From contig VLTN01000006.1 in NCBI GenBank assembly GCA_008330645.1, positions 496,001-560,000 of the forward strand: a stretch of DNA of 64,000 nt, written 5' to 3'. Below, one piece after another: positions 1 through 64,000 of this stretch; positions within the stretch are counted from its first letter, which is position 1; each line of letters starts with the position of its first letter. Both the position numbers and the translations under genes were made by a program. The notes under the pieces are model-generated. The model was given only the letters and a program-made list of their open reading frames with translations, made no database searches and was not told the origin of the DNA. This DNA is from Cafeteria roenbergensis. Taxonomy: Eukaryota; Sar; Bigyra; Bicosoecida; Cafeteriaceae.

Positions 1-3000
1 GCAGGCGGAGCACAGCCGGCGGGGGCGCCGCCGCCTCGAGCCCCCAGCTGCCGAGCACTCCTGAGGAGGACGAGGACGTGGCCATGCTGTCGATGACCAT
101 CACCCTGCGAGGCCGCCACGGGGGCAGCATCGCGGCAGAGCCGCCTCCCCCGGACACGTGGTCGTCCTGTTCAGTCTCTGAGGCGGTGGAGCGAGGGCTG
201 CCGCCGGGAGAGGCCCCTCCCTCGTCAGCCCGCTCGGCGAGGGAGCCGGAGGCTGCGGGGCGGGGCGACGCGCTCGCGGAAAACACCGAAGACCACCACT
301 CGGCCTCCAGCGTGGGGGAGTTGTCGCTGCTGTCGGCGCGGACGGCCTCGTCTGCAAGGGGGTGGTTCGCCTCTCCGTGCGCTGCTGCAGCGGTCTTGGT
401 CCATGAAACCGCGTCGAGGGGGCGGGCGGCGCCCGCTGCGAGCCTGGGCGTGGCCGCGGGGGGGATGCGCCGGCGCACAGCGTCGTCCAGGGCCGAGCAG
501 GCGGCAGCGAGCGCCCCGAGGGTCGAGGCCGACGTCGCAGCGACAGGCGGAAAGGCCCTGGCGCCGCTTCTGGGGACGCAGGCCGGCTGTGGCTCCGCCG
601 ACCCTGCCTCTGTGGCAATGCCAAGCAGCTCGGCCGGGTCGTCGACACGCGCTCCGCCTGCGAGCGCGGCCCAGAGCGCGGGGTCCAGCGGCAGCGACCG
701 GCCAGCAACGGCTGCCACGGCTTCGAGCGCCAGGGCGGCCGCCGCTGCCGCCACGGTCGATGCCGCACGACGGATGCCGTCGTTGGAGGAAGCGACGGAT
801 CCAGGGCTCGCCTGCACTGAGTGCAGTCCCGGAGAGCGCGCAAGGGCGGCCGAGCGCCGGCCGGGAGTCCTGCTTCGAACGGAGGAGCAGCTGGCCTGAG
901 AGGCGTGCAGAAGGAGGTTCGGGACCAGCGCGCCGCCCGCAGGACCTCCTGATGCCGAGGTGATGCCGGTTTCCGTGGGGGGCGGAAGGTGCTCAGCGAC
1001 GCTGGCCGCCACTGCCTCGGCCGCGCCCTGCGACGCCACGCGAAGGCACCGCGCGATGACAGAGCTGCAGCGGCTGGCGGCAGCCTCGAGGAGGGACCGG
1101 GAGTGGTCCGCCGCCCGCGTGTCAGCCTCGGCCTGCAGGGCGCCTGTGACGTCAACGGAGGTGGCCGGCGAGGGCATACCAGGGGGAGAGCCCATCGCGG
1201 TGGGCGGGGCGGCGCCCGCGTCCGGCGAGGCCGCGGCGGAGCGCGTGAGCAGCTGCGACGAGGCCTTGGCGGCGGCCTGCTGGTGCTGGGCAAGCGAGGG
1301 TTGCAGCCTGCCGTGGCGGCGCGTGGCGGCAGAGGAGGAGGCCGCAGACGGCGCGCCAGCCCTAGACTGCGAGCCGGTGTGGGAGAGCACAGCGCCGGTG
1401 AGCGACGCGACGGACACGCGTACGGGCGAGCTGAGCCGCGCGGAGGGCGCCGCGCCCGCCCAGTGGTGCGCCGGGGCGGCCGGCCGGAGGAGCAGGGAAG
1501 CCGAGGCCGAGGCGGCCGAGACGGCTCGCGCCAGCCAATGGTGGTCCTTGTTTGGCGGCACAAGCACGGTGAGCGACACGCCGTCCCCCGGCAGAGCTAG
1601 GCGCGTCACAGTGAGGCCAGCGGGCACCACAACGCACTCTGTGGCAGCGTGGACGATGGCCGCCACGGCCGCGGCCACGGACGTGCGGGAAGCTGCGAGC
1701 AGCGGCGTGGGCTCGAGCGCCGCGAGGACGGCACCGCACACGTCGCTCAGCGCCTTGATCGATCGCAAGGCAGGGGCAGAGGCCTCTGACTGGTCCCCGC
1801 CCTGCAGGACAGACCGCGCGACGGCCACGGCTGCCTCGCCCGCCACCATTGCGTCGTCGATTGAGCCAGCCTCGATGAGGTGCCAGGGCGTGCGGTCGCG
1901 GGGGCTCGCCAGCGGGCCCAGGCGGGCTGCGTCGCCTCGGCCAGAGAGGCTTGTCGCGGCGCTGCCCCCGCGACGGTCGTGCCCACGCTGCGGGCGCTGG
2001 CTCTGGCGCAGCTGCTGGCGAAGGAGCTGGTCCCGGTTGCGAACGGCAGCAGCGCTGCCTGCCTCGTCCACACCCAGGGCCCGGGCCATCGTTTCGCCGA
2101 TGGCCGCGACGGAGTGCGGCGAGAAGGCCGCGACCTGGTCGAGCATGTGGTCCGGCACAGCGGAGGGGCTGGGAGCGCGAACGGCCAGCGCGGGGGGGGC
2201 GCCTCGGCTCATAGAGTCGTCCCTGTCGTCCCAGAAGCTGCCGGTGCCGTCGTCAGCCGACCCGCGGTCGTCCGTTCCCATCCCGGAGAAGGAGCCAGGG
2301 GCCGGGGCCGGCGAGGGGGCGCCGCCCATCACAGGCACCCCGCCAAGGCCGCGCGTGGAGGCCGACGCCGCCCGCTCGCGGTCTGCCAGGCGGGGGTCGC
2401 TGGACTCGCTGGCGAGAGAGCGGATGCCTCTCAGGGCAGCAGCATCGTCCAAGGGTGCGCGGACGAAAATCTCGGGAGTTGCCTGGGTCATTGCGCTGCC
2501 GATGCTCGTGCCGCCCAGGATTGACCCCCCACCGATGACGGACGCGCCGCCCAGCGCTGATGCGACTGACGCGGCGCCGACGCCGCGCGCGAAACGGCGA
2601 GCGCTTGCGTCCACGTGGCCAGCCGCCTGCGCCGAGCCGCGGCCCACCACCCCGGATGTGGCCACAGACGAGGCGCTGCTGCCTGTGCGGGAGTGAGCAG
2701 CGGACACGGGCGCGCCTGATGCCAAGCGCGACGCAGCGGCTGAGCTGGCGCTCGGCGGCACAGGGGCTGGCTGCGGTGCCGTCTGGCCTGCAGCCGAGCG
2801 GGGGAGCGCGGCCGAGGGGCCCTGCTGGCCGGCCTGGCTGTGGCCTCCGCGTTTGTCGGGGCTGAGGCTCTTGGAGGGCGAGGAGGCCGGCCGCACAGCG
2901 GGCGAGGGCAGGCGGAAGGACGCGCTGGTCTGCTGGGAGCTTGTCGCCACCGACGCGACGGAGCCGCCGGCAGCAGCCGCGGGGGGAGCTGCTTCAGCCG

Positions 3001-5140
3001 CAGGTGCGGGAGCCGCCGCTGCGACCGCCGCTGCCGCTGCGTGCATGGACGCTGCCGCGCCCGCTGTGGCCTCTCTGGAGTCCGCAAAGCGGTCCACGTC
3101 GAGGCGGGAGGGCGAGATTGCGCTTGTACCATCGAGGAAGACGCCTTGCATCGGCGACTCGGCGACGAACCCGTGGCCCGCTGGCGAGTCCCCGCGCGGC
3201 TCCTTGGACGGGTCGTGGTCGGGGCGGCGAGCAGCGCCTGGGACGAAGGGGTGCTTCCGCGAGGCGCCAGCCGCAAGGGCCGCGGCCGACCGCGCGGCCG
3301 CCGAAGGCACGCGCTGCGCCGCACCGCGCCTTCCCCTTGCTGTGATGCCGCCCCGCGAGGCGGCGGCCCCGGACGCCAGGTGGCGCCTTGTCCCCGGCGG
3401 CGTGGCGTCCCGGCGCACCTTGCCGGCCAGAATGCCCGTTCCGCCGTCGAGGAACCTGACGAGTGAGTTGCAGGCCCACGCAATTCGCATGGACGCGACA
3501 ACTCGCAGGTAGTTGTCGAGCTGCGCGTGCCGTTCCTGGACGAAAATTGGATCCATTAGGTTGAGCAGGCGCTTGTGCGGAAAGGGCGGCAGCCTGGCTC
3601 CCGCCGTGCCCTGGTACTGCTCGGCCACGTGAGCCTGGAGGTCCGTGTGGAGCGAGTGTAGCTCGCGGTACCGGCGCAAAAACTGCCACTTACGCGCGGT
3701 CAGTGTGCCCGCGATGGCGGGGTCCAGCTCCACGCGGATGGTGTAGGCCGTAAACTTGCTTCCTCGCTCGTCGATCTTGGCCGTGGTCACCGGGATCCGC
3801 ACGGACACCATGCGGCAGAGCACCTCTGCGCCGACGCTCGAGTTGAGCCCCCCGGTCAGGCCCACGGGAAGGCCGCCGCCGGCCCTGCCCGCGCCGGGAG
3901 CGGTGCTGCCCCCGCGGGACAGCACGCTGCTGCCACCCGCGCCCGGTCCTGATGCGGAGGAGCTGGCGTTCAGGGCCCCCGACTGCCTGAGAAGCTGGTT
4001 GCGGCCGGCGGGGTCGCGAGCGGCACCCCCCTCCCGGTGCCCGCCGTGCTGCCCGGCAGCTGCCGAGCTCCCGTCCGATGGCTCCCGCCTGTGCCCGCTG
4101 GAGGACCGATCGCTGCTCGACCTGGCCGGGGCCCTTGCAGGCTCCCGCGGGGCGAGCAGCAAGAGCGCGGCTCGCGAGTGGCGCCGCTGAGGCAGAGCCA
4201 GACCGCTGCGTGCATCGGGGAGCTGCTGGTGCTGGGCGGGGGGGCGCGGCTGGCCCTCTGTGCGCGAGGGCCCCGAGGCGGCCGGTGCGACGGCCGGTGC
4301 GGCCGCCGGTGCGACGGCCGGTGCGGCCGCCGGTGCGACGGCCGGCTCATGCGCCGGCGCCGACGCGCTGGCGGCGCGCCCGCCGGGCCCCTGGTGATGC
4401 AGGCGAGACATGGAGGCCAGGACAGTGGTGGGGAGCACAGAGAGCGGCGTCGCGCTTGCCTCGGCAGCCTGCCGTTGCCCCGGCCGGCGGGGCGGCTCGA
4501 AGTGATTGGCAACAGTGGGGCTTGCCCCAAGCCCCCCCGAGGTGAAGAGGACGTCGTCGTCCTCGTCGTCCGTCTCGTCCACGCGCAGCACGACGACGTC
4601 ACCAGGCACCGATGACGGGCCGGGCGCAGCAGCGCTGCTGGGAGATGCGTACTGTGGGCCCGGCGCCGCGGTCGGCGGAGCGGCGCGCCCTCCCCCCGAG
4701 GGAGCCCACGACGCCGCTCCGTGACGCTCGCTGCCCGCGCGCGTCTGCACGGATGATGCGGGGAGCATGGCGACCCGGCCGACACCAGTCGCCGCGCTCG
4801 GCACTGCCGTGCCCAGCGGAGGCGTCGCCGTCCCCACGCCAGTCAGCACGAATTGCGTTTGCGGTGAACGAGGCTGCCCGTGCTCGCTGCCCGACCACGG
4901 GTCGACCACGCGGCTGCCGCCCCGCGTGTGCGCGTCCGCGGCGTGGCCGAGGCGGCCATCCGCGACCCCGGCGGATGCTCCGGAGCTGGCAGCCCCCGCG
5001 GAATGCAACCGCCCGTTCGACGAGCCGTCGTGGAATCCGGTGGCCAGCCACTCAGGCAGAATGACGTGGGAATCCAGCGGCCGCTTGGTGCCGCTCTCTT
5101 CGGGGGTGTCGGACGGGGCTTCGCCCGTGCGAGCAGCCAT
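1..5140 (-). CDS. Very large PX-domain protein (3' end beyond the window)
   Basis: One open frame runs from the ATG at 5140 to the left edge without a stop (1713 codons seen). An in-frame stop at 5213-5215 and no ATG in between fix the start, which lies in a good context (AAC before ATG, G after). A PX domain sits at about residues 434-565: the RRYREL motif (about 488), the proline motif LPPFPHKRLL (about 517), then FVQERHAQLDNYL and a closing FLDGG. PX domains bind phosphoinositides, usually PI3P on endosomes, so an endosomal or membrane-trafficking role is inferred. An acidic stretch (DETDDEDDD) lies near residue 190. The rest is low-complexity Ala/Ser/Pro/Gly sequence with no further domain I recognise. 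It is head-to-head with the RBR gene. PX is confident; the exact family (sorting nexin or other) is not. Confidence 0.8.
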   Translation of the reverse strand, partial: MAARTGEAPSDTPEESGTKRPLDSHVILPEWLATGFHDGSSNGRLHSAGAASSGASAGVADGRLGHAADAHTRGGSRVVDPWSGSEHGQPRSPQTQFVLTGVGTATPPLGTAVPSAATGVGRVAMLPASSVQTRAGSERHGAASWAPSGGGRAAPPTAAPGPQYASPSSAAAPGPSSVPGDVVVLRVDETDDEDDDVLFTSGGLGASPTVANHFEPPRRPGQRQAAEASATPLSVLPTTVLASMSRLHHQGPGGRAASASAPAHEPAVAPAAAPAVAPAAAPAVAPAASGPSRTEGQPRPPAQHQQLPDARSGLALPQRRHSRAALLLLAPREPARAPARSSSDRSSSGHRREPSDGSSAAAGQHGGHREGGAARDPAGRNQLLRQSGALNASSSASGPGAGGSSVLSRGGSTAPGAGRAGGGLPVGLTGGLNSSVGAEVLCRMVSVRIPVTTAKIDERGSKFTAYTIRVELDPAIAGTLTARKWQFLRRYRELHSLHTDLQAHVAEQYQGTAGARLPPFPHKRLLNLMDPIFVQERHAQLDNYLRVVASMRIAWACNSLVRFLDGGTGILAGKVRRDATPPGTRRHLASGAAASRGGITARGRRGAAQRVPSAAARSAAALAAGASRKHPFVPGAARRPDHDPSKEPRGDSPAGHGFVAESPMQGVFLDGTSAISPSRLDVDRFADSREATAGAAASMHAAAAAVAAAAPAPAAEAAPPAAAAGGSVASVATSSQQTSASFRLPSPAVRPASSPSKSLSPDKRGGHSQAGQQGPSAALPRSAAGQTAPQPAPVPPSASSAAASRLASGAPVSAAHSRTGSSASSVATSGVVGRGSAQAAGHVDASARRFARGVGAASVASALGGASVIGGGSILGGTSIGSAMTQATPEIFVRAPLDDAAALRGIRSLASESSDPRLADRERAASASTRGLGGVPVMGGAPSPAPAPGSFSGMGTDDRGSADDGTGSFWDDRDDSMSRGAPPALAVRAPSPSAVPDHMLDQVAAFSPHSVAAIGETMARALGVDEAGSAAAVRNRDQLLRQQLRQSQRPQRGHDRRGGSAATSLSGRGDAARLGPLASPRDRTPWHLIEAGSIDDAMVAGEAAVAVARSVLQGGDQSEASAPALRSIKALSDVCGAVLAALEPTPLLAASRTSVAAAVAAIVHAATECVVVPAGLTVTRLALPGDGVSLTVLVPPNKDHHWLARAVSAASASASLLLRPAAPAHHWAGAAPSARLSSPVRVSVASLTGAVLSHTGSQSRAGAPSAASSSAATRRHGRLQPSLAQHQQAAAKASSQLLTRSAAASPDAGAAPPTAMGSPPGMPSPATSVDVTGALQAEADTRAADHSRSLLEAAASRCSSVIARCLRVASQGAAEAVAASVAEHLPPPTETGITSASGGPAGGALVPNLLLHASQASCSSVRSRTPGRRSAALARSPGLHSVQASPGSVASSNDGIRRAASTVAAAAAALALEAVAAVAGRSLPLDPALWAALAGGARVDDPAELLGIATEAGSAEPQPACVPRSGARAFPPVAATSASTLGALAAACSALDDAVRRRIPPAATPRLAAGAARPLDAVSWTKTAAAAHGEANHPLADEAVRADSSDNSPTLEAEWWSSVFSASASPRPAASGSLAERADEGGASPGGSPRSTASETEQDDHVSGGGGSAAMLPPWRPRRVMVIDSMATSSSSSGVLGSWGLEAAAPPPAVLRL
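4284..4345. repeat. 24-bp coding tandem repeat (about 2.6 copies)
   Basis: The unit begins with ggtgcgacgg at 4284, 4308 and 4332. In the PX protein it encodes repeated Ala/Pro/Val units (AAAPAVAP). The length is a multiple of three, so copy-number change would keep the frame. Confidence 0.8.
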
Positions 5141-5833
5141 GTTGAGCCCGCTGCTTCGGCCGAGGCCCCTCCGGGGCAAAGCACACCGACGCTTTGACGG
5201 GCGCCCGAGCCGTCACAAGAGAACGGCCGGGTCGCTTCCTGGTCTCCTGGCGCGGGCGCAGCAGCTCGTGCGAGCGGTGCGCGGCAGGCCGGACCGCAAG
5301 TCCAAGCTGGCGCTGGTTTCCCCGCGGGCTGGGCGGAGCTGGCGGCTGGGAGGGGCACGCTTTGGAGCGCTCACTGCCGAGCCAGACCAGTCGGGCGGCC
5401 TGGGGGAGAAGCAGCCCCGTGGGCCCTCGCCCTCGGTGCGGCTCCGACGCGGCGCTGGGGACAATTCCTGCAGGGCTGGCGCGGGCGATTGTTGAAGCCA
5501 TCAGGCGCTGCAATCGGCTCTGTGCCAGCCGGGGCAATGTTGTTGTTTCCGTCTTCCTCCTTCCGCGCAGGCTGCGCGAGCGCGCGGGCCACGGATCGCC
5601 AAGGCCTCGGCGGGCAGGCTAGAGCAAGCCCGTCGTGCGCCACGCGGCGGGACCAGCGCTTGCACGCCAGCCGCGGCCAAGCCGAGCCCACGGAGAGCCA
5701 GGAACCCGGCTCTGATTTGGGGCTCCAAATATGCTATCTCAACCGGACACTCGCAGGTCCGAGTTGCAGAGTTGGCTGCCGATTGGCCGGCGGCGAGGCG
5801 CCTTCACTCCGGATTCGGCTGGGCGTTCCTCGC
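5141..5833. promoter_or_regulatory. Divergent intergenic region between PX and RBR genes
   Basis: These 693 bp separate two head-to-head start codons and must hold both promoters. The clearest local AT-rich patch is at about 5722-5750 (contains caaatatgct), 85-110 bp before the RBR start. A pyrimidine-rich stretch ending in CGCAG at 5570 looks like a splice acceptor and could belong to a 5'-UTR intron of the RBR gene, but no donor is assigned. No other motif is recognised. Confidence 0.4.
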
Positions 5834-7176
5834 ATGGCGGCCGCCAGCGAGCCGGACCGCCGATGGAAGTGCCCCTTCTGCGAGACTTTGAATCCAGAGC
5901 TGTTCCTTGTCTGCACCGTGTGCAGGACGGAGGCGCCCGCCGAGGCCGCGGTGAGCTCGGCGGAGACATGCTGTGCTGCAGTCCCGACACTGTCCACGAG
6001 AGCTTCCGCGGCCTGCGCTGGTCGCCCGATCACGCCAGCGAGCGCTTCCTGCCCACGATCCCGTTTCTCTTCGTCTCGCAGTCACCTGCCTCCCCGGCGA
6101 CTGGCGCTGGCGCAGCGGCAGCGGCCGCGGCGGCCGCGTGCTCAGCAGACTCCACGATGCACTCAAACATGCGCGAGTGCCTTGAGACCTCTTCGCAGGA
6201 GGAGCTCTTGTCCCTTCCTAAGTCTGCCCTTGTGGCAGAGATTTTGAGGTTGCGGGGCGTGCTGGCCATGGCGCAGGCGGCCTTGCTGGAGGTGGACGAG
6301 GCCAACGCGAGAAAGCAGGGCGAGAAGCGAGAGCAGGAAAACAGTGAAGCGCTCGCCACCATTGTGTCGGACCTGGAGGCGGCCCGGAGGAGTGGCATCC
6401 CGCTGCCGCTGGACCAGCGCAACTTCCTCGCACTCGCCGAGCTAGGCCGGTCGCCCTCTGAGATCGCGGACGAGAGCTGCCCTGTTTGCTATGAGGACTT
6501 GTCTCTGGGAGCGATGGTCGTCGTTGAGGGCTGCGGCCACTCCGCCTGCGTGGACTGCATGCGCGGCCACGTCGTGACCAACGTGCGCTCGGCCTCGATT
6601 GGAAACCTTGTCTGCATGGAAGAGGGCTGCACGTCGCCGCTGGGCCACGCGACGGTGATGGATATGCTGTCCGGCGACGAGCACGCCGATGACCGCGAAA
6701 AATACGAGCGCTTCGGCATCCGCTGCTACCTGGATGGAGTGGGGAACTCGATGGTATGCCCTGTTCGGGAGTGCCAGAGCGAGTTCATCGTTGAGCACGG
6801 AAACGCCAAGGTTGACTGCCCAGCCTGCGGCAAGGCGTTTTGCGCCCACTGCCCCGGAAAGCCCGAGTGGCACGACTCCACTTGCGAGAAGTACCAAGAG
6901 TGGGCCCGCGAGAATGGCAAGGCCGATGACGCCTTCGAGCAGCTGCTCAAGTCCAAGAAGAGCCGCATGAAGCCGTGCCCCAAGTGCAAGGCAATCGTCT
7001 TCAAGCCGCCCCGGACGAGCGGAGGCGCCTGCAACTGGCTGCGGTGCCGCTGCAAGCACACGTTTTGCTTTCTGTGTCTTGCCGGGCCCCTACCCTCCGA
7101 TCATCATGCGCACTTCAGGGGTGCCGGTCCGTGCCAAGGCAAGCTGTTCTACGACGACCCTGCGACTGTCGAGTGA
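5834..7176 (+). CDS. NZF + RBR-type E3 ubiquitin ligase, HOIL-1-like RING2
   Basis: Two exons, 5834-5950 and 6082-7176, joined by a phase-0 intron (GTGAGC to CGCAG); 403 residues. Exon 1 holds a RanBP2/NZF zinc finger: W11, C13, C16, N20, C27, C30 in the exact W-x-C-x2-C-x3-N-x6-C-x2-C spacing. Exon 2 has a short helical stretch, then RING1 (starts SCPVCYEDL, near residue 171), IBR (CPVRECQ to CEKYQEW) and RING2 (KPCPKCKAIV). RBR ligases pass ubiquitin through a RING2 cysteine; here that is C356 in GGACNWLRC. The usual His two residues later is Trp (W358), as in human HOIL-1 (GCDWIRC), which also has an NZF and forms ester-linked ubiquitin. Start chosen at 5834 because upstream in-frame ATGs precede sequence with no domain character. 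RBR identity is very sure; orthology to HOIL-1 is inference. Confidence 0.9.
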
Positions 7177-7637
7177 CGGATGGCAGAGAACGCCTCTCGC
7201 GCAGAGCGGAATGTGGCGTGCGGGCGCAGTCCTGCGAGGCATGCAGCCCGTCGCTCGCAATGGAGGCTGGTGGGACTTGTGCGCCGAGGGGCTCGCGCCT
7301 GGCATTTGGACTAGGCCGTAGGATGCCGCTGAGCCTGCAGAGATGTGGCGCGATCTCCGTCCGCTGCTGCAACCCTTGCGAACGCAGCAGTCTCCTGCGA
7401 CCATCAGCGCGATGCTCTCGCCAAACAGCGGCGTGGACGGAACGCAAGCGCCTCGCAAGCCGCGCCCCGGCACACGGCTTGGTTGCGCGCGCGGTCGTGT
7501 CGGCAGTCGCTTGCTGCGTCACTGCTCTCGTGGCGCGTCGCACCCCGGGCTGCGCTGCCTGTGGCAGAGCTGCGCGGCTGGAACGAGGGGTTCGCGCTTG
7601 CACTTGAGGCCCCTGCGGCTACCGCCGAGGGCGCAGC
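7177..7637. other. Intergenic, nothing recognised
   Basis: 461 bp between two co-directional genes, holding the 3' end of the RBR transcript and the promoter of the next gene. I see no RNA gene, repeat or convincing small coding exon. Confidence 0.5.
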
Positions 7638-10600
7638 ATGAGCACTCACCCTTCCCGTGGCAACGAGCCAGTGCCTTGTGCCGCGAAGCGGCGCAGGTCT
7701 GCGCCGGTGAGCTGATGCGCTTGCGGACAGTGCCTGCGTGGGTGTGGGCTCGCGATTTTGCAATCCGCGGGCAGTTGCCCACACTCGTCGATGCCCGCTC
7801 GCGCAAGCAGCTCGGCAGCTGTGTGCCCGCCCAAAGGACCCAGCCAGGTTTGCGAGTGCTACTGATCTCGCCCCTTTCCTGCTCGTCGTTTGCGCTCAGG
7901 ACGGCTGCGCACCCCCGAGACACAAGAGGCCCGACTTGAGCGATTGGCGTTTTGGTGCGACGGCTCCACCCGCGACTGAGACGGTGATGCCAGGCGAGGA
8001 GATGCAGCCCGCCGAGCCCCGCCAGCGCCCACTCGAACTCGCAGACTTGGTCGCAGAGCCAGCGAGCGCGGCGGCCAAAGCCCGATCCCGCACTGCATCC
8101 GGGTCGATTGAAGCTGGCGGCACGTCACGGCACGTGTCGCAAACGGCGCCTCGGCAGTCCAGCGCTGTCGGGTCGCTGCTGGTCCAAGTCGCGAGGCTCC
8201 GGAGGGAGCGAGACGAGGCAGTCGGCGTCTGCCGGACCTTCACCGAAACAGCTCGGCTGCAGGAGGGCGAAGCAGCGGAGGCGCTGGCGGTCCGGCGCCC
8301 TGCGGGAGACAGGACGCAGGGAACTGCGTCGACCTCCAGTTGCAATTCATCTTCAACGCCTGGTTTCGCTTGTCAGCTGGACAAAGTGACCTTGCGTCGC
8401 GCCTGTGCCCAGGCAGCGGCGGCCGTCGCTGGCACCGTCGAGGCGGCAACCAAGACAGCGGCCGAAACAGCCGCCCGAAAGGTGCGGTCTGAAGTCGCCA
8501 TGGCCCAAGCTGCAATCTCGTCGTCAATCCAATCTGCCAACGCAGCCACAGCCTCTCGCCTGGCGGGGATCCACATTGCTGAGGCGGAGGGGAGGGCCAC
8601 CGTGGCAGCAGAGCTCTGCCAGCTTCGAGCAGCTGTGGAGGCGACGGGGCGCGAGACCCACAGCGTTGCCCAGTGGCAGCAGTCCTTGTCCCAGGCCGTT
8701 GCCGCGTTCGCCAAGGCCCCAATGGCTGGCGAGCAGCGCCAGCAGCGGCCTCGAGACCCCGCCCTCGGCGCGCGCGGGCAATGCTCAGAGGTAGCGGCAG
8801 TTGCCCACTCTTCTGCCTCGTTTGACGACCAGCACCGGCGAGTAGTTCAGATCGAGCAGGAGGAAGACGAGCGTGCTGCAGCCAGGCTGCTCTCTTTCAG
8901 GCCCGATTCCGCTGGAAAGGAGGCTGCAAGCAACCAGAAGCCCCTTCCGTCCACCCCAGCAGCAGCCAGGTCGGCCGGTGGCCGCACTAGCTCCGCAGGC
9001 GACTGCCGGGCTGCGGATGACACGCCAGGAGTGCCAGGCTCGCAGTGCCAAGACCACACGAAGCCACAGTTCCGGATGGCAGTGCGCCAGGCCCTGCGCG
9101 CCGCGCGTCAAGATCCGTCCGCAGCCGCGCTGGAGCGCGAGAGCGCGGAAGGACTTCCGTCAAGGCAGTCCCCTGGCCGAGAGCGAGTCACGAGGCCAGC
9201 AGCCGCATCAGCGGGCCAACGCGCAACCCACCAAGTCGTGCTCGGGGGCATCGTCGCCGCAGCTGCGGCTGCCGTTGACCCGGTTGCATACCAGGAGCTC
9301 CTCGCGGGGGTACTGCGGGACCGAGCCGTGTCGCAGTCTCAAGCTGCCGCAGACGTGAGTCGCATTGTTTCGCCGACGCGTGTTGGCCGCGACTCTCTCT
9401 CTGCCTCGGGCCGCCTCTCGAAGTCGACGCTGGCCAGTCTGGTGTCTCTTCCACTTTCTCGCCGCAGGCTGCCTCTGCCAAGTTCGTTGAGGAGCGAGCA
9501 AAGCGACTGTCGCAGCAAAGCGAGTTGCTGCGCCTGCGGGAGGCGTGCCAGCTGATGCTGACCGAGCGGGAAGCCGTGAGACGCGTCCAAGCGAGCGGGT
9601 TGCCGCGGGCTGTTTGTTGGCTGGTGCAACCACCGACGGCCACAATTGCAGGGGCTTGAGCGTCGTGTGCGCTTTCAAATCGCAGATCGCAGAGCATGTC
9701 GAGCGACACCACGCTGTGGTCGCAGCACTCGACGGCGTTGCGTTTCGCCTGGCCGCATCAGGGTCGGCCCCGGCCGCTGCCGTTGCAGCCGCCAATCTGA
9801 GGCGGGCCGTGGCACTTGGTCGCGACGTGCCAGCAAGCGAGGCCTTCTTCGCGGATACGGCTGCCGATGGTACGGCAGCGGGCGACGCTGCGGCCGGGCA
9901 GACTGGATGCGACGGCGGAGCAGTCTCGGCAGCAACGACCCCCGTGCCGACGGGCCTGCCACTGCCTTGGAACGTAGCTGCCACTGCGGGACCGGGCGGA
10001 AGCCGCATCGCCGTCGACGGCGTCGAGAGCTTCGTTGGCTTTTTGTTTTCACATGCCACACACGCGGTGAGCTCGCTTCGCGTCTGGCGGGCACTTGCCT
10101 GATTCGGGTCCATCCAACCGCAGTGGCTGCGATCGAGCCTCTCTCTGTCGTGCCGCCGCCGACCGGACATTGCTCCGCAGGCTTCAGAGGCCAAGCAGGA
10201 AATGGCGACTGCGCAGCAGACGATCGCGCAGCAGCAGATTGAGCTTCAAAGCATGAGGAGCCACGAGTCCGAGCTTCGGGCGGCGAGTGCGCAGCTGAGC
10301 GAGGTGAGGCGGGGCTCGAGTCTGCCAGTAGCGGTTGATGGCAGTGTCAAGCGCGCAATCAGCCCGGCGCACATCGGTGTGGCACTCGAATCGCAATGGC
10401 TGCTGGCTCGCAGAAAACCGCCCAGCTGCAAGCAGCTGAGAGCAAGGCCACTGCAGATGCGGCAGCCATCGCCGCGCTGAGGGAACAGGTGGCGTCGAGC
10501 CGGCGCACGGCAGAGTCCGCTGCAGCTGCGCGCGAGAAGGAGAGCAGGCAGCAGTTGCGGCAGTACCGCGACATGCACCGGCGGCTGCTCCGGGCACTGG

Positions 10601-10890
10601 CGGCCGCGGCGGCCGCACTGCATGGGGCGGCGGTGCAGTCCAACGCACTGGCAGCCGAGATGTTGGAAACCGCTCACCGTGGTAGCCCGACGGGGGCAGC
10701 GGACAGTGACGACGAGGGCGTGTCGGCGAGGGGAGACGCACTCCTGGACATTGCGCAGGCTGCTATGGCTGCTCACTCGTCGGCGCAGCAGTGCCTGAGC
10801 GATGCTCAGGCAAGCGGGGCCTGCATGCGGGGGAGCCTCGGCACGGCGCCTGCAACTCCTTCGAGCGTGGCAACGTTTGCGCGGGTGTGA
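7638..10890 (+). CDS. Six-exon coiled-coil protein, family not recognised
   Basis: Exons 7638-7706, 7900-9354, 9468-9575, 9686-10066, 10181-10303 and 10414-10890 join into 870 residues. All five introns are phase 0, begin GTGAG and end CAG; the last four are 110-114 nt long. The model is supported because each splice lands in an open frame that continues the same helical, Gln/Glu/Ala/Arg-rich character. Heptad-like stretches include SSLLVQ-type text around residue 110 (LLVQVARLRRERDEA), exon 3 (FVEERAKRLSQQSELLRLRE) and exons 5-6 (QQQIELQSMRSHE, EKESRQQLRQYRDMHRR). No catalytic motif, membrane segment or known domain is visible. A structural, cytoskeletal or scaffold role is a guess from the coiled coils. 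The ATG at 7638 was chosen because its short exon splices in phase into exon 2. Confidence 0.75.
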
Positions 10891-11063
10891 CGTGTGCTTG
10901 CCGCAATCGTGGTCTGAGCGTCTTGCAGCTGCATGCGATCGAATCGCTCACGTGGCTTTCGCGCGCGCAGGCCTCCGCGCTCGATCGCGGAAGCAGTCTG
11001 CCGAGCGGGCCTGCGGTGCCAGGTTGGGGCGTGCAGCAGCTCACGAGGCTTCGCCCTTCAGCG

Positions 11064-12881
11064 TCACCCGGAAACGGACGTATGAGCCCACAAATCAACC
11101 GAGTTCACGTCGAAGAGCGCCCAGACCTCGTCGGTCACGAGCGCCGTCGCCAGCGCGTCGGACCCCTCCCCGTGGCCGCCGAACGTGTAGATGACGCCAT
11201 TGACGGCCGCAGCAGCGAAGCGGAACCGCGCGGACGGGTGGGGCGCCTTGGGCTCCCACGTGGCCTGCTCCACAGAGTGCAGGCGAGTGGCCGAGGCGTC
11301 AAAATCGAACAGCAGCGCCTCCGTGTCGTGAACGGGCACCTCATTGACGGCGCAGGTCTGGCTCGGGTCGAAGTCGCAGGGAGCCGAGAGGCCGGAAGTC
11401 ACCTCCCCGCCCACGGTGACTACGTGGCCCAGGGAAAGGGCGGCCGCCTTGTCGCCGCGCGCGTAGGGCAGCGGGGCCAGGCTCTGCCAGGTGTTGCGGG
11501 CCACGTCGAAGGACTCGACTGCAGCCTGGAATGCCAGGTCCGCGCCTCCCCACCCACCGAGCACCATAACATGCCCTCCTGCGGCGTCGGCCACAGCCGC
11601 AATGTCGCCGCGCGCCGTGGGCATGGCCTGCCTGGGCTCCCATGCAGTCCCAACGGCGCGGCTGACGGGGTCAACGGCGAGGAACCAGTTCCAGGACAAG
11701 GGGTTGTAGTTCGCATCGAGACCGCCGATTGCGAGGACGCCGCCGTCAACTGCAGCCAGAGCGAGGTCGGAGGTGGCCAGTGGGAGCGGAGGGCCGCTGA
11801 TCCAGCTGGACGAGGAGAGAGCCTCCGTGACGGTGTCGGCAGAGGGGTTGGAGGGGTCCGTGGATGCCTTCAGAAGCCACACGGCATCGGTGGCTTGGCC
11901 GCCGGTCACAGTGACACCGCCAGCTACGACGACCACGGTGTCGATCCGGTGGGCCGCGGAGGCCGGAGTTGCGAGGGCATCCGGGTTGCGCGGGCTCACC
12001 ACTGCCGCAGCACCGAAGCGAAACAGAGGGTTGGGGAGGTCAGGCACTGCTTCGTCGTTGAAGCGCTCGTACACAGAATCGAAGGCCAGAGTGGCGTTGA
12101 GCGGCCCTTCGACCTTGGAGGCGCCAGCGGAGGTGCGGAGGCCGAAGCCGCCCATGACGAGGATCTGCAGCAGCCCACAGGAGCGACAGGTGGGGCAGTC
12201 GGGAACGGTTGCTGGAGGCTGCGTGCAGTGGCGCTCGCCCCCCCCCCCCCCCCTGGGCCTGTGGCGTGCGCGAGAAGCCAGCCAAGGACTCGTTTGCGCG
12301 GTCTGTCAATGCCGTTTGCTCACCGTGTCAGCAATGGTCACGGCCTGCATGTCGGAGGCCAGAAGGGGCATGCCGGGCTTGCGGACCCATTCGCCGTCTC
12401 CGGCGTGAAGCGCACCTGCGAGGCCGAAGGGTGCGGAGCAACGAAATTGGAGGCGCAGCAGTCGCCGGCTCGTGTGATGGTAACAGCGAGGCGCGTCCAC
12501 CGATGCCTATCACCCCATGCCCGTGAGGCCCACCGCGTGCGGCCAATGGGCGCTCGCGGCCGCAAACACGATTCCAGAAGGCCCTCCGCGCGCGCTCGAG
12601 GCGGCGACGTGCAAGGCTAGGTGGGTCGCACCAAGCTTCTTGTAGCCAGCGGGCGGAACAGGAGAGCGAGTGATCACGATGTCGGAGCGTGGGTTCAAAA
12701 AGGCGATGCCAAGAGCCAGGCCAATGATGGCGAGGATGAGCGCGACCACGGAGATCACAAAGGTTGCCGCTGGCGAGACGCACGAGCGGTCGCTCCGTGG
12801 GCGGCCGGCAAGCGAGACCGTGACGGACTCGTGCTCCGTTTCGAGCGCATGGGACGCGGACGCGGAGCGCAAAGATGCCAT
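11064..12881 (-). CDS. Membrane-anchored Kelch-repeat protein
   Basis: Three exons on the minus strand: 12881-12632, 12415-12324 and 12164-11064; 480 residues. Intron 1 is phase 1 with a weaker GTGCGA donor, intron 2 phase 0 (GTGAGC to TGCAG). Residues about 38-61 form one hydrophobic segment (FVISVVALILAIIGLALGIA) after a polar N-terminus, typical of a signal anchor. The rest is a Kelch beta-propeller: repeated hydrophobic strands with double glycines such as AVTIADTILVMGGFG (joined across intron 2), DTVVVVAGGVTV, LALAAVDGGVLAIGGLD, HVMVLGGWGG, GHVVTVGGEV and NGVIYTFGGHGEG. Kelch propellers bind proteins or sugars; here the propeller would face the lumen or outside. ATG at 12881 lies in a strong context (ACCAATGG). 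It is convergent with the coiled-coil gene, 173 bp away. Kelch fold sure, ligand unknown. Confidence 0.87.
12238..12253. repeat. Run of 16 C inside Kelch intron 2
   Basis: An uninterrupted C run on the plus strand, which reads as G16 in the Kelch pre-mRNA. It lies within the 159-nt intron 12165-12323 and not in coding sequence. The exact length may be unreliable because homopolymers are prone to sequencing slippage. Confidence 0.8.
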
Positions 12882-13397
12882 TGGTGTGTTTTGTTAAGGC
12901 TGGGACTGCGGGCTCGCGGGGCAAGGGGCGCAACGACGCGGTGACAGTTGCAGCCGGACGCACTTTCCGTGGCCTGAAATTGCACGCCGTTGCCGGAACC
13001 TTGGCCGCCAGGGCGCGTTGCAGCCCGGCCCGGGCAAGCGGGGCGGCATGGCTCTCACCTTCGACAGCCGACGAGGTCAGATGACCAGTGTTTTTTGCGA
13101 GGCGCGAGTGCCAGCGCGCCCTGGCCAGCCGGCGGAGCGGGCCGCCGGCAGAGGCGCTCTGTCGCGGCTGCGATTCAAGCAGGCTCCGAGCCCCGAGCTT
13201 TTCGGGATCGACCACGACAGCCGCCCGCTCGTCCGCGCGCGCGGGCCTAGCGAGGGCATCGCGCTTGGCTTTTTCGCGCTTTGCGCTTTGCCCGCCTGCG
13301 CCCGCTGGAGGTGGTTGGCACACAGGAGTTGCTTGCCAAATGGCGAATATAGTGCCAAAACGCGATTGCTGCCTCGCTGCCCAGCACTGCGCAGGGG
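12882..13397. other. Divergent intergenic region, Kelch / GT41 genes
   Basis: 516 bp between the Kelch start and the first plausible ORF on the plus strand. It should contain the Kelch promoter and perhaps that of the glycosyltransferase. A local AT-richer patch lies at about 13335-13370 (contains gcgaatatagtg). Long frames here on either strand lack domain character. Confidence 0.4.
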
Positions 13398-13733
13398 ATG
13401 CCGGGCGTCGCCAAGTGGGAAGTATTCGGCCTGCGCCTGTTCTTGCCGCTAGTCTACGTTCGCCCGACCCACACTTTCGTCGTGACGCCGATTGGCTCGG
13501 TCCGGCTGGACTTGAGCGAGCCAGTCGCAACCCTGCTCCTTCAAGCCCTCTTTGCGGCCTGGACGCTGCTTGTCATCGCGGGCGCAGCGCTTGCTGTTCG
13601 ACGCTGCACTCGAGGTGCGGAGAGCGCGGCGGCCGAGGCGTCGCAGGGGCATGAGCCACAAGCGCCCCACGGCTCGGGCGGCAAGCGCTCGCTGGCTGCT
13701 CGCCGTCGCAGCGGCCTGCGCGATCAAGGCTAG
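13398..13733 (+). CDS. Possible small one-pass membrane protein or upstream ORF
   Basis: An ATG at 13398 opens a 111-residue frame with one clear hydrophobic stretch at about residues 44-67 (ATLLLQALFAAWTLLVIAGA) followed by Arg/Cys. It overlaps the first 83 nt of the GT41 gene in another frame, so it could be an overlapping upstream ORF, a small gene, or chance. The C-terminal third is low-complexity. Nothing else supports it and I do not recognise a family. Confidence 0.2.
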   Translation: MPGVAKWEVFGLRLFLPLVYVRPTHTFVVTPIGSVRLDLSEPVATLLLQALFAAWTLLVIAGAALAVRRCTRGAESAAAEASQGHEPQAPHGSGGKRSLAARRRSGLRDQG

Positions 13734-16700
13734 CTGCTGCTCGGCGGTCGTGCGGCCTACATCAAGCGAAGACAGCCGTCAGGACGCTCTCCAGTCCCAC
13801 CAGTCCGTCCGGGCGCTGCTTTCTGCGGGGGAGCACGACGCGGCCCTCGCAGGCGCCGTCTCAGCGCTGCGCCGTGGCGTGCCTGACATCCTGCCGCACG
13901 CCACGGCCCCCGCAAGCAGCCACCAGCTGACCTTCAGCGCGGCGGCGGCTGCCCACGCGCTGGGCAGCCAGGCGCTCGCGTCCAGGCTGTTTGCCGCCGC
14001 CTGCGTGAGCGCGCCTCGCAACCTGCGCGCGTGGCTGAATCTCGGCGAGACGCTGCTGTTCCGGCTCCTACCCGTGCCCGCCGCGCTGGCTTTCGACGGC
14101 GCCATGCGGGCGGGGCTCGCATCCATGGGGCTGGGCCCAGACCCGGCCCTGCCAGCCGATCTAGCGGCCGGGGCGTCGGCGCCTGCGTGCGGGCGCGGTG
14201 GAACCCAGGGCGACAGCCGCCTGTGGCCGGGCGAGCCTTGCTACGGGCCGGCCGGGAACTCGGCCGCGGCCGTGGCCTCGTCAGCCTCGCCCTCCCTCGA
14301 CGCTGTGGGGACGCTGTCGGCCTGCGCCTGGGGCGTCGGCGGGTCAGCGCGGGGCCGACGCGCAGCCTGTGAGGGCGTGCCGGTCCCGCCGTCGGTGCCC
14401 CGCCTGAGCCTCACAGCGGCGAGCAAGTGGGCCAAGGCTAGGCGCTGGGCGGGGCTGTGGGAGGGGCTGGAGGTTGTGGACGGGGCGGTGGGCAAGGCTA
14501 TCCAGGCGTTTCTGCTGGACCCAGCCCGGTGGGGCGCGGGCGCGGGCGGCGGTCGAATCAGTGCTGGCCGCACTGTGCCCGCAGCGGGGGGACGGTTTCC
14601 CGATCCGCCTGTCAGCGCTGTGGACGACTTGCTGATGGGGCCGACGACAGCGGTGGCTTGCACAGCAAGGCTCTCAAACAATGCCCCACCACAGGTGGAG
14701 CTGAAGGCGATTGTACCGCTGCTGATGCCTGCTCCTCCGGCGTTGCCGGAAGGCGGCCAAACGCCCGCGGCGGACGCTGGGGCTGCATCCGTCCGCGGCT
14801 CGGCAAGCCTCCTCGCTCGTGCTCAGCAAGCCGCCTTGCGATGTGCGCGCGACTGGTCGGCCGCTGCCGCCCTTGGGCCGCCGCCGCCGGCCGGCGCCAG
14901 CGCTGCTGGCAGTGCTGCGGCTGTGGCCGCCATTCGTCGCCTTCGTTCCCCCCTGGGGGGCGGCGCCGCGGCGTGGGCGCTCCGCCGTGTCAGGACATCA
15001 GCCGGCGGCCCTCTCTTGCTCGCATCGCCTGCTCCGGTGGCAGGGAGGCAGTTCTGGCCGCACCCCGTCGTCCCCAACGGCTCGGTGCCGCTGTGGTCGC
15101 TTGCGCGCGCTGTGGCGCGGTCCGCCGCAGACGCAGCTCCGGGCCGCGCAGAGAGCAGCTCATGCCCGGTCACGGCGGCGGAGCGGGGCGCCATGCTTCA
15201 CTCCAGGCAGGCAGGGCCCTCGGGGCGCCGCTCGCCGCTGCGCGTCGCCCTGGTCTCCTCCGATTTTGGTGTGCACCCGGTGTCGTCGCTGCTGGCTGCC
15301 ACGGTGGCCCAGTGGGGGGCTGGGGCGGGCAGGCACGGCAAGTCCGCTCCAGGCGGCACAGAGGACGCCATGCCGCGCAGGCGCGGGCACGGCGGCGAGC
15401 CTTGTGTGCCAAGAGGCAGCGGGGGTGCCGAGGCGCCTGGTTGCGAGGCCGCGGGCTGGCGGCGGATCCGCAGCGGGGGCCAGGGCGGGGGGAGGGCATT
15501 GCCACCCCCCTCGTCTTCGTCGTCCTCCTCGTCGCCCAGGGTCGTGGTTGCTGCCTTCGCCCTCCAGCCAGCATCCAGCTGGTGGGGCCGCCTCATTGCC
15601 AGCACCTCCAGCCACTTCACCGACCTTGGCCTTCTCGGCGCCGGCGCTCAAGCCGCTGCTGTCGCCTCTTGGCGCCCAGATGTCGTCCTTGAGCTCAACG
15701 GACACACGTTGGGCTCGGGCCTGCCGCTGGCCAGCCTTGCCCTTGCCCCCGTCACCGCTGGCTACCTGGGCTTTGCGGGTACCACCGCGTCGGCGGGAGT
15801 GTCGCATATTCTGAGCGACGCGGTGGCCACGCCGGCAGAGCATTCGTCTCACTTTTCGGAACGCCTTGCGCTGGTCAACGGCTGCTTCTTCGCGAGTAGC
15901 TACGCGGCTCTGCAGCGACACGTGCCCAAGCTGCCGCGAGCATCGTGGCTGACGGCGCTCTCTGAGCCGACTGCCGGCGGTCGGGGCGATGCTGACGAGG
16001 ACGAAGACTGCGTGCCAGGGGACGGCGAACGGCTCAGCGGCGGCGCCTCGGCCGCATCGCCCGGAGGAGTCGCGGACGCTGGGCGTTGCCGCTCGAGACG
16101 CGACGCGACAGCTGGTCGGTGGAAATGGGTCGCTGGGCGATCCAGGGGGCGATCTGGGGGGCGGTCTGGCGGCTCGAAGCTGCGCGGGGGCTGCAGCGGC
16201 GGACGACCGACGGTTCTGGCTGTGTTTTCCAACTTTCAGAAGATGGACGCCGGGGCAGCGGCAGCCTGGGCGGCTGCGATGCGGGCTCTGCCCTGCGCGG
16301 TGCTCTGGGTCATCCGACACGACGGCCACGAGACGGCTCTGCCGGCGCTCCGCGCAGAGCTGGCCGCCCGGGGAGTGGGCAGTTGGCGCATCGTGGACAC
16401 GGGGCGGGTGGCCTGGATCGACCACGTGCGGACCAAGTCTGCCGCGGACATGGTGCTGGACACGCGGTCGAAAAACGGACACACGTCTGTGGCGGACGCG
16501 CTCTGGGCAGGCGTGCCTGTGCTGACGCTGGCCGGGCCTGGAATGGGGCAGCGGGTGGCGAAGTCGTTGTTGCTGGCGGCAAGCGGGGGAGGGGCGCGCG
16601 CGTGGGGAGTCACGCACTCGCTGAAGGAGTACACCCTGGTGGCAGTGGCGGCTGCGTCCCGAGAGCACGGGCGGTCGCTCCTCGGCGCGGCGCGGAGGCG

Positions 16701-16914
16701 GCTGGCGGGCGCTGCGGCTGGTGGCCGTCCAGGGGACGCGCAGCTTTGGGACGTGCAGGGGCAGGCAGGGCGGCTCCAACGGTGCCTATCGGCCATGGCG
16801 GAGGCGACTGCGGCCAGTCAGTGGCTCATGGCTGCGGTTGAGTCTGCGCCCGTCGGCGAGCGGGTTGGCAGTGTCGCCGGCTTGCCGCCCCACGTTTGGT
16901 GTGGCCCTGCATAG
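13651..16914 (+). CDS. GT41-family O-GlcNAc transferase (OGT/SPINDLY type)
   Basis: A single exon of 1087 residues. GT41 enzymes move GlcNAc (OGT) or fucose (SPINDLY) from a nucleotide sugar to Ser/Thr. The catalytic core is clear: LRVALVSSDFGVHPVSSL (residues 530-547, with the family's conserved His at 542), VLELNGHT plus GYLGFAGTTAS (about 676-715), VFSNFQKMDAGA with the nucleotide-binding Lys, and KNGHTSVADALWAGVPVLT. Only about two degenerate TPR-like helices precede it (residues 90-150), far fewer than the 11-13 of animal OGT. Long Ala/Gly/Ser-rich inserts separate the core blocks. The N-terminus (WLLAVAAACAIKASCCSA, about 15-32) resembles a signal peptide, odd for a normally nucleocytoplasmic family. 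The ATG at 13651 is the first in this frame. Family sure; sugar donor not decidable. Confidence 0.87.
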   Translation: MSHKRPTARAASARWLLAVAAACAIKASCCSAVVRPTSSEDSRQDALQSHQSVRALLSAGEHDAALAGAVSALRRGVPDILPHATAPASSHQLTFSAAAAAHALGSQALASRLFAAACVSAPRNLRAWLNLGETLLFRLLPVPAALAFDGAMRAGLASMGLGPDPALPADLAAGASAPACGRGGTQGDSRLWPGEPCYGPAGNSAAAVASSASPSLDAVGTLSACAWGVGGSARGRRAACEGVPVPPSVPRLSLTAASKWAKARRWAGLWEGLEVVDGAVGKAIQAFLLDPARWGAGAGGGRISAGRTVPAAGGRFPDPPVSAVDDLLMGPTTAVACTARLSNNAPPQVELKAIVPLLMPAPPALPEGGQTPAADAGAASVRGSASLLARAQQAALRCARDWSAAAALGPPPPAGASAAGSAAAVAAIRRLRSPLGGGAAAWALRRVRTSAGGPLLLASPAPVAGRQFWPHPVVPNGSVPLWSLARAVARSAADAAPGRAESSSCPVTAAERGAMLHSRQAGPSGRRSPLRVALVSSDFGVHPVSSLLAATVAQWGAGAGRHGKSAPGGTEDAMPRRRGHGGEPCVPRGSGGAEAPGCEAAGWRRIRSGGQGGGRALPPPSSSSSSSSPRVVVAAFALQPASSWWGRLIASTSSHFTDLGLLGAGAQAAAVASWRPDVVLELNGHTLGSGLPLASLALAPVTAGYLGFAGTTASAGVSHILSDAVATPAEHSSHFSERLALVNGCFFASSYAALQRHVPKLPRASWLTALSEPTAGGRGDADEDEDCVPGDGERLSGGASAASPGGVADAGRCRSRRDATAGRWKWVAGRSRGRSGGRSGGSKLRGGCSGGRPTVLAVFSNFQKMDAGAAAAWAAAMRALPCAVLWVIRHDGHETALPALRAELAARGVGSWRIVDTGRVAWIDHVRTKSAADMVLDTRSKNGHTSVADALWAGVPVLTLAGPGMGQRVAKSLLLAASGGGARAWGVTHSLKEYTLVAVAAASREHGRSLLGAARRRLAGAAAGGRPGDAQLWDVQGQAGRLQRCLSAMAEATAASQWLMAAVESAPVGERVGSVAGLPPHVWCGPA

Positions 16915-17379
16915 GTGTGCAGCTTCGCTGCCATTTGCAAACGTCAGATTCAGGTTGGTGGCGTCAGGGGTGTGCGCTGTCGGGCGCAAGAGCGTTGCGA
17001 GTTGCAAACGTCCGAGCACGGCGATCGCTGCCCCGAGCCACTAATCACGCCCATCCGAAAGACTCTCGCTCGCGATGCTTGCCCGCTGCCGGGCGAAGCT
17101 GGCCTCTAAGCGGTACTCCGTGGGAATGTGTGTGTGCGTGTGCGCGCGCGCGCGTCGGAGCAGGGGGCGCACCAGCGGCTTGTGTGTGTGCAACCTGCCT
17201 CCGGCAGAGCTGCGCAATCGCAACTGCCTCCGCGGCTGCCCGGGTCGCGACGAGCTCGGGGCACATTCCGGGACTGCGTCGACCCAGAGCGGGTAGACAC
17301 CCCGGGTCGTCCTTTCCGCCGGGGTTCTGGGGCCGCGAGCGGTGTTGCGGCGTGCCATCGCCGGCAGCTCGTGCAAACG
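16915..17379. promoter_or_regulatory. Intergenic region with repeated 11-mer and Z-DNA-prone tract
   Basis: 465 bp between the GT41 stop and the next start codon. The 11-mer ttgcaaacgtc occurs at 16935-16945 and again at 17002-17012. A strictly alternating purine/pyrimidine tract (TG/CG steps) covers 17126-17155. The following gene's start has a strong context (caaacgATGG). The promoter is presumed here; no TATA-like box is evident. Confidence 0.4.
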
Positions 17380-20300
17380 ATGGCGCTGGCCGTTGCGCCC
17401 GCCAGCCGGAGCCTCCCCAAGGGCAAGGCAGTGCTTCAGCACGATGCAGCGACTGGCCAAGTGTCCGTGACGGCCGAGGCGCGCGCCCACTTCATGCCTT
17501 GGCGGCAGCGGGCGGGGCGCGAGACAGACTTGGTGAAGCCCAAGCAAGAGGTGCTGCCCGCTTGGCACAGCGAGCAGCAGGAGATCATTGCGCAGCTCAA
17601 AGCGTACGGGTGCTCTATCGGAACGCCAGGGGTGAACGGAATGCGGCGGTTCGAGCAGCTGCGCCGGCGGCTCCTGGAGGCCCGCGAGCGGGATGGCAGG
17701 CGGAAGCGGCAGACAGAGTTTGGCAATTCCAAGCTGCGAACCGCCCTCTTCGTGCAATTCAACAAGGACCGCGCACGGCGGGCCGTGGAGGCTGCCGTGT
17801 ACGAGGGCGACTACGACGCCGTGCTGCGCGCCGTCGACGCCGGAGGCTCTGCCAACCATGTGACCCGGCGCGGTTTCACACTGCTGTGCACGCTCTGCCG
17901 GGCGGGCAAGGCCGAGCACGTGGCCGCCCTCATCGCGCTGGGGGCAGACCCCAACCTTCCCTCTCCGAGGGACGGCGTGACGCCGCTCGTTCTGGCCGCG
18001 AGGCTGCGTGATGTTCGGCTGATGGGCGCGATTCTCGAGGCCGGGAAGGACCGCGGGTTGGACCTCAACCGCCCTGCGGTGCTTGACCGCGACCGCCATG
18101 AGGGCGCCACGGCGCTGATGGTGCTGGCAGCCTACGGGGCTGTTGCCGCCCCCCTCATGGTCCGAATGCTCGACGCTGGGGCGGCGCCCGACGCCGTGAC
18201 GTGGCGCGGGAGGACCGCTCTGTCCTTCGCCTGCCGGTTTCGCCGCCTTGCGACTGCGAGGCTCCTGCTGGAGGAGGGGGCGCTGCCAACCCACATGGAC
18301 AAGGGCGGTCTCACGCCAGTTGACTGGCTGCGGTGCGCTGTGCTGGAACGCGTGCGAGCGGCGGACGGGCAGGGGGCGGGGTCTCGCGCTGCGGCGCTGC
18401 TGGCAGGTGAGGGAGGCGCTGGCATCGGCGGCAGAGCTGGCGGCGGTGCCGGCCTGGTGGCACCGCTGGCCCTGTCTGGCGCCGGAGGAGGGCTTGCCCA
18501 CGGACACTCAGCGACTCTCTCGGGAGGGCGCGAGTCGCTGGGCAGCGCAGCCCTTGCTGGCTTGGGGAGCGCCGGGCGCTCGGGACGCTCGGGAGGGCGC
18601 TCTGGGCGAGTGTCTTCGCATCGATCCAAGGGGTCTAGGCGGAACCCCGACGAGGCGGACGGGCCGGCGTCGCGCTATGCGGCTCTGCTGGCGCGAGAGG
18701 AGCGCCTCTCGGCTCGCGAGCGACGCGAGCAAGCCGCCCGCTCGGCCCTCTCATCGCTCCCGGCCCTGCCGGGCGACGCGTCGGACTCGTCAGACGGCGA
18801 GGAGCTCGGCGGCGGGCCGGGAGCCAGGCGGCGGGTCCGGCTGCGGCTGGCTGGGGAGGGGGCGGGAGCTGCGGCGGGCATGGGGTCGCCCTCTGGCGCC
18901 AGCCGGGCGCGGGCGGGAGAGAGCAGCGGTCGTCGGGACGAGGCCGCAGGAGGCCGCGCAGCGTCTGGACGTGGGCGGCGGGACAGCGACTCCACCGGCG
19001 TTGCGGAGTCCGTGGCGTCTGGGTCGTCATCCGCGGGGGGGCTCGGGGACAGCGTGTCCGCGAGCGACTCCGAAGCCTCGTCCGCTGTCGGCCTTGTGGA
19101 CGCCCGTGCGATCGACCGGCTGATGACGGCCGAAGAGCAGTCGATTCTAGCGGCTCTGCAGCAGGCAAAGAACAGGCTCCGAGCGCACGCCGCTGCGACG
19201 GGCAGTGGGTGGGAGTCGGAGGAGGACCTGGATGCCATGGTGCCGGAGGCCGCCCTCTGGAGCGACGACCCGTTCGGGGACGACCACCCTGACAAGGAGG
19301 CGGTGCTCGCGGCCAGGCGCGCCTCGCTGTCGGACAGCACAGGCGTGCACGCGGGCGGAAGCGGCAGGGATGGGGCGCCCGGGCAGGCGCGCGGACGGCG
19401 GGGCCCCCCGCTGCTGGGCCGGGCGCGCAAGCTGCAGGAGCAGCGCGAGAGCCGCGCCGCGGTTGAGTCCAAGGAGAGGGCCGGGGCGGCCTCGCGGGGG
19501 GAGGTGCAGCTGTTCGATACCGACGACTTGAGACATGCCACGACGTCCAGGGGGAGGCCAGGGTCCGCCGAGAGCGGGCGGGGGGCCGCGCGCAGGCGCA
19601 GGGAGCTGCTCCTCGGTCCTGGCAGCCTCGCCTCCGCGGCAACGCCCCACTCCACCGCCACGCGAGCCCTCTTGCGGGGCGCAGGGCGGCTCACAGAGGA
19701 GGAGATCCTCAACGGGAGCCTCAGCACCTTGGGCCAGGAGGCTCGCACCGACCGCGACAGGGTTCTGCAGCGTCAGAGCCGCGTGGTGTTCGCGCCTGAC
19801 ACGGCGGACAAGGAGGAGCTGTGCGGGAACTGCCACGAGCTCCCGGCGCGATTCAAGTCGCTCAACACCAACACCCGGCTCTGCCAGCGGTGCGTCCTGT
19901 GGCTGCACAAGCAGCCGGGCATGCGCCACCACCGCATCAAGCCGCTGGTCCCGAGCCAGTCCGCCAAGGGGCTTCGCGTGAGGCGCGTGGAGGAGGAGGC
20001 TGTGGGGGCCGCGTTTCTGGGAGGCGGGCTCATGGGCGGGCGGGCGGCAGGATCGACTCTGCTCGAGTCCCTTCGTCTCGGCAGGGCTCTCGTGGCAGGC
20101 ATGCGGGCTGCGACGGACGTGGCGGAGCGCGACCGGCGTGCCAAAGCAGAGGCCAGCCGGGCTGCAGCCGCTGCGGAGGGCTCGGAGAACCTGACTGCCT
20201 TGGAGCGCGTGGCCCGTGCCCGCGCTGCCCGAGAGGCTGCCCAGCGGCAGGCCAAAGAGGAGGCCACCGGCGGGTCGCTCATCGACCGCATGCGAAAGGC

Positions 20301-23300
20301 CCGGACTGATGCGAAGCGGGCAGCCGCCGCGGAGACTCACAGCCTGGACAACGACCGGCGGCAGCTCGCCTTCCTGGAGAGGGAGGACTTGCTGGACGAG
20401 GGCGACCCGGCCCTGGCGGAGATGAGGGCGCGGGTGGCGGCTGGCGAGCCGAGGCGGGCAGAGGCGCTGCGACGCGCCAAAGAGGTCGAGCTGGACGCGG
20501 TTTCGCGGCTCGTGAACCCCATGGAGGGTGGCAGGGGTGCGGCGAAGGGCGGGTTCGTGCGGCCCGGGAGCAGGGCGTGGCTGGCGATGGTGCGGGGGAA
20601 GGCGCCTCCTGCGAGGGGGAGGCGGGCGAGGGAGCAGCAGGCGGGCCGCCCGGACAGCGCGGCCTCGGCGATGGTAGGCAGGGGGCAGGAGGCCTTCGAC
20701 GCGGCCGAGGAGCGGCGCAGGCTCGGACACGGCGTGGGGCCACTGCCGCTCTCCCGGCCGCAGTCTGGCGGCGCGGTGGGCGACTTGGGCTCTGGCCGGA
20801 GGCTGGCCGGACAGGGGGGTGGGCTCCTGCTCGGAGCAGCGCGCCTGACGGCGAGGCGCGCAGAGCAGGAGGCGGCAGCCGCGGCAGCACAGGGCAGGCG
20901 CACCGCGGTCGGCGGCGACGGCCCCGACGGCCCCAGGGCGCACGGCGAGCGCCCCCTGACGGCGGGCGAGAGGGCCGGCTTGCGGGACCCCACGTCTCAC
21001 CTAGGCGCCGCGGGGCGCGAGGCTGCGCAGCGGCTTCGGAGCGTCGACTCGGAGGCGCGAATGGCAGCCGCTCTTGGGTCGGGGGCGGGCGGAAGCGACG
21101 GGGGCGGCGCCGGCTACGGCCTAGGCGCCTCGGGTGGCCCCATATCTGCCGCTGCCGGCTCTGCCGCTGCTCTCGGAGTGGCGAGGCCGGCGCTGGGCCG
21201 GCTGCGGCTCCCTGGCAGCCGCTCCGCCGGAATGCGGCCGGGCTCTGCCCCCCTGCGCCGGGAGTGGGCCAGCGCGCGCATCCCGCTGTCCGGAGCAGGG
21301 TCCCCCTCCCTGGCGCCGCCGCACTCGGCGCGGCTCGTTGCTCCGTTGGCACCCGCCGCGGGCGTTGCGGGCACTGCTCCCGTGGGGGCCGGCGCGCAGT
21401 TCCGAAGCAGCCCGCCTGGCTTGCAGCCGGGGAGGCTGGGGCCGATCACGAGCGTGCTGGGGCGGGATGGCGTCTCTGGCGGCGGCGGAGACCCCGCCGG
21501 ACAGGCGTCGATCCGAATGGCGCGGTCGGCGTCGGCCGAGGGGGGGTCGCTCGTCTTCAGCGCTGCGCAGTCCGGCCACGGCGGCCGCCCAGTGTCTGGC
21601 CGGCGCAGCAGCGCCGTGAGCAGCCTCCCGCCGCCCCCGGTCTCGGCCCGAAGCTCTGCCCCTGAGCCCGGTGCCTCTGCTGGTGCTGCTGTCGTCACTT
21701 CGAGCAGAGCCAGTCGCGGCCGCATCGGCTCTTCCGGTCAGGGGGGCTCGGCCAGAGTGAGTGAGGCGTCGAAGCGGGGCTCTGCCCTCGGGGGCGGGCG
21801 ATCAGCATCTGGCAGACGCGGCCACGGCGGAGCTGGCGCCACGGGAGGCCGCGCCCCGGAGCTGCAAGGGGATGCGGACCGGACACAGCTGGCAGAGGGT
21901 GGCCGCCGGCGCCGACGGGGAGGCCGACAGCGCCGGGCAGAGCAGCGGGCTGCTGCACGGGCCGACGTGCTGGCACGGAAGCTGGCTCGCGCTGAGGCCG
22001 CCCGCCGAGTCGCCGATGGTATCAAGCTGGCCGAATCACAGGCGCAGTGGGGGCGAGCGGAGGAGCTTGTGGCATCGGCCAAGCTCGCCGGGCGCGGAGG
22101 GGACGGCCAGCAAGCGGGAGAGGAGGACGACGACAGCGTCGGGGGCGCGGAAAGAGACGGGGACGGGGACGAGGGCGTAGACGGGGACGGGGACGGCCCC
22201 CCCACCAGCGTGGAGGCGGCAGCCGCCTCCGTGCGCGAGCAGGCCGAGGAGGCCAAGAGGAAGCGGCGGCGCGAGGTGCTGGTGGCGTCTGGAGTGCCCC
22301 TGGATAGGCTTGCTGACGCGGACGATACCGGGCTGCTCCGGGCAGCGCGGCGCGGCGGCGCGGGAGACGTCGGCGCCCGGGCTGACCAGGCCACCACGGC
22401 TGCGGCTCACGGGTACTCTGGGGCGGTGGTGCTGGCAGCGGGGGAGCACCCGTCAGGGCCGCGCACGGACATGCTGACGGGCGTGAGCAACCTCCCCGGT
22501 GCGCTTGCCGGGGCGTACGGCGGGCGGGACGGCACCGGGCCTCGGCTCACCGACGAGCAGCGAGACAGGGAGGCGGTGGCGCGGTACAGCCGTGCGCTAG
22601 CGCTCATCGGCGCCAACGGGAAGGAGGAGGCGCATGGCGGCCGCCCCGGCGAGAGCCTTCTGGACCCGATGCGCGGGCATGGCCAAGCCAAGGCCGCAGC
22701 AGCCCGCGCCGCGGCGACGGACAGCGTGTTTGAGGCTGCTGGCCTGGACCCCCACGGCGTGGGCGCCAACCGCAACGCCAAGCGCGAGCAGCAGCTTCGC
22801 AAGGCTGCGCTGGCCCAGCGCCGCGCAGCTCGCGAGGCTGCCAAGCGCCGGGCCCAGGAGGCTGCCCGGCAGCGCGTGCAAGCCATGCACAGGGACCCGC
22901 CTGAGCTCGACCTCGCCATCTTCTTTTCCAAGCACAAGCGCTTTGGCGAGGCGGAGAAGGTCGTGCGCGGGGTGATGGCGGAGCAGGTGCGGGTTCTGGG
23001 CGTCGCGGACCGCGCCGTCGCGCTCACGTTTGCGGTGTCTTGCCTAGTGAGCAGGGAGCAAGGGAGAGCAGCGGAGTCCGAAAGGTCGCTCGAGCAGGCC
23101 AAGGACATCTTGGCGGCGTTTGGAGCCCACCCCGCAAGCAGCGATGCAGTCCGCGTCGCCATCGAGGAGGGCAAGGTGATTCGCGCGGCCGGCCGCAGCT
23201 CGGAGGAGGTTGCGCACCTCCGAGAGCGCATCCAGGCAGCACACCGGGTGCAGACCGTTCGAGCCAACGGCAAGGCGGCGGTCCTTGCAAGGCTGCACAG

Positions 23301-25689
23301 CGGCAAGGCCTCCAGCCACAGCGACCACGAAGCTCTGGTCGAGGCCGAGCGGGCTGCCAGGGCGGAAGTGGACGGCGTGACCGAGGTGATCCCGCAGCCC
23401 GAGGTTGACAAGGGCCTGGAGCAGCTGCGGCAGGCGCTGCAGGCGGCGCGCGAGTCGTTCGAGCGGGAGTGCATGCTGGACGAGGACGACATCGAGCAGA
23501 AGCGCGTGGCCAAGGCGAGCAAGCGCGCGCGCCGCGCGTCGGTCACGGCCCAGCGCGACATGCAGTGGCGAATTCGGCGCGGCAGCGTGTCGGTGCAGCG
23601 GGGGCAGGCGCAGCGGAAGGTACAGGAGGCCGGCGCTGCGGCAGCGAGGCGCGCGCGGGCCAGCGTGTTCGAGGCCAAGGGCGACGGGACCAACGAGGAG
23701 GAGGCGAGCGACGAAGAGCTCGCGGACGGGGCGGGCGAGGCCGGAAGGACTTACCAGGTGCGCCTGCGACCGTCTCGGGAGGAGCTTGAGGCGCTCGTGG
23801 AGGAGCCTCGGTGGCGCGAGCTGCTCCGCAAGCACATGAAGGGCGAGGGCTGCGAGGGCGAAATGGACTTTCTCGTGGCCGCAGCCGCCTTTAGGGAGCG
23901 GGCCCTGGCTGCCGCCGCAGGCGGGGGAATGCCCTCCAGCGTGGGCGAGGAGGCCTCACGGCTCAATCAGCGGTACATCGCGTCGGGGTCGCTCAGCACC
24001 GTGCCCGTGGGCATGCGCCGGCGCGTGAGGGAGGAGCTCGAGACAGGAGCCAACCCCGACACCTTCGACGAGGTGCTTCGCGTGGTCAGGGTTTCAATCG
24101 TCAGAGGGCCGCTTCGCCGCTTCTGGGTGTCGAAGAGAGGCTTGCGGTACCGTGCTGAGCGGGCACTCAGCATCGGATTGCCTGCCTGGACCTTGGAGCA
24201 GGTGTCCAAGCTGGCTGCTCCCTCCAAGGCGGAGCTGGTGGCCAGGCTGCAGAGCTGGTGCCGCGGGGTGGTGGCGCAGATCAAGTTCGGCCTCATGCTC
24301 CGGGCCGCCCGGCTGCAGGCCGAGGAGGAGGGCAGGGCGGAGCCCGGCACGACTCTTGCGATTGCTGCTCGCGCTGCAGAGGCGCGCGACACCCGCCGCC
24401 AGGCCAGGCGGGCCCGGTTGCGGCGCCGTCGTGGACTTCCCTCGCAAGAGGAGGAGGCGACAGACGCGGCCGAGAGCGCGGCGGCGGCCGGACGCCCTGC
24501 TTGGATGCCCCAGTCCACGTCCGTCGACGGGGACGACTTGGACGGTGCCGGCGAGAACGCTGCCCGTGCGCCGAGCGAGGCGGCGGAAGGCGATGCAGCT
24601 GGCTTTGGGGCTGGCGGGTTCGGGCCGGAGGCAACGGCCAAGGCTCAGGCGGAGGCTGCAGGCGGCCCACCGGCCGATGCAGCCTCTCCCGCTGGACCCG
24701 AGCAGGGCGATCACGACGCGCACCCGTCGCACCAGTCCGCGGGTCACTACGACGAGGCGGGCAACTGGGTGGACACCCCCTCGGGCTACTACGACGAGGC
24801 CGGAAACTGGGTTGATACGTCCACCGGATACTACGACCAGGCGGGCAACTGGGTTGACCTGACCCAAGGCTACTACGACGAGGCCGGCAACTGGATCGAC
24901 CCCGCCGCCCAGGCTCTAGGCTACTACGACGAGGCCGGCAACTGGGTGGACACGTCCGGCCAGCAGGCGGCCGGCTACTACGACGAGGCGGGCAACTGGG
25001 TGGACACCCCCTCAGGCTACTATGACGAGGCCGGAAACTGGGTCGATACGTCCACCGGATACTACGACCAGGCGGGCAACTGGGTGGCCATGGACCCTCA
25101 TTCCGCAGGGTACTACGACGAGTCGGGGGCATGGGTCGGAGCACAGAGCGGGGATGCGGCGCACGACCCGAGCCAGCTCCGGCCCGACGTGGTGTCCGTG
25201 GACGAGTACGGCTACCAGCACACCGCAACTGGCTACTACGACCCGTCTGGGGTCTTCTTCGCCTACGAGGAAGCCGGGGAGGCGGCAGCAGGGGCCAGCG
25301 CGCAGGCCGACGGAGGCATGCCAGCAGACGGCACCGAGTGGGGCGGCCTTGGGGGGGCGGTGCAATACGATGAGCAGTGGGGATACCACGACGACGGCGG
25401 ATACTGGGATGCAGAGAATCAATACGTGCCCTGGCCCACTTCGGGTGCGGACGCGAGCACCGGGGGGAGCGAGGCCCAGGGCGAAGCGGGTGAAGCCAAA
25501 CCGGCAGCGGAGACCACGGCAGGCCACAGCGACGCCGAGCAGGCCAGCCCGGACAGCGAGAGAGGGGGCGAGGTCGCACCGGACTCTGCAACCACAGGAG
25601 CCCCTTCGTCCGCGGAGGAGCCGACGCCCGCAGACGCCGACCCTGCTGCCCAGCATGGCGCAGCGGGAGCCAACCCGTCGGAAGCCTAA
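17380..25689 (+). CDS. Giant ankyrin / B-box-like / GYYDEAGNWVD-repeat protein
   Basis: A single exon of 2769 residues; the frame opens further upstream, but the ATG at 17380 has by far the best context and precedes the first conserved-looking sequence. Ankyrin repeats occupy about residues 131-320 (for example TPLVLAARLRDVRLMGAILE, GRTALSFACRFRRLATARLL). A zinc-finger block at about 815-855 (CGNCHELPARF, LCQRCVLWLHKQPGMRHHR) resembles a B-box without its middle ligand pair. A charged helical region includes a TPR-like stretch at about 1840-1955 (LDLAIFFSKHKRFGEAEKVV). The C-terminal part carries nine near-identical GYYDEAGNWVD units (2455-2587) and an acidic tail. Ankyrin and B-box modules bind proteins, so a large scaffold is likely; a cytoskeletal or ciliary site is a guess. 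I do not recognise a named family. Confidence 0.85.
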   Translation: MALAVAPASRSLPKGKAVLQHDAATGQVSVTAEARAHFMPWRQRAGRETDLVKPKQEVLPAWHSEQQEIIAQLKAYGCSIGTPGVNGMRRFEQLRRRLLEARERDGRRKRQTEFGNSKLRTALFVQFNKDRARRAVEAAVYEGDYDAVLRAVDAGGSANHVTRRGFTLLCTLCRAGKAEHVAALIALGADPNLPSPRDGVTPLVLAARLRDVRLMGAILEAGKDRGLDLNRPAVLDRDRHEGATALMVLAAYGAVAAPLMVRMLDAGAAPDAVTWRGRTALSFACRFRRLATARLLLEEGALPTHMDKGGLTPVDWLRCAVLERVRAADGQGAGSRAAALLAGEGGAGIGGRAGGGAGLVAPLALSGAGGGLAHGHSATLSGGRESLGSAALAGLGSAGRSGRSGGRSGRVSSHRSKGSRRNPDEADGPASRYAALLAREERLSARERREQAARSALSSLPALPGDASDSSDGEELGGGPGARRRVRLRLAGEGAGAAAGMGSPSGASRARAGESSGRRDEAAGGRAASGRGRRDSDSTGVAESVASGSSSAGGLGDSVSASDSEASSAVGLVDARAIDRLMTAEEQSILAALQQAKNRLRAHAAATGSGWESEEDLDAMVPEAALWSDDPFGDDHPDKEAVLAARRASLSDSTGVHAGGSGRDGAPGQARGRRGPPLLGRARKLQEQRESRAAVESKERAGAASRGEVQLFDTDDLRHATTSRGRPGSAESGRGAARRRRELLLGPGSLASAATPHSTATRALLRGAGRLTEEEILNGSLSTLGQEARTDRDRVLQRQSRVVFAPDTADKEELCGNCHELPARFKSLNTNTRLCQRCVLWLHKQPGMRHHRIKPLVPSQSAKGLRVRRVEEEAVGAAFLGGGLMGGRAAGSTLLESLRLGRALVAGMRAATDVAERDRRAKAEASRAAAAAEGSENLTALERVARARAAREAAQRQAKEEATGGSLIDRMRKARTDAKRAAAAETHSLDNDRRQLAFLEREDLLDEGDPALAEMRARVAAGEPRRAEALRRAKEVELDAVSRLVNPMEGGRGAAKGGFVRPGSRAWLAMVRGKAPPARGRRAREQQAGRPDSAASAMVGRGQEAFDAAEERRRLGHGVGPLPLSRPQSGGAVGDLGSGRRLAGQGGGLLLGAARLTARRAEQEAAAAAAQGRRTAVGGDGPDGPRAHGERPLTAGERAGLRDPTSHLGAAGREAAQRLRSVDSEARMAAALGSGAGGSDGGGAGYGLGASGGPISAAAGSAAALGVARPALGRLRLPGSRSAGMRPGSAPLRREWASARIPLSGAGSPSLAPPHSARLVAPLAPAAGVAGTAPVGAGAQFRSSPPGLQPGRLGPITSVLGRDGVSGGGGDPAGQASIRMARSASAEGGSLVFSAAQSGHGGRPVSGRRSSAVSSLPPPPVSARSSAPEPGASAGAAVVTSSRASRGRIGSSGQGGSARVSEASKRGSALGGGRSASGRRGHGGAGATGGRAPELQGDADRTQLAEGGRRRRRGGRQRRAEQRAAARADVLARKLARAEAARRVADGIKLAESQAQWGRAEELVASAKLAGRGGDGQQAGEEDDDSVGGAERDGDGDEGVDGDGDGPPTSVEAAAASVREQAEEAKRKRRREVLVASGVPLDRLADADDTGLLRAARRGGAGDVGARADQATTAAAHGYSGAVVLAAGEHPSGPRTDMLTGVSNLPGALAGAYGGRDGTGPRLTDEQRDREAVARYSRALALIGANGKEEAHGGRPGESLLDPMRGHGQAKAAAARAAATDSVFEAAGLDPHGVGANRNAKREQQLRKAALAQRRAAREAAKRRAQEAARQRVQAMHRDPPELDLAIFFSKHKRFGEAEKVVRGVMAEQVRVLGVADRAVALTFAVSCLVSREQGRAAESERSLEQAKDILAAFGAHPASSDAVRVAIEEGKVIRAAGRSSEEVAHLRERIQAAHRVQTVRANGKAAVLARLHSGKASSHSDHEALVEAERAARAEVDGVTEVIPQPEVDKGLEQLRQALQAARESFERECMLDEDDIEQKRVAKASKRARRASVTAQRDMQWRIRRGSVSVQRGQAQRKVQEAGAAAARRARASVFEAKGDGTNEEEASDEELADGAGEAGRTYQVRLRPSREELEALVEEPRWRELLRKHMKGEGCEGEMDFLVAAAAFRERALAAAAGGGMPSSVGEEASRLNQRYIASGSLSTVPVGMRRRVREELETGANPDTFDEVLRVVRVSIVRGPLRRFWVSKRGLRYRAERALSIGLPAWTLEQVSKLAAPSKAELVARLQSWCRGVVAQIKFGLMLRAARLQAEEEGRAEPGTTLAIAARAAEARDTRRQARRARLRRRRGLPSQEEEATDAAESAAAAGRPAWMPQSTSVDGDDLDGAGENAARAPSEAAEGDAAGFGAGGFGPEATAKAQAEAAGGPPADAASPAGPEQGDHDAHPSHQSAGHYDEAGNWVDTPSGYYDEAGNWVDTSTGYYDQAGNWVDLTQGYYDEAGNWIDPAAQALGYYDEAGNWVDTSGQQAAGYYDEAGNWVDTPSGYYDEAGNWVDTSTGYYDQAGNWVAMDPHSAGYYDESGAWVGAQSGDAAHDPSQLRPDVVSVDEYGYQHTATGYYDPSGVFFAYEEAGEAAAGASAQADGGMPADGTEWGGLGGAVQYDEQWGYHDDGGYWDAENQYVPWPTSGADASTGGSEAQGEAGEAKPAAETTAGHSDAEQASPDSERGGEVAPDSATTGAPSSAEEPTPADADPAAQHGAAGANPSEA
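24742..25140 (+). repeat. Coding repeat array, GYYDEAGNWVD units
   Basis: Nine copies of an 11-residue core (G-H/Y-Y-D-E/Q-A/S-G-N/A-W-V/I-D/A/G) separated by 2-7-residue linkers, followed by degenerate copies (GYYDPSGVF, HDDGGYWD). The block 24742-24855 recurs at 24973-25086 with only a few synonymous or near-synonymous base changes, so a three-unit block was duplicated recently. Tyr-Tyr-Asp and Trp spacing recalls aromatic repeat modules such as OCRE, but I cannot assign it. Confidence 0.9.
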
Positions 25690-26057
25690 GGGCGCACTGA
25701 GACCCCGCCGCTTGCCGCCAGCCAGCCTTGCAAAGCAAGCAAGCTTCAGTTACAGTCGCAAGCTCAGCAGTTGCTCTGTGTGCGTGCTCACTGGGGCTAT
25801 TTGCGATGCGCACCTCGCTGGCAAGCATCACCAAACCGCGACTAGCTCTCGGTCGAGACCGGTGCAGCCCCGAACTTGCAAGGCTCGTTCTTTGGCTCCC
25901 GCGTGAGCGCGCCGCTTCCCCCGTCCCTCCTCTCGCTGCCCGTTCTACTTTTCACGCACGGAAAGCACAAACGCGCACGTTGCAAGCATTGACAAGTGCC
26001 AATTCGCCGGGGCTTGCGCTCCGCTTTGGTCCCACCGGCTCGGCTCCCCAGGGCGGC
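25690..26057. other. Convergent intergenic region, nothing recognised
   Basis: 368 bp between two converging stop codons, so it must contain both 3' ends. A short direct repeat of gcaagc-like words lies at about 25726-25760. I see no canonical AATAAA, RNA gene or coding exon. Confidence 0.5.
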
Positions 26058-28094
26058 CTACGCGTATCCAGCGGGGCCAACGCTGAACTGCCGGTCGTAT
26101 CCGGCGGACTCCATGAGGTCGCGCCGCTCCGAGTACCAGGCGGAAGTGATTTCCGCGAACTCGCTGGGGTGGGTCGCCATGAGGGCCTCGGGGCGGTCGG
26201 CGAAGCAGACGAACACCGTCTTCACCGCTGACTCAATCACCCCCGACACGATTGAGCACATGAGAACTCCAACGACAAACCCGAGGACGCCCGTGATGAT
26301 CACCACTCCGGTCTGTTCTTCGTCGGTGCCCTTGGCAATGAACAGGCGGCCGATGATGGCGCAGCTGACGCCGCAGATGGCGCCGAACACGAGCGCGCCC
26401 ATCATCAGCGTGCGGTCGATGATCACGTCGTTGAACACCGCGTTCCAGCCCCGGCGGTTGAAGAGGTGGTAGGCTTGGCGGCCGGAGTCCCAGAAGTTGT
26501 TCCCGTAGAGGGCCACCTGGCAGAACGCGTAAGAGGTGAAGTACTTGAGGATGTTCTCGAAGTAGCGGATGATGCAGACGGCGCAGGCGGCGCAGCAGGC
26601 GGCCGCGGCGTTGCCGGACCGGCGGGCGCGGCTGCGGGCTGACTCTGCCAGCCATCGGATCGTCTGCACGATGGCGATGACGAGAGAGCCCAGCGCGATG
26701 GATCCGAAGGAGGTGGTGCAGGCGCGGCGCACGGAGCCACAGGTGGGGTCGGAGCGGCCGGACGTGGCCCACCACGTCCCCACGGTTCCCGCCGTCACGA
26801 CGTGAAGGGTGTTGCGGATGACCTGGCTTCCCCAGTAGAACGAGAAGACCAGGGCCACTGCGACTGCGAAGAGGGGGCCGGTGGTCGAGGAAGGAACATT
26901 GCTGCCGTTGCCGGCATAGTCATCGTCGTCGACGGCGCTGCCGAGCACGGGGGAGTCCGCGGCGTCCAGGCGGGCTGGGTCCGCCCCCTTGACATGGTGG
27001 TGATCGCGGCTGCCCCGGATCACGGCCATGGCGATGCCCACGGCGGCAAAGGCCCACACGACGTTCCACGCGAACTGCAGCGCCAGGCTGACGTACGCGT
27101 AGGCCACCGTCATGCAAGCGTTGCTGATGGCCTTGCTGGCGATGGAGAGGTTGGCAGAGGCGAAGGGGATGTGGCGGCGCATCGACCACCAGAAGCAGGC
27201 GGCGAGTGCGGCGAGCAGCAGCCACGGCAACGCCACGAACCACACGCGGAAGATCCAGAAGGAGAGGCCGGCCGCGATGATGTTGACGACGATTGCGCTC
27301 CAGACGGTGCAAGTGATGAGGGCGCGCGCCCACCGAATGAGGAAGAAAATCCAGAGTGCCGAGAGGACGGCGCCCACCACAGCCGCCGCCAGGAGGCTCT
27401 TGACCGCATCTCCCGGGGAGAAGAACGTGTTCTGGTCGGCGCTCGAGGCGCCAAGGAGGGAGAGTCCCAGGTGGTCGTCAGTGCTTGTCGAGTTGCTCAT
27501 CTCGAACTCCTGGACCACTGGAATGCCCTTCCAACCCGCAACGATGACCATGGCGAGCAAGTGCACCAGGAAGCAGACGGCGTACGGCATGTCCTGGCAC
27601 TTGGCAGCCTGCGCAAAGCAAACTCGAGGTGGAGTCGGGAGGACCTTGCCGCTGCCGTGCTCGCGCCAATGCCCCGCGCCCCAGGGCCAGGAATGCCGAG
27701 GCCACCCGGCAGCCCGACCCCCAGTAGAGAGACACGGCATGGTTCGCCAGCAGTGCTTGCCAGGCAGTGGCCAGGGACTCTCCACACAGGCGGGTGCGGG
27801 AGGGAACGCGGTGGCAACTTCAACGATTGCTGCGGGAATGGCGATAAGAGAACTCACCGGGGCAGGCTCCTCCTCGCGAATCAGGCCCGCCGAGTCAGAG
27901 TGGCTCGCTGGCGGAGGCACAACAGCCACTCCGGGGCCAGAGATGGGCATCGCCACAGGAATGGCAGCTCCTGGGGGCGGGGGGACCGCGTGCGCTGCAG
28001 CGTGGCCCCCGTGGGGAGGGTGCTGGTAGCCGGCGGGAGCGCCGTGCGGATACGCCACCGGCTTCGTAGGGTACCCAAAGTCGTTGGGGTCCAT
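26058..28094 (-). CDS. Choline-transporter-like protein (SLC44 / Pns1 family)
   Basis: Two exons, 28094-27858 and 27608-26058; 595 residues, normal for the family. CTL/SLC44 proteins are multi-pass membrane proteins linked to choline or ethanolamine transport. After a Pro/His/Gly-rich cytosolic N-terminus, the opening KCQDMPYAVCFLVHLLAMV is the family's first membrane segment. A loop of about 50 residues with Asn/Ser (NSTSTDD) follows, then around nine more hydrophobic segments. The diagnostic block is FGSIALGSLVIAIVQTIRW, then CIIRYFENILKYFTSYAFCQ and VALYGNNFWDSGRQAYHLF, followed by two more membrane spans and a short tail. The intron (27609-27857) begins GTGAGT and ends GCGCAG, is phase 0, a multiple of three and free of in-frame stops, so retention would add 83 residues. 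The start at 28094 has A at -3 and G at +4. Family confident; substrate not shown. Confidence 0.9.
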   Translation of the reverse strand: MDPNDFGYPTKPVAYPHGAPAGYQHPPHGGHAAAHAVPPPPGAAIPVAMPISGPGVAVVPPPASHSDSAGLIREEEPAPVSSLIAIPAAIVEVATAFPPAPACVESPWPLPGKHCWRTMPCLSTGGRAAGWPRHSWPWGAGHWREHGSGKVLPTPPRVCFAQAAKCQDMPYAVCFLVHLLAMVIVAGWKGIPVVQEFEMSNSTSTDDHLGLSLLGASSADQNTFFSPGDAVKSLLAAAVVGAVLSALWIFFLIRWARALITCTVWSAIVVNIIAAGLSFWIFRVWFVALPWLLLAALAACFWWSMRRHIPFASANLSIASKAISNACMTVAYAYVSLALQFAWNVVWAFAAVGIAMAVIRGSRDHHHVKGADPARLDAADSPVLGSAVDDDDYAGNGSNVPSSTTGPLFAVAVALVFSFYWGSQVIRNTLHVVTAGTVGTWWATSGRSDPTCGSVRRACTTSFGSIALGSLVIAIVQTIRWLAESARSRARRSGNAAAACCAACAVCIIRYFENILKYFTSYAFCQVALYGNNFWDSGRQAYHLFNRRGWNAVFNDVIIDRTLMMGALVFGAICGVSCAIIGRLFIAKGTDEEQTGVVIITGVLGFVVGVLMCSIVSGVIESAVKTVFVCFADRPEALMATHPSEFAEITSAWYSERRDLMESAGYDRQFSVGPAGYA

Positions 28095-28447
28095 CGTAGC
28101 CTGGGCCCGGGCGCGAGCCGAGTGTCCATTGCCGCGCTGCCTGCGTGCCTGCGGGCGGCGTCCCGGTCGGCTCTGTCCTGGAAACGCGCGGGCAATCAAT
28201 CGCCATGGTCGCGCCCAGTGGGCCTCGTGGTGCGCGGGTGGCCGCCCCGCCCCAACCCTCGCTCCCGCTCCCCCGGGGAGCCCCATGCTGTGTGTTGGGC
28301 TCGCGCTGCTGAGGCATCAGGCTGGCTCAAGACAAACGCAGAGGTGATTTGGGATGCGGACAAGCAGCAGCGCCTGCAACAATCACTTGTTCGTGCAGCA
28401 TCGCACGCGCGCACGCACGCACGCACGGACGGGCTGGTGGAGGTGGC
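28095..28447. promoter_or_regulatory. Intergenic region with GCAC/GCGC alternating tract
   Basis: 353 bp upstream of the transporter start and downstream of the dioxygenase stop, both on the minus strand. It should hold the transporter promoter. An alternating pyrimidine/purine tract (CG/CA steps) covers 28402-28427. Confidence 0.4.
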
Positions 28448-30043
28448 TCAGTTGGGTGGCAGCCTGGACATTGCAATGTTGCCGAGGGTTGCGATGGCGC
28501 TGCTGTGCGGCTGTGACTGCCCCGGGGGGGGCGAGCCCATCAGGTCGTAGCGGAGGACGAGGATACGTCGCGGGCTTCGCGACCGATTGCCCGGCCCCCG
28601 GTGCAGCGTGCGGGCGTCACAGATGAGCACATCGCCAGCGCGCAACGGTTCCTCCACGGGGGCGCGCATCCGCGCGAGAGGCGAGTCCGGAGCTGGGGCC
28701 AGGCCCAGGAGGAGGGACACCGCCGCGCCGAACAGCTGCCTGGGCCACCACGGAGCGGCGGCGTCGCCAGATGCAGACGCCGTGGCGGCAGTCGCAGAGC
28801 CGGCGGAGTGCCGCTGGGACGGCCAGGCTGACGGGTGAAGCGCGTGGGACCCGGGAATGACCTGCGTGGGCCCCATGGCGGCCGTTTGGTCTGCCAGCGG
28901 GACGATCACGGTGAGGCCGCCGCTGGCGTTGTCCGCGTGCCAGGGCTGGTCTGCTGACCCCGGCTCAGACACCACAAGCTGCAGCTCGCTGAGGCGGAGT
29001 CGGGCGGCCTGTGTACCCGCGCGACTCAGCAACAGCCCGCGCCAAGCCAGCTCTAGCCCGCAGGCCCGCAGGGCAGCAGCACCCTCTGGCCACAGGTGCA
29101 CCGGCCAGTGCCATCGACCGTCAGTGGGGCTCACAGGGGCAGGGGCGACCTTGGCCGCGCCCGCGCCCGCGGCCGCCTCGGCAGCCGGTGCGCTGGGGAC
29201 GGGGGCCGTCCCGCCAGCTCCGCCCCCAGCGCTAGCCCCTGGCGCGCAGCGCGCGGCACGCTCCCCCGCAATCAGCACGGCTGCCAGGGCGAGCACGGTC
29301 GCACGGTCGAGGCCGCCGCGCACCACGGCGACGCCGTCCTTGTCCACGCCCTCTGACACCGCGCGCTGGAGGTCCTGGCCCCATGGCTCGGAGGGGGCCA
29401 CGCTCAGGGCAAAATCGGCGAGTTCAGCGGCTGTGTGGGACGAGGAGGCGGTGGCCGAGCGCGGCATGCGCCCGCTTTCCCGGGCCTCGGCGCGTCTCGA
29501 CGCGCTCACAGGCGAGGGCAGGAGCGAGGCGCGCCGCAGGGCCGCCGACACGCGCTCCCGACGAAGAAGAGACTGGTGCGGGCCAGCACGCTCCTCGGCC
29601 GGAGCAGCGGCCTCTTCAAGGGCGTCCACGGCCACCGCCAGCACCTCTGCTGCTGCCGCCTTGCGAAGGGCGCTAGCAATGACGTCAGGCTGGCCCGCTG
29701 CCGGCCCCCCGCGGCCCGCGGTCGCAGGAGTCACCAAGAGGCATGGCGACATGGCTGCCTCCCGCGCCGCTTTGGAGAGCGCCGCAGCGGCTGCGCCGGC
29801 GGGCGGGAGTCGCGAAGGAAGCTGCAAGTCCGCGTCGCCCGAGCCCAAGAGGGCGCAAACGCGCTCCATCCGGGAAGTTTCGCTGGGTCGGGAGATGCTG
29901 CAGATGCGGGCACTCGATTGCGAGCTTGTGCCATGCCCGGGGGACTCTGGGGCGCAGCTGCAGCCGTGCGCCGCAGAGGCCGCGACCGCCACCGCAGCGG
30001 CGCGCACGAGGCCGCCCTGGCAGCGCAAGACCACGTGCCGCAT
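28448..30043 (-). CDS. Phytanoyl-CoA dioxygenase-like Fe(II)/2-oxoglutarate oxygenase
   Basis: The C-terminal half has the marks of the PhyH family of Fe(II)/2-oxoglutarate oxygenases: the iron ligands of HxD in QPWHADNASGG, then LTVIVPLADQT and GPTQVIPGSHALHPS, and the distal His with a 2-oxoglutarate-binding Arg in LICDARTLHRGPGNRSRS and RILVLRYDLMG. These enzymes hydroxylate lipids, metabolites or protein side chains; the substrate cannot be read here. The N-terminal half is Ala/Arg-rich without recognised motifs. The frame is open well upstream, but the ATG at 30043 is the first in it that I could confirm; 29752 is an alternative, and a short 5' exon in another frame is possible. With 30043 the protein has 531 residues. 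Catalytic part sure, N-terminus unsure. Confidence 0.75.
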   Translation of the reverse strand: MRHVVLRCQGGLVRAAAVAVAASAAHGCSCAPESPGHGTSSQSSARICSISRPSETSRMERVCALLGSGDADLQLPSRLPPAGAAAAALSKAAREAAMSPCLLVTPATAGRGGPAAGQPDVIASALRKAAAAEVLAVAVDALEEAAAPAEERAGPHQSLLRRERVSAALRRASLLPSPVSASRRAEARESGRMPRSATASSSHTAAELADFALSVAPSEPWGQDLQRAVSEGVDKDGVAVVRGGLDRATVLALAAVLIAGERAARCAPGASAGGGAGGTAPVPSAPAAEAAAGAGAAKVAPAPVSPTDGRWHWPVHLWPEGAAALRACGLELAWRGLLLSRAGTQAARLRLSELQLVVSEPGSADQPWHADNASGGLTVIVPLADQTAAMGPTQVIPGSHALHPSAWPSQRHSAGSATAATASASGDAAAPWWPRQLFGAAVSLLLGLAPAPDSPLARMRAPVEEPLRAGDVLICDARTLHRGPGNRSRSPRRILVLRYDLMGSPPPGQSQPHSSAIATLGNIAMSRLPPN

Positions 30044-30697
30044 GCGAGAAGGCTCTGGCGCGTTTCTCGGGACGATGCTCCAGCGACGGGCCCGTTCGAT
30101 GGAGCAGCTGCTCCGAGTCGCCGGCGATGTGCACGGGCTCCCGGCTCCGCAGCAAGGCCTGCGTAGAGCCCACGCACGGCCCCCGACATCCCACGAGTCC
30201 GAAGCCACCAGACGTGCGTGCCGGCTGACAGAGGGTACGCCGCAGGCTCTGGGTGGGAGGGGGCACAGACGCCCCGGACGGCCGCGGCAACGCTTTGTCC
30301 TGGGCGCGATGTCCGGGTGACCAGGCACGGCTTGGGGCGGAGCCGCCTCCCGGCCGCCTGGCAGACTGCAGCCGCAACTCCCGCTAATCCGCAATGCGAC
30401 ATCGCCTGGGTGTGCCCTTGGTCGAGCGGCGCCGCATTCCCGGAGTTGGGGCCGTCCGCAGTGACGCTCTCAGCGACTGACTGGCGAGCGTGCCGTCGCG
30501 GGAAACGAAATCCCGTCGTGGTGGCAGCGGGGCAGCAGCTCTGCCGTCGCAGCGCAACCGACCGGGCCTCGAGGCGAGCGTGCACGCGGGGGGGCGGGAC
30601 CGTCGACCAGACCTGCCCGCCGGGAAGGCGCTCGTGTCTGGCTTGGGCGGGGCGGAGGGGGAGGGCTTCTCGTGCCAACGAGGGGCCGCGACGCTCC
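30044..30697. promoter_or_regulatory. Divergent intergenic region, dioxygenase / unknown gene
   Basis: 654 bp between two head-to-head starts, presumably with both promoters and perhaps a 5' exon of the dioxygenase. Open frames cross it on both strands, but they look like compositional read-through. No motif recognised. Confidence 0.4.
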
Positions 30698-33600
30698 ATG
30701 GCCGCCAGGCGGCGCAGGGCAGCAGCCAACGGGCCCGACCCGATCGAGGAGGCGCGCAAGGCGCTCGACAGCAGCTCCCATGTGGGTGCTCGTGTGGACG
30801 TGCTGCTAGAGGACCGCGGGCTTTCGATGGGAAGCGGGAAGGTCTCGCGCAAGGCGCGCGCGTGGCGGCCTTCAAGTCTGTTGCCGACCGCCAGCAGTGC
30901 TGCCGATTTCGAGGGCCACGTCAAGGTCGTTGAGCTCGACTCTCCAGGGAGAAGGCATCGCCACATTAACCGCGCGATCAAGGCGCGGAACGCGGAGGTG
31001 GCCGAGGAGGAGGCGTTTCTCCGTCGTAGGCTCGCGCAGCGAATTGACAGCGGAGCGGTTGGCCCGGACGGCAAGCCGCTGTACGTGAAGAAGCGGGACG
31101 CTGCCCGGGATGCGGAGCGCGACAAGGGGTCCAGCGCCTCGGACGGAACCCCGAGCGCGCTTGGGCGGGGCGCGCTGACGGAGGCCGACTTGGACGTTCG
31201 GGACCCCGTGCAACATTCGGCGCTTGTCCACCTGCGCAACTTCCGCCTCACCAGGACGGCGGGCCTCACCCCCAAGCAAGTACACATGCTGCAGGGCATG
31301 CCCGGGAACTTGCGCGGCTCGTTCCGCGCCCGGGTCGTGGACCGCTTCGTGACTCGGGTTGTCCTGCTTTCGAAGCAGCACAGAGGCGCCAGGGCGGCCA
31401 TGCGGGCCCGCGGAGTCATTAGCAAGCAGGCTGCTTCCCACATGAGCTCTGCCAGATACCTCGTGGAGAGCCAGAAGCGGTTCCTGCCCACCTCCTTGGA
31501 CCAGATTCGCGGGGAGGTGCTGGAGGAGATGCTGTCAGAGATCCAGACCCGGAAGGAGATGATGCCGGGGGACGCGGAGGCCATCCAGGCGCGGCTTGCG
31601 CAGATCTTCCGAGGCACGGCGCTGGAGCGCATCACGAGGCAGGGGCGGGAGCGACTGAAGAGCAAGGAGTCGTCTCTCTCCTCCAACAAGCAGTTCGCCC
31701 GCCAGCTGGCTCTCTTCTGGGGGAGGAAGCTCCGGATGCGGGCCATGCAGTCCAAGGCAGCCAGGCTGGAGCGGGAGGCGGCGGAGGCAGGGGAGGGCGC
31801 CGGGGCGTCCGCTGGGCGGGGAGACCAGCAGGTCGACGGGGAGGGCTCGGCTGCCGGGGCAGGCGGCGCGGCGGGGCCGCGGGAGCCAGGCAGCGATGGC
31901 CCTGTACCTTGCGAAGCGGCTAGGATTCCGCCCGCCAGCGACGAGTCGGGTGGCGCCGGCGCCGGAGGCGCAGTTGCAAGTGCAGACGGAGATGCAGCGG
32001 GCGCAGGAGGTGCAGCTGGAGCTGCCGCCCCTGAACAAAGGGCGGGTGTCGAGCCGGTGCGAGGCTGCGACGAGCAGGGGAACCAGGACGAAGACGGGGC
32101 ACAGGACGACGTTGGCGGCGTGGACTGCGACGTCGCTGCACCCCTCGGGGAGGCCCTGGGGGCGGGCGAAGAGGAAGCCCCCGTCGGGCCTCGGGCGCAC
32201 TCGCAAGCGGGCCTGGCCCCCCCATCGGCCCCTCGCTCAGAGCGCGGCCCCGTCTCACCCCCAGCCTCACCTGTTCGGCCGCTGCCGCGGCCCCGCCTCG
32301 ACACATGCGCCGCCCCGCGGGGCAGCACAAGTGCGGTCGACGGTGCGCTGTCTCCGGCGGCCGGGTCCCAACCGTCCCCAGCCCGGCGTACAGCGGGCTC
32401 GCCGACGCGGCGCCCCAGCGCGGCTCCTGGTCCGGGGCAGGGTGGCCCGGGAGCATCGCCGCCTGCGCGAGCAGCCAGCGCCCTGGGGCGCCTGCGCGCG
32501 GCTGCCCGGCGGATTGCCGTCGCAACTGGCAAGGGCACAACGCCGGAGCTGGACGCCAGGGCCGTGGCGCTACGCGCGCGTGCGAGGGCCGAGGCCCATC
32601 GCAAAGCAGTGCGCTTTGGGCGGCCGGACCCGAACAGGCCCGCGCACAAGCGCACCATCGACCCGACGTCCCGCTCGCAGCCCGTGTGGCACCAGCTGTC
32701 GGGGGGCCACGGAGAGACAGACCGGTCGCGCGTGCGCCTCTGGGGGCTAGCAAAGGGCATGCTAGACGAGGCCACAGCGCCGCTCGTGCCGCTGCCTGCG
32801 CAGATCAAGCGCGTGGCCGGACAGCACCTGCCCAGACCCAAAACGGTGCAGGATATGGCAACTGCAGACGGGCGGATGCGGGCAGCGGCACTCGCTGGCA
32901 GCGACGGCAGGGGCGGCGCCCGAGCCGACGGAAGGCCCGGCAGCTCGCCCAACGGTCGGTCGCGGCTGCGGACGCCAGCAGCAGCGTGGGGCATTTGGGC
33001 AACGGCCGAAGAGGCGGAGGCATCGGGATGGGACCCTCACGGGGACTCGGACGGTGAAACGCGACTGGCTCTGGACACGCGCCCGGTGTCGCGGTCTCTC
33101 CGCATCAGCAGGCGCAGCGGCAGGGGCAGCACCGCTCCGCATACACCGGCGCAAGCGGGGATGCTGTCCCGCGGACCGCTTGCCAGCTGCGAGACAGTGG
33201 GCGACCGAAGCGGGGGGAAGAGGGCCGGCCTGCCCGGGAAGCAGGGGGTTGAGGGCAGCTGGCGCGAAGCCAAGTCTGGGGGCAGCGGGAGCGCCTCAGC
33301 AGCGTGCAGCGACGAGGACGAGGACGACAAAGACAGCGGCGGCGGCTGCGGCGGCGGCGATGCGCATCGAGCAGGCCTGCAAGCTGGCGCGTCGCAGGGG
33401 GAGACGGGGCACTGGTGGGACGGGAGCACCGTGGCCGCGCCAGGCAGCCCTGGCGAGCTTCGTCTTCCCTCGTCGCTGCGTGGAAGGGCGAGCCGCCGCT
33501 CGTCGGGGTCGCCCTCCCGGGGCATTGCCACAGCTGCATCTCGCGCCCGTGCCGTTCGCGTGCGGCCCGAGTCGAGTCCCTTGACCCGGGCGACCGGACG

Positions 33601-35843
33601 CCAGTTTGCCTCAACAGCGTCGTCTGCGGGCTTCGGGGCCAGCCCTGCGCGCGATGATGAGACGCCGGCGATGGCCAGCACTGCGGGCTCTGGACTTCGG
33701 TTTGCCGAGACGCGCCGGTCTCTGGCAGGGAGCGCTCCGGTGTCGCCTCGCGATGGGGGCAGCTTGTCGGCGGCCAGCGTGGTGGCGCGCCCAGTCCCCG
33801 TGATGCTGGCCACTTCAATGACGGACTATTGCGACGCGTCTCGCTCCTTCTCGCACACCGCCAACGTGCTCCGAACAGCAGAGCGGGAGCGAGAGGCGAC
33901 GTTCGCACAGCGCAAGCGTGAGGAGCTCAACGCTCGAGACAGGCTTCGGCGACTGGAGGCGACGCGGCGGGACGGGCGCACCCTACTCCGACGTGCGCAC
34001 AGCAAGAGTGTCATTGTGACGGCGTCTGCGGCGAGCGAGGCGCCAAGGCCGCTCCACCCTGACGACGAGTCCTCCCAAGGCCCCGTTGCCCCGTTCTCGC
34101 CCCAGGTCCGCCCGCCAATGCCACAAGCGCGCCGCGAAGCAGCACTGGCTTCCCCCCGCCATCAGCCTCCTCGCCAGTCGTCCGGACAGGGCCGCGAGTC
34201 AAGGCAAGGCCAGCCGTCTCCACGAAAGGCGCCTATGTCCCGCGAAACGAAGCTGACGGGACGCTCCGGGGCGAGCGCCGTGTCTGCTGACAAGCAGCGT
34301 CGGACAAGCGTCGCGATGTCACTGCCCTCTGTGGCGGCATTCTCCGAAGGAGGAGCCACCGAGTCCAGCAATGCCGCCGCTGGCCAGCGACTTCGCAGGC
34401 GCTTGGAAGCCGGCGGGTTGCTGTCGGCAACGTCAACGGCGACCGCCCACCAGCTGCGGAGCGGGTTTCAGGAGGAAACAGACTTCGAGCGCTCGCTGAT
34501 GCACCGGCAGTTTGCCAGCGGTGTGTCCAGGCACGTGCCGGTTCCAGATGTGAGTACACTTGAGTCTGTGGGACGGCTTTGCTGAGGGGTCGGCGTATGT
34601 CTTGCTTGTCGACGCAGCGAAGCCTCGCTTGCGCGCCATCGCGGGTCTGTGCAGCCCGCCCCGACCCGGAGCAGCCACGCTTGCTCGGGGACACCCACCG
34701 TCTGACGCCAAGTCCAACACGTGCGCGCGCTTGCTGCGTTCTTGGCCGGTGCTCCCCCGCCTCCCCACCCCCCTCCCCCCTTCCGCGCCATTTTGCTTTC
34801 GCACTCTGTTCGGCCCGCAGTTGTCTGTTGCGCCAGCTATCTCGTCGAGCGGCGTTGCGCTGTCGCACGCAGCTGCCGTTCGCGGCCTCACGCTGCCTGG
34901 CCGGGACCTGGAGGACGAAACCGTGCCGACGGTTGACTTCGTGGTGAACAACGCCAGGGTGGCTCTCAAGATGCACCGGCACGGCGCGGCGGGAGGCAGC
35001 CTGGCGGCGGCCGACCTCATGCGGCACGATGCGGATGACGAGCTCGAGGCCTCGCGCAGGGCGATGCGCTGTGGCATCGGGACGACGGAGGCCGTGCTAG
35101 CCACACCTGGCCCGGTGCCAGCGTCTCGGCGCAATGTTCGCGGGGCCTCAGAGGTGGAGCGGAAGTGGAAGGAGTCCCAGGGGGCCAACCAAACCGGACT
35201 GCACGCATACGGCATCGAAGTGTCCCGAAGGACGATCCTCGACGCGCAAGCGGAAGGCCGCAGGCCGCCCACGCCGACGCGGCCCAACACAGCGACTTCG
35301 AGGTGGTGGGAAATGCAATTTGGGGCCAGGGAGCAACAACCGCCGCTGGGTGAAGCCAGCGGCACTGACTGGCTTCCTGCGCCCCCACCCCGGCCGCTCT
35401 CGCGGCTGGAAGCCAGCAGGCAGGCCATCCAATCTACAGCGCAGCAGCTGGTCCATAGCTTGCGTCGCAAGCCGTCGGCCGTCGAAGTCGCTTTTGAGGC
35501 CAACACACTTGACGACGTGGAAGTCGCGGAAGCCTCTCGAAGCTTGGTGGCTGCCCGGGAGCTTGAAGCGGCCGAGCGGGCCCGTGCGCTCGCGGAGGGC
35601 AGAGAGCCGGAGCTTCGAAAGCACTCGAGTGCGAAGCGGCTCCCGAGGCGGTCTCGAATGTCGCGCTCGCGCTCTCGAGCGATCCAGTCTGCGAAAGCCC
35701 TCGTCAAGCACCGGCGCAAGAGCCAGGCCCTTCCAGTTGCTCAGGCCTCCCGTGTTGTTGCACTTGCCGGCATGCCCGGCGAGCTCGGCGGCCCAAAGCC
35801 GACTCTCCCGAGGCGGTTTGAGCCGCTTGGCGGCAACATTTGA
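30698..35843 (+). CDS. 1624-residue basic, low-complexity protein, family not recognised
   Basis: Two exons, 30698-34549 and 34821-35843, with a phase-0 intron (GTGAGT to CCGCAG). Residues 1-360 look most constrained: they are helical and Arg/Lys-rich (for example HINRAIKARNAEVAEEEAFL, FRARVVDRFVTRVVLLSKQ, SARYLVESQKRFLPTSLDQI). The middle is Ala/Gly/Pro/Ser-rich and probably disordered. Near the end of exon 1 a charged coiled-coil-like stretch appears (TAEREREATFAQRKREELNA). Exon 2 is again charged, with VDFVVNNARVALKMHRH and many Arg/Ser dipeptides. No signal peptide, membrane span or catalytic motif is visible. The ATG at 30698 was chosen because upstream in-frame sequence looks non-coding. 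Length and basic helices suggest a structural or microtubule/cytoskeleton-associated protein, but that is inference only. Confidence 0.7.
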
Positions 35844-36161
35844 AGTTGTGTGCACGCCGCCGACTTGAGCGTGGCTTGTTGCGTGTGAGATGTGTGCCTC
35901 GGACTGGTGGAGCCGCTGGAGCCGACTCGCGAAACGGTCCAGGCTCTGCACAGCATGAGCACACGTCAGCATCGCCACGCAACGACGAGTTCGTTGGGCG
36001 AGCTGCCACACCTTGCTGCGCTGCCCTTTGCGCTGGCCGCAGAGTGGGGCCTCCTGCGCAAGGACCTCGATTGCCCAGCCTCGCCGTGGCAGCAGCTTGC
36101 GCGACTCTGCAAGCCTCCGGCGTGCGCCTTGTCGTGAGGGCTGCCAGGCGGCGCTGAGCCC
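35844..36161. other. Intergenic with a possible upstream ORF
   Basis: 318 bp between co-directional genes. An ATG at 35955 opens a 61-residue frame ending at 36137, in the same frame as the next gene but separated from it by a stop; it could be an upstream ORF or chance. A GTGAGG at about 36132 could be a donor, but I found no matching acceptor. Confidence 0.3.
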
Positions 36162-39100
36162 ATGCCAAGACGAAAGCCGCACGCCAAGCACGCCACGTTT
36201 GACGAGAACCCACCGGAGGAAATCGACCTGGGGCACAGGCTGGCAAGTCGTCTTGGCAGGCCAGTTCCCCAGTCGCGGACCACCCGTGGACCAGACGGAG
36301 GCCACGTGCCGGCCGGAACACGGGCGGCTCGCGCCGGAACGACGGGTGGAGCTAATGCAGCGAGTGGCGACGAGAGCAGCGTTGACCGTGGGCACCACTC
36401 CTCGGGTCTCAGCGCGAGTGGCCTCAGCGGGTTCGTGCTCGGCCGAACGCCGAGCCACGAGTCGCTTGCCAAGCAGCTGCACATTTCGGCCCGGGCCAGC
36501 TCCCAGCGGAGGCTTGCGGGCGACAGCAGGTCAGCAAGCACGCGCGGAGCGCAATGGCAAAGCCGGCTCGCCAAGCTCATGGCGTCCAAAGGAGCGGTGA
36601 CTTTTGTGACGGGCTGGACACTGTTTGCGCTGTTTGGCGCCGAGGTGCGGACCTTAGGGTTCGACGCTGCAGCAGCAAGCGCGTTCTCCTATCTCTTTAT
36701 CATCTGCATGGGGGTTTTCTCGCTGGAAATGTTGGTGAACATGCTTGCCAGCACGTGGTGCAGCTCGCGGCGTTTCGAAGAAAGCCGCACCAACCTTCTG
36801 CAGAGGCGCTGCGGAATCAGCGGCTACACCTGTTCCTTTTACTTTCTGCTCGACTTCGTCGCCATATTGTCGCTGCTTCCAGAGGTCCCGGCGCTGTACG
36901 AACCGATACTCGGCAGTGCCTCAACTTCGACCAGCGCTGCAACGGGAGGGAGCACGGGGCTGTCGGTCGCACGAGCCGGACGGATCACGCGCCTGGGCGC
37001 ACGGGTCGGCCGCCTTGTGCGAATGGTGCGCCTTTTCCGCCTCGTCAAGCTGTACTTTCTGTTTCGCGGACGAACGCTGGACAAAGGCGAGCACCAGCCG
37101 CGACAGAGTCGCATTGGCATTCGGCTCGCCCAGAGAACGACTCGCCGAGTCGTGGTGCTCGTGCTGCTCGTGCTGCTTGTGCTCCCGTTCTTCTCAGATT
37201 CGTCGGAGGACCTGACGAGCGGGCCCGCAGTGGCGATGCTGCACCAAGCGGCATCAACGCGGTTGCAAGGTTGGGAGGTGGCCTGCGCCTCGTTCACTGG
37301 CCAGCTCGGGGCCTGGCCTCCAGGCGCCTTTGTGCTCGAGGGCGAGAGTCGGCCTGTCAGGCTTTTTCACTTGGAATTTTTCCCTCCGCTTGTGAACAGC
37401 ACTGGCGACTGCGCTCGTGCCGAGAACCCTGAGCTCTTTAGCACACTTCGCAGCGGCTTGCTCGACGGCGAGATCCAACGAATCGGGCTTGGCGACCCAG
37501 CGAGAGGCCCCTTCACGGAAGCCTGGTTCAACATCAAGCCGGTGGCGCGAGATGACGCATTCTTTTCGATGCTGCTCACACTCTTCGTCTCGTTCATCCT
37601 CGTCGCTGGCTCCCTCCAAGTCACGTCGGACGCACAGCGCCTGGTGCTGAAGCCCATAGAGCTGCTGGCAGACTTTCTGGATCGGCCCGCACTTGATAGC
37701 CGCGGCGACATCACATCCAAGGACAACGAGGGCCTGTTTGAGACCAAGCTGCTGGAGAACACCGTAAAGAAGCTCGTCACGCTGCTGCGGTTGGGCTTCG
37801 GGCCGGCAGGGTCTGTTGTGGCGGCGAAGCACCTCGTGGCCGGCTCCACAGGTGCGGCGCATGCCACCCAAGGCATCCGACAGGCGCCCTCCAGCTGGGT
37901 TGGAGAGGGTCCGCTGGCAGCCTTGCAGGCCACGACTCTGGCACGCCCGAGGGTGACGTTTGCCCCGAGCTCCACGCGAGGGCGGAGGCTCGCAAGGGAC
38001 AGACTGTCCCGCGGCGACTCACACGGCGCGCTCGGCGGTGGGGTCGATCCCACGAATGTGCACATCGACCGCGACGCGCAGCCGGCTCCGCTGCTCCTTG
38101 ACCCTCAGGTCCCTGGCCGCGCAGTGCGCGTGATCATGATGCGCGTCCGCATCGCTGGAGCCGAGCGTGCATCCAGCGTTCTTGGGGACCGGTGGTGCGT
38201 GCTTCTGAACCGCGTGCTGCGCATAGTCCACCAGCACGTCTTGGAATGGGGCGGTTCGCCTGGGCCGTCGACGCCCGACGGGACAACCTGCACATGGACG
38301 ATCGACGATGTCGACAACCGCCCGTGCTTGTTCGACGCGTCGTCCGGCGCAGACAAGTGTCTCATTGCGGGCGAGGGCCTCGGCTACCTCGAGCAGCGAC
38401 GGGCGGCCCTCGGGCTTCCGCCCGCGGCAATTGCCCCAAAGGAAGACCATTTGCCAGGAGCTTCGTCTGCTCTTCGAAGTCGCATCCGTACACAGCAGCC
38501 CACAACGTTCTCCCAAAGCCTCCAGGACCGGCCAGAAGACGACAAGCATGCCAACGAGCTGGTCCTGTCTGCAGCATTCAGGCTACCGCCCCCAAAGCAC
38601 CCACCCGGATACGTGGTGATGGCGAAGAACGTGGAGAGGCTCGAAAAAGAGGCCGTGGAGGGCGTGCTGCTCGCGCTCCCCAAGCGTGACGCCCCTGCGC
38701 CCGGCAGCGAAGCTGCCGCCTTCGCTGCGGCTGCGGCCGCGTCTTCTGCTCCCGCGCCGAAGCCACAGCCCCGCGCTCCAGTGGCAAGAGTCGGACCTCA
38801 GGCGTCGACCCGGACTGTCTTCTCCCCGAAGTGGATGACTTCGCTGCAGAAGCAGCGGAACCGCTGGGGCGGTTCTATCGAGGAAGGAGCTGAGAGGGTT
38901 GACATAACTCGGCCAGTTGCTGCTCGAGACGCCCCGAATGTGGGAGGCGACCGCTTTGGCGGCGGCGAAAGCGGGCACAGCCTGCACCAGCGTGGCCAGC
39001 AGCGAGCCCGAGTCGGACAGCGAGACGGGCTGAAGGCTGCCTCGAGCATTTGTGCGGATAGCGCCCTTGCGGCTGCCTTGGCCATCGTCGGGTCGTCGAA

Positions 39101-40985
39101 TCGCTCCCTCGACCTCGCCGTTTCTGACGAATTGGCAGAGCTGGACGAAGAGGAGCCAGGCTTTCTGCTGCAGGCATGCATCTCCCTCGACGCTGTGTGG
39201 GCGGTCGAAGGAATGGTGGGGTCTGCCGCCCACATGGAAGTTGCGCACGTGGCCCCACTGTCTCGACGATGCGATGCCATTCTGCGGATGGCCGAGCCGC
39301 TTGCGACGCCAGTGCTTCTCTCCGAAGCCTTCAGGAACCTTCTCTCGCCAGTCTCCCAGCGCAGGTGCCGATTGGTCGACGTCGTCCCAATGGCCAGCAG
39401 CGTGCCTTGTCCGAACATGGCACAGCCTGTCGACTCCGACACCGCACCTTGCCTCGTATTTGCTTGCGACGTGTGGTTGTGGCAAAACCAGGCCATTCCA
39501 GACCAGCCGCTGATGCCGCTGAGCGTCTTTCTGGAGGGCAGGTTTGACCCTGACGGCCTGAATCGCGACCGTGTGGCAGTCGAGCACCACGCCTTCCTGG
39601 TCTCCGTTGTGGGCAGCGCAGACATCATCGAGCACAACATCGTGCCCAAGCAGGACGCTGCCAATGCGATTGAGTCAGACCGCCACCTACGAGCTGTGCT
39701 GGCGCCTTACAGCGCGGAGTGGCTCGAGGGCCAGCAGAAGGCCATGAACGCTCTTGTGCTGGGCAAATGGAAGGAGGCGCGGGAGCGGCTGCTCGAGGCC
39801 GCCACGAAGCGAGTCTCTCGTTTCGGCGCGGTGGTTGCAGACGGTCCAGCAGCACGCCTACTGCTGCGACTCCGCAAGCGAACGTCGTTGTTGGCCAAGG
39901 ACCATTCCAGCCGCAAGCCCCCGAGTCGGGTGCTGCGGCGGGAGCAATCTGGGATGCTTGGAATCCACACGATGGCCCCCAGTCCGCTCGCTGGGACAGC
40001 CGCCAGAGCCGCGCGCGCTTCGGGTCCCGACGGATTGAAGGCGCCATCAGAGCGCAGCGCAAGGTCGCTCGCGGGGCTTCAGCCAGCTTCTGGGCACGTC
40101 GGCAACATCGCTGGGGAAGCGGAAGACCGCGTCCCTAGCGCGATTAGCAGCCAGGGGTCCGAAAGCGAGGGCGACGCGGAAAGTGTCTCGAATGTGGACG
40201 CGCTGTTTGCAGTCCAGGGCGGGCTGGGCCAGTCCCAAGCGCGGTCTCTGGCACCATCGGCCTCGATGGCATCCCAGAGGAGTCGCCTGTCAGAGCGAGC
40301 GGACACGTTTTCTTCGATGCGGTCGTCTGGCACGGTCCAGAGGAGGCAGCCGCCCCCGCCTCCTCCTCGACGCCCTGCGCCGCCGAAGCGAAAGAGACCC
40401 AAGCCCCTTGAGCTCTTGGACGTCGAACTGCCCGAGGCATGCCCAGAAGTCAGCCCGATGAGCAAGCGGAGCTCGTTCCGGCTTGGTAGAGAGGTGTCGC
40501 CATCGGCAGACGGCGAGGTGCCGGGTGTGCTCACTTTGCTGCGAGCTGGATCGAGCATCTTCAGACGCGTTTCATCAGGGCGGCTTGTGCCATCTCCGGC
40601 ATCGTCCCAGGGTGGATTCGACAGCGGCCCGGACGTGGGCTTCGACGATGCAAACGATGTCAGCCACGTGGTGGCGAAGGCAGCCCGGGAGGCGCGCCCT
40701 GCAAATGTGGCTGAAACGGACAGCGCAGGCCGCCAAGGTTTCCACGGTCAAGTCGGGCTCGGCCCTGAGCAAGTCGCGGCCGAGGAGGACAGCAGTGACT
40801 CACCCACTGGGAGCGCGAGCGAGCATGGCGCCGGTCCGGCGACGGCATGCGCAGCCGCGAGCACGCCGGCCCAAAGGCGGCTGGTGGGCGCGGCGACCCC
40901 CAGCCCTCAGTCCTCAACCAAGCGGCGACTGAAAAAGCTGGGCGCTCTGACCCTGCTTCGGCGGCAACGGCAAGGGCCGGTTTGA
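36162..40985 (+). CDS. Voltage-sensor membrane protein with degenerate nucleotide-cyclase domain
   Basis: A single exon of 1607 residues. Residues about 145-305 form a four-helix voltage sensor: S1 (GAVTFVTGWTLFALFG), S2 (FSYLFIICMGVFSLEMLV), S3 (FYFLLDFVAILSLL) and an S4 with a basic residue every third or fourth position (RITRLGARVGRLVRMVRLF). Two more spans (VVVLVLLVLLVLPFF, about 328; MLLTLFVSFILVAGSL, about 467) enclose an extracytosolic loop of about 120 residues. Then follow LKPIELLADFLD and TVKKLVTLLRLGFGPAGSVV, as in the protist voltage-sensor/cyclase family. A class III cyclase-like region is split in two: VRVIMMRVRIAGAE plus WGG to TPDGTTCTWTID (654-716), and CISLDAVWAVEGMVGS to PVLLSEAFRNLLSP (about 1006-1055), with a roughly 250-residue insert between. 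The first metal-binding Asp (normally CDIRxFT) is absent. Membrane signalling role; probably not an active cyclase. Confidence 0.8.
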   Translation: MPRRKPHAKHATFDENPPEEIDLGHRLASRLGRPVPQSRTTRGPDGGHVPAGTRAARAGTTGGANAASGDESSVDRGHHSSGLSASGLSGFVLGRTPSHESLAKQLHISARASSQRRLAGDSRSASTRGAQWQSRLAKLMASKGAVTFVTGWTLFALFGAEVRTLGFDAAAASAFSYLFIICMGVFSLEMLVNMLASTWCSSRRFEESRTNLLQRRCGISGYTCSFYFLLDFVAILSLLPEVPALYEPILGSASTSTSAATGGSTGLSVARAGRITRLGARVGRLVRMVRLFRLVKLYFLFRGRTLDKGEHQPRQSRIGIRLAQRTTRRVVVLVLLVLLVLPFFSDSSEDLTSGPAVAMLHQAASTRLQGWEVACASFTGQLGAWPPGAFVLEGESRPVRLFHLEFFPPLVNSTGDCARAENPELFSTLRSGLLDGEIQRIGLGDPARGPFTEAWFNIKPVARDDAFFSMLLTLFVSFILVAGSLQVTSDAQRLVLKPIELLADFLDRPALDSRGDITSKDNEGLFETKLLENTVKKLVTLLRLGFGPAGSVVAAKHLVAGSTGAAHATQGIRQAPSSWVGEGPLAALQATTLARPRVTFAPSSTRGRRLARDRLSRGDSHGALGGGVDPTNVHIDRDAQPAPLLLDPQVPGRAVRVIMMRVRIAGAERASSVLGDRWCVLLNRVLRIVHQHVLEWGGSPGPSTPDGTTCTWTIDDVDNRPCLFDASSGADKCLIAGEGLGYLEQRRAALGLPPAAIAPKEDHLPGASSALRSRIRTQQPTTFSQSLQDRPEDDKHANELVLSAAFRLPPPKHPPGYVVMAKNVERLEKEAVEGVLLALPKRDAPAPGSEAAAFAAAAAASSAPAPKPQPRAPVARVGPQASTRTVFSPKWMTSLQKQRNRWGGSIEEGAERVDITRPVAARDAPNVGGDRFGGGESGHSLHQRGQQRARVGQRDGLKAASSICADSALAAALAIVGSSNRSLDLAVSDELAELDEEEPGFLLQACISLDAVWAVEGMVGSAAHMEVAHVAPLSRRCDAILRMAEPLATPVLLSEAFRNLLSPVSQRRCRLVDVVPMASSVPCPNMAQPVDSDTAPCLVFACDVWLWQNQAIPDQPLMPLSVFLEGRFDPDGLNRDRVAVEHHAFLVSVVGSADIIEHNIVPKQDAANAIESDRHLRAVLAPYSAEWLEGQQKAMNALVLGKWKEARERLLEAATKRVSRFGAVVADGPAARLLLRLRKRTSLLAKDHSSRKPPSRVLRREQSGMLGIHTMAPSPLAGTAARAARASGPDGLKAPSERSARSLAGLQPASGHVGNIAGEAEDRVPSAISSQGSESEGDAESVSNVDALFAVQGGLGQSQARSLAPSASMASQRSRLSERADTFSSMRSSGTVQRRQPPPPPPRRPAPPKRKRPKPLELLDVELPEACPEVSPMSKRSSFRLGREVSPSADGEVPGVLTLLRAGSSIFRRVSSGRLVPSPASSQGGFDSGPDVGFDDANDVSHVVAKAAREARPANVAETDSAGRQGFHGQVGLGPEQVAAEEDSSDSPTGSASEHGAGPATACAAASTPAQRRLVGAATPSPQSSTKRRLKKLGALTLLRRQRQGPV

Positions 40986-41128
40986 GTGTGAGTGCAGTGA
41001 ACCAGAAAGGACAGAATGCGAAATTGCAGGCGCGGCACGCGCCGCCTGTCACGTGGCGGCTGCTCTCATAAAGCGACGCGTGCAGGCACAGTGCTCTGCT
41101 TCACCCATGCCCGTTGAATCATCAGACT

Positions 41129-44100
41129 TCAGAACCAAGCAGACGCGCCATCGGCATCATCGTCATGGTCAAGCCCTTCGCCCTCCGCGTCTGCCGACTG
41201 GGTTGCAAACACAGCGTCCGCAGGCTTGGCACGTTCCACGCGTGGACCTTGCTGCCCGAACAGCGCCTTGGCAGTCGATGCAGCGGGCAAGCCAAGGCGA
41301 GCCGAGCGAGAGTCCGCGCCGTCGCCCACAGTCCCAAACACCGAGGCCGGCTGAACAGGCGAGAAGAAGGCCGCGGCGTTCTCCTCCTCCTCCTGCGCGT
41401 CCTCGGGCTCGCCCGGGCTGGCGTGGAACGTGGCGGCGGCAGCGGGGGCAAGCTCCGCGGTCACAGTGGGACGCTGGACCGGAAGGCTCAGCGCGCCTTC
41501 CGGAATGGTGGGGGCAGGTGATTGAGCCGGCGGTCTGCTCACGGCCGGCTTGAACACCGCAGGCGGAGGGCCGCTCGCCGTTGCAGGTCTGGGGGGCTGC
41601 GGGTCTTGCGGTTCGGCTGCCACATGGGCTGCTCCTGGGTACAAAGCGCGGCGACCCCGCTTTGCCTTGCGCGTGGCGCCGTGCGCTGGGGCGAACATGG
41701 ACGTCGCGGTCGGAGGGGCAGACATCTTGGGCGGGCTTGCCGCAGGCAGCGCCGAGCCCGGCGGGGCGGCGGTCTGGCCGACGGGCCCGCGCGCCGGATC
41801 AGCCGATGGCTGGCCCGCAACCACCGCCTGAACCTGCACTGGCGGCGCTGTGCTGGACGAGAGAGAGCCGCCAAACATGGGCTTGGACTGGCTTGCGCCC
41901 TCTCGTGCTTGCGAGCCTTGCGTTGCCGCGGGCCCCTCGCTCTTTCCGACGAGGGAGGCAAGCACGCCTGCGTAGCCGCTCACAGCATCGATGAAACTGC
42001 TGTTTGCCCCGCCACCCACGTCGTCGTCGTCGTCCTCGTCAAATTCGTCCCCTCCTTGCCCATCCCCTGCTTCCGACAGGTCGCGGCCGCCACCAGCACC
42101 GCCGTTTGCGGCTGCAAGGGCGAGACCGCCGTGGCTTCCCCACGTGCTCAGGCCCGCGGACACAGCCGTGGCAAAGTCGTGCGCAGACGAGCCCTGGCCT
42201 TGCCTGTCAGCCGCTGGCGCAGGGGGGGCGGCGGGGGGAGCAGCTCGCGACTGCGAGTGGGACCGCTTGTCAGGTGACGGAGCAACGTCGCCGCCGAACA
42301 GCACAGAGACCAGCGTGGCCGAGAAGGAGGACTCGCCAGCCTCGGAGCCCACTGCCCGAGGCGGGCTTGCGGACTGATGGGCGTCGCCGAACATGCTGCT
42401 GGGTTCGTCAGCGTTCTGAGCACTTGAAAAGCCGTGGTCCGAAGCGTCAAGCGGAATCTCCTCCTCGTCCTGAAGCTGCTCGTGCTCGTCCGCTTGCGCC
42501 TGCTGGGCCCCGTCCGCCTGCAGCTGCTCTGCCTCGTCAGCAGCGTCGTGCCCCGTTGACCAGACGTGCTGGCTCTCTGCCACGCTACCCTGCTCGGGAG
42601 CGCCCTGGGCAAGGAGCGCGCCCCCGCGCGGCTGACCGGCGGAGAACATGCCGTGGCTCGGTGGCGCATCAGCAGCAGGCTCCCAACCCTGCGCGGGGGC
42701 CTCGGCTCCCATTCGACCGGCCGGCAGGATCTGGTCGGCGGTTGCAAGAGCGTCGCCAGTCGCTGGGTCGCTGTCCGGCTGCTCGGGCCAGTCCGAGTGG
42801 CCGCCGCTCCCGTCCTGGTACTCTGCCCAGCCGCCCGTGCCATGGTCTTGCCAGTCGGCACCGTGCTCTTCCGCCCAGACAGTGTCATGCCCAGCCGCGC
42901 CGCCCGACTGTGCGAACACGCGCGAGGCAGTGCTGGGCACAGCCCCGGCGTCCGGGGACTCGGGGGGAGACGCCGAGAAAAAGGCTGACGCCGGCGGAGG
43001 GCCGCTGGACGACACGTGCTCCGCGTGCGACTCCGGGGGAGGCCAGGCCGCGACGGGGGGCGCAGCGGAAGGCTGCCCAGGCAACGACGGGTCCGTTGGC
43101 TGCTGCGGCTGCGGCTGCGGCTGCGGTTCCGGCGGGGCCGCCGCGCTCGCCGTCTCCAGCGCAGTTCCTTGCATGTCGCGGAGCGGGGAGCCGTCACGAT
43201 GGTGGTCCCTTGGGCCGTCCTGGGTGTCGTCAGCATCATCGCCGTCGTCGAGGGCAGAGGCGAACAGGCCAGCGGCTCCGCTGCCGCTGCCGCCGACGTG
43301 CTGCGGCTGCTGCTGGTGTTGCTGGCCAAACAGAGCAGAGGCGTCAAACGAGGCGTCGCCAGCCATGCTCAGCTCAGCCAGCACCTCTGCCGATGAGCCT
43401 TGGTCCTCGGCAGCCTCGCCGAGACGCTCGGCAGTGAGGCGGCGGCAGGCGGCGGCCGCCTCCGCTCCCCCCAGGGACTGCACTGCCTCGTACGCGATGG
43501 ACAGCTCGACGTCCAAGGCCGCGCACAGCACCAGCAGGTCCTCGTGCTCCCCCCGAAGCACCTCCAGCTCCCTCCCCGAGTCGCCAGAGGGGGAGCGGGC
43601 CGTGGCAGCAGCAGCAGCAGCAGCAGCAGCATCGGCCTCGGCCGCTGCTGTGGCCAGGTCGCCCTGCAGACGCTCCACTTGCGCCTCTGCGCTGTCCCGC
43701 TCCAGCGCCGCCTGAGTTGCCTCCGCCTTGGCAGCGGCCAGCGCAGAGCTGGTCTCAAGGAGCTGTGCCCGCAAGTCGGCCTCGGCAGTGTGACTGGCAG
43801 CCACCTGCGCCTCCGCCTCCGCCAAGGCTCGCTTGGCGGCGGCGGCCGTAGCCTCGGCAGCGGCAGCGCGGCGAGAGGCAGCTGCGGCCTCCGCCTCGGC
43901 CTCCTCTGCCGCCACCTCGGCCGTCTCGCGCCGCGCTGCCTCGTCCTTGATTCGCGCACGCAGCCGCTCAACGCTCGCCTTGGCCGCCGCTGCCGCCTCT
44001 CGGGCAGAGCCGCTCACCCTGTCAAGCTCGCGACTGCCCGCCTCCTGCTGCTGGCGCAGCTGCTCCTTGGCCGCCGCAGCGCGGCCCTCTGCGGTACGGA

Positions 44101-47100
44101 GTTTCTCCGCAAGCTCTGCCAGCTGCTCACGAAGCCGTGACGTCGCCTCGTTGTCGCTGCGCGCTCCACGCACGGCGGCCTCCTGCTCCGCGGCCCGCCG
44201 CGCCTCATCGGCTTCGCGAAGCGCGGCCTCGAGCTCTGCCACGCGCTCTGACGCCGCTCGCAGTTGCTCCGCTGCCCGCCGCTCGGCAGCCTGCACCCGC
44301 GATTCCGCTTCGCGAGTCGCCTCGTCAGCCACTGCGGCTGCCTTGGCCCTCTCACGGTCCGCAGCCTTGTGGGTCTCGGCTCGCTCGTCCTCCAGCGCCT
44401 CCTGCAGCTTGCGAACCTGGCACTCCAGGCTGTCGCTGCGGCTCGCCGCCTCAGCGGCGGCGCGTCGGGCGGCAGCCACGTCCTCGTCGGTGGCGTGGGC
44501 GCCGGTGCGGAGCGACTCGGCCTCGGCGCGAGCCGCTGCGGCCTGGTCCCTAGCCTCGGCAGCGCTGGCACGCTCCGCCTCTGCCTCCTGCGCCGCCGCC
44601 TCAACGTCAGCAGCGCCGCGCTCTCTGGTCTCCTCAGCCTCTGCACGCGCCTCCTCAGCCTCCGCACGTGCCTCCTCGGCGGCTGCGCGCGCCTCCGCGG
44701 CCTCTGCACGCGCCTCCTCGGCGTCCTTGCGCGCGGCAGCAGCCGCCGCGTCGCTGGCCTCGGCCCGGCGGCTAGCATCGGCCACCTGCAGCTCCAGCTC
44801 CTCGATCTTGCCTGCGTCAGCTGAAGGCCCCATGTCGCCCCCGTCGAGCGAGGCTTCCAGGTCCGCCCGCAGCACAGCCACCTCCTGGGCGTGGGCGGCG
44901 CGCACGCGCTCCAGTTCATCCCTCACGGCTTGCACCGCCGCCTCTGCCTCTTCGGCTGACGGGCCGGCCTCCTGGGCGGAAGCAGCGGCCGCAGTGGCGG
45001 CCGCGGCCCGCTCTGCCGCTGCCGATGCGCTTGCTCTGAGGCCCTCTGCGTCGGCACGTGCTGCCTCCAGCGCCGCCTGGAGCTCCTTGACCTCGTCCTC
45101 TGCCGCCACGCGCCCCCGCTGCGCGTCGGCGAAGCTGCCTCGGATGGAGTCGTAGGCGAGTTTCAGCTCTGCCAGCGTCCCTGCGTCGCCGCCGCTCACG
45201 GCTCGGAGCGACTCCGCCTCCGCGTTGGCCGCCCGGGCAGCCGACTGGGCGTCCCTGAGCGAGGAGCTGGCGTCCTTCAGAGCCGCGCCGGCCTGGTCGG
45301 CCCTGCGGCCAGCGCGCTCCAGCTCGGCCTCCGCCTCCGCAACGGTGATGCGGCGTCCGCCGAACATGACGAGGGCCTGCGCCCCACCGTCCTGGCCCTG
45401 CGCGGCCTGTGGCGGTCCGCTGCCAGGCTGCGTGCGCCAGCCCGCGGCCGGCTGTGCTGCGCCCGCCGAGGCCGCCTCGGAGGCCGGCAGGCTGAGGATC
45501 TCCTTTGCGATCCGCCAGCGGGTCGCCCACGGCTCAGGCAGCGCCTCTTCGGCTGAGGCGCCTCCATCCCCCGCGGTGCCATCGGCGTCCGCAGAGTCGC
45601 TCATGGCGGCGTCTAGGAAGCCCTTGCGAATCCAGGCGCGCAGCTCTGCCGCCCTGGCCGCCGCGCTAGAGGACAGCAGGACGACCGTCGCTGGCCCAGG
45701 GGCCCGCGGTCCCGCGCGCTCGTCGCTGCCGGGAGCGGGGGGGACATAGAGCCGAACCGACGTCGCGGCGCTGCACCAGCGGACAGCCCTGCTGGCGCCC
45801 GCTGGCACCCCGCTGCTGTCTCCGGCGCCCTCTTCCCCCGGCCGCGGCAGAACCCACGCCACAGCAGGGTGGTCCGGCTCCGGAGGCGACGACGACGACG
45901 ACCGCGGGGGCTGTGTGGCGGCAAGGCGGAGGCACTGGTCGGCACCGGCCACTCCGACGGCGTCCAGCAGAGCTGAGCGGAGCTGTGCCGAGGCGTCGGA
46001 TCCCACGGCGCGGGCAATACCCGAGACGGCGGCCACTGCTGCCGCCGCCGCCACCCGGGCATGGGAGGGGAGGTCGTGGTGAACGACGCGGCGGGCGAAG
46101 GTGGCGGCTAGCGCGGCGTCTGCGCCGCTGCGAGCTGCCTCGATGGCCACGCTAGGGCAGGTTCCCGCCCAGGCCGCGACCAGCTCCGCCACTGACGCCA
46201 CGAGCACAGAGAGCGCCGGCGCGGTGTGCCCCGAGGTGGACAGGCTGGCGAGAGTGCCGACAAGCAGGGGCAGGAGCGCGGCGTCGGCGGAGCCGCGGCA
46301 CATGCCAAGCTGGCCGGGACGCGCGGCGCCCTTCGCGGCCAGGGCCTCGGCCAGCCCGCCCCCGGCCTCGACGCGGAGGCCCACGCGCAGCGCGAGCTGG
46401 CCGCACGCAGCTGAGGCGGAGAAGGCTCCCGCGAGGAGGCGGGAGGCGCGAGCGGCGACGGCGGCGAGGGCGGCGGCGGCGGGCCCGTCGCAGTCGCCCG
46501 CCACGTTTGTGAGGCGGCGCGAGGCGGTGACGAGGGCGGACGCGGCTGCCTGCAGGGCCGTGATGGGGGGAAGGGCGGCGGCGTCGTCGGCAGCGTCAGA
46601 GGGCGGCACGGGGGGCGGGGAGAGGATGTGGCTGACGGCTGTGGCCGGGCCGGCGTCGTCCACAGCGGTTTCGCGGCCGGTTCCCCGAGCCGATCCTTCG
46701 CGAGGCGTCGGGGACGAGGCGGGGAGGGCTGCCGGCCAGGCCACGGCTGCAGCCAGGGAGCACGCCGCGTCGGCCCAGGCCGGATCGGAGGCGCTGAGGC
46801 TCGTTCGCACGGCGAGGGAGGGGATGAGCAGGCGGCCCACCGCGGAGGCGGCCGCGGATCCCGCCGGGGCAAGCTCAAGCGCATCTGCAAGGGCCGCGGA
46901 GGCCGGGTCGACGGGCGCTGCCCCTAGCGAGTCGGTCGCGGCCTGAGGCAGCAGGAACGAGTGAGGGTCCACCCCCGTGGCCACGTCCCGCACGGCCGAC
47001 ATGGCGGCGGTGATCTGGGCGCGAGAGCCTCCGGCGCGCACCACCGCGGTCAGGACGGCTGCAGCGCGGGCCGCGATGGGGGCGGGGAGGCGGTTGGAGA

Positions 47101-48540
47101 AGGCCACGCGACCGAGCCCGTCCCAGAGGAGGGCTTCGGTGCCAATGGCTGCCGCCACGGCGGAGTCAGCAGCAGCGTTGGCGGCAGCAGTCGACGGGTC
47201 CACAGCCTCCTCGTCCTCGTCCTCGTCCTCGTCCTCTGTCCGGCTGCTGGCAGCAGCAGCACCGTTGCCAGCAGAGCTCGATTCGGCAGAGCCCGCCTTG
47301 CTGGCGTCGCTCTTCCGAGACCCAGCAACTGCCACCCTCGCCGCCGCTGGCGGCGCAGCTGCTGCGATTCCGCCGACCCCAGAGGCGGCCCCGGCGGCCC
47401 GATCGCGGGAGCGACCGTCGGGCGCGCCAGCCAGCGCCTCAAGGACTGCAAGGCCGGCAGAGGCCAGCTCCAGGGACCGCGGAGAGGCCTTTCCGATCTG
47501 AACGGCCGCGTCCAGGACGGCAAGCGCGTCGCGAAGTGGCTCTGCCGACTGAACGAAGAGCTTCCTTGTGATGGCGTTGCCGCCAAGGACGTTGGCGACG
47601 ATCTTGACCGCGTCCAGGGCGACGTCGAACCGGTGGGGGGGCACGACCGCGCCGGGCGCTCCGGACCCTGGCGCCGCGAATCGGCGCGCGAGGCGCCGAA
47701 CGGCGCCGGCCTCTCTGGCAGCGAGGCCCAGGAGGCGCGAGTGGCCGTCCTCAAAGGCGACGTAGGACTGGAGGTTGGACGACCCTCTGGTGAGGCTGCC
47801 CAGGAGGACCAGCACTTCGTTCCTGACCTCCTCCTTGCGGTCAGAGAGCCGGTCCAGCAGGCGCGACAGGCCCTGCTCGGTGCGGAGGAGGGCAGCGGAG
47901 GCCATGTCGGGCTTGGCGGCGTTGAGGGCCGCGAGGAGCTGCACGCAGAGGACGCGTGTCCAGGTGGCCTCGGAGGCCGCGAGGTCGAGGAGGGCGCCTG
48001 TGGCGGCGGGGTCGCCGAGGAATCGGGCGGCGTTGAGGCCGGCGGCCTCGCGCTGGGACGCGGCGTGCTCGGCGTCCGAGGGGCCGTCTTGGGAAGGGTC
48101 GACGAGGGCCAGCAGGGTCTCGAGAAGGGACTGCGCGACCTCGGGGTCGAGCTCCGGGCGCTTCAGCAGGCTGCAGAGCGAGTCCGTGCCCCGCTTGCCG
48201 AACAGCAGTCGGCGACGCTTCGCCATCGCCTGCGAACGCGCGCGGTCAGGGTCAAACATTGCGATCTGTGGCCAGCAGCTGCGGGGCTTGCCGCCGGCAG
48301 CGCGGCAGCGTGCTGTGGCGCGCCATGCAACCTGTGACAAGTGGCAGCGGCCGCCCCACCTGGGCGCGAGCGTGCGCCCACTCCCTGCCAATGCATCCGG
48401 GATCCGGCCTGGCTCACAAGCGCGTCCGTGAGAACCTCGAGCTGGTCCGTCACTGCGTCTGCTCCTTGGAGCTGCTCCGCGAGCAGCCTGACGCGAGGCT
48501 CATCGGCATCCGTGTCGTGCCCGCCAAACAGAAAGGACAT
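41129..48540 (-). CDS. USO1-like: p115/Uso1-like Golgi vesicle tether with long disordered tail
   Basis: Two exons, 48540-48418 and 48229-41129; the phase-0 intron starts GTGAGC and ends TTCGCAG; 2407 residues against about 960 (animal p115) or 1790 (yeast Uso1). p115/Uso1 is a coiled-coil tether that captures ER-derived vesicles at the Golgi with Rab1. Exon 1 has the family's N-terminal signature MSFLFGG. The armadillo head follows: LLDRLSDRKEEVRNEVLVLL, SNLQSYVAFEDGHSRLLGLA, and DAVKIVANVLGGNAITRKLF (about 160-270). A coiled coil of around 650 residues (about 1000-1650, Ala/Glu/Arg heptads) ends in GEHEDLLVLCAALDVELSIA, matching the EQxDLL motif near the end of p115 coiled coils. The last 750 residues are acidic and Gln/Pro/Ser-rich and probably disordered; p115 itself has only a short acidic tail. 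The splice recreates the expected N-terminus, which supports the model. Confidence 0.83.
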
Positions 48541-48894
48541 GCGCCGCGGAAGGGCCCCAGCAGGCTTCGTCCCCGACGCCTGGCGAGCTCTGGGCAGCCG
48601 CGCACTGGCCGCGCGCGCGGGGGCTCGGGTGAGGCTGGCTGGAGAGCCGAGCAAAGCAAACCGCTGGCTCTGCAGGTCGCGGCGCGCTCCGCCTCCGGCT
48701 CTCGCCTCGGCCCACCAGTCGCTCAGTCCCAGCGACTCAGGACAATGCGCGGGGCGTGCGTGCCATGTTCCAAGAGTGCGCGCAACGGCCTTGAGCGCTG
48801 GAAAACGTGCGCAGTTGACGAAACGGAACCAGGCCAGCAAACGCGCGATGCCGCACATGCAGCGGAACAACACAACGACACAATTGCAGCCAGT
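48541..48894. promoter_or_regulatory. Intergenic region between TTLL9-like and p115-like genes
   Basis: 354 bp upstream of the p115-like start and downstream of the TTLL9-like stop, both minus strand. It presumably holds the p115-like promoter. A less GC-rich patch is at about 48855-48890. No RNA gene or repeat seen. Confidence 0.4.
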
Positions 48895-51232
<2,338 letters not shown>

Positions 51233-51637
51233 GCCGGCACCGAGTGGCTGGCGGCCCTGGCGTCTCTGCGCAAGGCCTGGCTAGCTTCGAGTCTTGGGCC
51301 TCGGCCCAGCGGCCTTGTCTCTCGGCGCGTTGACAGGTGCTTGCACTTGCGATTCCAGTGGCTCTGCTCTGCTGCACGCCGGAGGCGACACCAGAGCTGT
51401 GCGGAGCCTCCGATCTGACTGGGCGGGGTGTCAGTGGCAGTCCTTGGACCAGACGACGACGGCGTCCGGCCACCATCACCAACCCTCGGCCACCCCCAGT
51501 GCGTTCGTTTTCTGAGACGATGGTTGGCCATTGGGTGCCCGGGCGAGCGTGCTCGCGCTGCTCCGCTGCCGCCTCGCTGGCACAAGTTGGGACTGTGAAG
51601 GATAGCCGAGCGCGCGCGGTTGCACACACACTGCTTG
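51233..51637. promoter_or_regulatory. Intergenic region upstream of the TTLL9-like gene
   Basis: 405 bp between the methyltransferase stop and the TTLL9-like start, both minus strand. It presumably contains the TTLL9 promoter. No repeat, RNA gene or coding exon recognised. Confidence 0.4.
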
Positions 51638-53437
51638 CTACCCTTCAGTGGTCGCCACGAGCACCTGGGACGTGAGCCCCATCTGCGTCACGTAATGCAC
51701 CCCGCGCACCGCAAATCCGGAGGCCGGGTTCACGAACGCCTCTGCTTCGAGCGGCCTGCACCCGCAAACCAGCGCCGGACTGATGCCGTACGCCGCGACC
51801 CAAGCTGCCGTCAGCGCGTCAGCAAAGGGCGTTGCGCCGAAGCTGAGGCAAGCTACGAGCAGCAGGCCAGTGTGCGGCCGCAGCGCCATCCGCGCCTGGG
51901 CAAGCAAGGCCCGAATGCGGGCCTCCGGCATGGCATCCAGCACATAGGTAACCACAAACACGTCAACCGACCCTGGTGCCACAAGGGCGTCAGCTGCCCG
52001 CCCCACGCTTGCTCCCACCCAGCCCGGCGCCGACGCGTCCTGCAGCACCACCCGCAGACTCTGCGGAGTCCCCCGCTGCACCGAGCCGCCCGCCACAGCC
52101 TTGGCCAGTCTCTCCCGCGTAATGTCGGCCATCGTCTCCGAGACCTCGAGGCCAAGGTACTCGACGGTCAGCGGCGCAGCAGTGCTGCCGCCTCCTCCCG
52201 CCGCCGGCGCCGCTGCGGAGACCTCCCCAAGCACCCTCAGGGCCAGCCTTCCTGTGCCGCAGCCGGCCTCGACAACGCGAAACGGCTCTGACGCAGGCAG
52301 CCTTCTCGGCATAGCTCGCCCATCTGCGGGGGCCTTCCCGGGCGGTGCCCGCAGCGCCACCGCCAGCCTGTGCGCGCCCTTGAACTGCTCCGCCACCGCT
52401 GCCGCGGCAGCGTCCGTGTAGAGCGCCTCCAGGTCCTGCCATGCGCCCATGCCGTCGTAGATACGGCCCACTGCCTCTGCAGGAAGCGCGCCGTCAACGA
52501 ACAGCGTCGCCGCTCCGCCGAGCCACGCAGCAGTCCCGTCAACAGCAGACCTGGCTGTGGCTTCGTCCGCCGCATCGGCTGCCGCTTTGGCTGTGGCTTC
52601 GTCCGCCGCATCGGCTGCCGCTTCGGCTGTGGCGTTGGCCGCAGCATCGGCTGCCGCTGCCGCGCGGCCGTTTGTGGGCGAGGGCGACCCTCCTGTTGCC
52701 GGGGGCGCTGCGGTCCGCGCCCCCGTCCCGCGAATCGCCGCCACGCGCATCTCGGGCGTCCCCTCCTCGTGCACGCCCAGCCAGGGGCCTGCGCTCGCAG
52801 CGCCGCCCAGGCACTGCGCGCAGAGCAGCCCTGGAAGGCCGCAGGCGGCAGCAGCGGCGAGGCACGCCAGCAAGCCCCCCAGAAAGCCAGCAAGCTGGCC
52901 CGGTGTGTGGCCCAGGCCAACGAAAGGGACCGACAGAGGGTCGGCAACATTTGGGGACGGCGAGCCGGTGCTTCCGCGGGAGCACACGGCCGGGACCACG
53001 ACCCAAAGCGCCGCGTGGGCCACGGCTGCGGTCGCCACGGCCATCCCAGAGCAGCAAGGTAAGGCCCTGCCGTCCCACGTGGCGACGATCGTGCCGACTC
53101 CGGCGATTGCGTGAGCTGCAACCACTGGCGCAAGCGCCCACCACGTGCCCTTGCCCGACGCCGCGGCCGCCCCCTCCACGACAGCCACGGCCCCCGCGAG
53201 GAACGACATCCACGCCACGGCGGACACCCGGCTCGCATGCTCAGGGCGCCTGTCGGGGAACACTCGGCGCGAGCATGCAGCTGCCGACAAGGGTGCCGCG
53301 GCCATCGTTGCCACAGCCAGCGGCATGCCCACACCGGCTGCGACAACCGCTTCGAGGCTGCACATCGCCAACGTTTGATCGCCACGGGCAAGGGTGGCGC
53401 GCTTGGCGGGGGGGCGGTGGTCAGAGGGCGCACCCAT
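51638..53437 (-). CDS. SAM-dependent methyltransferase with N-terminal membrane spans
   Basis: A single exon of 599 residues when started at the ATG at 53437; in-frame ATGs at 53479, 53470 and 53467 are alternatives, all downstream of the neighbouring stop at 53586. The first 210 residues hold about five hydrophobic segments (for example AVVAAGVGMPLAVATMAAAP, AVAWMSFLAGAVAVVEGAAA, ALAPVVAAHAIAGVGTIVAT, GQLAGFLGGLLACLAAAAA). A low-complexity linker with a 36-bp tandem repeat follows. The C-terminal half is a class I methyltransferase: motif I FRVVEAGCGTGRLALRVL (about 385), acidic LGLEVSETMADITRERL, motif IV VDVFVVTYVLDAMPE and LRPHTGLLLVACLSFG. Such enzymes transfer methyl groups from S-adenosylmethionine. 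The substrate is unknown; membrane anchoring suggests a lipid, quinone or membrane-protein target, by inference. Confidence 0.72.
   Translation of the reverse strand: MGAPSDHRPPAKRATLARGDQTLAMCSLEAVVAAGVGMPLAVATMAAAPLSAAACSRRVFPDRRPEHASRVSAVAWMSFLAGAVAVVEGAAAASGKGTWWALAPVVAAHAIAGVGTIVATWDGRALPCCSGMAVATAAVAHAALWVVVPAVCSRGSTGSPSPNVADPLSVPFVGLGHTPGQLAGFLGGLLACLAAAAACGLPGLLCAQCLGGAASAGPWLGVHEEGTPEMRVAAIRGTGARTAAPPATGGSPSPTNGRAAAAADAAANATAEAAADAADEATAKAAADAADEATARSAVDGTAAWLGGAATLFVDGALPAEAVGRIYDGMGAWQDLEALYTDAAAAAVAEQFKGAHRLAVALRAPPGKAPADGRAMPRRLPASEPFRVVEAGCGTGRLALRVLGEVSAAAPAAGGGGSTAAPLTVEYLGLEVSETMADITRERLAKAVAGGSVQRGTPQSLRVVLQDASAPGWVGASVGRAADALVAPGSVDVFVVTYVLDAMPEARIRALLAQARMALRPHTGLLLVACLSFGATPFADALTAAWVAAYGISPALVCGCRPLEAEAFVNPASGFAVRGVHYVTQMGLTSQVLVATTEG
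52553..52660. repeat. 36-bp coding tandem repeat, three copies
   Basis: Units begin with ggctgtgg (third copy ggctgtggc with changes) at 52553, 52589 and 52625. Copies 1 and 2 are almost identical and copy 3 is more diverged. In the methyltransferase gene each unit encodes an Ala/Asp/Glu-rich 12-residue block in the linker. The frame is kept. Confidence 0.85.
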
Positions 53438-53585
53438 GCAGTCTTGAATTGCCGCTGTGCAGAGCATCATCACACGCATCGGTTCGAGACGAGGCCAAAA
53501 CATGCAATGCAGCAGTGCAGCTGGGGGCGCGGGGAGGCGAATCACGAGCAAGTGGCAAACACCACTGCTGCGTGCGAGGGAATCA

Positions 53586-56500
53586 TCACACGCTGACACA
53601 GAACTTGCCTCGGGTGATCTGCCACCCCGTGTTGCCCGTCCGGCTGGCCACAGGCTGCAGCGTGCGCGACAGCACGCTGCACACAGTGCCCAGCAATGCC
53701 TCGGGTGTCGCCACAGCCTCGCTCTCCCCAACGACGGCGTCGGCGTCGGCGCACTCCTCCCGCGAGGACGCCATCACAAAGACGGGAACCACGGGGTGCC
53801 CCGTCACCGGCCTGCGCGCGTGCGCAATGACGGCTTGCGAGCCGCAGCTCACCAGCCCAGTGAGCGTCTCAGCCCAGTCCGTGGTCGGGCAGGCCATGAT
53901 ATGAAGCCCGCCCCCCGCAGGCCGCAGCACGCCGTCAACCACGTCCCCCCTGCTCGCCGCCCCCGCAAGCCGGTCCGGCCCGCCCTTGCCAGGAGTGTCC
54001 CATGCCTCCCCGCAGCCCAGCACGCGCTGCCCGAACGCGATCGTGGGCGCGAGCTTTTGTCCCTCACCCTCCAGCATGTCCTGGAAGCAGGGCGCCTCCA
54101 GGAGCTCGCTCGTCTCGGGGACGACCACGCTGCCGCCGTTGATCACCGCCTGCCGGATCGCTTGGCAGAGAAGGGAGGCGGCAGGCAGCGCAACCGGGCC
54201 GGCCGTTGCGACTGCCAGGACGGCAGTGCTCAGCAGTGCCGGCGCCGTCTCGTCGAGCGGCGCAGCTCCTGACCCCAGGGCGTCCGTGGCAAGCTGCTCT
54301 TCGGCGCACTGGCCCTCAAACCACTTCTCGATCTTGGCCGAAACCGCCTCTATTCCCCCGTCGAGCTGCACGCTGACCCACCCGAAGTCGTCCTCGCTCC
54401 TGCCCGCGGCGCGCACCGCCGCCCGCATCTCGTCGTTGTGCAGCTTCTCGCACCCGTGCTCCAGCAGGGCGCCCCGCCACACACCGGGGTGCAGCAGGTG
54501 GCCGGCCATGGACGCGAAGTACTCGGCCATGGGGCCCGACGACCCGCAGCCCTCAGTGTGCGGCAACGCCACGAACCGCGTGACGTGCCGAGCGAGCGAC
54601 GGTGCAGCGGCGGCGGGTGCAGCGGGGGACAGCGGCGGCGACGGCAGCGCCTCGTCCGCGGGGTCTGGCGAAGCAGGGCCCCAGGATACGGCCTTGGAGG
54701 CGGAGCCAGCGGCCGTCGCACTGCCGCTGGCCCGCTCTCGCGCCAGGCGGTCATTCAAGCGATCTACAACCAGCTGGGCCACCTGGCCAGAGCAAAGAGA
54801 CGTCGGCAGCACCAACGCGATGCGGTCTGCCACCCAGGCAGTGGTGCCGGGAGGACCAGACGACCGCAGAGCCGAGAAGGAGGGGCCGGCAGCGCTCACG
54901 CCGCTTGCGGACGGCTTGGCATCTGGGTCGGCCGCCGTCAGCGCGCCCGGGAGTGCGGCCGGCGCTTCTCCTGGCGCACGCGCCAGCCGTGGCAGCAAGG
55001 GAGCAAGCGAGATGGCGGCGCCTGTGGGCTCGGGAGCGGCAGCCGCGGCGGCATATCCTTCGGCCGACGTCTGCGGCCAGGCCCGCCAGATTGACACCTG
55101 GGATCGGCCAGTGCGCTCTCCCGCCGTGCCACGGCCCGAGGACACAGCGAGGGTGAGACGCAGCACCTGGTCGGTCAGCGTCTCCATGGGAGTGCCGTCA
55201 AGGTATGCGCCTGCGTTGACGTCCATGTCGGCCGCCAAGCGCGAGAAGCGCCCCGTGTTCGTCACTATCTTGCAAGTGGGCACGAGGGGGAAGTTCGTGA
55301 TGGAGCCGTTGCCGGTTGTGAAGAAGATGATGTTGCAGCCAGCGGCGACCTGTCCCGCAATGGACTCGATGTCGTTGCCGGGGCTGTTCATGAAGATGTA
55401 TCCGCCTCTGCTGGAGCCGCCTCTGCCCGAGCCTTCCTCGTCGCCCTCGGCAGCGACTCGCTGGCCGTACTCGATAACGTCATCGAGACGGACGTCGGCG
55501 GGTTTCTTCGTGGCCGCACCCAGGCTCTTCAGCGCGATGTTGTACAGCCCGCGGTAGTTGTTCCCGACGCTGGGGTTGGCCTCCACAGTCTGGCTGTGCC
55601 AGCCAAGGCGCTCCCTAAACTCTGACACCATCTCCACGAACCGACGCGCCACAGCAGCCGAGCGCACTTTGGAAAGGACCCACGACTCGGCGCCAATCAG
55701 CTCGTCCGTCTCCGCCAGGACGGCAGACCCACCGCGGCGAATCAGCTCCCGGGCAACGGCCCCGGCAAGCGGGTTGCCGCTGACCCCTGAGAAGGCGTCC
55801 GACCCGCCGCACTGAAGCGCCACGCACAGCTCCGAAGCCGGCCGCTCCGTCCGAACGGCGAGCGATGCTGCCCGAGCCAGCGGCTCACCAGCCGCCACCA
55901 CCTGCTCGATCGCACTGGACACGCCGGCCGATCCGACGGTGACGAAGGCATGCGGCACGTGGTCCAGCGGGTAGCCCTGCTCTCGCATCGCCGCCTCGAG
56001 GCGGTCGCAGCTCAGGGCCTCGTCGCCGCGGCTCAGGACGACCACGGCGCCCACGTTGCAGTGCACAGCCAGTCCTGCAAGCACGCGAATCACCAGGTCC
56101 AAGTTGGTGGGCTCCACGGTAGCGTCGCCGCCTGCCTCAGTGTGCTCGATCGGCTCGACGCCGCTGAGCGACCCAACGAGGGCGCCAGACTCGCTGGACA
56201 GGCGCTCCCGCAGGGCTTTGGCGCTCAGGCGGGCAAGCGCGGACGTGCGCGACGTCGTCGGGATCACTGCCACAAAGTTTCGGGTGCCCGAGCCCCTGCC
56301 GCCAGGGCGGAGGAACCCCCAAAAAGTCGCCGTGCCGCTGGGCACCTCCGAGGCAGCGAGCCTCCCGACCTGGTCCCCGACGCGCACGTCAGCCTCGGAG
56401 AAGGTGTACGGCGTGATGAAGTCCTCAAACTGCGGCCGCAGGGAGGAGAGCGAGGCGGGGACAGCCGGAGGTTCAGTTTTGAATACTCCGCATGAGCAAA

Positions 56501-57541
56501 TTTCGTCCAGCAGCTGTCGGCGACTCGGTCGCGTCCGCGCGCGCCGCCTGCCCCGATCGTCCCGCGTCGGCCTGGCGCGCTCGGGGGCCAGGAGAGCCGG
56601 AGGGCGGTGACGTGCGCAGTCGATCGGCGGCCTCGGCTTTTGGCGACTCGTCTCACATTGACCCGAGGTGGCAGCTCGAACGGCACCCGCCTCATCTCGA
56701 GGGAGTGGAGCATCGTGGCGTTGACGACGTAGGAGCCTGCGACACGCGCAGGGCGGGGACGCGCAGGCAAGAGCGAACGGCCGCGCGCAGCGGTGGCTGG
56801 GGGAGCAGGGGCCAATCGGAGGCCGGGCCGCGCCAGTTGCAGCGAAAGGGGGCTTTCGGCGCAAGCTCGCAAGACAAGTCTGGCCGTCCTTCCGACCAAA
56901 GAGCGTGCGGCAGCACAGCAACCGCCCCGGCCCGCTCCCCGTGGTCTGCCTGGCGCACGCGGGCACTTAAGGCGACTGTGGCAGGCGCGCAGACCCCCGT
57001 GGGTCTCACCCTCGTTGATGCGGCGAGTTGCCCTCCCAAAGCCGCTCCCCCAGCTCGTCAGCAGCTCGCCCGCCTCGATGGCGTGGGCTGCGAACCGGTG
57101 CCCCTCGAGCACGGTGAAGTCCAGCCTCAGCGCCCGGCCGCTGGGCATTTCGATGACCGACCCTGCCTCAATCGTCCGGGTCGCCACCGCGCAGTTGTCC
57201 CCCTCGGAGGCGAACCTTGCGACCAATGCGAAGCGCAAGCGCCCAAGGCCGTCGATCGCAGGGGGATTGCCGGCCGCAGCAGCCGCGTCAGGCTCGTACT
57301 CAAGGGCAACATGCCGTCGCCTCTGCGCGTGCATGCCCACAGCGGTCGGACGGGCCGAATGCGGGGAGGCGCGGGCGCCCTGGCCCTTGTGGATTTGGGG
57401 CTGGGCGTCGGGACTTGTCGCAGCGTGCGGCAGAGTTGTGAGACGCGTCTTAACGTTGGCAGAGCGCACCGCCTGCCCAGCAGCTCGGCGAGCGCACCCA
57501 GCCGAGCTGGAAAGGACGCCACGCGCGCCGGGAAATACCAT
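53586..57541 (-). CDS. Double-length UxaA/GarD-type sugar-acid dehydratase
   Basis: Three exons: 57541-57010, 56736-56657 and 56429-53586; 1151 residues, about twice the usual 500. UxaA/GarD enzymes are iron-dependent dehydratases of sugar acids (altronate, galactarate). Exons 1-2 hold the SAF domain (GDNCAVATRTIEAGSVIEM, SYVVNATMLHSLEMRRVPFE). Exon 3 starts a complete UxaA-like unit: SGTRNFVAVIPTTS, HTEAGG (about 303), CGGSDAFSGVSGNPLAG (about 411), ANPSVGNNYRGL and SPGNDIESIAGQVAAGC (about 553). After a Pro/Ala/Ser linker a second, more diverged unit follows (about 741-1151): RIALVLPTS, HTEGCG (about 829), LHPGVWRGALLEHGCEKL, GGSVVVPETSELLEA. Each unit lacks motifs the other keeps. The first 45 residues are Arg/Ser/Ala-rich without acids, like a mitochondrial presequence; the ATG at 57334 is an alternative start. 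Confidence 0.85.
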
Positions 57542-57649
57542 AGGCGGGAACTCTTCCAGATTCGGGGCCGCGAGGGAACTCAGCGGCCGGGTGGCGAAGC
57601 AAATTCACAAAACTGCAAGCGAGACGATCTAGCACACACACTCTCGAGC

Positions 57650-59212
57650 TCAAGCCGTTGCCATGATCGTGAACGACAGGGCAATGGACGCAAGCAGCGA
57701 CGTCTGGAACGACAGATTCACGAGAAGCTTGGCAGCAGGCCGCTGCTCCGCGTTGACAGTCTTCGCGGCGATCTGAAAGCACGACGTGTTCAAGTATCCG
57801 CTGATCACCGCGGACGCCGCTACGAGGGCAATGAGGAACACATCGTTCCGTCCCAACACGGGCGTGAAGACGTGGAGAAAGAACAGGGGGAGCGGGACGA
57901 ACCGCACAGCCGAGGCAAGCACAAGCTGCCACTGCGAGCGGATGAGGGGCGGGAGCAGCGTGAGCGCCTTGCCCAGAAAGTCGCAGCCGTTCTTCACGAA
58001 GAAGAGCGTCGCCGGCAGGGAGGGGTTCGGCGAGGGGGCCGCGGTGAAGAAGGACGTGATGCAGACAATGGCGAAGATGCTGATGAAGATGCTCAAGAGC
58101 GACGGCCAGACAACGTTCCATGCCGCCCGCAGCGCGATGTTACGGTTCTCCCGGTCAGCCGCGCTGCCCTTGCGCACGATCCGGGGGCCGCCTGTCTCGT
58201 GCTTTGGCGCGCCACTGGAGGAGAGGGTGGCCTCCGGGTCGCTGGCTTCGGACATGCCAATGAGCTCAACTCCCGCTGAGTCTCGCTTTGCGGAGCCCGC
58301 GGAAGCCCGGGCGGCAGCTTGGGCGTCCTTCTCCGCACAGATGGCAGTGCCGCGCGGGCCGAACAGCAGGCCCAGGAAGGCCGCCAGGCCCAGGAAGCCA
58401 GCGGCGCCGCCGAAGTACCAGTGCGCATCCTTGTTCTCCTTGGTTGGAGGGAACGTCGCCTCGAACCCGACGATGGCATGCAAGGCGATGAAGAGGAATC
58501 CCGGCAGGAAGAGACCCAGCGAGAAGACAGCCGCCGCGCGCGTCGGCCAGAAACCGTTGAAAGCGAAGATTGAGCCGTAGCCGAGGCCGCCGAAGATGCC
58601 GATGACGACCGACACCGCAATCGGCAACGCCTTTCCGCCCTGGGCTGCATACGACGGGAAGAGCATGACCGACCCGGAGATGATGGCCTGGCAGACGATG
58701 ACTCGAAGCGCGAAGCCGCGCTGGTGGCCCAGCCACCGGTCGATGAACGGCACCATCGCCATGGAGAACATGAGCGTAGGCAGCGCCGGGACGAAATAGG
58801 CCGTGTTCAGCTCCAGGAGGATGGACCCGCCGTGGGCGGCCTTGAACGCACTCGCAAATGCCCCCATGGCAGTCCACGGGGACATTTGGCCCACGGCCGC
58901 GGCCAGCCACAGAGCTAGCTCAAGCATGGTCAGTTGGTCGTTTCCTGGAGGTTCCTTGGCCGGCGGTGATTCTGCCGCGCCGATGCCTTGCGCCCCGGCC
59001 GAGCTCGTGCTGGCCGACGTAGCTGAAGCGGGCGCGAGCGGGTTCTCTTTGGTGACGGAATCGTCGCCGGGGGGCTCCGCCGCAGGAGCAGCGACGCCCG
59101 GAGGAAGGCCAGTCAGGACTGCAACCCGTTCCTCCCGGGACAGGAGCTCGCCGAAGCCCTTGCGGTCCATCTCCAGCTGCGCGTGCATCAGCTCCGCGCA
59201 GAGGTCCGTCAT
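57650..59212 (-). CDS. Equilibrative nucleoside transporter (ENT / SLC29 family)
   Basis: A single exon of 520 residues from the ATG at 59212; the frame continues a little upstream but without an ATG. ENT proteins move nucleosides and nucleobases across membranes, usually with 11 spans. After about 90 hydrophilic residues, LALWLAAAVGQMSPWTAMGA fits span 1 with the family's Pro-Trp. Further spans include FVPALPTLMFSMAMVPFID, VIVCQAIISGSVMLFPSY, AVSVVIGIFGGLGYGSIFAF and LGLFLPGFLFIALHAIVGFE. A long charged loop follows, then the C-terminal spans with FFVKNGCDFLGKALTLLP, which matches the ENT D-x2-G-R/K region. The last spans are FLIALVAASAVISGYLNTSC and LASIALSFTIMATA. It lies 108 bp downstream of the UxaA-type gene's start region on the same strand. 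Family likely; substrate not shown. Confidence 0.8.
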   Translation of the reverse strand: MTDLCAELMHAQLEMDRKGFGELLSREERVAVLTGLPPGVAAPAAEPPGDDSVTKENPLAPASATSASTSSAGAQGIGAAESPPAKEPPGNDQLTMLELALWLAAAVGQMSPWTAMGAFASAFKAAHGGSILLELNTAYFVPALPTLMFSMAMVPFIDRWLGHQRGFALRVIVCQAIISGSVMLFPSYAAQGGKALPIAVSVVIGIFGGLGYGSIFAFNGFWPTRAAAVFSLGLFLPGFLFIALHAIVGFEATFPPTKENKDAHWYFGGAAGFLGLAAFLGLLFGPRGTAICAEKDAQAAARASAGSAKRDSAGVELIGMSEASDPEATLSSSGAPKHETGGPRIVRKGSAADRENRNIALRAAWNVVWPSLLSIFISIFAIVCITSFFTAAPSPNPSLPATLFFVKNGCDFLGKALTLLPPLIRSQWQLVLASAVRFVPLPLFFLHVFTPVLGRNDVFLIALVAASAVISGYLNTSCFQIAAKTVNAEQRPAAKLLVNLSFQTSLLASIALSFTIMATA

Positions 59213-59457
59213 GCCGCAAAAGGGGCGCGAATGCCAGTCTCGCACGCTCCTGTGGTGCGGGTGCCGCCGCGCTTGCGGGCCGGGCGACAACCCTTCGTCC
59301 CGCGACGCCCGGCGCGCGCCCCGTCACCAGATTGCTGGGCAGAGCCTTGGACACGCGATTGAGGCTCGTGCGTGCCCAGCCGATCGCGCAGCTCTGGCGA
59401 GCCTGGCGCCCCCTGCTTGTGTCGCGGGCGCGCCAGCCACACACAGCAAAAAAGTGC

Positions 59458-61476
59458 TCAACGCGTTCCAAACGTCTCCTCAGCGACGCGGGCGCGCGAC
59501 ATTTCAAGCTCGGCGTCGCGAGGCAGCCCCACGTCCGAGCTCCCTGAGGGGCGATGCCCTGCCCCGGCCAAGGCGGTGGCCCGGCTGTGGAGGAGCGGGG
59601 CCGGCGGGTTCGATGCCCGCCGCGGCTGTGAGAGGGCCGCAATGCTGCCGCCGGGCCCCAGGCCGGCCGGCCACGTCGCCTGAGGGGCCGCAAACTCGCT
59701 CCCTGGCATCGCTTCCCCCCACGCAGACGGCAGGCCCAGGCGGCTCGGTTGCAAGTCGCCTGCGCCGCGGGAACCCGCCGAGCTGCCTCGCTCGGCGTCG
59801 CTCCCAGCCACGCCCGTCCTGTTCCGCTCCTCGCCGGGGCCCGGCGCTCGTCCTCCGCCCTCTCGCTCCCTGCCTGCCTCAGCTTCGCCGCCGCCGTTGC
59901 CGTCATCGTCGTCGCCGTCACCGTCGTCGCCGTCATCGTCGTCATCGAACAAGGTGCGCTCAAAGTGGTCATGAGGAGTGTCAGAAGACACTGCTGCGGC
60001 TGCCAGCTGCGCTGCAAGCTGTGCCGCCTCACCCGCGTCCGATGTGCGGGACGCCGCGCGGCTCCGAGTGCGAATCGACCCCGAGCCGCCGCCGCCGCCT
60101 CCACTGCCGCCTCCGCCTCCGCCGCCCCCGCCGCGAGCAGAGGACGTCAGGCTGTTGGCCGAGGCACTGCTGGCTCTGCTTCGGCCGCTGAGCTCTGCCG
60201 CCAGACTGCCACTCGCCCCCGAGAGCGGAGTGCCCGGGGCCAGGGCCGAGCCGGGGCCGCCGGCCGAGCTGCCCGCGGCGATGACCGTGGCGACGCCTAG
60301 GTGGGGGGGCAGCTGGGCGCCGCAGGGGGGCATTGGAGATGCGACGCCCCCGCCGCTGGACGTGGCCGCGTGGGCGCCAGACAAGCCCGCTGGAGGAGAC
60401 GCGGAGCAAGGCTGCGACCGGGTGCCGGAGGCGTGAACGCCGCTTGCACCGCTGGCTAGAGACGCAAGGCTGGGGCGAGAGAGCACCCGGCCGAGACCCG
60501 CGGCTGCAGAGGCTGCAGCCAAGGCGGCCGACGTGGCGTCGTCGTCGGTGCGGCCGGTGTGGTGGCCGCCCGACACGGCTGCCAGAGCGGGGCTGGAGAC
60601 GCTGCGGCCGCCATGCGTCGCGGGGGGCGGGGAGTCGGCCGCCGACGCCAGGGCAGGGGCGGTCGCGCTGGGGGTCACGGTGGAGTCGGCTGTCACATCG
60701 GGCGACGCCGAGCTGGGGGGCCCGTTGGCAGTGCTGTCCTGGGAGGCCCCGAGGGCCCCCCCAGCTCGCCCCGCGCCCTCCCCTGGGGTGTCCCCGGCGG
60801 CAGCGCCGTCGCGGGCGGGGCCGGGCGAGGGCCCGCGGTGGGCGGGCGACGCTGGAGAGGAGGATCCGCGCGCACTGGGCGAGGGGAGGCGCGGGCCGTG
60901 AGGCGCCCCGGCGGCCGCGTAGGGCCCGCGGAGCCGCGCCGGCGAGTCGACGGAGGCGGCACGGGCCCTATTCGCAGGCGTGTCCGCGGGAGGGGGACGC
61001 GGTGCGGCTGCTGGGTCGGCGCTGAGGCCGCCCCCAGGTCCAGCAGCGCTTCCGCGGGCAGCGGACGCGGCGGCGGGGCTGGCCGTCGCTAGTGGCCGAG
61101 AGCCCAGCATGGCGGAGGGGGCGGCAGGCGCTGCGACGCCCCCGGAGGCGAAGGAGGAGGAGGAGGAGGAGGCGGCGGTGGCGGCAAGGCGGGCTGCAGC
61201 ACCACCTGCCGCGCCCGGAAGCGGGAGGGGGGAGGCTGTGGGGGCCCCGACGCTGCCGCTGCCTCGCCTGTTGTGGCCGATGCACGCGCTCATCGGCCCG
61301 GGGCGGCCCCCTCCGCCATTGCCGCTGCCCGCCGGACCGCTGGGCGAGCGCCTGTGCCCAACCGTGGAGCGGCGGCGTCCGGGCGCTACGGCCGTCCCCG
61401 GCCCCAGCAGCGCCGCCCCCACGTGCCCAGGCCGCGACCAGTCCACAGGGCGAGGCGCCGTTCCGTCATGAAGACT

Positions 61477-61512
<36 letters not shown>

Positions 61513-63456
61513 AGCGGCATCTGCCAGCGACAGGCTCTCCACCAGCGCCCTGGCCGCCGCCTCGCCAGATGCCCGCACCCCTGACGCGTGCAGCGCCCTC
61601 TCCGACCCCGCCTCCACCACTGAGTTGAGCGACGCCACCTGCCCGGCCAGCCGAGCAGCGCGGCGCTGCTCGTCCTGCAGCTCCTGCCTGAGGACAAACG
61701 TCTCAGCCAGCAGGCGGTCCCGATCGGCTGCGGCAGAGTCGTGCGCGGCCGCGAAGCTGCCCGACGAGGCCGGGTAGCCGGCGCTTGGGGGCAGGAGGCG
61801 TCCGCCTCGCCGGCTCTCCTCACCACCGCCGGCGGAGCCGTGCGAGGAGTCGTCGCTCGAGACCGGAGCAGGGCGCTCCGCCACTCGAAAGATGGCGGGG
61901 TCGACGAGGGAAGGGCCGTCGTGGGCGCTGAGGGAGCGGGCCACCGGTAGAGCCGAAACGCCCCCCTCGATCCCGGCGAGGCAGACTCCGGCCAGGGCGG
62001 GGGGCGCAACGGAGGAAGCGAACATCGTGCCGCCGGCACCGCCAGCAGCGGCCCTCGGGCTGGCTGAGGACAGCAGGGACGCCGACGTCGGTTGCGCCGC
62101 CGCCGCGGCGCCCAGCGGGGAGGCCTGGATGGAGGCTCGCGCCTGGGCGAGCGCCGCCTCGAGGCTGGCCAAAGGGGCGCCCGCGCCCTCGAGGGCGGTC
62201 CTGGCAGCGGCGGCCACGGCTTCGAGGGCGCGGAGCGCTGCGGCTCTGCCCTCGTCGCGGGTCCAGTCCAGAGCCCTGCCGAGGTTGTTTGTGCGGCGCT
62301 CGACCTCCAGGTCGTCCAGCGCGGGGCTGGGCCCGCTGCCCGCCGACAGCACGGCCGAGAGGGAGGTGGGGGGCACTGCCGCGACAGCTGCAGGGCACGG
62401 GGCAGCTGACGCCGGGGAAGGGGGAGCGGGGTCCACGGGGCGGGGGGCTTGTGCTGCAGAAGACGCCGGGGCGGCCGCGCTGGCTGGCTGAGAGAGGGCG
62501 TCGTCTGGCGGCGCGGCGCGGCGCGCCTGCGCGAGCAAGCGGTCCTCAGCTGCCCTGCGGGTCGCAGCGCGGCGGAAAGGAATGCGGGGGAAAGGCGGAG
62601 TGGACCGATCGCGAGGGCGCGAAGCAGCCGCGAGCGCTCGTGAGCTGCACTTGCCCGCGTGCTGCGGGCTGCCCAAAGCCAGGCCTCACCGGGTGGCGCT
62701 GCGCTCGATTTCCAGCTCCCGGCCCATGCGGTTGGCCACAAACTCGCTCTCTGCCTCCTTGGCGAGCACAACGGCGGCTGTCGTGCGCTGCGCGGTGTCC
62801 AGAAGCTGCTCTTGCCGCTCGAGGGCAGCGCCCTCGGCCTTGACTGCGGCCTCGAGCCTCGCGTTCTCGGCCTCCACGCGCTCCAACTTGCTCATCAACT
62901 GCGCGGCACGCGAGTCAGGGCAACGCGCAGTCGATTGCGGATGCTTGCCCGCCGCGGCGACGCGCGCGGGGAGGCGGCGGCGGGGTCAACGTGCTTGCGG
63001 TCAGGCACTCCCCAACACACTCGCGTGTCATTGTGACATGGATCGGCCCGCGCGGCAAGCCGTGGGCTGGGCCTCCCGCCGTCCCAGGAGCCACGCCCCA
63101 CTGCCAGCCGTGCGCACCGCCCCAGCTTCGCAGGACCGGAGGCCGACGCGAACCGCCGGTTCGGCCGCGCTTCGGGAATGTTGCGGAAAACTAGCAACCC
63201 CTGCAGCGGCTTTCAGCCTCACCTTGCCGGTGAGCTTCTCCTCCTCCGCCTCGGTGGCCGCAGCAAGGCGCTCCATGCGGTCCTTCATATCTGCCAGCAT
63301 CGCCTGCTGCTGGGCCGCCAAGGCTCGCTCCTCCTGCAACTCTCTCGACAGGCGCGCCACCGCATGTTCTGCGGACTCGCCCTCCTCCTGCGCCACGACT
63401 GGCGGCCGCTCGCCAGTCGAGGAGGCCCGCACACGCTGGGGCGACCGCTGAGCCAT
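59458..63456 (-). CDS. Coiled-coil protein with long Ser/Ala/Gly-rich tail, family not recognised
   Basis: Three exons: 63456-63223, 62898-62690 and 62554-59458; 1179 residues. Intron 1 is phase 0 and intron 2 phase 2; both begin GTGAGG and end CGCAG. Exons 1 and 2 join into one continuous coiled coil of about 150 residues: VARLSRELQEERALAAQQQA, ERLAAATEAEEEKLTGK, then SKLERVEAENARLEAAVK and AKEAESEFVANRMGRELEIE. Exon 3 adds another helical stretch near residue 420 (VLRQELQDEQRRAARLAGQV). The remainder is Ser/Ala/Gly/Pro-rich with a 12-Gly run. The smooth continuation of heptads across both splice sites supports the model. The start (GGCCATGGCT) is strong. It is head-to-head with a possible gene at 63652. 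Function unknown; a scaffold is the mildest guess. Confidence 0.72.
61477..61506. repeat. (GCC)10 trinucleotide repeat, poly-Gly coding
   Basis: Ten perfect gcc units on the plus strand; with the following cca triplets they encode a 12-Gly run in the minus-strand coiled-coil gene. Likely length-variable. Confidence 0.9.
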
Positions 63457-63651
63457 GGCCCCGGGCCCGATCGCGGGTTGTGGGTGCAAACTCAGGCCGC
63501 CCTGCCGCGCCCCTCCCGCCGCCCCAAGCCACGCACAGCCCAACCAGTGCGGCTCTGCCGCAATCGCGCCCCGCCGCCTCCGGCAGCCCCCGCGGCGCCG
63601 CCACCCCGGGCCAGGACCAGCGCACGCAGGCCGCGCGACCCGGGCCCCGGC
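63457..63651. promoter_or_regulatory. Short head-to-head promoter region
   Basis: Only 195 bp lie between the minus-strand start at 63456 and the plus-strand ATG at 63652. If both genes are real, the region is a compact bidirectional promoter. No TATA-like element is seen. Confidence 0.3.
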
Positions 63652-63719
63652 ATGGCCGAGTTCCTGTGCCTCTGGGCCGAGCGAGATGCATTTATCGACC
63701 GCCTTCGGGAGGAGCAGCG
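63652..63719 (+). CDS. Possible first exon of a gene running off the right edge
   Basis: The ATG at 63652 has a good context (GGCATGGCC) and opens a 22-codon helical, charged segment (AEFLCLWAERDAFIDRLREE) that ends at a GTGAGC donor like those of the neighbouring genes. The next exon could not be fixed: helical sequence at about 63870-63930 (LRAVLADRNATAL) would fit in character, but no CAG acceptor there gives the needed phase. The family is unknown and the gene is unproven. Confidence 0.3.
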
Positions 63720-64000
63720 GTGAGCCGTTCGCTTGCCGGCTTGCCGCCCCGCGCGGCGGCTCCAGCGCGATGCCGCCGGCCTGGCCCGGTCGCGCCTCCC
63801 TCGATGCACAGTTTCTGGCCACCGAGCGAGGACGGAAGCAGGGGTGCCGTGCCTGCGCTTTCGGGCAGCTTCGCGCAGTGCTGGCCGACCGCAACGCAAC
63901 TGCGCTCGCGCCGCACCGGCCGCCCGGCGCCGTGCGGACGCGCGCGAGCCCCCGTCCACTAGCCCGCGTCTTGTGGATTGCGTCGCTGTCTGCCGTCAAC

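Follow-up and report, generated by a model that had tools for sequence, protein, structure and literature searches.

The single-chain members of the UxaA/GarD superfamily, among them the D-altronate, galactarate, D-arabinonate and D-idonate dehydratases, combine an SAF domain, a second domain and a C-terminal domain, and they share four conserved cysteines and the GarD fold. The single-chain D-arabinonate dehydratase is described, in excerpts of its report, as a brown protein whose EPR spectrum shows a rubredoxin-like ferric signal together with a second one, and Cys134, Cys173, Cys208 and Cys276 are given there as the sole conserved cysteines in the superfamily and the proposed ligands of one iron; cysteine-to-serine tests are named in a figure or table legend, and the authors call for further analysis of the iron site (PMC6336799). 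The only full-length solved relative that we found by sequence or fold in the PDB copies searched is Escherichia coli galactarate dehydratase GarD (PDB 6u7l), a single unit with all four cysteines. Here we describe a protein that, like these enzymes, has an SAF domain, second and C-terminal domains and four cysteines, but in which there are two copies each of the second and C-terminal domains and the cysteines are divided three plus one between the copies.

The window, the whole 64,000-nucleotide stretch of Cafeteria roenbergensis DNA that was analysed, carries this tandem dehydratase gene on its minus strand from 57541 to 53586. The open reading frame list and a reading of the splice sites give three exons and two introns, both GT-AG and 273 and 227 nt long, and a spliced product of 1151 residues counted from a putative start, the ATG at 57541. 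The features are, all on the minus strand:

57010..57541 (-), exon 1: leader from the putative start and most of the SAF domain (ORF; Pfam SAF, 20.9 bits; donor GTGAGA at 57009)
about 57199-57010 (-), SAF domain (Pfam SAF, 20.9 bits)
56657..56736 (-), exon 2: end of the SAF region and linker (SYVVNATMLHSLEMRRVPFELPPRVN); acceptor GCAG, donor GTGAGA
53586..56429 (-), exon 3: 947 codons plus stop, carrying both UxaA-like units (ORF)
55866..56318 (-), unit 1 second domain (GD_AH_second; Pfam): three conserved cysteines lost, GTRN kept
PTTSRTSA 56261, HTEAGG 56144, RGDEA 56030 (-), remnants in the unit 1 second domain (motif positions)
55077..55838 (-), unit 1 C-terminal domain (GD_AH_C), intact (Pfam, 262 bits)
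CGGSDAFSG 55811, NPSVGN 55577, SPGND 55385, TGNGSITNFP 55316 (-), unit 1 C-domain motifs (motif positions)
54837..55076 (-), inter-unit linker, bounds approximate (pLDDT below 50 at model residues 481-484, 492-500 and 504-511)
54280..54836 (-), unit 2 second domain, bounds approximate: all three cysteines present, GTRN lost
PTSLCSGQ 54806, HTEGCG 54560, HGCE 54458 (-), unit 2 cysteine motifs (motif positions)
53589..54279 (-), unit 2 C-terminal domain, decayed, bounds approximate: no CGGSD; CPTTD stands opposite SPGND

When read by eye, bacterial homologues that have no interruption match the protist protein over both exon joints, which supports the splice model. The neighbouring genes are eukaryotic in kind, with PX, IBR, GT41, choline transporter-like and ankyrin domains and an RGS domain barely above its cut-off, and a nucleoside transporter gene adjoins the tandem gene.

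The domain order of the protein is SAF followed by two UxaA-like units in series, which agrees with the order of the superfamily (SAF, second, C-terminal), the SAF match being borderline in Pfam at 20.9 bits against a cut-off of 21. In the Pfam search of the protist protein GD_AH_second (PF04295) matches two stretches and GD_AH_C matches one, in unit 1 (PF20629, 4.8e-78); a second GD_AH_C stretch was not found in that search. The seven motifs listed in a first-pass annotation made from the letters of the window are all present in the spliced protein as it described them: HTEAGG at residue 300, RGDEA at 338, CGGSDAFSG at 411, NPSVGN at 489 and SPGND at 553 in unit 1, and HTEGCG at 828 and HGCE at 862 in unit 2. 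The family's first conserved cysteine lies in unit 2 as well, in PTSLC (Cys750), and its unit 1 equivalent, PTTSRTSA, has no cysteine; this pair is absent from the list of the first-pass annotation. The unit 2 second domain also carries a low-complexity insert that, in the alignment, is absent from the Rubrobacter and Pantoea proteins described below.

The tandem is not confined to protists. A search of plasmid proteins gave matches in 313 records, two of which cover at least 80% of the query, and these two, from Rubrobacter indicoceani (42.6% identity) and Pantoea soli (35.4%), align end to end with the window protein. A scan of bacterial and archaeal genomes returned at least 539 relatives; the best 80 of the 539, which were examined, make 82 proteins together with the two plasmid genes, and all are tandems, in a sample that favours window-like proteins because it comes from the top of a ranked list. 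In the 76 complete cases the bacterial tandem is one uninterrupted frame of 875-1067 codons from the first start. A protist-only fusion is thus rejected by its presence in bacteria, and the tandem is a bacterial family that C. roenbergensis also has. None of the three chains scored with the GarD equivalog model TIGR03248 reaches its cut-off of 730.85 bits (134.4 for window exon 3, 165.2 for the Rubrobacter protein and 181.4 for the Pantoea protein), and the window protein is therefore not GarD itself.

In a quick full-length tree of 77 rows, in which the labelled rows carry 13 phylum labels, the protist gene falls among Verrucomicrobiota, Pseudomonadota and Planctomycetota (SH-aLRT 95) on a long branch of 1.61, and the donor may have been Verrucomicrobiota-like. 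The distribution is patchy: among 101 genomes of the phylum to which one Caldilineaceae genome (G004) belongs, and among 149 of the Alicyclobacillus tolerans phylum, a tandem-length frame occurs in one genome each, the positive genome being in each case the one on which the search was centred. A scan of viral contigs with a single protein query, sensitive to close relatives only, found no viral relatives. A search of a collection of open-access literature found no description of a complementary tandem, and passages of five papers (PMC9795676, PMC12370193, PMC13406643, PMC11199699, PMC11998424) hold nothing on the tandem architecture. Excerpts of a further report describe LguB of Luteolibacter, which converts D-altronate to 2-keto-3-deoxygluconate with iron and DTT; its phylum, Verrucomicrobiota, also holds tandems, and LguB may be a tandem or a single-chain enzyme (PMC12632266). 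If LguB is itself a tandem, then the activity of the tandem family has already been demonstrated.

To compare the two halves across the family, 76 full tandems, the window protein included, were cut at the junction into 152 units and aligned with 34 single-chain homologues and 30 split-gene proteins. Cysteines 1, 2, 3 and 4 are kept in 0, 0, 0 and 76 of the 76 first units and in 76, 76, 76 and 0 of the second units; none of the 152 units holds all four, and the set is completed only across the two. The tandems left out of this count are L029, L037, L050, L052, L063 and L068, which are cut by contig ends, and L017, where the pattern found no junction; these seven, partial or undivided, show the same split by motif. 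The three-plus-one partition therefore holds in 83 of 83 tandems (82 bacterial and the window protein), which exceeds chance, and the complementary motif loss read from one chain by the first-pass annotation extends to the whole sampled family. Its statement that E. coli UxaA has all the motifs in one chain is matched by the aligned GarD 6u7l and by 31 of the 34 single-chain homologues, which hold all four cysteines (the exceptions are L085, L105 and L110); this set was drawn from best matches, mostly Bacillota, and omits the truncated L139 and the L109/L145 set of A. tolerans.

The loss extends beyond the cysteines. Among 49 C-domain positions that do not vary in four-cysteine chains, 36 are preserved in unit 1 and 5 in unit 2, while at 20 such positions of the second domain the units keep 9 and 8 respectively, mostly different ones: the cysteines persist in unit 2 and the GxRN motif in unit 1. 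When the protist halves are compared with 75 family members, the median identity is 0.63 for the unit 1 C-domain and 0.47 for the unit 2 second domain, and 0.36 and 0.34 for the other two halves; conservation is higher in the two halves presumed to be live.

The same partition is found in separate genes. In Alicyclobacillus tolerans two nearby genes, A and B, divide the cysteines in this way with an SAF gene between them, and gene B has a strong match in 16 of 59 genomes of the Alicyclobacillus order. The gene order A-SAF-B with the three-plus-one split occurs at 15 of 17 loci in the order (G189, in which gene B is broken across two contigs, was excluded), and by alignment the cysteines 1, 2, 3 and 4 are kept in 0, 0, 0 and 15 of 15 A proteins and in 15, 15, 15 and 0 of 15 B proteins. 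One locus, L144, lacks gene A but has SAF and B. At another, L145, a third A-SAF-B set in A. tolerans, most cysteines have gone from both genes, an indication from the sequences that the iron site can be lost; for this reason some members may work without it or may be dying. Gene B also matched 174 plasmid records, and eight of these were opened, seven from haloarchaea and one from Priestia. All seven haloarchaeal regions have three adjacent genes of the A-SAF-B kind, in which A retains the fourth cysteine only and B retains the first three without CGGSD (7/7); one B protein, L196, has a cysteine at the fourth column, yet no CGGSD motif. A small extra annotated frame lies between SAF and B at L195. 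The Priestia plasmid has a two-gene form, with SAF and a four-cysteine protein. Among described enzymes, excerpts of the D-arabinonate dehydratase report mention two that, like the split forms, are built from more than one gene: the sulfolactate sulfo-lyase SuyAB, which unlike them has none of the conserved cysteines, and the L-fuconate dehydratase of Paraburkholderia mimosarum, which may or may not be of the A/B type (PMC6336799).

The fold prediction that the first-pass annotation had proposed gave confident, GarD-like models. AlphaFold returned a mean pLDDT of 83.4 and a pTM of 0.87 for the exon 3 protein, and 91.0 and 0.91 for a full tandem from Paenibacillus alginolyticus. With Foldseek the best solved match of both models was GarD 6u7l (E 3e-25 and 3e-33), and the best TM scores to it by target length, 0.72 and 0.85, place the GarD fold on both predicted models; the SAF part of the Paenibacillus model matched 3k3s and 3laz. 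The parts are thus predicted to pack in a defined arrangement, with at least one unit built like a GarD subunit. The GarD dimer is reportedly joined through the second domain. If, on the other hand, the site of GarD lies wholly within one subunit, the GarD-like packing inside the modelled unit 1 would count against a site shared between the units.

Taken with the conservation and the split genes, these comparisons lead us to propose that the tandem is probably an obligate covalent pseudo-heterodimer, an iron-dependent sugar-acid dehydratase of the UxaA/GarD type that has a live composite site and a dead counterpart. A single iron would be bound at the interface between the units by the three cysteines of unit 2 and the one cysteine of unit 1 (in CGGSD), and the sugar acid would there lose water to give a 2-keto-3-deoxy acid. 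The opposite pairing, of the unit 1 second domain with the unit 2 C-domain, would be the dead site, retained for structure. This is simplest if ordinary UxaA/GarD homodimers build each site from one subunit's second domain and the other subunit's C-domain. An ancestral homodimer would then have had two equivalent sites; duplication would have let one of them decay, and the partners would since have been kept together by fusion in the tandem or by tight gene order in the split forms. The contact between the halves is what we infer from the sequences. The four cysteines of D-arabinonate dehydratase appear, from their spacing and from the single-chain homologues, to correspond to PTxxC, HTxGC, GxGCE and CGGSD in that order. 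The idea of one active site shared between the units, raised by the first-pass annotation, has good support in conservation, in the match to the published proposed iron-ligand cysteines and in the two-gene versions with their identical partition; the fusion is not special to protists.

The other possibility named there, two different fates after duplication, becomes less likely if it is taken to mean two separate functions, since each unit lacks a complete site in all 83 tandems. In one such reading the unit 1 C-domain and its HTEGG second domain would form an enzyme of their own that works independently of this iron, and unit 2 would contribute its three-cysteine domain as a separate iron-binding or regulatory part. 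The unit 1 second domain is indeed not drifting freely, since its H-T-E does not vary among the 71 aligned tandems, and GTRN is kept too; however, two other groups carry the same partition on separate genes, single-chain homologues as a rule have all four cysteines, and the invariant unit 2 cysteines would need another partner, and we consider this division of labour unlikely. Still less probable is that unit 1 alone is catalytic in a relaxed way, or that the whole tandem is inactive, with the remainder a scaffold: the decayed unit 2 C-domain, with so few of its invariant positions left, and the L145 genes would suit such a reading, but the three unit 2 cysteines are kept in every tandem across 13 phylum labels and one eukaryote. 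That two adjacent protist genes were read as one, for which the two introns close to the 5' end and the low-complexity stretch between the units might speak, is rejected as very improbable, since exon 3 is a single open frame across both units and the uninterrupted bacterial chain, which already excludes such an artefact for bacteria, aligns with both units end to end.

How often the split arose was examined with trees of the two domains. An early clade test on quick trees rejected none of the clades in question, and the held trees beat the free ones for T1+SA and T2+SB; it was set aside in favour of careful tree searches, which omit the long-branch rows L002, L085, L095, L105, L110 and L138 and further near-duplicates. 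C-domain trees were built from an alignment stripped of the cysteine column. They place the Alicyclobacillus split A beside two four-cysteine chains (94/82) and the haloarchaeal A among others (92/90), and they reject the grouping of tandem unit 1 in one clade with the first or the second of these (p 0.0099 and 0.0086); a clade joining the two kinds of split A is not rejected (p 0.067). In second-domain trees, tandem units 1 and 2 group together against all others (100/99, and 100/97 in a second tree), and in these trees a common origin is not rejected either for the three-cysteine proteins (p 0.35-0.59, and 0.08 in another test) or for tandem unit 1 with split A (p 0.20). From the rejection of the unit 1 and split A clades, the C-domain argues for at least two separate origins of the split, possibly three, a number that the second domain does not settle.

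A composite site in the tandem would imply that the active site of the superfamily lies between subunits. On balance, with rather less assurance than for the tandem itself, we favour a superfamily-wide inter-subunit site at which complementary decay has occurred at least twice and perhaps three times (in the tandem and in the Alicyclobacillus-type and haloarchaeal A-SAF-B sets), leaving each time one live and one dead site and a single iron held three plus one. Such a repeated natural experiment would name the residues that must meet, three cysteines from one copy and one from the other, and would open to direct test whether the active site sits within a subunit or between two. It would also be a clear example of complementary decay that ends in an obligate pseudo-heterodimer, and it cautions against annotating either half, or the whole tandem, as an ordinary UxaA.

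The surroundings of the bacterial genes bear on the substrate. Of the 15 split loci in the Alicyclobacillus order, at least 9 have an FAA-hydrolase gene nearby and at least 9 an SDR gene (L143 counted), both lower bounds taken from regions of 5 to 10 kb with families checked on examples. FAA-hydrolases and SDRs are partners in non-phosphorylating sugar-acid routes. The neighbours of the bacterial tandems are looser, with SDR at 11, aldo/keto reductase at 7, Amidohydro_2 at 4 and FAA-hydrolase at 3 of 68 loci. Taken together, the SDR, aldo/keto reductase, FAA-hydrolase, lactonase-type amidohydrolase and mannitol-dehydrogenase family genes nearby speak for sugar-acid routes and point to an aldonate or uronate route; the assignment of one substrate is rejected, as the neighbouring genes agree on no single one. 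The mannitol-dehydrogenase family gene was seen near the tandem of L010.

The split form of the enzyme, in which gene A holds only the fourth cysteine (CGGSD) and gene B the first three, occurs in Alicyclobacillus tolerans, and variants of it or related genes were read at the following loci (coordinates are those of each locus):

L145, 4991-7298: third A-SAF-B set of A. tolerans (genome G007)
L144, 3325-4568: second A. tolerans copy, SAF and gene B
L147, 5113-6264: lone A-like protein, 384 aa
L146, 4880-6079: lone A-like protein, 400 aa
L010, 6686-12607, all same strand: tandem, then aldo/keto reductase, Amidohydro_2 and mannitol-dehydrogenase-family genes

Gene A of the third set retains CGGSD, and its gene B keeps only the first of cysteines 1-3; the set is possibly an iron-free or dying form. 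Genes for a rhaM-type mutarotase, an Amidohydro_2 protein and an SDR lie close by, and these surroundings look like a deoxysugar cluster. The second copy has SAF and a gene B that is 97% identical, but nothing matching gene A turned up in the part of that locus that was read. The lone A-like proteins (alignment rows L105 for L147 and L110 for L146) are without cysteines 1-3, and no B partner for either was recognised by eye within the same stretch. The gene run of L010 may form a route from a sugar to its acid, and as such a candidate it could reveal what the substrate is.

Other features of the window are:

51638-53731, minus strand: open frame just downstream of the tandem gene
52552-52658: 36-base tandem repeat in that frame
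24746-25087: 42-base tandem repeat, 7.6 copies

The downstream frame has a weak match to Methyltransf_12 (methyltransferase), below the cut-off of that family, and the long open frame around the 42-base repeat has ankyrin, RGS and EAGR-box matches.
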